NCBI GenBank assembly: GCA_021803025.1
Contig: JAJZQV010000018.1
Coordinates: forward strand, 1-37,678
Origin: Actinomycetes bacterium
Lineage (GTDB): Bacteria > Actinomycetota > Actinomycetes > Propionibacteriales > Propionibacteriaceae
Reading direction: 5' to 3'
DNA length: 37,678 nt
The notes under the pieces: model-generated
The model's input: only the letters and a program-made list of their open reading frames with translations
Told to the model about the DNA's origin: nothing
Database searches by the model: none
Shown here: positions 1 through 37,678 of the stretch, one piece after another
How positions within the stretch are numbered: position 1 is the stretch's first letter
Layout of the letters: every line of letters starts with the position of its first letter
Program-made: the position numbers and the translations under genes

Positions 1-961
1 CCTGAACCAGCTGGCGCCCGAGGCCGCGCTGCGCCGCCTGGAGCTCGCGATCGTCCGGCGCCTCGAGGGGTTCCTCCACGGCGACCACCTCGGCCTGCTG
101 CCCGGACCCGGGTCCGACTTCAACGACTCCCGTCCGTACCAGCCAGGCCAGGACGACGTCCGCCGCATGGACTGGGCGGTGACGGCACGTACCACGGTGC
201 CGCACGTACGCGACACCATCGCCGATCGCGAGCTCGAGGTCTGGGCGCTGCTCGACGTCACCCCGTCGATGAACTGGGGGACCGAGGGCGTCACGAAGCG
301 GGACCTCGGCATCGCCGCGATCGCCACGATCGGCTTCCTCAGCCAGCGGATGGGTGACCGGTTCGGGGGCATGATCATGCGGCCTGACGGCGTCCGGCGG
401 CTGCCTGCCCAGTCCGGCCGTACCGCCCTGTACGGACTGCTGCGCCGCATGCTCACCGAGCCGATCGTCCACGACCACGCGCCGGGCACCATGACGCTCG
501 CCGACGGCATCGAGCAGCTGTCGCGCACCCAGCGACGGCGAGGGCTCCGCGTCGTCGTGTCGGACTTCCTCGAGCCCGGCGACTTCGAGCTCGACCCGAA
601 CATCGAGCCGTCGTGGGAGCGTGCGCTGAGGCGCCTGGCGGTACGGAACCAGATCATCGCCGTCGAGGTCGTCGACCGCCGCGAGATCGAGTTCCCCGAC
701 ATCGGCGACCTTCTCATCCGCGACCCCGAGACGGACTTCCAGCGGTACGTGAACACGTCGGACGCGGCCGCGCGGGCCCGCATGGACGCGGCGAGCGCCG
801 CCCAGCGGGAGCGGATCCGTGTCGCCCTGCGTCGCGCCGGCGTGGGGCACATCCAGCTGCGCACGGACAGAGACTGGGTCCAGGACATCGCGCGGTTCGT
901 CCTCGCGTACCGCCGCGTGGCCGGTCAGCTGCACGTACCGCCCCAAGGAGTCAGCAAGTGA
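1..961 (+). CDS. DUF58 domain protein of a MoxR operon (5' truncated)
   Basis: The reading frame is open from base 2, so the gene starts before the window; 319 residues are visible. The stretch before the first internal ATG (167) carries the DUF58 hallmark of a Gly/Arg/Tyr-rich segment followed by DDVRRMDW and TAR (about residues 49-63 of the visible part). A degenerate VWA-like metal site, LLDVTPSMNWG, follows. DUF58 proteins are usually cytoplasmic partners of a MoxR-type AAA+ ATPase and of VWA membrane proteins, thought to act in folding or maturation of envelope or metal-dependent proteins; the exact role here is unknown. The ATPase gene would be expected just upstream, outside the window. 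The stop overlaps the next start (GTGA). Confidence 0.88.
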   Translation, partial: LNQLAPEAALRRLELAIVRRLEGFLHGDHLGLLPGPGSDFNDSRPYQPGQDDVRRMDWAVTARTTVPHVRDTIADRELEVWALLDVTPSMNWGTEGVTKRDLGIAAIATIGFLSQRMGDRFGGMIMRPDGVRRLPAQSGRTALYGLLRRMLTEPIVHDHAPGTMTLADGIEQLSRTQRRRGLRVVVSDFLEPGDFELDPNIEPSWERALRRLAVRNQIIAVEVVDRREIEFPDIGDLLIRDPETDFQRYVNTSDAAARARMDAASAAQRERIRVALRRAGVGHIQLRTDRDWVQDIARFVLAYRRVAGQLHVPPQGVSK

Positions 962-1929
962 GGGTGCTCGCGTTTCCCGTGACGGGCTTCCTCGCCCCTG
1001 GGCGGTTGTGGCTGCTGGCGATCATCCCGCTCCTCGTCGCGGCGTACATCATCCTGCTGCACCGCAAGTCCAGCGCAGGCATCCGCTTCACGAACACGTC
1101 CGTGCTCGCCATGGTGCTGCCCAAGCAGTCGCAGTGGCTCAGGCACGTGACGGTCGCGCTGGCGCTGCTCAGCCTCGTGACGCTCATCGGTGCCTGGGCC
1201 CGGCCCAACGGTGTGGACAAGGTGCCGCGGGAGCGCGCCACGGTCGTCCTCGTCATCGACGTGTCCCAGTCGATGACGGCCACCGACGTCCAGCCGACCA
1301 GGCTGGCCGCCGCGAAGACCCAGGCGAAGGCGTTCGCCGCGTCCCTGCCCGCCGCGTACAACGTGGCGCTCGTCTCGCTCTCCGGCAACCCGTCCGTACG
1401 GGTCCCGCCCATCACCGACCGCTCGGCGCTCAACCGGGCCATCGACGCGCTGGAGCCGCAGGACGGGACGGCGATCGGCGACTCGATCAAGGCCGCGCTC
1501 GCCGCCCTCGACCAGGCTCCGAAGGGAAGCAACAACTCACCCGCTCCGGGCATGGTCGTGCTGCTCTCCGACGGCGCGAGCAACGCCGGCCAGGCCCCGC
1601 TCCAGGAGGCTCAGGACGCGGCGAGGCGCAACGTGCCGATCTACACGATCGCCTACGGGACCGACAACGGCTACGTCGACCTCGACGGGCAGCGCAACCG
1701 CGTGCCGCCCGACCCTGCGACGCTCACGGCCATCGCCCAGGCGACGAAAGGGCAGGAGTACAGCGCGGACAACGTCTCGCAGCTCAAGAACGCCTACAGC
1801 CACATCAAGTCGGAGGTCGGGTACGAGAGCAGGGTGAAGGAGATCACGGCGACGGCCGCGGGTGTCGGCCTCGTGTTCGCGCTGCTGGCCGCGGTGGGGG
1901 CCCTCATCCTGGGGGCGAGGTGGGCATGA
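958..1929 (+). CDS. VWA domain membrane protein (BatA-like), first of two
   Basis: A protein of 323 residues starting at GTG 958, chosen because it has AAGGAG at 945-950 and a 4-base overlap with the DUF58 stop. An N-terminal BatA-like part has two hydrophobic segments (about residues 17-34 and 64-80). A von Willebrand factor A domain follows, with an intact metal-ion site DVSQS at Asp101-Ser105 and a later LLSDGAS. A C-terminal membrane segment precedes GARWA. This is the usual topology of Aerotolerance/BatA proteins: VWA domain between membrane anchors. It is a clear paralogue of the next gene (shared TIAYGT, SDGAS, VGYE and GARW motifs), so the pair arose by tandem duplication. Role beyond metal-dependent protein binding in a MoxR system is not known. 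Confidence 0.9.
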   Translation: MRVLAFPVTGFLAPGRLWLLAIIPLLVAAYIILLHRKSSAGIRFTNTSVLAMVLPKQSQWLRHVTVALALLSLVTLIGAWARPNGVDKVPRERATVVLVIDVSQSMTATDVQPTRLAAAKTQAKAFAASLPAAYNVALVSLSGNPSVRVPPITDRSALNRAIDALEPQDGTAIGDSIKAALAALDQAPKGSNNSPAPGMVVLLSDGASNAGQAPLQEAQDAARRNVPIYTIAYGTDNGYVDLDGQRNRVPPDPATLTAIAQATKGQEYSADNVSQLKNAYSHIKSEVGYESRVKEITATAAGVGLVFALLAAVGALILGARWA

Positions 1930-2888
1930 TCCCCACCGACTACTTCTTCCCCGAGCGGCTCTGGGCGCTGCTGGCCGTCCCGGTGCTCGCCGGCGTGTAC
2001 CTCGTGCTCGCGTGGCAGAAGAGCCGCGTCGGCCCGCGGCGCGCACCGGGGAGCCTCGAGCTTCTGGTCCGCCGGCAGGCGGCGTGGAAGCGTCACGTGG
2101 CGGTGGCCGCGTCGATCCTCAGTCTGGCCTCGCTCGTCATCGCCTGGGCCATGCCCCGCGGGTACACGCTCGTCCCGCGTGACCGTGCCACTGTCGTCGT
2201 CGCGATCGACGTCTCGAAGTCCATGGAGGCCGAGGACGTCAAGCCGAGCCGTCTCCAGGCCGCGCAGGCCGGGGCCGAGAACTTCCTCTCGGTCCTCCCC
2301 CCGGGCTTCAACGTCGCCCTCGTGGCGTTCGCGGGCACCGCCTCCATCGTCGTGCCGCCCACCACAGACCGGGGTGCCGTCACGGCAGGCATCCGGAACC
2401 TCCAGCTCGCACCCGCGACGGCGATCGGAGAGGGCATCTACACGTCCCTCGACGCACTCGCGCTCGTTCCCGAAGACCCGAACCATCCCGGGACGACGCC
2501 GCCGGCTGCGATCGTGCTGCTGTCCGACGGTGCCTCGAACTTGGGCCGCAGCTCGGCGACGGCAGCCTCGGACGCGAAGAAGAAGGGCGTCCCCGTCTAC
2601 ACGATCGCGTACGGGACGGCCGGCGGGTACGTCGTCGACTCCCGCGGCCAGCGTCAGCCGGTACCGGTCGACCACGCCGAGCTGCAGCGGGTCGCGGACA
2701 ACTCGGGAGGCAAGAAGTTCTCGGCCGCGTCCGCCGGGGAGCTGAAGCAGGTCTACGACAGCATCGCCCACCAGGTCGGCTACGAGAAGGTGGAGGCAGA
2801 GATCACGGAGAAGTACGCGGGCATCGCGACCATCTTCGGGATCCTCGCCGCGCTCGCGGCCGTGTCGCTGGGGGCCCGCTGGCCGTGA
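1926..2888 (+). CDS. VWA domain membrane protein (BatA-like), second of two
   Basis: A protein of 320 residues with ATG 1926 overlapping the previous stop (ATGA). Same plan as its neighbour: hydrophobic segments at about 12-29 and 58-75, a VWA domain with metal site DVSKS at Asp95-Ser99, LLSDGAS later, and a C-terminal membrane helix before GARWP. The two copies differ most in the linker after the first helix and in the outer face of the VWA domain, so they may recognise different partners or form a heteromer; that is inference. Mycobacterial MoxR operons also place a VWA protein behind a DUF58 gene. The stop overlaps the start of the yggS-like gene. Confidence 0.9.
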   Translation: MIPTDYFFPERLWALLAVPVLAGVYLVLAWQKSRVGPRRAPGSLELLVRRQAAWKRHVAVAASILSLASLVIAWAMPRGYTLVPRDRATVVVAIDVSKSMEAEDVKPSRLQAAQAGAENFLSVLPPGFNVALVAFAGTASIVVPPTTDRGAVTAGIRNLQLAPATAIGEGIYTSLDALALVPEDPNHPGTTPPAAIVLLSDGASNLGRSSATAASDAKKKGVPVYTIAYGTAGGYVVDSRGQRQPVPVDHAELQRVADNSGGKKFSAASAGELKQVYDSIAHQVGYEKVEAEITEKYAGIATIFGILAALAAVSLGARWP

Positions 2889-3574
2889 GCGAGGTCGGGG
2901 AACGGGTCGAGCAGATCCGGGCACAGGTCGCTGCCGCCTGCGCCGACGCGGGGCGCGACCCTGCCGAGGTACGGCTGCTGGCTGTGTCGAAGACGCGCCC
3001 GTCTCGGACCGTACGAGAGGCGTACGAGGCCGGCTGTCGCTGGTTCGGCGAGAACCGGCTCCAGGAGCTGCGGGACAAGGCGGGCGAGCTGTCCGACCTG
3101 GACGACCTGTCCTGGTCGGTCATCGGCCACGTCCAGCGGAACAAGGCGGCGATCGTCGTCGACCTCGCCGTCGAGCTCCAGTCCCTCGATTCCCTCGAGC
3201 TCGCGGCTGAGCTCGACCGCCGGCTGGCCGCTGCGAACCGGACCCTCGACGTCCTCGTACAGGTCAACACCTCCGGGGAGGCGACGAAGTCTGGGCTGCG
3301 TCCGGAGGAGGTGGACGCGTTCGCCGAGTCGCTGAGGTCGTACGAGCGGCTCGTTCCCCAAGGGCTCATGACGATCGCGCTGCCCTCGGACGACGACCGT
3401 GAGGTGGCGGCGTGCTTCGACGCGCTGCGGTCTGTACAGGGGCGGCTGCGCGACACGTACGGAGGGGGCTGGGACGACCTGTCCATGGGCATGTCGGGCG
3501 ACTTCCGGCTGGCCATCGCCCACGGCTCCACGTGCGTACGGATCGGCTCCGCCCTCTTCGGCCCGCGAGTCTGA
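2885..3574 (+). CDS. YggS family PLP homeostasis protein
   Basis: A protein of 229 residues, the usual size of the YggS/PROSC (PLPBP) family. It is a single-domain TIM barrel like the N-terminal half of alanine racemase and binds pyridoxal 5'-phosphate without known catalysis; it buffers the vitamer pool. The PLP lysine is Lys36 in LLAVSKT. FGENRLQE, IGHVQRNK, VNTSGEATKSG, MGMSGD and the phosphate-binding VRIGSALFG all follow in family order. GTG 2885 overlaps the preceding VWA stop (GTGA), so it is probably translated from the MoxR operon message. In many actinobacteria yggS lies in the ftsZ-sepF region, so this position is different. Confidence 0.93.
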   Translation: MSEVGERVEQIRAQVAAACADAGRDPAEVRLLAVSKTRPSRTVREAYEAGCRWFGENRLQELRDKAGELSDLDDLSWSVIGHVQRNKAAIVVDLAVELQSLDSLELAAELDRRLAAANRTLDVLVQVNTSGEATKSGLRPEEVDAFAESLRSYERLVPQGLMTIALPSDDDREVAACFDALRSVQGRLRDTYGGGWDDLSMGMSGDFRLAIAHGSTCVRIGSALFGPRV

Positions 3575-3647
3575 CCGGTGAAGCCGGGGGACGGCTGATC
3601 AAGCCGGGCACCGACCGCCCGCCAAGGATTCACGCAGACAGCCAGGA

Positions 3648-3821
3648 TCATTCGATCGAAGTGCAGGTCATCGGGGCGGTGCTACCGCGCCTCCCCAGCT
3701 CATTCCATCGATGTGCAGGTTCTCGAGCCCGATCCGGGGCCGTTTGACCAGCACTTCGATCGAATGACTCACGGGACGTCGGCCTGGCCCCCGGAATGAC
3801 CTGCACTTCGACGGAATGGCT
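3648..3821. repeat. Four-copy mirrored intergenic repeat
   Basis: Copies at 3648-3671 (+), 3700-3723 (+), 3747-3770 (-) and 3793-3821 (-) share the core ATTCGATCGAAGTGCAGGT with 1-4 changes each. Two copies point right and two left, separated by about 23-29 bases of unrelated sequence, so the block is roughly mirror-symmetric around 3735. The centre of copies 1 and 3 is the palindrome TTCGATCGAA. I do not recognise the family. Confidence 0.8.
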
Positions 3822-3824
3822 GAC

Positions 3825-3880
3825 CGGCACATCGGTCCGAGTCACGTCCACGGCGTGCGTGCGCGGCACATCGGTTCGAG
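3825..3880 (+). repeat. 17-bp direct repeat
   Basis: CGGCACATCGGTCCGAG at 3825-3841 recurs at 3864-3880 with one change (C to T), 39 bases apart, just beyond the four-copy repeat block. Confidence 0.6.
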
Positions 3881-3956
3881 CGTCGTGAACGCCGTCCTCG
3901 ACGGTGCTCGGTCTGCGACACCGCAGGCCCTGCGTCACCTGTCGGTTCATCCGCCG

Positions 3957-4337
3957 TCAGGCGGCGCCGCCCGGCTTGCGGTAGGCCAGGGTGGCGAGCG
4001 CCACTACGCCCACGACGATGACGACCCCGAGCCCCACGTGGAACCAGGTGGCCTTCAGCTCTCCCAGCACGATCTGCAGCACCATGAGGACGACCAGGCC
4101 GCCCGCGTGCATGAGCAGACCGCGGCTCCCGCCCTTGCGGAACCACAGGTACGCGGCCACGGTCGCGACGAGGGTCGCGAGCAGCGAGATGTACCCCACG
4201 CCGCCGTGCGCTCCGATGAGCTTCCCGACCTGCGCCACGGTGAGAAGGACGAGGACGACCTGCACCAGCGTCGACAACGCCGCGGTGGCGGAGGCGAGGC
4301 GGAGCACGAGGAGTGACCGGGACGAGCTCAGTTCCAT
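3957..4337 (-). CDS. Small four-helix membrane protein, unknown function
   Basis: A protein of 126 residues. ATG at 4337 lies 10 bases after the stop of the S9 peptidase gene, so the two are probably one transcript. Four hydrophobic stretches are visible: about residues 16-36, 44-64, 72-92 and 98-118, with KPGGAA at the C-terminus. Short basic loops such as WFRKGGSRG separate the helices. I do not recognise a family with confidence; it resembles the small conserved integral membrane proteins of actinobacteria. A longer upstream frame exists but runs inside the peptidase gene and is rejected. Confidence 0.75.
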   Translation of the reverse strand: MELSSSRSLLVLRLASATAALSTLVQVVLVLLTVAQVGKLIGAHGGVGYISLLATLVATVAAYLWFRKGGSRGLLMHAGGLVVLMVLQIVLGELKATWFHVGLGVVIVVGVVALATLAYRKPGGAA

Positions 4338-4347
4338 GCTCGACACC

Positions 4348-6288
4348 CTAGCCAGGCTGCCTGTCCGTACGGGCGGCCGCGCGTCCTGCCGCGAGGTTGT
4401 CGATCGCCAGGACGGGCACATCGCCGGCGGGGACGAACCCGAACACCTGACCGAGGAACGACAGCTTCGCGTCGAACGACGCCGCGATGGTGTCGGCGCG
4501 TCGGAACCCGTGGCCCTCACCCTCGTACAGGACGAGTGCGACGGGCAGGCCCTTCGCCCGCACCGCCGCAGCCATCTCCCGGGCCTGGTTCGGCGGCACG
4601 ACCCGGTCGTCGAGCCCCTGCTGGAGCAGCATCGGGGAGCTGAGCCGGTCGAGGTGGTGGATGGGGGAGCGCTCCTCGTACACGTCTCTGCCCTCGGGCC
4701 AGGGGGCGACGAGCCGGTCGGTGTAGCGCGCCTCGAACTTGTGCGTGTCCGTGGCGAGGGTCGAGAGATCGCTGATCCCGTAGTCCGACAGCCCCGCCCC
4801 GAACACGTCGCTCGACACGAGCGCCTGCAACGTTGTGTACCCGCCCGCCGAGCCGCCCATGATGGCGACCCTCGCCGGGTCTGCCAGGCCACGGTCCACG
4901 ACGACCCTGACGGCGTCGATGCAGTCCCGGACGTCGACGACACCCCACTGGCCCCGGAGCCGGTTCCGGTAGGCGCGTCCGAAGTGCGACGACCCGCCGT
5001 AGTTGACGTCGAGCACCGCGACCCCGCGGCTGGTCCAGAACTGGTTGCCGAGGCTGAGGTCGGCCGAGGAGAAGCCGGTCGGACCACCGTGCGACCTCAC
5101 GATGACCGGCGGCAGCTCGCCGTCGGGCCCGACCGTGTCGAGGCCGACAGGCCTGTACCACCAGGCGTGCACCTCGCCCTCCGGCCCGTCCCACGTGAGC
5201 GGCTCGGCGACGGAGACCACCTCGAGATCCGTGTCCGAGCTTCTCCGCAGCGTCCTGCGGGACCCGTCGACCCAGTCGACGACCGCGACCTCGAGCGGAG
5301 CGTCGGCGTGCCCGATGCGGGCGACGGTGCGCGACCCGGTGCCGCTGTACGAGAGGGAAGTGGCCGCGAAGTCCAGGGGGCTGAACGCGCCGTCCGCGAC
5401 GATCCCGGGGCGTGGGAGACCGTCGATCCACAGGGTCGCGACCACGCGGCCGTCGTCCAGCACGCTGTACGGGGCGGCGCCGAGCAGCCACGGCGCGTTG
5501 CAGCAGTCGTACGGGTCGTCGTGGAGCGCGGTGACGTGCGAGCCGTTCCAGCGGCGGAGGTTCCACCAGCCCGTACGGTCGGAGCAGAAGAGCAGCGAGC
5601 CGTCCGGGGCCCACGCGGGGAAGATCGCGGACTCGTCCGGGCCGCCGGCGACGACGACCGCCTCGCTGCCGTCCGCCTCCGCGACGACGAGGCGTGTCGC
5701 GTCCCAGGGCATGTCCGGGTGGTCCCACTCGAACCACGCCAGCCGGTCGTCGTCGGAGACGGCGGGCTGGGAGTAGAAGTCCGCACCGGACGCCACGACG
5801 ACACCGCCGTCCGCGTTGTCGGTGTCGAGGTCGAGCCGTACGAGCGTGTTGACGCACTCGATGTCCGAGGTGGTGTGGTCCTCGCGCACGGCGTAGGCGT
5901 AGCGCCGTGCGGGGGAGACGACGAGCCCTCCGTACCGGAGCAGGCCCCCCTCCGGCGTGATCGGCCGGGGAGCCCGGTCCCGCTCGACTCGGAAGACGCG
6001 CTGGGAGGCGAAGTCGACGTACACGGCGACGCCCGACGCGACGGAGAACGCGCCGCCTCCGTACTCGTGGACGCTCGACCGCACGTTGTGGTCGGGCGTG
6101 AGCTCGGTCGCCGACCCGTCGGGGCTCAGACGCCAGAGCGACGCCCGTCCCCGTTGCGAGGCGTGGCTCTCGACCCAGTACACGTCGTCCCCGTCGACGC
6201 AGCCCCCTTCAAGACCCACGCTGGCGGACGTGATGAGGTCGGTCGAGACGGGCGACGGCCAGGAGCCGTACGGAAGGGTCACGGGCAT
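4348..6288 (-). CDS. S9 family serine peptidase (prolyl oligopeptidase type)
   Basis: A protein of 646 residues. The N-terminal part (about 1-390) has beta-propeller character with repeated WSPDG-like strands (LWRLSPDG, FPAWAPDG). The C-terminal part is an alpha/beta hydrolase. The catalytic triad can be placed: Ser480 in GGSAGGY, Asp561 in LDDRVVP, His593 in GEGHGF. Such enzymes cleave short peptides from the N-terminus (dipeptidyl or acylaminoacyl peptidases); the substrate cannot be told. No signal peptide is seen, so it is probably cytoplasmic. ATG 6288 is preferred over the longer frame because TACGCT lies six bases upstream (6300-6295), the spacing of a leaderless promoter, and the residues before it look non-coding. 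It is divergent from the DUF3145 gene. Confidence 0.92.
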   Translation of the reverse strand: MPVTLPYGSWPSPVSTDLITSASVGLEGGCVDGDDVYWVESHASQRGRASLWRLSPDGSATELTPDHNVRSSVHEYGGGAFSVASGVAVYVDFASQRVFRVERDRAPRPITPEGGLLRYGGLVVSPARRYAYAVREDHTTSDIECVNTLVRLDLDTDNADGGVVVASGADFYSQPAVSDDDRLAWFEWDHPDMPWDATRLVVAEADGSEAVVVAGGPDESAIFPAWAPDGSLLFCSDRTGWWNLRRWNGSHVTALHDDPYDCCNAPWLLGAAPYSVLDDGRVVATLWIDGLPRPGIVADGAFSPLDFAATSLSYSGTGSRTVARIGHADAPLEVAVVDWVDGSRRTLRRSSDTDLEVVSVAEPLTWDGPEGEVHAWWYRPVGLDTVGPDGELPPVIVRSHGGPTGFSSADLSLGNQFWTSRGVAVLDVNYGGSSHFGRAYRNRLRGQWGVVDVRDCIDAVRVVVDRGLADPARVAIMGGSAGGYTTLQALVSSDVFGAGLSDYGISDLSTLATDTHKFEARYTDRLVAPWPEGRDVYEERSPIHHLDRLSSPMLLQQGLDDRVVPPNQAREMAAAVRAKGLPVALVLYEGEGHGFRRADTIAASFDAKLSFLGQVFGFVPAGDVPVLAIDNLAAGRAAARTDRQPG

Positions 6289-6300
6289 GAGCGCAGCGTA
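6289..6300 (-). promoter_or_regulatory. Leaderless promoter -10 of the S9 peptidase gene
   Basis: On the minus strand TACGCT (6300-6295) is followed by six bases and then ATG (6288). Transcription would start at the A of the start codon. No Shine-Dalgarno sequence is present. The -35 region is not clear. Confidence 0.5.
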
Positions 6301-6359
6301 GGGCGACGACGCGCGGGCGGCAGGCGAAACCTGGGCTGGTGCTGATGTGACACGTGGGG

Positions 6360-6425
6360 CACAATGGGCGCAGTTCCTCTCGACTCGAGGCTGCTGGGGA
6401 AGGCACACCTGGACCTTGGGAGGAA
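6360..6425 (+). promoter_or_regulatory. Putative promoter and ribosome binding site for DUF3145 gene
   Basis: CACAAT (6360-6365) resembles a -10 box and would give a leader of about 57 bases that ends in GGGAGGAA (6418-6425), a strong ribosome binding site three bases before ATG 6429. No convincing -35 is seen. Confidence 0.4.
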
Positions 6426-6428
6426 CGC

Positions 6429-6926
6429 ATGAGCCAGACCCGCGGAGTGTTCTACGTCCACTCCACCCCGTCGGCGCTGTGCCCGCACATCGAGTGGGCG
6501 GCATCCGGCGCCTTTGGCATGCCCGTGCGGCTCGACTGGATCCCTCAGCCCGCCGAGCGGTCCAGCTACCGGACGGAGTACTCCTGGCAGGGTCCCATCG
6601 GCACCTCCGAGAAGGTCGCGTCCGTCCTGTCGCGCTGGGACCGCATCCGCTTCGAGGTCACCGAGGAGCCGACCTCGGCCAGCGAGGGAAGCCGCATCAG
6701 CTACACACCGCGGCTCGGCCTGTTCCGGGCACAGACCGGACTGACCGGTGACGTCGTCGTCCCCGAGGGCCGGCTCAAGGCCGCGATCCTTGCGGACGCG
6801 CTGGGCACGAAGCCGCTCGGGGTGTCCGTCGCGGAGCTTCTCGGGGCGCCATGGGACGACGAGCTCGAGCCGTTCCGCTACGCGGGCGACGGGGCCCCCG
6901 TCCGCTGGCTGCACCAGGTGGTGTAG
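6429..6926 (+). CDS. DUF3145 family protein
   Basis: A protein of 165 residues, the usual length of DUF3145, a conserved actinobacterial family of unknown function. The family pattern is easily followed: RGVFYVHSTPSALCPHIEW at the N-terminus, RLDWIPQPAE, EYSWQG, RFEVTEEP, then the very conserved end WDDELEPFRYAGDGAP followed by VRWLHQVV. No membrane segment or known catalytic motif is visible. ATG 6429 was chosen for its GGGAGGAA site and for agreement with the family start; the frame is open further upstream without family similarity. The last codons and the stop are duplicated just downstream (6930-6973). Confidence 0.93.
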   Translation: MSQTRGVFYVHSTPSALCPHIEWAASGAFGMPVRLDWIPQPAERSSYRTEYSWQGPIGTSEKVASVLSRWDRIRFEVTEEPTSASEGSRISYTPRLGLFRAQTGLTGDVVVPEGRLKAAILADALGTKPLGVSVAELLGAPWDDELEPFRYAGDGAPVRWLHQVV

Positions 6927-6973
6927 CCAGGCGACGGGGGCCCCGTCCGCTGGCTGCACCAGGTGGTGTAGCC
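6885..6973 (+). repeat. 45-bp tandem duplication of the DUF3145 gene end
   Basis: Bases 6885-6928 (last 13 codons, TAG stop and two more bases) recur at 6930-6973 with one difference (C at 6895, G at 6940). The second copy lies behind the stop and is not translated as part of the gene. Confidence 0.95.
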
Positions 6974-6975
6974 CC

Positions 6976-6987
6976 TAGGCTTCGGTC
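6976..6987 (+). promoter_or_regulatory. Leaderless promoter -10 of DUF3090 gene
   Basis: TAGGCT (6976-6981) is followed by six bases and GTG 6988, so transcription would start at the start codon. Its upstream part, including any -35, falls within the second copy of the duplicated DUF3145 gene end. Confidence 0.5.
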
Positions 6988-7503
6988 GTGGAGTCACGGC
7001 ACATCGAGTTCGTACGACCCGACAGGTTCGTCGCGGGTGCCGCCGGCGAGGGGGAGCGCCGGCGGTTCTACCTGCAGGTCCGCGAGGCCGGCCTCCTCGC
7101 CACGGTCTCCGTCACGCGGGGCCAGCTCACGATGCTGGCGCTCCACCTCGCGAGCGTCCTCGAGGAGGTCAGCCGCCTCGCGGTCGTCGACACCGCCGAG
7201 ACCGACCGTACGGTCGACGTCGGGCCGCTCGAGGTCCCCCTCTTCGCCCTGTTCACCGCGAACCGCATCCAGGTGGGCTGGGACCCGGTCGCCGGAACCG
7301 TGAGGGTCACGCTCGCAGACCCCGACGTCGAGCCTCCGTACAGCCTCGACGTCCTGCTCACGCCGAAGATGGCTCGCCGGTTCGGCACGCGAGTCGACCG
7401 GGTCGTCCGGGACGCGCCGGCGTGCCCCTTGTGCGGGCAGCCCATCTCCGCGGAGGGGCACCTCTGCCCGCGTCTGGACGGCTACCGGGCGCTCCATCCG
7501 TGA
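6988..7503 (+). CDS. DUF3090 family protein
   Basis: A protein of 171 residues of the DUF3090 family, found in actinobacteria and of unknown function. It has [18 protein letters not shown] near the N-terminus and a C-terminal zinc-knuckle-like CPLCGQP, then GHLCPR and DGY, with three cysteines and one histidine that could bind a metal. In many actinobacteria DUF3090 is followed by an SCO1664-family gene and then mshC; here mshC follows after 19 bases and the SCO1664-type gene is missing. GTG 6988 has no ribosome binding site but sits at leaderless spacing from TAGGCT. Confidence 0.92.
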
Positions 7504-7508
7504 CCGGA

Positions 7509-7522
7509 TAGGCTCGCCCGCC
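7509..7522 (+). promoter_or_regulatory. Leaderless promoter -10 of mshC
   Basis: TAGGCT (7509-7514) starts inside the gap after the DUF3090 stop and lies eight bases before ATG 7523. No Shine-Dalgarno sequence is seen. mshC may thus have its own leaderless transcript besides read-through. Confidence 0.45.
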
Positions 7523-8761
7523 ATGAAGTCGTGGCCGTCGCCCAGCCTGCCGTCGCCCGTCTCCGGTCCCAGCGTCTCGGTCACTGCCCACGACACCGCT
7601 CAGGATGCTGTGGTGGGCGTCGGGCCCGAGAGCGGGAATGCACGGCTGTACGTGTGCGGCATCACCCCGTACGACGCCACGCACATGGGCCACGCGTTCA
7701 CGTACGTGACGTTCGACCTTCTCAACAGGGCGTGGCGAGACGCCGGCCTGACCGTCTCGTACACGCAGAACGTCACCGACGTCGACGACCCCCTGCTCGA
7801 GCGTGCGGCGGCGACCGGGGTCGACTGGGCCCAGCTCGCCACAGAGCAGACCGACCTGTTCCGGGCGGACATGACGGCCTTGCGCGTGCTGCCGCCCGAC
7901 ACCTACGTGGGCGTCGTCGAGGCGATCCCCGAGGTCGAAGCCCTTGTCGCACGACTGTCGGAGGCCGGCTACATCTACCAGGTCGAGGACGAGCACCCCG
8001 ACTGGTACTTCGCGACGACCCGTGCCGAGGGCTTCGGCGAGGTGTCCTCGTACGACCGGGCCCAGATGGTCGAGGTCTTCGCCGAGCGCGGGGGAGACCC
8101 GGACCGCCCGGGCAAGCGCGACCCGCTGGACTGTCTCGTGTGGCGCCTGGAGCGCGACGGGGAGCCGGCCTGGGACTCGGCCCTCGGCCGCGGTCGTCCC
8201 GGCTGGCACGTCGAGTGCACGGCGATCGCGCTGGACACGCTCGGCGCCTCGTTCGACGTCCAGGGCGGGGGGTCGGACCTCGTGTTCCCCCACCACGAGA
8301 TGTGCGCGGCGGAGGCCGTGGCCGCGACGGGCGAGCCGTTCGCGAAGGCCTACGTGCACGTGGCGATGGTGGGTCTGGACGGCGAGAAGATGAGCAAGTC
8401 GAAGGGCAACCTCGTCCTCGTATCGCAGCTGCGTGAGCAGGGCGTGGACCCCATGGCGATCCGCCTCGTGCTGCTCAGCCACCACCACCTCACCGAGTGG
8501 AGCTGGACGTCCGAGGACCTCGAGGCCAACGTCGCCCGCCTCGCCGCGTGGCGGGCCGCCGTGTCGGGGGGCACGTCCGTCGACGCGGAGGAGACGGTGC
8601 GGGCGGTACGTGCGGCGGTCGCCGACGACCTCCACGCCGACCGGGCGCTCGAGGCCCTCGACGCGTGGGCGGCGGACTCGCCCCAGGCGAACACCGACGC
8701 CCCGGGCGCACGTGACACGGTCCGCGCCCTCGTCGACGGCCTCCTCGGGGTGGCGCTCTGA
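7523..8761 (+). CDS. mshC: Cysteine:glucosaminylinositol ligase (mycothiol synthesis)
   Basis: A protein of 412 residues that joins L-cysteine to 1D-myo-inosityl 2-amino-2-deoxy-alpha-D-glucopyranoside using ATP, the third enzymatic step of mycothiol synthesis. It is a cysteinyl-tRNA synthetase paralogue: the HIGH-type motif is HMGH at 54-57 and the KMSKS loop is at 289-293. The MshC-specific [12 protein letters not shown] (43-54) and the start MKSWPSP separate it from CysS. Cys45, the Cys in HVECTAIA and the His/Glu of HHEMCAAE fit the zinc site that selects cysteine. There is no C-terminal anticodon-binding region, as expected for MshC. Presence of mycothiol supports an actinobacterial host. 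Confidence 0.96.
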
Positions 8762-8785
8762 CGGGTGACCGGCCACGGTCACGTA

Positions 8786-8853
8786 CATTCAGTGGCACTG
8801 AGCGTGCCGCCGGTGCAGATATGCATCGGCGCCCTGGTATCTGCCACTGAATG
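8786..8853. repeat. Nested inverted repeat between mshC and argG
   Basis: Perfect 12-bp arms CATTCAGTGGCA (8786-8797) and TGCCACTGAATG (8842-8853) enclose a second hairpin, CGCCGGTGCA (8808-8817), loop GATA, TGCATCGGCG (8822-8831), with one G.U pair. The unpaired stretches between the two stems are exactly 10 bases on both sides. There is no T tract. It could be a transcript end for mshC, an operator for argG, or a small repeat element. Confidence 0.75.
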
Positions 8854-8860
8854 CAGGTGA

Positions 8861-10545
<1,685 letters not shown>

Positions 10546-10550
10546 CCGGA

Positions 10551-11405
10551 ATGACCGACCGCCTGCTGAAGATCGCCGTGCCCAACAAGGGATCGCTCGC
10601 GGAGCCGGCCGCGCAGATGCTGCGCGAGGCCGGGTACCGCCAGCGCTGGGATCCCAAGGACCTCGTGCTGACCGACGAGGCCAACGGCGTCGAGTTCTAC
10701 TACCTGCGCCCCCGGGACATCGCGGTGTACGTGGGGGAGGGCACGCTCGACATCGGGATCACCGGGCGCGACATGCTGCTCGACTCGGCCTCGCACGCCG
10801 ACGAGGTCCTGCCGCTCGGCTTCGGCGGGACGAAGTTCCGGTTCGCCGCCCCGGCGGGGGCGTCGAGCGTGGCCGACCTCGCGGGCCTGCGCATCGCGAC
10901 CTCGTACCCCGGGCTCGTGGCCTCGCACCTCGGGCAGAAGGGCGTCGAGGCACGGCTCATCCACCTCGACGGGGCGGTCGAGAGCGCGATCCGGCTCGGG
11001 GTCGCGGACGCGATCGCCGACGTCGTGGAGACCGGCAGCACGTTGCGCAAGGCCGGCCTCGAGGTGTTCGGCGAACCCATCCTCGTCTCGGAGGCGATCC
11101 TCATCCGTCGCCGTGGCGGCGACGAGCCGGAGGGCATGCAGCTGCTGCTGCGCCGCCTGTCCGGAGTCATCGTCGCCCGCGACTACGTCCTCATCGACTA
11201 CGACATCGACAACAGGCTCCTCGATGACGCGGTCGCTCTGACGCCGGGCCTCGAAGGGCCGACCGTGTCGCCGCTCGCGAAGGCGGGCTGGTCGGCGGTG
11301 CGGGCGATGGTCCCGCGCCGCAACGCCCAGTCGCTCATGGACCGGTTGTGGGACGTCGGGGCGCGGGCGATCCTCGTCACCGACATCGCAGCATGTCGCC
11401 TGTGA
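10551..11405 (+). CDS. hisG: ATP phosphoribosyltransferase, long form
   Basis: A protein of 284 residues, the long HisG form with a C-terminal ACT-like regulatory domain that normally binds histidine. It catalyses the first, committed step of histidine synthesis (ATP + PRPP). The start KIAVPNKGSLAEPA, then DIAVYVGEGTLDIGITG, RIATSYPGL and the PRPP-binding region DAIADVVETGSTLRKAGL are all present. The C-terminal domain is about residues 205-284. ATG 10551 is close behind the hisE stop with weak ribosome binding; expression is probably coupled. Confidence 0.95.
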   Translation: MTDRLLKIAVPNKGSLAEPAAQMLREAGYRQRWDPKDLVLTDEANGVEFYYLRPRDIAVYVGEGTLDIGITGRDMLLDSASHADEVLPLGFGGTKFRFAAPAGASSVADLAGLRIATSYPGLVASHLGQKGVEARLIHLDGAVESAIRLGVADAIADVVETGSTLRKAGLEVFGEPILVSEAILIRRRGGDEPEGMQLLLRRLSGVIVARDYVLIDYDIDNRLLDDAVALTPGLEGPTVSPLAKAGWSAVRAMVPRRNAQSLMDRLWDVGARAILVTDIAACRL

Positions 11406-11875
11406 CGCCGACGTTCGTCGCGTACCCGCGCGGCCCTCGCTACGCGGCGGTCGGGTTCTCGCTCGTCCTCGTCGTCGGGTCCGTGCTCGCCGCCATCGCG
11501 CTCGGACCGGACGCCCGGTCGCGGTTCACGGCCTTCCAGGTCATCACCCTCGTCGTCTTCCTCGTCGTCATGGTCGTGTTCATGTGCGCGCTGGGCTTCA
11601 GCACGGTCCGTGTCCTCCCCACGGGCCTGTGGTTCCGCAACGGGCTCCGTACGCACGAGCTGCCCTGGTCGGACGTCGGCGAGATCCTCTTCCGGGCCGG
11701 CGCACCGTGGCCTCTCGTCGTGCTGAGGGGCGCCAGCGCCGAGGGCGACCACGAGACGATGATGCTCATGGGCATCCAGGGCAGCGACAAGGACTTCGCC
11801 AGGGCGCAGTACGACGCTCTGCGCGCAGCGGTCGCCGCCGCGCGGACCCAGCAGGACGAGGCCCCGGATGAGTGA
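11402..11875 (+). CDS. PH domain membrane protein
   Basis: A protein of 157 residues. Two hydrophobic helices (about 13-34 and 45-66) are followed by a small beta-rich domain (VRVLPTGLWFRNGLRTHELPWSD) of the bacterial PH (bPH) type. Function unknown. GTG 11402 overlaps the hisG stop by four bases (GTGA), the pattern used across this window; ATG 11393 in frame, overlapping by 13, is an alternative. Its end overlaps the SseB-family gene by eight bases. A PH-domain gene next to hisG is a common actinobacterial arrangement, but no link to histidine synthesis is shown. Confidence 0.82.
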   Translation: MTPTFVAYPRGPRYAAVGFSLVLVVGSVLAAIALGPDARSRFTAFQVITLVVFLVVMVVFMCALGFSTVRVLPTGLWFRNGLRTHELPWSDVGEILFRAGAPWPLVVLRGASAEGDHETMMLMGIQGSDKDFARAQYDALRAAVAAARTQQDEAPDE

Positions 11876-12392
11876 AAGTCCCCGCGAGCCGCGCACCCTC
11901 GCGCAGCCGAGTGCCGTCTTCCTCGGCGACCGCGGCGAGGCCGACCCCGCCGTACGGCGGTCTATCGCGGACGCCGGCGACGAGCTCCCCACCACGTACC
12001 TGCGGGCCGTCGCGGCGCTGTGCGGAGCCCGGCTGCTCCTTCCGGTCGTGGCGAGGGGCGACGACTCCATGGACGGGCCCGATCCGGACCGCCACGCCGA
12101 CCTCTCAGCCGTCTCGATCGCCGTGCCCGACGGACGTCGGGCCCTCCTCGCGTTCACCGGCATGGACGCCCTGGTGGCGTGGGAGCCGCGCGCACGTCCC
12201 GTACCGGCGACTCTCGACGACGTCGCGGCCACAGTCCTCGAGACCGGGGACGATGCCCTGCTCGTGGACGCCGCCGGTCCGGTACCGTTCGTCATCGGCG
12301 GTGACCTCATCGACCACCTCGCTCACGGGAGGCGCCTCGTCGAGCTGGACGACGGCGGTTTCGGCTGGGCCTTCCTCGACCAGGGCGCCTGA
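11868..12392 (+). CDS. SseB family protein
   Basis: A protein of 174 residues with the SseB N-terminal domain pattern: a helical start, LRAVAALCGARLLLPVVA, then VPDGRRALLAFTGMDALVAWEPRARPVPA. It lacks membrane segments and is probably cytoplasmic. The biochemical function of these proteins is not known. It often sits just before infC in actinobacteria, as here. ATG 11868 lies inside the end of the PH gene. Confidence 0.85.
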   Translation: MSESPREPRTLAQPSAVFLGDRGEADPAVRRSIADAGDELPTTYLRAVAALCGARLLLPVVARGDDSMDGPDPDRHADLSAVSIAVPDGRRALLAFTGMDALVAWEPRARPVPATLDDVAATVLETGDDALLVDAAGPVPFVIGGDLIDHLAHGRRLVELDDGGFGWAFLDQGA

Positions 12393-12423
12393 GGCGCGAT
12401 TTCCTGCCCGTTCCTCCCTCGAC

Positions 12424-12581
12424 TACACTGAGCCGGTCGGCTCGATGAGAGCCGCGCGGAAGTGGAGGCCTGACCTCCCACCTGACCGCCTCCGAGGCAG
12501 CAGGTCGTCACAGAAGGCACACGCTTCGCCGTGTGTGCCTTGGGTCAGGGTCTTCGCGCACCGCGCGGAGGCCCTTTCATC
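12424..12581 (+). promoter_or_regulatory. infC operon promoter and structured leader
   Basis: TACACT (12424-12429) is a likely -10, giving a leader of about 150-180 bases. It forms two consecutive hairpins. The first is 12514-12524 with 12531-12541: 11 pairs including one G.U, 6-base loop. The second is 12547-12559 with 12563-12575: 13 continuous pairs with two G.U, loop ACC, followed by TTC. The second hairpin buries a GGAGG (12567-12571) that would serve an ATG at 12582. This looks like a cis-acting control region for the IF-3/L35/L20 message; firmicute homologues are controlled by L20, but the regulator here is unknown. Confidence 0.6.
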
Positions 12582-12614
12582 ATGTCGGCACCAGAACCAC
12601 ACCTTGGAGGACAC

Positions 12615-13304
12615 ATCAGCACTGAACCGCGCATCAACGACCGCATCCGCGTGCCCGAGGTCAGACTCGTCGGCCCGAACGGGGAGCAGGTGGGCATCGT
12701 CCGCATCGAGGACGCCATCCGCCTTGCCCAGGAGGCCGACCTCGACCTCGTGGAGGTCGCGCCGGGCAACCGGCCGCCGGTCTGCAAGCTCATGGACTAC
12801 GGCAAGTGGAAGTACGAGAACGCCCAGAAGGCCCGTGAGTCGAGGCGCAACCAGACGAACACCGTGATCAAAGAGATGAAGCTCCGGCCGAAGATCGACG
12901 CTCACGACTACGACACGAAGAGGGGCCACGTCGTCCGCTTCCTCAAGGGCGGCGACAAGGTCAAGATCACGATCATGTTCCGAGGCCGCGAGCAGTCGAA
13001 GCCCGAGCTCGGGTTCAACCTGCTCAAGAAGCTCGCGGAGGACGTCGCCGAGGACGGCATCGTCGAGTCCGCGCCCAAGCAGGACGGCCGCAACATGCTC
13101 ATGGTGCTCGCGCCGACGCGTCGCAAGTCCGACGCACGTGTCGAGCTGCAGGCGGAGAAGAGCCGCCGTACGGCCGAGCGCACCGCCAGCGAGGAGGCGG
13201 AGCAGCGTCAGCTCGCCGAGATCCGCGCCGCGCACGCTGCCAAGGCCGAGCCGAGGCGCCGCCGCGGCCCCGCAGACAACCTGGATCCCGACATCGACCT
13301 GTAG
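12615..13304 (+). CDS. infC: Translation initiation factor IF-3
   Basis: A protein of 229 residues from the proposed start. IF-3 binds the 30S subunit, blocks 50S joining and checks the initiator codon. Both domains are present: N-terminal [15 protein letters not shown] to [11 protein letters not shown], and C-terminal [20 protein letters not shown] to [14 protein letters not shown] charged tail (about 175-229) is typical of actinobacteria. The start is proposed at ATC 12615 behind GGAGG (12606-12610), because homologues begin STEPRIN and infC is known for AUU/AUC starts. An in-frame ATG at 12582 would add 11 residues and is the alternative. Confidence 0.93.
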
Positions 13305-13344
13305 GTCGAGTCCTGTAAGCCCGAAAGAAAGAACGGAGCGGCAC

Positions 13345-13539
13345 ATGCCGAAGATGAAGACGCACTCCGGTGCCAAGAAGCGGTTCAAGGTCACGGGAAC
13401 CGGCAAGCTCACGCACCGGTCCGCCGGCAAGCGCCACCTCAACGAGCACAAGTCGTCACGCGCGACGCGCCGCCTCATGCCGGACGCCGAGCTGACAGGT
13501 ACGGACGCCAAGAAGGTCCGTCGCCTCCTCGGCAAGTGA
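13345..13539 (+). CDS. rpmI: 50S ribosomal protein L35
   Basis: A protein of 64 residues, the usual length of L35, very basic, starting [20 protein letters not shown] and containing the [10 protein letters not shown] region. It lies 40 bases after infC and 32 before rplT, with GGAG at 13335-13338 as its ribosome binding site. The infC-rpmI-rplT order is universal among most bacteria. Confidence 0.97.
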
Positions 13540-13571
13540 ACCCACCAGACCTCAGTACCAAGGAGTAACTC

Positions 13572-13940
13572 ATGGCACGCGTCAAGCGCGCAGTGAACGC
13601 ACACAAGAAGCGCCGGGAAGTCCTCGAGAGCGCCTCCGGCTACCGGGGACAGCGTTCACGTCTGTACCGCAAGGCGAAGGAGCAGATGCTCCACTCGCTG
13701 TCCTACGCCTACCGTGACCGGCGCGACCGCAAGGGCGACTTCCGCGCCCTGTGGATCCAGCGGATCAACGCGGCCGCCCGCGCCGAGGGCATGACCTACA
13801 ACCGCTTCATCGCGGGCCTCAAGGCCGCCGGCATCGAGGTGGACCGCAAGATCCTCGCCGAGCTCGCCGTGAGCGACCCGACCGCCTTCGCCGCGCTGGT
13901 GAAGGCCGCGAAGGATGCGGCGCCGGCGACGGCTGCCTGA
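13572..13940 (+). CDS. rplT: 50S ribosomal protein L20
   Basis: A protein of 122 residues. L20 is an early 23S rRNA binder needed for 50S assembly. The start [19 protein letters not shown], the helix [17 protein letters not shown], and [20 protein letters not shown] are diagnostic; a short Ala-rich tail follows. AAGGAG at 13560-13565 is a strong ribosome binding site. In firmicutes L20 represses its own operon through the leader; whether it does so here is open. Confidence 0.97.
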
Positions 13941-13943
13941 CGC

Positions 13944-14774
13944 ATGCCGCGGCGGACGGAACACCCGCCCGCAGCCACCGAGCCGACCGGACCCGCCCAC
14001 GCGGGAGCCCTCCGGTCGGCTCGTCGGCTGTCGGCGCTCAAAGGACGCCGTACCACCGGACAGTTCCTCGCCGAGGGGCCGCAGGCGGTACGGGAGGCGG
14101 TGGCGGCCGGTGTCGTCACGCGCCTGTTCGTCACCGCGGCCGGCGCGGACCGGCACGCGGGCATCGTGCAGGACGCCGCGAGCTCGGGAGCCGTCGTCCT
14201 GCTGGTCAGTGACACCGAGCTGGCGTCGCTCACCGACACGGTGACCCCGCAGGGCCTCGTCGCCGTGTGCCGGGCCACGTCGGCCACCCTCGACGACGTG
14301 CTCGCGCGGTCGCCGCGCCTCGTCGTCGTGTGCGCGCAGGTACGGGACCCCGGCAACGCGGGTACGGTCATCCGCTGCGCCGACGCGTTCGGTGCGGACG
14401 CGGTCGTCCTCACACAGGGCTCCGTCGACGTCCACAACCCGAAGACCGTACGGGCCTCCGTCGGCAGCATCTTCCACCTGCCGGTCGTCGAGGACGTCTC
14501 GCTCGGCGAGGCAGCCGACGCGCTGAGAAGTGCTGGCCTCACCGTGGTGGCTGCGGACGGCTCCGGCTCTCAGACGCTCCTGGACCTCGACCTGTCCGTA
14601 CCCGTGGCCTGGGTCTTCGGCAACGAGGCATGGGGCCTGCCCCCGGAAGACCTGGCCACCGCCGACGTTGTCGCGAAGGTCCCGATGTGGGGCGCGGCTG
14701 AGAGCCTCAACCTCTCGACCGCCGCAGCCGTCTGCCTCTACGCGACCGCGGCCGCCCAGCGGGGAAAGCCCTGA
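13944..14774 (+). CDS. TrmH (SpoU) family RNA 2'-O-methyltransferase
   Basis: A protein of 276 residues that would transfer methyl from S-adenosylmethionine to a ribose 2'-OH of tRNA or rRNA. The N-terminal substrate-binding domain (about 25-105) has RTTGQFLAEGPQAVREA. The knotted SPOUT domain has the three SpoU motifs: VRDPGNAGTVIRCADAFG (about 132-150), VFGNEAWGLP (from 224) and VPMWGAAESLNLSTAAAV with Glu253 to Ser258. ATG 13944 is three bases after the rplT stop. The place between rplT and pheS is common in actinobacteria. The target nucleotide cannot be told from sequence. Confidence 0.93.
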   Translation: MPRRTEHPPAATEPTGPAHAGALRSARRLSALKGRRTTGQFLAEGPQAVREAVAAGVVTRLFVTAAGADRHAGIVQDAASSGAVVLLVSDTELASLTDTVTPQGLVAVCRATSATLDDVLARSPRLVVVCAQVRDPGNAGTVIRCADAFGADAVVLTQGSVDVHNPKTVRASVGSIFHLPVVEDVSLGEAADALRSAGLTVVAADGSGSQTLLDLDLSVPVAWVFGNEAWGLPPEDLATADVVAKVPMWGAAESLNLSTAAAVCLYATAAAQRGKP

Positions 14775-14885
14775 CGGGGCTGCCGGGGCGGGGCGGTCGA
14801 CGGTCTGCGTCCGCAGGCGGATAGCCGTTCGCGCAGGCATCTCGGCCGTCTCTAGACTCAGGCGGGCAACCAGGGAAGAAGGACG

Positions 14886-15995
14886 ATGTCAGGACCCAAC
14901 ACCAACTACGACCCGGTCGAGGTCACGCCGCTGAGCGCCGAGTCCGTACAGGCGATGGTCGACGACGCGCTCGCCGCGTTCGCCGCAGCCTCGTCGCTGG
15001 CCGAGCTCAAGGCCGCGCGGATCGCCCATGCCGGTGAGCGGGCCCCTCTCGCCCTGGCCAACCGTGAGATCGGCGCTCTCCCGCCCGCCGCCCGCAAGGA
15101 GGCCGGCGCTCGCGTGGGCAGGGCGCGGGGCGAGATCCAGCGCGCGCTCGCGGCCCGGGAGGCCGAGATCGGGGCGGCCGAGCTCGAGCGCACTCTCGTC
15201 GAGGAGCGCGTCGACGTGACGGTCCCCGTCGACGTCGTACCCACCGGTGCCGTCCACCCCATCACGGCGCTCATGGACGCGCTCGGCGACGTGTTCGTCG
15301 CGATGGGCTGGGAGATCGCCGAGGGTCCGGAGGCCGAGGGCGCCTGGCTCAACTTCGACGCGCTGAACATCGGGCCGGACCACCCGGCTCGCGGCACCAC
15401 CGACACGCTGTTCGTCGGCGACATGTCCAGCAACGTCGTGCTGCGCACGCACACCTCGCCCGTGCAGATCCGCTCGATGCTCGACCGGCCGCTGCCCATC
15501 TACGTCGTGTGCCCCGGCCGTGTGTACCGGGCGGACGAGTTCGACGCCACGCACGTACCCGTCTTCACGCAGATCGAGGGCCTCGTCGTCGACAAGGGCA
15601 TCTCGATGGCCCACCTCGTCGGCACGCTGAGCCACCTCGCCAAGGTGATGTTCGGCGACATCGGCGTGCGCATCCGGCCCAACTACTTCCCGTTCACCGA
15701 GCCGAGCGCGGAGCTCGACCTCGAGTGCTTCGTGTGCCACGGCGCGAGCGTCAACGACCCGGCCAACCCATGCCGTACGTGCTCGAGCGAGGGCTGGATC
15801 GAGTGGGGCGGCTGCGGCGTCGTGAACCCGCGCGTGCTCACCGCGTGCGGCATCGACAGCGACGCGTACTCGGGCTTCGCCTTCGGCATGGGCGTCGAGC
15901 GCACGCTGATGTTCCGCAACAACGCGGCAGACATGAGGGACATGGTCGAGGGCGACGTACGGTTCAGCCGGTCGCTCGTGGGAGGAGCACGATGA
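14886..15995 (+). CDS. pheS: Phenylalanyl-tRNA synthetase alpha subunit
   Basis: A protein of 369 residues, the catalytic subunit of the (alpha beta)2 enzyme that charges tRNA-Phe. An N-terminal coiled coil (about 20-110) binds tRNA. The class II core follows with HPITALMDALGDVFVAMGW, the motif 2 region VCPGRVYRADEFDATH and FTQIEGLVVD, and motif 3 GFAFGMGVERTLM. A CxxC-rich insertion (ECFVCHGASVNDPANPCRTC) is visible before motif 3. AAGGA ahead of ATG 14886 is a good ribosome binding site; TAGACT at 14853-14858 may be the -10 box of a pheST promoter. Confidence 0.97.
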   Translation: MSGPNTNYDPVEVTPLSAESVQAMVDDALAAFAAASSLAELKAARIAHAGERAPLALANREIGALPPAARKEAGARVGRARGEIQRALAAREAEIGAAELERTLVEERVDVTVPVDVVPTGAVHPITALMDALGDVFVAMGWEIAEGPEAEGAWLNFDALNIGPDHPARGTTDTLFVGDMSSNVVLRTHTSPVQIRSMLDRPLPIYVVCPGRVYRADEFDATHVPVFTQIEGLVVDKGISMAHLVGTLSHLAKVMFGDIGVRIRPNYFPFTEPSAELDLECFVCHGASVNDPANPCRTCSSEGWIEWGGCGVVNPRVLTACGIDSDAYSGFAFGMGVERTLMFRNNAADMRDMVEGDVRFSRSLVGGAR

Positions 15996-18490
15996 GGGCG
16001 CCGGTGTCCTGGGTCCGCGAGTACGTCGCGCTGCCCGACGGGGTGACCGGCCGCGACATCGGCGACGCGCTCATCCGTGCGGGTCTCGAAGTCGAGGCCG
16101 TGGAGCCGGCGACCGAGATCACCGGGCCGCTCGTCGTGGGCCGCGTCCTGAGCTGCGTCGACGAGCCCCAGAAGAACGGCAGGACGATCCGCTGGTGCCG
16201 GGTCGACGTCGGTGCGTACAACGAAGGTGCCAGCGAGCCCGACGAGACGGGCGGCTCGCGCGGGATCGTGTGCGGTGCGCACAACTTCGCCGCCGGTGAC
16301 CTCGTCGTCGTCGCGCTCCCGGGCACGGTGCTGCCGGGCGGGATCGAGCTCACGGCGCGCAAGACGTACGGCCACGTCTCCGACGGCATGATCTGCGCGG
16401 TCGACGAGCTGGGCATCGGCACCGACCACTCGGGCATCCTCGTGCTGCCCGCCGGGTCGGCCGAGCCCGGCGACGACGCGCTGGCCCTGCTCGGTCTCAC
16501 CGACGAGGTCCTCGACATCGCCGTCACGGCCGACATGGGCTACTGCCTGTCCATACGCGGGCTGGCCCGCGAGACCGCGCAAGCGTTCGGCGTCCCCTTC
16601 ACGGACCCTGTGGCGCTCACCACGCCGCCCCCGAAGGCCGACGGCTTCCCGGTCCGCAGCGAGACCGAGCACTGCCCGCTCTTCGTGGCGGTCTCCGTGA
16701 CGGGCGTCGACCCGTCGCGCCCGAGCCCCGACTGGATGGCGAGCCGCCTGCGCCTGTCGGGCATGCGGTCGGTCTCGCTGGCCGTCGACATCACGAACTA
16801 CGTCATGCTCGAGACCGGCCAGCCGCTCCACGCGTACGACGCCGACCGGCTGTCCGGCGGCATCGTCGTGCGGGAGGCGCGGCCGGGGGAGAGGCTCACC
16901 ACCCTCGACGACGTCGACCGCGTCCTGAGCCCGGAGGACCTCGTCATCACCGACGACTCCGGCGTCATCGGGCTGGCGGGCGTGATGGGTGGGCAGACGA
17001 CCGAGCTGTCAGCGTCCACGACGAACATCCTCATCGAGGCCGCGTCCTTCGCGCCCGTGCGGATCAGCCGTACCGCGAGGCGGCACAAGCTGCCCAGCGA
17101 GGCCTCCCGCCGCTTCGAGCGGTGGGTCGACCCTGCCGCTGCCTACTCGGCGGCGCACCGCGTCGCCGACCTCCTCGTCGAGCTCGCCGGCGGCACGGTC
17201 TCCGACGCCGAGACCGTCTACGGCACCGTGCCCCCGATGCCCGTCCAGACGATCCGCGGGACGCTGCCCGCGGAGGTGCTCGGGGCTCCGGTGGGCATCG
17301 ACCGTGTGGTCGACATCCTCAGCGGCTCGGGTGTCGCCGTGACCCGCGAGGGCGACCAGCTCACGCTCGTCCCGCCGACGTGGCGCCCGGACCTCGTGGA
17401 CGCGTACGACTACGTCGAGGAGGTCGGCAACAAGGTCGGCCTCGACACGATCGAGCCCGTGCTGCCGCGGCCGACGGGCGGCCGAGGCCTCACCGCCACG
17501 CAGAAGGCCCGGAGGGCGCTCAGTGCCGCCCTGCCGGCGGCCGGCTTCGTCGAGGTCATCCAGTTCCCGTTCCTCGCCGAGACCGACATCGACAAGCTGG
17601 GCGCCGGTCCCGACGACGACAGGCGCGAGCTCGTACGGCTGGCGAACCCGCTCGCCGAAACGGCGCCGTACCTGCGTACGACCCTGCTGCCCGGGCTCTT
17701 CGGCGCCGTCCTGCGCAACCAGTCGCGCGGTCAGACCGACCTGGCCCTGTACGAGGTGGGGTCGGTGTTCCGCGGGCCTTTGGGTGTGGCGCCCATGCCG
17801 TCGGTCGAAGGGCGGCCCTCCGCGGACGACCTCGCCGCGATCGCTGCGGCTCTTCCGCAGCAGCCCGCGCACGTGGCCTGCTTGCTCACCGGCGAGTGGC
17901 TGCCCGCCACGGCCGGCCGCCCCGCCGTCCCGGCCGGGTGGCAGCAGGCGATCGCCTTCGCGGAGACCGTGGGTCGGGCTCTGGGGGTACGGATCGAGCG
18001 CACCGCCGACTCGTACGCGCCGTACCACCCGGGCCGGTGCGCCCGCCTGGTCGTCGACGGGGTCACGGTCGGCCATGCCGGCGAGCTGCACCCGAACGTC
18101 TGCCAGGCGTACGGGCTCCCGGCGCGTACGGCGGCCGCCGAGCTGTCGTTCGAGGCACTGTGCCGCCTTCTTCCCGGTCCGGGATCGGTGGCGCCGGTCT
18201 CGTCATGGCCGGTCGCCAAGGAGGACGTCGCCCTCATCGTCGACGCCTCCGTCCAGGCGGGTGACGTGGAGGCCGCGCTCCGCGAGGGCGCCGGGGAGCT
18301 CCTGGAGGACGTCCGGCTCTTCGACGTGTACGTGTCGGACGCCATCGGGGCGGGCAAGAAGTCTCTCGCGTTCGCGCTGCGGCTCCGCGCGCCCGACCGG
18401 ACGCTCACGGAGGCCGACGCGGCCGCCGCCCGGGACGCGGCCGTCGCCGTCGCCGTCGAGCGGTACCACGCGGTGCAGCGCATCGCCTGA
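15992..18490 (+). CDS. pheT: Phenylalanyl-tRNA synthetase beta subunit
   Basis: A protein of 832 residues, near the usual 790-830. Domains in order: N-terminal region, OB-fold tRNA-binding domain (about 40-155), B3/B4 editing domain (about 215-375; contains HKLPSEASRRFERW), B5 domain (about 410-480), the class II-like core, and the C-terminal ferredoxin-fold anticodon-binding domain (about 740-832; SSWPVAKEDVALIVD, LFDVY, KKSLAFALRL). ATG 15992 overlaps the pheS stop (ATGA) behind GGAGGA, so the two subunits are translated in step. Confidence 0.97.
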   Translation: MRAPVSWVREYVALPDGVTGRDIGDALIRAGLEVEAVEPATEITGPLVVGRVLSCVDEPQKNGRTIRWCRVDVGAYNEGASEPDETGGSRGIVCGAHNFAAGDLVVVALPGTVLPGGIELTARKTYGHVSDGMICAVDELGIGTDHSGILVLPAGSAEPGDDALALLGLTDEVLDIAVTADMGYCLSIRGLARETAQAFGVPFTDPVALTTPPPKADGFPVRSETEHCPLFVAVSVTGVDPSRPSPDWMASRLRLSGMRSVSLAVDITNYVMLETGQPLHAYDADRLSGGIVVREARPGERLTTLDDVDRVLSPEDLVITDDSGVIGLAGVMGGQTTELSASTTNILIEAASFAPVRISRTARRHKLPSEASRRFERWVDPAAAYSAAHRVADLLVELAGGTVSDAETVYGTVPPMPVQTIRGTLPAEVLGAPVGIDRVVDILSGSGVAVTREGDQLTLVPPTWRPDLVDAYDYVEEVGNKVGLDTIEPVLPRPTGGRGLTATQKARRALSAALPAAGFVEVIQFPFLAETDIDKLGAGPDDDRRELVRLANPLAETAPYLRTTLLPGLFGAVLRNQSRGQTDLALYEVGSVFRGPLGVAPMPSVEGRPSADDLAAIAAALPQQPAHVACLLTGEWLPATAGRPAVPAGWQQAIAFAETVGRALGVRIERTADSYAPYHPGRCARLVVDGVTVGHAGELHPNVCQAYGLPARTAAAELSFEALCRLLPGPGSVAPVSSWPVAKEDVALIVDASVQAGDVEAALREGAGELLEDVRLFDVYVSDAIGAGKKSLAFALRLRAPDRTLTEADAAAARDAAVAVAVERYHAVQRIA

Positions 18491-18523
18491 GGCCTTCTGG
18501 CGGCTCCCACGAGCCGGAGGGCC
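18491..18523 (+). terminator. Possible transcription end hairpin after pheT
   Basis: Stem GGCCTTC (18491-18497) with GAGGGCC (18517-18523) and, after a 3-base bulge, CGGCTC (18501-18506) with GAGCCG (18511-18516), loop CCAC. It starts right behind the pheT stop. There is no U tract, so it would be a non-canonical GC-rich terminator. Confidence 0.4.
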
Positions 18524-18530
18524 GGCCCGT

Positions 18531-18582
18531 CGGACACGTGCGACGTAGTTGCATAATAATGCCGAGTCATGCATGATCATGC
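18531..18582 (+). promoter_or_regulatory. argC promoter with two ARG-box palindromes
   Basis: GCATAATAATGC (18551-18562) and the perfect palindrome GCATGATCATGC (18571-18582) are two 12-bp sites with centres 20 bp apart, so on one face of the helix, as for paired ArgR boxes. A promoter fits here: CGGACA (18531-18536), 18-base spacer, AATAAT (18555-18560). Box 1 covers the -10 and box 2 covers the likely transcript start and the start codon at 18573/18579. Bound ArgR would shut the promoter. This short AT-rich patch contrasts with its surroundings. Confidence 0.75.
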
Positions 18583-19616
18583 CCGTGACGATACGTGTGG
18601 CGGTGGCCGGCTGTACCGGCTATGCAGGCGGTGAGGCGCTGAGACTCCTCCTCGGCCATCCCGAGGTGGAGATCGGGGCCGTGACCGCGAAGTCGAGCGT
18701 GGGATCCCTTCTCGGCGACCACCTGCCCCACCTGCCGGCCCTGGCCGACCGGCCGATCGTGGAGACTAGCGCTGAGAACCTCGCCGGCCACGACGTCGTG
18801 GTCCTCGCGCTGCCGCACGGCGCGTCCGCCGAGATCGCCGCGCAGCTCGGCGACGACGTGCTCGTCCTCGACATGGGCGCGGACTTCCGGCTCGTGTCCG
18901 GCGACGCGTGGAAGAAGTTCTACCAGTCGCCTCACGCAGGTACCTGGCCGTACGGCCTGCCGGAGATCCCCGGTCAGCGCGACGTGCTGCGCGCGACGAA
19001 GCGGGTCGCGATCCCCGGCTGCTACCCGACCTCGGTCACGCTCGCGCTCGCACCGGCCGTCGCGAACGGCCTCGTCACCGACGACATCGTCGTCGTGGCC
19101 GCGTCCGGCACGTCGGGCGCCGGCAAGGCGGCCAAGGTGAACCTGCTGGGCGCGGAGGTCATGGGCTCGGTGTCGGCCTACGGCGTGGGTGGAGTGCACC
19201 GGCACACCCCCGAGATGGTCCAGAACCTCGTGGCGTGCGGCGCCTCCGTACCACCCAAGGTGAGCTTCACGCCGCTGCTCGCCCCCATGCCGCGCGGCAT
19301 CCTCGCCACCTGCACGGCTCCGCTCGTGGACGGTGTGGACCCCGAGGCCGTACGTGACGCCTACACGGCGTTCTACGCCGAGGAGCCGTTCGTCCACTAC
19401 CTCGCCGAGGGTCGGTGGCCCCAGACCCAGTCGGTCGTCGGCTCGAACGCCTGCCACGTGCAGACGGCCGTGGACACGACGACGGGCAGGCTCGTCGCGG
19501 TCGCGGCCATCGACAACCTCACGAAGGGCACAGCCGGCGCCGCCGTGCAATGCCTCAACCTCGCCCTCGGCCTCCCCGAGACCATGGGCCTCAGCGACAA
19601 CGGAGTGGCCCCGTGA
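18579..19616 (+). CDS. argC: N-acetyl-gamma-glutamyl-phosphate reductase
   Basis: A protein of 345 residues from ATG 18579; ATG 18573 and GTG 18585 are close alternatives. It reduces N-acetylglutamyl phosphate to the semialdehyde with NADPH, the third step of arginine synthesis. The Rossmann loop [18 protein letters not shown] opens the protein, and the active-site Cys is Cys148 in [48 protein letters not shown] and [12 protein letters not shown] are family motifs. There is little or no leader: the start lies inside the second ARG box. First gene of the argCJBDRH operon. Confidence 0.96.
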
Positions 19617-20794
19617 GCATGACCTTCGAGCCCGGACGCGACGGCGTCACCGCGGCGTCCGGCTTCGTCGCGGCCGGAGTCGCCGCCGGCCTCAAGTCGA
19701 CGGGCGCGCCCGACGTCGCCCTCGTGCGGAGCCTCGGCCCGCGGTACGACGCGGCCGGCGTCTTCACGTCCAACCGCGTCTTCGCTCCCTCAGTGGGCTG
19801 GAGCCGTGCGGCCGTCGCCGACGGGCAGCTGGCCGCGGTCGTCCTCAACTCGGGAGGCGCCAACGCCTGTACGGGTGAGGGCGGGCGGCAGGACACCGCA
19901 CGGACCGCCTTCCTCGTCGCCGAGCAGCTCGACTGCGCCCTGACGGACGTGGCGGTCTGCTCGACCGGCCTCATCGGCGTCCGGCTGCCGATGGACAAGC
20001 TGGAGGCCGGTGTCGTCGCCGCGGCGTCGGCGCTCGATGCGGCCGGCGGTCCGGCCGCCGCGAACGCGATCATCACGACCGACACGCACGCGAAGACGGC
20101 GACCGCCGTCGGCGAGGGAGGCTACGTCGTCGGCGGCATGGCCAAGGGGGCGGGCATGCTCGCGCCGGGCCTGGCGACCATGCTCGTCGTCGTCACGACG
20201 GACGCCGAGGTCGACGCGAGCGACCTGGACACCTCCCTGCGCGCGGCGACGCGCGTGACGTTCGACCGTGCGGACTCCGACGGGTGCATGTCGACGAACG
20301 ACACGGTCCTGCTGCTCGCCAACGGGGCCTCGGCCGTCCGTCCCCAGCCCGACGAGTTCACGAGGACGCTCACTCAGGTGTGCGCCGACCTCGCGCGCCA
20401 GCTCATCGCCGACGCCGAGGGAGCGGAGCACGAGGTCGCCATCCACGTCCGGAGCGCTGCGACTGAGGACGACGCCCTCGAGGTGGGCCGGGCCGTGGCG
20501 CGCTCGAACCTGTTCAAGTGCGCGATCGCCGGCAACGACCCCAACTGGGGCCGCGTCGTGTCGGCCGTCGGGACGACCCGGGCCGCGTTCGACCCCGAGC
20601 AGCTGGACGTCTCGTTCAACGGCGTCATGGTGTGCCGGGCAGGCGCGATCGGCGACGACCGCGCCCTCGTCGACCTCCACCCCCGCGAGGTGCACGTGTC
20701 GATCGAGCTCCACGCGGGCTCTGAGCAGGCGACGATCTGGACCAACGACCTCACGCACGGCTACGTCTCGGAGAACGCGGACTACCCCACATGA
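19613..20794 (+). CDS. argJ: Glutamate N-acetyltransferase (ornithine acetyltransferase)
   Basis: A protein of 393 residues. ArgJ moves the acetyl group from N-acetylornithine to glutamate; bifunctional forms also use acetyl-CoA. It is an Ntn-type protein that cuts itself: the cleavage site is Ala188-Thr189 in [10 protein letters not shown], Thr189 becoming the nucleophile of the beta chain. Other motifs are [46 protein letters not shown] and [13 protein letters not shown] 19613 overlaps the argC stop (GTGA); ATG 19619 is an in-frame alternative. Confidence 0.96.
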
Positions 20795-21630
20795 CCGACA
20801 CCCATGCGTACGCAGGCAGCACCGTCGTCATCAAGTACGGCGGCAACGCGATGGTCGCCCCCGAGCTCAAGGAGGCCTTCGCGGCAGACGTGGCCGAGCT
20901 CCGGAGCGCCGGCGTCGACGTCGTCGTCGTCCACGGCGGCGGCCCCCAGATCTCCTCGATGCTCACGCGCCTCGACATCCACTCGGAGTTCCGCGGGGGA
21001 CTCCGCGTGACGACGCCCGAAGCGCTCGACGTCGTGCGGATGGTGCTCGTCGGCCAGGTGGGACGCGAGCTCGTCAACCTCGTCAACAGCCACGCGCCCG
21101 TCGCGGTCGGCATGTCCGGTGAGGACGCGGTGACGTTCACGGCGGTACGGAAAGGGCTCGTGCTCGACGGCGTCGAGGTCGACCTGGGACTCGTCGGCGA
21201 CGTCGAGAAGGTGTCTCCGGGTCTCGTCCGCGACCACCTGGCGGCCGGCCGCGTACCGGTCGTGGCAACCCTCGCCCCGGACGCGCACGGGGTCGTCCAC
21301 AACGTCAACGCCGACACGGCCGCGGCGGCGCTGGCTGCCGCGCTGGGAGCCGTACGCCTCATCGTCCTCACCGACGTCGCAGGGCTGTACGCGGACTGGC
21401 CCAGCTCGACCGAGGTGGTCGAGCGGATCACGGCCGGCGAGCTCGCGGACCTTCTGCCGAGCCTCGAGTCCGGCATGCGACCCAAGATGGAGGCGTGCCT
21501 CGTCGCCGTACGGTCCGGCGTGCCTCAGGCGACGGTCGTCGACGGCCGCGTTCCCCACATCGTCCTCGCCGACCTCGCCGGCGAGGCTCACGGCACGACC
21601 GTCGTGCCCGACCAAGGAGTGACGCCATGA
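20791..21630 (+). CDS. argB: N-acetylglutamate kinase without the N-terminal helix
   Basis: A protein of 279 residues that phosphorylates N-acetylglutamate with ATP, the second step of arginine synthesis. The amino-acid kinase fold shows [10 protein letters not shown] (12-21), [30 protein letters not shown] and [11 protein letters not shown]. Only 10 residues precede the first strand, whereas arginine-inhibited relatives carry about 20-30 with a helix of the ALPWL type. Near the C-terminus [14 protein letters not shown] replaces the usual HSILLEIFTDEGIGT-like arginine-binding pattern, with the Glu lost and one residue shorter. ATG 20791 is the first start in this frame after an upstream stop, and overlaps argJ (ATGA). 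Confidence 0.95.
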
Positions 21631-22780
21631 CCTGGCAGGAGCAGTACTCGGGAAGCCTCATCCACGCGTTCGGGCTCCCGGCCCGCGAGCTCGTACGTGG
21701 CGAGGGCGTCCACGTGTACGACGACGAGGGACGGCGCTACCTCGACCTGCTGGCAGGCATCGCGACGGCCTCGCTGGGGCACGCCCACCCCGCGTACGTG
21801 GCGGCTCTCGCCGACCAGGCGGCGACGCTGTCGCACATCTCGAACCTGTTCACCTCGCCGAACCAGATCGCGCTCGCCGAGAAGCTCTCAGCGCTGCTCG
21901 GCCACGACACCAAGGTGTTCCTGGCGAACTCAGGCACCGAGGCGAACGAGGCGGCCTTCAAGATCACCCGCCGCACCGGCCGGACGCGGATCATCGCGGC
22001 CGAGAACAGCTTCCACGGCCGGACCATGGGCGCTCTCGCCATCACCCACAAGGCGGCGTACCGCGAGCCCTTCGAGCCGCTGCCCGGCGACGTGACGTTC
22101 GTCCCGTACGGGGACGCCGAGGCCCTCGCCGCGGCGGTCGACGAGACGGTGGCGGCGGTCGTGCTGGAGCCCATGCAGGGGGAGGCGGGCGTGGTCGTGC
22201 CGCCCGACGGCTACCTCGCCGCCGCCCGTGACATCACGAGCGCCCATGGTGCCCTGCTGTGGCTCGACGAGGTCCAGACGGGCATCGGCCGGTCCGGCCG
22301 GTGGTTCGACCACCAGCGCGAGGGCGTCGTGCCGGACCTCGTCACGGTCGCGAAGGGGCTCGGCAACGGCTTCCCCGTCGCCGCCTGCCTCGCCACCGGT
22401 ACCACGGCCGACCTCATCCAACCCGGCATGCACGGCACGACGTTCGGAGGCAGCCCGCTGGCCTCGCGCGCGGCGCTCACCGTGCTCGGGATCCTCGAAC
22501 CGCTGCTGCCGCAGATCAACGCGGTGGGGGATCGCCTCGCCGCCGACCTGACCGGTCTGCCGGGCGTCGTCGCGGTCCACGGCCGCGGCCTGCTCCGCGG
22601 CGTACAGCTCGAGCAGCCGGTGGGGCCGGCGATGGTCGCCGCAGGCCTCGAGGCGGGCTTCATTCTCAACGCCGCCCGCCCCGACCGCATCCGGATCGCG
22701 CCGCCGCTCATCGTCACGAGCGACGACCTCGTCCCGTTCGTCGAGGCCTGGCCCGGCCTGTACGAGAGGGCGCTGGCCGC

Positions 22781-22784
<4 letters not shown>
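21627..22784 (+). CDS. argD: Acetylornithine aminotransferase
   Basis: A protein of 385 residues, a fold-type I PLP aminotransferase that converts N-acetylglutamate semialdehyde to N-acetylornithine. The start region has [29 protein letters not shown] binds the cofactor phosphate; [15 protein letters not shown] carries the PLP-ring Asp; the Schiff-base lysine is Lys243 in [20 protein letters not shown] follows. ATG 21627 overlaps the argB stop. argF, which usually follows argD in actinobacteria, is absent and argR comes next. Confidence 0.96.
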
Positions 22785-24651
<1,867 letters not shown>

Positions 24652-24672
24652 GCGCGGTGCGCGGGACCGTCA

Positions 24673-24693
24673 GAGAGCTTTCTGTGTGCTCTC
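24673..24693. terminator. Possible bidirectional hairpin between argH and DUF808 gene
   Basis: GAGAGC (24673-24678) and GCTCTC (24688-24693) form a 6-bp stem with a T-containing 9-base loop in the 40-base gap of two convergent genes. It reaches the DUF808 stop codon. No clear U tract on either strand. Confidence 0.3.
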
Positions 24694-25693
24694 AGGCACT
24701 CTCGCCGTGCTCGGGGGACCCCTCCGTCGCCGTGGTCTCGCGGGCGCGCGCGAACCGGCGGCGCAGCAGCGCGACCAGCATGAGCACGCCGACGACGACG
24801 AACCCGACCAGCAGGCCCACGAGCGCGGACGCGAGCGTGTCGACGAGCCAGCCGGCCAGGCCGCCGACACCGGCGACCGAGCTCACCGACTCCTCGAGGT
24901 GGTGCACGAACCCGTACGGCCCGTGCCAGCCCAGCGTGTACGTGCCGGCGAGCACGAGGTGTCCGCCGACCCAGATCATGGCGGCGATACCGATGGTCGA
25001 GATGACCCGCATCACGACGGGCATGGCCGCGACCAGGCCGTGGCCGAGCCGCCGGATGCCGGCCGCCTGGCGCTCCGTGAGCGCCAGGCCCATGTCGTCG
25101 AGCTTGACGATGACCCCGGCCACGCCGTAGACGAGCACCGTGAGGAGGATCGCGACGACCGCGAGCACGACGGCGCGCGCCAGGAGCGGCTGGTCGGCGA
25201 CCTCCGCCATCGCGATCGCCATGATCTCGGCGGACAGGATGAGGTCGGTACGGATGGCGCCCGAGACCATGGTGCGCTCGTGCTCGGGGCTGCCGATCTC
25301 GGCGACCTCCTCGCTCGGGGCCACCTCGTGGTGGCCGCCGCGCAGCACCTCGTAGACCTTCTCCGCGCCCTCGTACGACAGGTACGTCCCGCCCAGCATC
25401 AGCAGGGGCGTGATGAGCCAGGGCACGAACTGGCTCAGCAGGAGCGCCACAGGGAGGATGAACAGGAGCTTGTTGCGCAGGGATCCCCTGGCGATCTTGA
25501 GGATCACCGGCAGCTCGCGGTGGGCGAGGAAGCCCTGGACGTACCGGGGTGTCACGGCCGTGTCGTCGACGACGACGCCGACTGCCTTGGCGCTCGCCTT
25601 CCCGGCAGCGGCCCCGACGTCGTCGATGGAGGCGGCCGCGACCTTGGCGATCGCCGCGATGTCGTCGAGCAGGGCGGCCAGCCCACCTGCCAT
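24692..25693 (-). CDS. DUF808 family membrane protein
   Basis: A protein of 333 residues of the DUF808 (YedI-type) family, function unknown. The N-terminal MAGGLAALLDDIAAIAKVAAASIDD and DDTAVTPRYVQG, LPVILKIARGSLRNK and GGTYLSYEGAEKV are family-typical. At least four to five hydrophobic segments are seen: about 76-98, 165-195, 215-245 and 280-310. It ends in a charged tail. On the minus strand TACCCT (25726-25721) is a likely -10 and GAAGGGAC a ribosome binding site before ATG 25693. It is divergent from tyrS. Confidence 0.9.
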   Translation of the reverse strand: MAGGLAALLDDIAAIAKVAAASIDDVGAAAGKASAKAVGVVVDDTAVTPRYVQGFLAHRELPVILKIARGSLRNKLLFILPVALLLSQFVPWLITPLLMLGGTYLSYEGAEKVYEVLRGGHHEVAPSEEVAEIGSPEHERTMVSGAIRTDLILSAEIMAIAMAEVADQPLLARAVVLAVVAILLTVLVYGVAGVIVKLDDMGLALTERQAAGIRRLGHGLVAAMPVVMRVISTIGIAAMIWVGGHLVLAGTYTLGWHGPYGFVHHLEESVSSVAGVGGLAGWLVDTLASALVGLLVGFVVVGVLMLVALLRRRFARARETTATEGSPEHGESA

Positions 25694-25780
25694 GAGTCGG
25701 TCCCTTCGTCGTGAGCGCCAAGGGTAGCGAGTCGCGCGCCCGCGGCGCGGAAACCGTGAGGGTGCCCGCGACCCGATCGG

Positions 25781-25793
25781 TAGAGTGCGGCGG
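25781..25793 (+). promoter_or_regulatory. Leaderless promoter -10 of tyrS
   Basis: TAGAGT (25781-25786) lies seven bases before GTG 25794. There is no Shine-Dalgarno sequence, no T-box leader and no room for one: the gap to the divergent gene is about 100 bases. Confidence 0.5.
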
Positions 25794-27056
25794 GTGACCG
25801 GTGTACTGGACGAGCTGAGATGGCGGGGACTCCTCGCCGAGTCGACGGATGAAGAGGCCCTGGCCGAACATCTTGCCTCCGGACCGGTGTCCTTCTACGT
25901 GGGCTTCGACCCGACCGCCCCGTCCCTGCACTTCGGGAACCTCGTGCAGCTGATCGTGGTACGACATCTGCAGGCGGCCGGGCACAAGCCCTACCTGCTC
26001 GTCGGTGGAGCCACCGGGCTCATCGGCGACCCGAAGCAGGCCGCAGAGCGCGTCCTCAACCCCACGGAGGTGGTCGCCGGCTGGGTGGACAGGATCCGTG
26101 ACCAGGTGTCGCGGTTCGTCTCGTTCGAGGGGGAGACCGGGGCCACGATCGTCAACAACTTCGACTGGACGGTCCAGATGACGCCCATCGACTTCCTCCG
26201 CGACATCGGCAAGCACTTCAGCGTGAACCGGATGCTGGCGCGAGACGTCGTCCGCAACCGGCTCGAGACGGGGATCTCGTACACGGAGTTCTCGTACGTG
26301 CTGCTGCAGTCGATGGACTTCCTCCACCTGTTCCGCACGTACGGCGTCACGCTGCAGACCGGCGGCTCGGACCAGTGGGGCAACCTCACGTCAGGAGTGG
26401 AGCTCATCCGGCGTGCCGCCGGCGGGCGGGCGCACGCGATGGCCACCCCTCTGCTCACCAAGGCCGACGGGACGAAGTTCGGCAAGACCGAGGGCGGCAG
26501 CGTGTGGCTGGACCCCCAGCTGACCAGCCCGTACGCGTTCCACCAGTTCTTCCTCGGCGCCGAGGACAGCATGGTCGGCACCTACCTGCGGGTCTTCTCA
26601 CACAGGTCTCGGGAGGAGGTCGAGGAGCTCGAGCGCGCCACCGCTGAGGCTCCGCACCTACGGGCAGCTCACCACGCGCTGGCGGACGACGTCACGGACC
26701 TCGTGCACGGTGAGGCCGAGAGACGGGCTGCGGTGGCCGCTGCTGAGGCATTGTTCGGACGAGGGTCCCTGCGGGACCTTCCCGCCGGGATACTCCACGC
26801 CGTGGCGAAGGAGCTCAACGCGTCCTCCGTGCCCACCGTCGAGGGGCTGGGCGTCGCCTCCGCCCTGCAGGCTGCAGGCGTCGTACCGAGCGTGTCCGCC
26901 GGCAGGCGAGCCATCGCGGAGGGAGGCGCGTACGTGAACAACACCAAGGTGACGGACGCGGACGCGTCCCTCAGCGCCGACGACCTGCTGCCCGGAGGCT
27001 ACGTCGTCGTGCGTCGTGGCAAGCGCACCGTAGGCGCTCTGAGAACGGGAGCATGA
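25794..27056 (+). CDS. tyrS: Tyrosyl-tRNA synthetase
   Basis: A protein of 420 residues, a class I synthetase for tRNA-Tyr. The HIGH-type motif is HFGN at 46-49, the KMSKS-type loop is KFGKT at 228-232, and YVGFDPTAPSLHFGNLVQL, GGATGLIGDP, GGSDQWGN are typical of the bacterial TyrS. A C-terminal S4 RNA-binding domain covers about 345-415 (VPSVSAGRRAIAEGGAYVNN). GTG 25794 (MTGVLDEL) is preferred over GTG 25785 because it matches homologues and has leaderless spacing from TAGAGT. In mycobacteria tyrS is followed by the TPR/HAD gene pair; here an rRNA operon lies between. Confidence 0.96.
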   Translation: MTGVLDELRWRGLLAESTDEEALAEHLASGPVSFYVGFDPTAPSLHFGNLVQLIVVRHLQAAGHKPYLLVGGATGLIGDPKQAAERVLNPTEVVAGWVDRIRDQVSRFVSFEGETGATIVNNFDWTVQMTPIDFLRDIGKHFSVNRMLARDVVRNRLETGISYTEFSYVLLQSMDFLHLFRTYGVTLQTGGSDQWGNLTSGVELIRRAAGGRAHAMATPLLTKADGTKFGKTEGGSVWLDPQLTSPYAFHQFFLGAEDSMVGTYLRVFSHRSREEVEELERATAEAPHLRAAHHALADDVTDLVHGEAERRAAVAAAEALFGRGSLRDLPAGILHAVAKELNASSVPTVEGLGVASALQAAGVVPSVSAGRRAIAEGGAYVNNTKVTDADASLSADDLLPGGYVVVRRGKRTVGALRTGA

Positions 27057-27106
27057 CCGGCTTCGCGGGCCTGGTGAGCGCGACACGCCCGGGATGTAGA
27101 CCTGAC

Positions 27107-27135
27107 TTGACCCTCGCCGCGAAGGTACGTAAAGT
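27107..27135 (+). promoter_or_regulatory. rRNA promoter P1
   Basis: TTGACC (27107-27112), 17-base spacer, TAAAGT (27130-27135). It lies about 50 bases behind tyrS. Confidence 0.75.
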
Positions 27136-27318
27136 TCACCGAGCCTTGCCGATGACACGGACGAGGCGGACCGCGCAAGACGAGGCCTGAGGCCACGTGG
27201 AGAGCGAAGTTCGCCAGGCCGGATCGACAGGCCATCACTCACCGACGCAGATGACGGGACTGGTCCGACCAGCCTCGTAGTCCTCGTCATGGGCGGTGAA
27301 GGGCAGCAAGAGCCGAGT

Positions 27319-27347
27319 TTGACAGGCTCTGAGAGCCCGACTAAAGT
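27319..27347 (+). promoter_or_regulatory. rRNA promoter P2
   Basis: TTGACA (27319-27324), 17-base spacer, TAAAGT (27342-27347), a near-ideal housekeeping promoter. It has the same -10 and spacer length as P1, 212 bp upstream. Confidence 0.85.
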
Positions 27348-27402
27348 AAGTCGAGTTGCCCCAAGCGGCGGAGAGAAACCAAAGCGCAGGACGCACCCGA
27401 AA

Positions 27403-27422
27403 CTTGAGAACTCTACAGCGTG
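27403..27422 (+). promoter_or_regulatory. Antitermination-like box in rRNA leader
   Basis: CTTGAGAACTCTACAGCGTG repeats in the 16S-23S spacer as TTTTGAGAACTTCACAGTGG (29404-29423). Actinobacterial rRNA operons carry such TTGAGAACT elements in leader and spacer, thought to be Nus-factor antitermination sites. Confidence 0.6.
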
Positions 27423-27601
27423 CTTAAAGTCAATGCCAAATAAATGCACATTTTTGTGCCCCGATGGTCATGACTTCCTCGGAAGAAACAGACCTCGGTT
27501 CCTTTGATGAATTGATGAAAGACCCAGCAATGGGTTCTACGTCAGGTAGTCAAACCTCAATGAGACGGAAAACGGAGCCTCGGTTCCGGTCCCGATAAAT
27601 T

Positions 27602-32575
<4,974 letters not shown>

Positions 32576-32622
32576 AGGTTCCCGAGATACGGTCGGGAAA
32601 CGCGACTACACATCTCAATAGA

Positions 32623-32741
32623 GTTACGGTGATCATGGCGAAGGGGAAACGCCCGGCTACATTCCGAACCCGGAAGCTAAGCCCTTCAGCGCCGATGGTA
32701 CTGCACGGGGGACTGTGTGGGAGAGTAGGACGTCGCCGGAC
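32623..32741 (+). rRNA. rrf: 5S ribosomal RNA
   Basis: About 119 bases starting GTTACGGTGATCATGGCG, with CATTCCGAACCCGGAAGC and GATGGTACTGC loops and the end GGAGAGTAGGACGTCGCCGG. It closes the rRNA operon, 75 bases behind the 23S gene and directly before the terminator. Confidence 0.95.
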
Positions 32742-32745
32742 ATAT

Positions 32746-32795
32746 AAACACCCCTTGGGTGTGCAGCAATGCACTCCCAAGGGGTGTTTGTTGTT
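32746..32795 (+). terminator. Intrinsic terminator of the rRNA operon
   Basis: AAACACCCCTTGGG (32746-32759) pairs perfectly with CCCAAGGGGTGTTT (32776-32789). The loop folds further into GTGCA/TGCAC closed by a GCAA tetraloop. GTTGTTGT follows. It is the only canonical intrinsic terminator clearly visible in the window. Confidence 0.93.
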
Positions 32796-32825
32796 GTCAG
32801 AGAAGGTCTACGGCAGGATGACGAC

Positions 32826-34742
32826 GTGAACAGTGCGAGCGGACGAGGCGACGACTCTCGAGAGGGCCGTAAGGAAGGCTCCAGGGATGGCTCGGGACGC
32901 CGCGGTTCGGCGCCCAGAACCGGCTCGGGCGCAGGGTCCGGCCGTTCTGTCGAAGGACGTGGAACCGGCTCGGCTTCGGGTCGTGGAACCGGCTCGGCCT
33001 CGGGACGGGCCGGGAGTGAGCGGAGCTCCAGGAGCTACGGTCAGAACGGTGTCGGCTCCGGAGGGGAGCGGAGGGCGACCGGCGGCTCGCGCGCTGACGA
33101 CCGCGAGCGCTCTCGCGGCGACGCCCGGGGGTCAGGCGAGAGGACTGAGAGGTACCGAGACTCCCGCTCGTACAGGCCGTCGGGCACGAGCGATGCTCGG
33201 GGCTCGGGCGAGAGGACCGAGAGGTACCGAGAGTCCGGCTCGTACACGCCGTCGGGCACGGGCGCAGAGCGTCGGTCCTCTGACAGACCGCCGGCCGCCG
33301 GTCGAGGTTCCTCGGCACGGGCCTACGGGACCAGGAGCTCCGACGACAGTCGTGCTGCGGGCCGGGGAGATGCGAGGGGTCGTTCGAGCGCTCCTTACGG
33401 GAACTCTGGGCGTCCTCGTGAGGACAAGCCTTACCGAGACTCCCGTGACGACCGTGCGTCCCGTGCGGAGGGGCGTCCCGGCCCGGATGAGCGCCGGCCG
33501 GCGGGCGCGAACGGCGGCGGAGACCGGCCGTACGGCTCTCGGCCGTCCTCCGGGACCGGACGTTCCGACTACGGGAGGCCACCACGGCAGGCCGAGGGCC
33601 GCGCGACCGGCTCCCGGTACGACAGCAGCGGCGGCCGTGACGCTTCCCGGCAGTCTTCGCCACGGCCCAGTGGGACGGGCTACCGTCCGCGGACCGACGG
33701 GCCGGATCGAGGCCCCCGTCGTCAGGGCGCGGGAGGTTCAGGCTCCGAGCGCCGCCCGTCTGACCGTGGCACGTCCAGCGGGGCGCGGCGTGACGAGCGG
33801 CCGCCCCGCGCGCAGAGACTCGTCCGTACAAGCGAGCAGTCAGGTCCTCCCATGCCTCGGCAGGACCGTCCTCCTCGTGAGACGCCGCCTCCCGGAGTTG
33901 GACCCCGCGCCAACGAGCCGGAGGCGCCGGAGATCGACCCCCGTGATGTCCCTCGCAACGTCCGGGCAGAGCTGAAGAGCCTGCCCAAGGAGCTGGCGGC
34001 AGTGGTCGGCGCGCACCTCGTCGCCGCGGGCGAGCTCATCGAGACTGATCCGGAGGCGGCCTATGCACACGCCGAAGCAGCCAAGCGACGTGCGGCCCGG
34101 CTCTCCATCGCTCGCGAGGCGCTGGCGGAGACCGCCTATGCGGCCGGCCACTTCGACGTGGCGCTGACGGAGTTCCGGGCGCTCCGCCGGATGACGGGCT
34201 CGCCGGACTACCTCGCCGTCCTTGCCGACTGCGAGCGCGCGCTGGGCCGGCCCGACGCGGCCCTACGGCTGGTTCGCGAAGGCGAGCAGACTGTCAAGGA
34301 CCCGTCGCTCCTTGTCGAGCTGCGGATCGTCCAGGCAGGCGCGCGGGCCGACGCGGGCCAGCGTGCCGAGGCGTTGCGCCTGCTCTCGGCCGAGATCGAG
34401 TCTCCGCGCGGAGTGGTCCCCAAGCCGGCTCAGGCCCGGCTGCGCTACGCATACGCAGCGCTGCTGCTCGAACAGGGCGACCAGGCCGCGGCGGAGGAGT
34501 GGTTCAGTGCTGCGGCGCGGATCGACCCCGAAGGCACGGATGCGCTCGACCGTCTCGACGAGCTGAACGGCGTCGTCCTCATCACGGACTTCGAGGACGA
34601 GGATGAGGTCGACGAGGAAGAGGCCGACGAGCCGACGACGGAGCCGGACCCGCTCGACCTGCCCTCCGAGGAGGACGACATCGCCGCCGTGCTGCGTGAG
34701 ATCGACCAGGACCAGGACCCGACGGAAGGGTCCGCCTCGTGA
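32826..34742 (+). CDS. RG-rich disordered protein with TPR-like C-terminal domain
   Basis: A protein of 638 residues. About 1-365 is low-complexity, rich in Gly, Arg, Ser, Pro and Asp, with many RG/RGS/SGR steps and no predicted fold. A 24-codon unit is duplicated in tandem (33120-33191 and 33192-33263; GERTERYR in each), and GRGTGSAS occurs twice. About 372-585 is all-helical with Ala-rich helix pairs of TPR type (ETDPEAAYAHAEAAKRRAARL, RALRRMTGSPDYLAVLADCERALGRPDAALRLV). The last ~45 residues are very acidic (DFEDEDEVDEEEADEP). The TPR part and the following HAD gene match the Rv1691-Rv1692 pair of mycobacteria. GTG 32826 is the proposed start, 31 bases behind the terminator. Function unknown; RNA or ribosome binding is a guess from composition. 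Confidence 0.82.
   Translation: MNSASGRGDDSREGRKEGSRDGSGRRGSAPRTGSGAGSGRSVEGRGTGSASGRGTGSASGRAGSERSSRSYGQNGVGSGGERRATGGSRADDRERSRGDARGSGERTERYRDSRSYRPSGTSDARGSGERTERYRESGSYTPSGTGAERRSSDRPPAAGRGSSARAYGTRSSDDSRAAGRGDARGRSSAPYGNSGRPREDKPYRDSRDDRASRAEGRPGPDERRPAGANGGGDRPYGSRPSSGTGRSDYGRPPRQAEGRATGSRYDSSGGRDASRQSSPRPSGTGYRPRTDGPDRGPRRQGAGGSGSERRPSDRGTSSGARRDERPPRAQRLVRTSEQSGPPMPRQDRPPRETPPPGVGPRANEPEAPEIDPRDVPRNVRAELKSLPKELAAVVGAHLVAAGELIETDPEAAYAHAEAAKRRAARLSIAREALAETAYAAGHFDVALTEFRALRRMTGSPDYLAVLADCERALGRPDAALRLVREGEQTVKDPSLLVELRIVQAGARADAGQRAEALRLLSAEIESPRGVVPKPAQARLRYAYAALLLEQGDQAAAEEWFSAAARIDPEGTDALDRLDELNGVVLITDFEDEDEVDEEEADEPTTEPDPLDLPSEEDDIAAVLREIDQDQDPTEGSAS
33120..33263 (+). repeat. 72-bp in-frame tandem repeat
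   Basis: Two 24-codon units inside the disordered region encode DARGSGERTERYR-D/E-S, then SY-R/T-PSGT. The bases differ mainly at third codon positions, so the protein repeat has been kept while DNA drifted. Confidence 0.8.
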
Positions 34743-35656
34743 GTGCTGTCATTGACGCCTACGACGCCGCCGTGTTCGACCTCGACGGCGTGATCTACCT
34801 CGGCGACGAGGTTGTGCCGGGGGTCGCCGAGGCGATAGGGGCCTTGCGCGACCGGGGTGTCCGCCTGGGGTTCGTCACGAACAACGCCGCACGGTCGCCT
34901 CAGGATGTCGCGGACCACCTCCAGCGCCTCGGGGTCGGCGCGACGGCTGACGACATCGTCACGAGCGCGCAGGCTGTCGCACGGCTCATGGCCGCACGGT
35001 TCCCGGCAGGCTCGCCCGTGCTCGTCGCCGGGACGGAGGCGTTGGTCGACGAGATCCGCGCTGTCGGGCTCGTACCTGTCACCTCCTCCGCCGACGGTCC
35101 CGTGGCGGTCGTCGTGGGGTACGCGCCCCAGCTCACGTGGGGCAGGATCAACGACGCCTGCTTCGCCGTCCAGGCGGGCGCGGCGTGGTACGGGTGCAAC
35201 CCCGACCGCACGCGGCCACAGGTCGAGGGCCAGGCGATCGGGCTCGGCACCATGCTCGACGCGATGCGCGAGACCATGCCTGGCCGTGAGCCGGTCCTGG
35301 CAGGCAAGCCGCTTCGTCCGCTGCTCGACGAGACCCTGCGGCGCCTCGGCGCGAGACACCCGATCTTCGTGGGGGACCGCCTCGACACGGACATCGAGGG
35401 CGCTCACGTGGTCGGCATCGACTCCCTGTTCGTCCTGTCCGGATCCCACGGGCCCGAAGAGCTCCTCGCCGCCCCGCCGGAGCACCGCCCCACGTACGTG
35501 GCCGCCGACATCTCCGGGCTGCTCCAGGAGCCAGCCGGCACGGGCGACGGTCCCGTCGACGACCTGTGGCGATCCGCGCTCGCAGCGTGGCGCGGCGAGG
35601 GGCGAAGGGGTCCGGATGGCCAGTCCCGGACGGTGGAGGCCGACCCGGCGCCCTAA
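34739..35656 (+). CDS. HAD-IIA family hydrolase (NagD-like phosphatase)
   Basis: A protein of 305 residues. The HAD nucleophile motif DLDGVIYLG has Asp14 and Asp16; motif II is in FVTNNAARS; the lysine of motif III is in LAGKPLRPLL; motif IV is FVGDRLDTDI. A C2-type cap lies between motifs II and III (about 75-185; VVGYAPQLTW, YGCNPDRTRP). This is the phosphoglycolate/nitrophenyl phosphatase-like group; the substrate is not known. A C-terminal tail (from about 265) is variable. GTG 34739 overlaps the TPR gene stop (GTGA). Confidence 0.92.
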   Translation: MSAVIDAYDAAVFDLDGVIYLGDEVVPGVAEAIGALRDRGVRLGFVTNNAARSPQDVADHLQRLGVGATADDIVTSAQAVARLMAARFPAGSPVLVAGTEALVDEIRAVGLVPVTSSADGPVAVVVGYAPQLTWGRINDACFAVQAGAAWYGCNPDRTRPQVEGQAIGLGTMLDAMRETMPGREPVLAGKPLRPLLDETLRRLGARHPIFVGDRLDTDIEGAHVVGIDSLFVLSGSHGPEELLAAPPEHRPTYVAADISGLLQEPAGTGDGPVDDLWRSALAAWRGEGRRGPDGQSRTVEADPAP

Positions 35657-35658
35657 CG

Positions 35659-35690
35659 TAGGCTTCTGCCGTCCGTCCGCCGACCAGGAG
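35659..35690 (+). promoter_or_regulatory. bioY promoter -10 and ribosome binding site
   Basis: TAGGCT (35659-35664) just behind the HAD stop gives a leader of about 25 bases with AGGAG (35686-35690) ahead of ATG 35696. Confidence 0.5.
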
Positions 35691-35695
35691 ACCAC

Positions 35696-36286
35696 ATGAG
35701 GACTCGCACCATCACCACTGACCTGGCCCTCGTCGCGGTGTTCGCCGCGCTCGTCGCGGCCTGCACACTCGTACCGGCGATCCCCGTCGGCGTCGGCGTC
35801 CCGATCACACTGCAGACGCTCGGCGTGATGCTCGCCGGTCTCGTCCTCGGTCCGCTCCGCGGCTTTCTCACCGTGCTCCTCTACGTCGTCGTGGGGCTGG
35901 CCGGCCTGCCGGTCTTCGCGCAGGGTGGCGCCGGCCTGGGCACGCTCGTGAAGCCCTCGGCCGGCTACCTCCTGGCCTTCCCGCTCGGGGCTCTCGTCAC
36001 CGGCGCGGTGGCGTACTGGACCCGGAACGTACGGGTGTGGCGGCCGCTCACGCTGGCGTTGAGCGCGATCGCGGGCGGCATCCTCGTCGTCCACCCGTTC
36101 GGCGTCCTGGGCCTCATGGTGAACGCGAAGCTCTCGCTCGCCAAGGCGGTGGCTGTCGACCTCATCTACCTGCCGGGAGACCTCGCCAAGGTCGCCATCG
36201 CGGCGGCCGTCGCCGCCGTGGTCCACAAGGCGTTTCCTGTGCTCCTCGCGACCCGTCCGCGCCGCGAGCCGCTCGTCTCCCAGTGA
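35696..36286 (+). CDS. bioY: Biotin ECF transporter S component
   Basis: A protein of 196 residues with about six hydrophobic segments, the membrane subunit that binds biotin. ALVAACTLVPAIPVGVGVPITLQTLGVMLAG is the BioY N-terminal signature; LGPLRGFLTVLLYVVVGLAGLPVFAQGG, PSAGYLLAFPLGA and YLPGDLAKV follow in order. With the next two genes it makes a complete energy-coupling-factor uptake system (bioYMN arrangement). ATG 35696 has AGGAG at good spacing. Confidence 0.94.
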   Translation: MRTRTITTDLALVAVFAALVAACTLVPAIPVGVGVPITLQTLGVMLAGLVLGPLRGFLTVLLYVVVGLAGLPVFAQGGAGLGTLVKPSAGYLLAFPLGALVTGAVAYWTRNVRVWRPLTLALSAIAGGILVVHPFGVLGLMVNAKLSLAKAVAVDLIYLPGDLAKVAIAAAVAAVVHKAFPVLLATRPRREPLVSQ

Positions 36287-36978
36287 TCGAGCTGCGCGAG
36301 GTCGGGGTCACGGTCCCCGGCGCGGCACCCGGCCTCCCACCGCGCGCGCTCCTCACCGACGTCACTCTCACCCTCCCCGAGCGACGGATCGCCGTCATCG
36401 GGGCGAACGGCTCCGGCAAGTCCACCCTCCTCCGGCTGCTGAACGGCCTCGTGCTGCCCAGCCGGGGGCAGGTCCGGGTCGACGGGCTGGACACGGTGAC
36501 CGAGGGCAGCGCCGTACGGCGAGCCGTCGGCTTCGTGTTCACGGACCCGCTCGCGCAGCTCGTCATGCCCACGCCGATCGAGGACGTCGAGCTCAGCCTC
36601 CGCCGTACCCTCCGCCGTGACGTCCGGCGGGCCCGGGCTTCCGAGCTGCTCGCCGCGTACGGGCTGGCCCCGCTGCAGCACTCGAGCGTGTACGACCTGT
36701 CGGGCGGCGAGAGACAGCTCGTCGCGCTGGTGAGCGTGCTGGCCGTCGAGCCGAGGATCATCGTCGCCGACGAGCCGACCACCCTGCTGGACCTGCGGAA
36801 CCGGAACCGGATCCGAGACGAGCTGTCGCGCCTGGACCAGCAGCTGGTCGTCGCCACCCACGACCTAGAGCTGGCTCAGGACGCGGACCGTGTGCTCGTC
36901 GTGGAAGGCGGCCGTGTCGTGGCGGACGCCGCTCCCGACGAGGCGATCGCCGCGTACGTCGAGCTGGTCAGCCGATGA
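36283..36978 (+). CDS. bioM: ECF transporter ATP-binding protein (BioM-like)
   Basis: A protein of 231 residues, an ABC ATPase. Walker A GANGSGKST is at 40-48, the Q-loop region is FTDPLAQLVMPT, the signature is LSGGERQLVALV, Walker B is IIVADEP, and the switch histidine is in VATHDLE. It is of the CbiO/EcfA type and would drive biotin uptake through BioY and the T subunit. GTG 36283 overlaps the bioY stop (GTGA). The gene symbol rests on the location beside bioY. Confidence 0.92.
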   Translation: MIELREVGVTVPGAAPGLPPRALLTDVTLTLPERRIAVIGANGSGKSTLLRLLNGLVLPSRGQVRVDGLDTVTEGSAVRRAVGFVFTDPLAQLVMPTPIEDVELSLRRTLRRDVRRARASELLAAYGLAPLQHSSVYDLSGGERQLVALVSVLAVEPRIIVADEPTTLLDLRNRNRIRDELSRLDQQLVVATHDLELAQDADRVLVVEGGRVVADAAPDEAIAAYVELVSR

Positions 36979-37631
36979 ACGCCTCTGCTGAGCTGTTCGG
37001 CACGTACCAGCCTTCGGGCAGCCCCCTCGAGCGGTTGGCGGTCGGCTGGAAGTACGTGCTGCTGCTGCTCCTGACCGTTCCCGCCATCGTGGTCGCGACA
37101 TGGTGGTTCTCGCTCGCCTCGATCGCCGTCACGCTCGCGGTCCTCGTCGGCGGGCGGGTGGGTGCGCGCCGTGCAACGGCAACGGGCCTGGGGATGGCAG
37201 TCGTCGGGGTGCTCATCATCGTCGTGCAGGCACTGGCGGGCCAGGTGATGACCGGCGTCGTCGTCGTCGAGAACCTCGTGCTGGCCCTGTACGCGACGCG
37301 AGTGCTCACGCTCACCACCCCCGTGCCGGAGCTCGTCGACGGCATCGCCGCCGCATGCAGGCCGCTGAGGGTGCTTCGGGTCGACCCGGACCGTATCGCC
37401 CTGGCCGTCGCCGTCATGGTCCGCAGCCTTCCCCACCTCCTCGGCGCGTTCGACGAGGTGCGCGACGCCACCACCGCACGAGGCATCCGGCGCAACCCCA
37501 CCGCGTACGTCGCTCCGGTCGTGGTTCGCGCCGTCGCGTACGCGCACGCCACCGGCGACGCGCTCGCGGCGCGGGGGCTGGGGGAGGACGACCGGAGGAT
37601 GTCGGTCGCGGACACTACGATGACGCCGTGA
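36975..37631 (+). CDS. bioN: ECF transporter T component (BioN-like)
   Basis: A protein of 218 residues with several hydrophobic helices in the first half (about 25-60 and 72-112). Its cytoplasmic coupling helices carry the two Ala-Arg-Gly motifs of EcfT proteins, ARG at 168-170 and ARG at 199-201, which dock onto the ATPase. It completes the biotin transporter. ATG 36975 overlaps the stop of the ATPase gene (ATGA). Confidence 0.92.
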   Translation: MNASAELFGTYQPSGSPLERLAVGWKYVLLLLLTVPAIVVATWWFSLASIAVTLAVLVGGRVGARRATATGLGMAVVGVLIIVVQALAGQVMTGVVVVENLVLALYATRVLTLTTPVPELVDGIAAACRPLRVLRVDPDRIALAVAVMVRSLPHLLGAFDEVRDATTARGIRRNPTAYVAPVVVRAVAYAHATGDALAARGLGEDDRRMSVADTTMTP

Positions 37632-37678
37632 GCGACCAACCGCCCGTCACGGGCCGGGACGACATCGACGCCGCCTGT
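37628..37678 (+). CDS. Start of an unidentified gene (3' truncated)
   Basis: GTG 37628 overlaps the bioN stop (GTGA) and opens 17 codons, VSDQPPVTGRDDIDAAC, before the window ends. The VTxxDIDAA pattern would suit the start of a PLP-dependent threonine/serine dehydratase, but the fragment is too short to decide. Confidence 0.5.
   Translation, partial: MSDQPPVTGRDDIDAAC

Follow-up and report, generated by a model that had tools for sequence, protein, structure and literature searches.

A TPR protein gene behind an rRNA operon in Actinomycetes and other classes of Actinomycetota

As read from the genome sequences, a gene for a TPR protein is linked to the 5S rRNA gene across the class Actinomycetes and beyond it. 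The window, a stretch of 37,678 nucleotides of contig JAJZQV010000018.1 (Table 1), contains the only 23S rRNA gene copy of its assembly and, behind the 5S gene, a reading frame whose GTG start (32826) is preceded by the Shine-Dalgarno-like sequence GGCAGGA. A tie of this gene to rRNA synthesis had already been suggested in the initial annotation, and the suggestion is now much stronger since the 5S linkage is conserved in the class and in more distant relatives. As an explanation we tentatively favor a core actinobacterial TPR scaffold, the gene of which is attached to one rRNA operon, and which would be made by transcriptional read-through and may have a role in RNA or ribosome biogenesis.

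Table 1. Features of the window and the basis for their assignment
Feature	Position	Strand	Basis and remarks
tyrosyl-tRNA synthetase gene (tyrS), conserved upstream neighbor of the rrn operon	25785..27056	+	ORF list; identity assigned from reading the protein
16S rRNA	27602..29120	+	Rfam RF00177, 1585 bits
23S rRNA	29446..32549	+	Rfam RF02541, 2782 bits
5S rRNA	32625..32741	+	Rfam RF00001, 92 bits
rRNA terminator hairpin with T-rich tail	32744..32791	+	34 nt before start codon; fold, terminator scan
rRNA-linked TPR protein gene	32826..34742	+	GTG start, 638 aa; ORF list, homologues in 177/198 class genomes
disordered R/G/S-rich, lysine-poor arm, residues 1-353	32826..33884	+	pLDDT below 50; composition
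two 72-nt tandem units inside arm (DARGSGERTERYR..SYxPSGT)	33118..33264	+	Tandem Repeats Finder, score 231
TPR solenoid, residues 377-580	33954..34565	+	PF13432; AlphaFold2 pLDDT 94.4; PDB TPR folds, best Z 17.3 to 2pl2_A
acidic tail, residues 586-638, net charge -23; predicted short helix 615-628	34581..34739	+	charge count, structure prediction
HAD-IIA phosphatase gene (Rv1692-type)	34739..35656	+	PF13344/PF13242; TIGR01460 above cut-off

Linkage of the TPR gene to the rRNA operon

For the linkage, 98 loci of the class were compared: the window, two named loci and 95 others that were chosen regardless of rRNA, the majority of them on large contigs or in single-contig genomes. In 69 of the 98 the TPR gene has a 5S gene on its own strand no more than 300 nt upstream, a count that is a lower bound because locus L062 was counted as unlinked through a start picked inside the arm; in 19 the 5S gene is more distant, so that 88 show one at all, and in the other 10, some of which are cut by contig ends, none is visible. 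The spacing is mostly 60-160 nt in linked class loci, and at least one linked locus occurs under 25 of the 26 family labels in the class. Similarly, a 5S gene within 300 nt and on the same strand was observed outside the class in 20 of 40 loci, representing 8 of 14 families; as relatives share history, the loci in these counts are not independent. A common strand and a short, conserved spacing to the 5S gene were found, as would be expected of an rRNA operon member. Exactly one of the 2-6 5S genes or rrn operons carries the TPR gene in six multi-operon genomes. In genomes G003 and G021 the gene is attached to each of two rrn copies, within a repeat of 6.7 kb and 99.1-99.2% identity that starts in the gap before the 16S gene and leaves out only the last 26 nt and 2 nt, respectively, of the TPR gene. 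As this nearly identical repeat includes the gene, the TPR gene travels with the rrn unit in these genomes; the repeat points to recent duplication or to gene conversion, and either way the gene behaves there as part of the unit. Some lineages (L040, L056, L096) have lost the linkage and kept the protein, indicating that the rRNA coupling is not indispensable, and in L037, L067 and L099 other genes intervene between the 5S and the TPR gene. Loci without the linkage either have such intervening genes or show no rRNA nearby in the sequence at hand. A literature search, with most subscription journals outside its coverage, returned no published description of the linkage, including in papers that name Rv1691 or MSMEG_3754.

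The gene order tyrS-(rrn)-TPR-HAD phosphatase is present in the window, where the HAD-IIA phosphatase gene overlaps the stop codon of the TPR gene by 4 nt (GTGA), and in relatives. A tyrS match was obtained upstream of the 16S gene in 23 of 36 loci (tblastn; loci retrieved for more than 700 nt before the 16S gene), and a HAD gene lies close downstream of the TPR gene in 59 of 98. As these neighbors are also often conserved, it is possible, if somewhat doubtful, that the whole order is simply inherited with little selection on the junction between the rrn genes and the TPR gene, which would then be driven by its own promoter, in many cases one that overlaps the terminator, and have no part in ribosome function. 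In line with this, the TPR gene of L182 (outgroup family f49) follows matches to argH and tyrS with no rRNA in between, suggesting that the rrn genes were lost there or that they were inserted between tyrS and the TPR gene elsewhere. However, mere inheritance would sit poorly with the 5S link in other classes, which persists with no tyrS match in the ~0.5-0.9 kb retrieved before the 16S gene, and with an rrn repeat unit that includes the TPR gene, as in G003 and G021.

Several loci also show peculiarities of the rRNA genes themselves. In L176 (787-2741) the 16S matches fall into two pieces ~430 nt apart, which is intron-like, and the TPR core match begins ~250 nt behind the 16S gene with no 23S or 5S match in between. 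Matches to the 3' region of the 23S gene occur in separated pieces in L181, L184, L186 and L205, all from outside the class, which suggests insertions or introns in the 23S rRNA.

Termination and expression of the TPR gene

The stretch 32742-32835 of the window, which contains the terminator hairpin, folds with -46.9 kcal/mol (z -6.2). The TPR gene was correctly placed directly behind the rRNA terminator in the initial annotation, at a distance that has to be revised from 31 to 34 nt. The lack of a clear promoter of its own, likewise noted there, was borne out for the window: a promoter scan found no sigma-70-type promoter before the TPR gene, and between the 5S gene and the GTG there is no TANNNT box, the commonest form of the -10 element in P. 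acnes (PMC3848588). Comparison of the linked loci revealed a GC-rich hairpin between the 5S and the TPR gene in 66 of 69, and a hairpin with at least three T in its tail in 61 of 69. The distance from hairpin to start codon has a median of 60 nt, and a promoter is therefore possible in many species; at most 35 nt separate the two in 10 of the 66 hairpin-bearing loci, where no promoter with leader fits behind the hairpin. Boxes resembling a -10 element are not significantly enriched behind the hairpin (18 of 58, 13.6 expected), and TANNNT boxes at plausible sites were observed in some lineages, e.g. L102 and L109.

That a strong terminator has been retained almost everywhere argues against free co-transcription. 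Co-transcription of a gene placed behind an rRNA operon does occur: in E. faecium, vanHAX is located behind such an operon and co-transcribed, and the terminator is broken there (PMC11702846). The terminator kept at the junction and the boxes in L102 and L109 would suit a gene that merely inherited its position and uses its own promoter, but gaps of 18-25 nt leave no promoter space behind the hairpin. Judged from these spacings and box counts, we favor leaky termination in part of the family, while promoters that overlap the hairpin are also possible. In the read-through model, a minor share of rRNA transcription, which is very strong, would pass the terminator hairpin and provide the mRNA for the TPR protein, and the supply of the protein would thereby follow rRNA synthesis.

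Arm, TPR core and acidic tail

The division into a disordered basic half, a helical TPR middle and an acidic tail, as originally proposed, agrees with the disorder prediction, the TPR_16 match and confident core model (pLDDT 94.4), and the net charge of -23 in the tail. The proposal that this architecture is unusual for bacteria was not supported, as by comparison of homologous sequences it is ordinary within Actinomycetota and not an oddity of a single genome. In the window protein R, G and S make up 21%, 19% and 16% of the arm (residues 1-353), against 1% for K and 2% for large hydrophobics, and the net charge over residues 1-365 is +31; AlphaFold2 (pLDDT below 50) predicts the arm to be disordered, and in charge-hydropathy terms it lies far on the disordered side. 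Such an arm is near-universal in the class. In 95 class proteins it has a median length of 260 aa (range 41-779, some lengths being approximate because start codons were picked by a Shine-Dalgarno rule), with 21% R, 19% G, 0.8% K, 5% hydrophobics and a net charge of +7 per 100 residues. Arm length and repeats vary freely among relatives, and many members outside the class have just 16-50 basic residues in its place. It had been considered beforehand that the extension might be random in length and composition among relatives; this applies to length, whereas composition is conserved.

The arm had also been described as RG-rich, but RG motifs as such are not supported: in the window protein RG/GR dipeptides do not exceed the number given by composition (28 observed, 29.4 expected), and across relatives the z scores spread around or below zero with no consistent excess. 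Thus, the arm resembles RGG/RG condensate-forming RNA-binding proteins in being long, disordered, rich in R and G and net positive, but differs from them in lacking this dipeptide excess and in being joined to a TPR solenoid instead of an RNA-binding fold. Rho and RNase E/G of the same genome have R-rich, lysine-poor disordered segments resembling the arm; in contrast, these are enzymes, and their segments are shorter and richer in E. In three loci of family f29 with ~50% GC, the arm has an R:K ratio of 68:6, compared with 53:30 for the core (Fisher p 2e-5), and as K is depleted relative to the core even at this GC content, the avoidance of lysine is not merely a matter of base composition. 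We consider it highly improbable that the arm is an artefact, i.e. that a GC-rich frame just happens to be open ahead of a genuine, short TPR protein. A lower GC3 in the arm than in the core (median 0.72 vs 0.87 in a codon-position test, the arm being too repeat-rich to align) and the failure of the arms of distant relatives to align with each other would fit such an artefact. However, from one locus to the next a start codon in frame with the arm recurs, together with a Shine-Dalgarno-like site, directly behind the terminator, the composition of the arm including ~5% hydrophobics is conserved, and the short arms of the mycobacterial type retain an R/P/G character.

TPR is the only domain that Pfam recognizes in the window protein (TPR_16, E=2e-8, above the gathering score), and the core is modeled as a solenoid of 12 helices. 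Searches with the window protein against NCBIfam, PHROGs and PDB sequences returned weak generic TPR matches or nothing, and fold comparison of the core with the PDB yielded the common TPR arrangement, with no function indicated. Accordingly, generic bacterial TPR scaffolds such as TTC0263, MamA and YrrB share the solenoid fold (Z ~15-17) but only 10-22% sequence identity, and the shared fold shows no function. Within the family, 48 representatives share 37-85% identity with the window protein over the core, and residues R53, R58, E59, Y66, D96, R99, G133, R135 and D137 of the core are invariant among them; the charged ones suggest a conserved binding surface. The acidic tail is missing from several families, and the charge polarity is therefore lineage-specific. 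Near the C-terminus of the window protein (34668-34709, residues 615-628) there is an acidic amphipathic helix motif, E-[IV]-A-x-[ILV]-L-x-E, which is also present in the tails of L048, L052, L122, L124, L125 and L127. It recurs in otherwise unalignable acidic tails of two families (f1, f39) and is possibly a partner-binding motif; a strict-pattern search matched 2 of 47 tails, and more were recognized by eye.

Relatives and possible role of the protein

A search with the TPR core identified homologues in 194 of the 197 genomes that represent the order. Within the class, 177 of 198 genomes and 83 of 91 genera have one, among them genomes of ~1.3 Mb, and more distant homologues are present in other classes of Actinomycetota. 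The closest named record, L002 from a Propionibacteriales MAG, has 76% identity in the best segment, and family f7, which is mycobacterium-like in size and gene order, is matched by the core at E ~1e-40. Two homologues appear damaged: that at G173:C1:1998068-1998799 has two TGA and one TAG in the matched frame, either as a decayed copy or through sequencing error, and that at G002:C1:1813456-1814131 gave two matches that overlap, suggestive of a frameshift.

The mycobacterial rrnB operon lies behind tyrS (PMC10218544), and Rv1691 sits with Rv1692 in the lprJ-recN operon (PMC3072309). By its homologous core and its gene order, the window protein would belong to the Rv1691-type family of actinobacterial TPR proteins, and from gene order rather than alignment we infer that it is orthologous to Rv1691. 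In class loci L095, L097 and L098, taken to be of the Rv1691/MSMEG_3754 type, a homologous core occurs in the order tyrS-rRNA operon-TPR-HAD seen in the window; unlike in the window protein, the arm of these short proteins measures only ~42-100 aa, and the acidic tail is missing. M. tuberculosis is not known to have rrnB, so that the rRNA link would be absent from this species.

In M. smegmatis, MSMEG_3754 was picked for validation from a high-confidence list of proteins co-purifying with RNA polymerase; the FLAG-tagged protein recovered no DNA on re-testing, and the authors proposed that it may be RNA-associated (PMC7092591). Its recovery in that pull-down of the polymerase beta subunit, together with the basic disordered arm, might indicate a polymerase- or nucleoid-associated factor acting in transcription generally rather than on rRNA. 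We regard this as quite improbable, given that no DNA came down with the protein and that a formaldehyde pull-down cannot tell direct from indirect contacts. MSMEG_3754 is also listed in a ClpC1 interactome (PMC10433963), and lysine deserts are reported to be overrepresented among actinobacteria, correlating with pupylation (PMC10169902). Together with the lysine depletion of the arm at ~50% GC, this might be taken to indicate an adaptor in protein quality control that works with Clp proteases and whose arm was selected to escape pupylation and not to bind RNA; yet such a role appears improbable, as interactome lists contain many bystanders and both the rRNA linkage and the high arginine and glycine content would be left unexplained.

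The co-purification with polymerase also speaks for the scaffold explanation that we prefer, and the failure to recover DNA speaks against it. Under this explanation the arginine-rich arm would contact RNA in the form of precursor rRNA, nascent rRNA or ribosomal particles, and protein partners would be held by the TPR groove, joined in some lineages by the acidic tail. The protein might thus assist the transcription or processing of rRNA or the assembly of ribosomes, either as a chaperone or as an adaptor. More speculatively, and on present evidence unlikely, one rRNA operon across Actinomycetota would have an ancient fourth member, a protein gene expressed via a leaky terminator, the product of which, a dedicated scaffold produced in amounts proportional to rRNA, organizes rRNA transcription or ribosome assembly in a nucleolus-like manner.

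A protein that is uncharacterized but near-universal in the class to which Mycobacterium and Streptomyces belong is thus physically tied to an rRNA operon, and the linkage extends into other classes of the phylum. The seemingly exotic disordered architecture is the rule in the Rv1691-type family, and the rRNA linkage would give a functional direction to proteins that have had none. The question of whether bacteria meter a ribosome-related protein via leaky rRNA termination hereby becomes concrete and cheaply testable.
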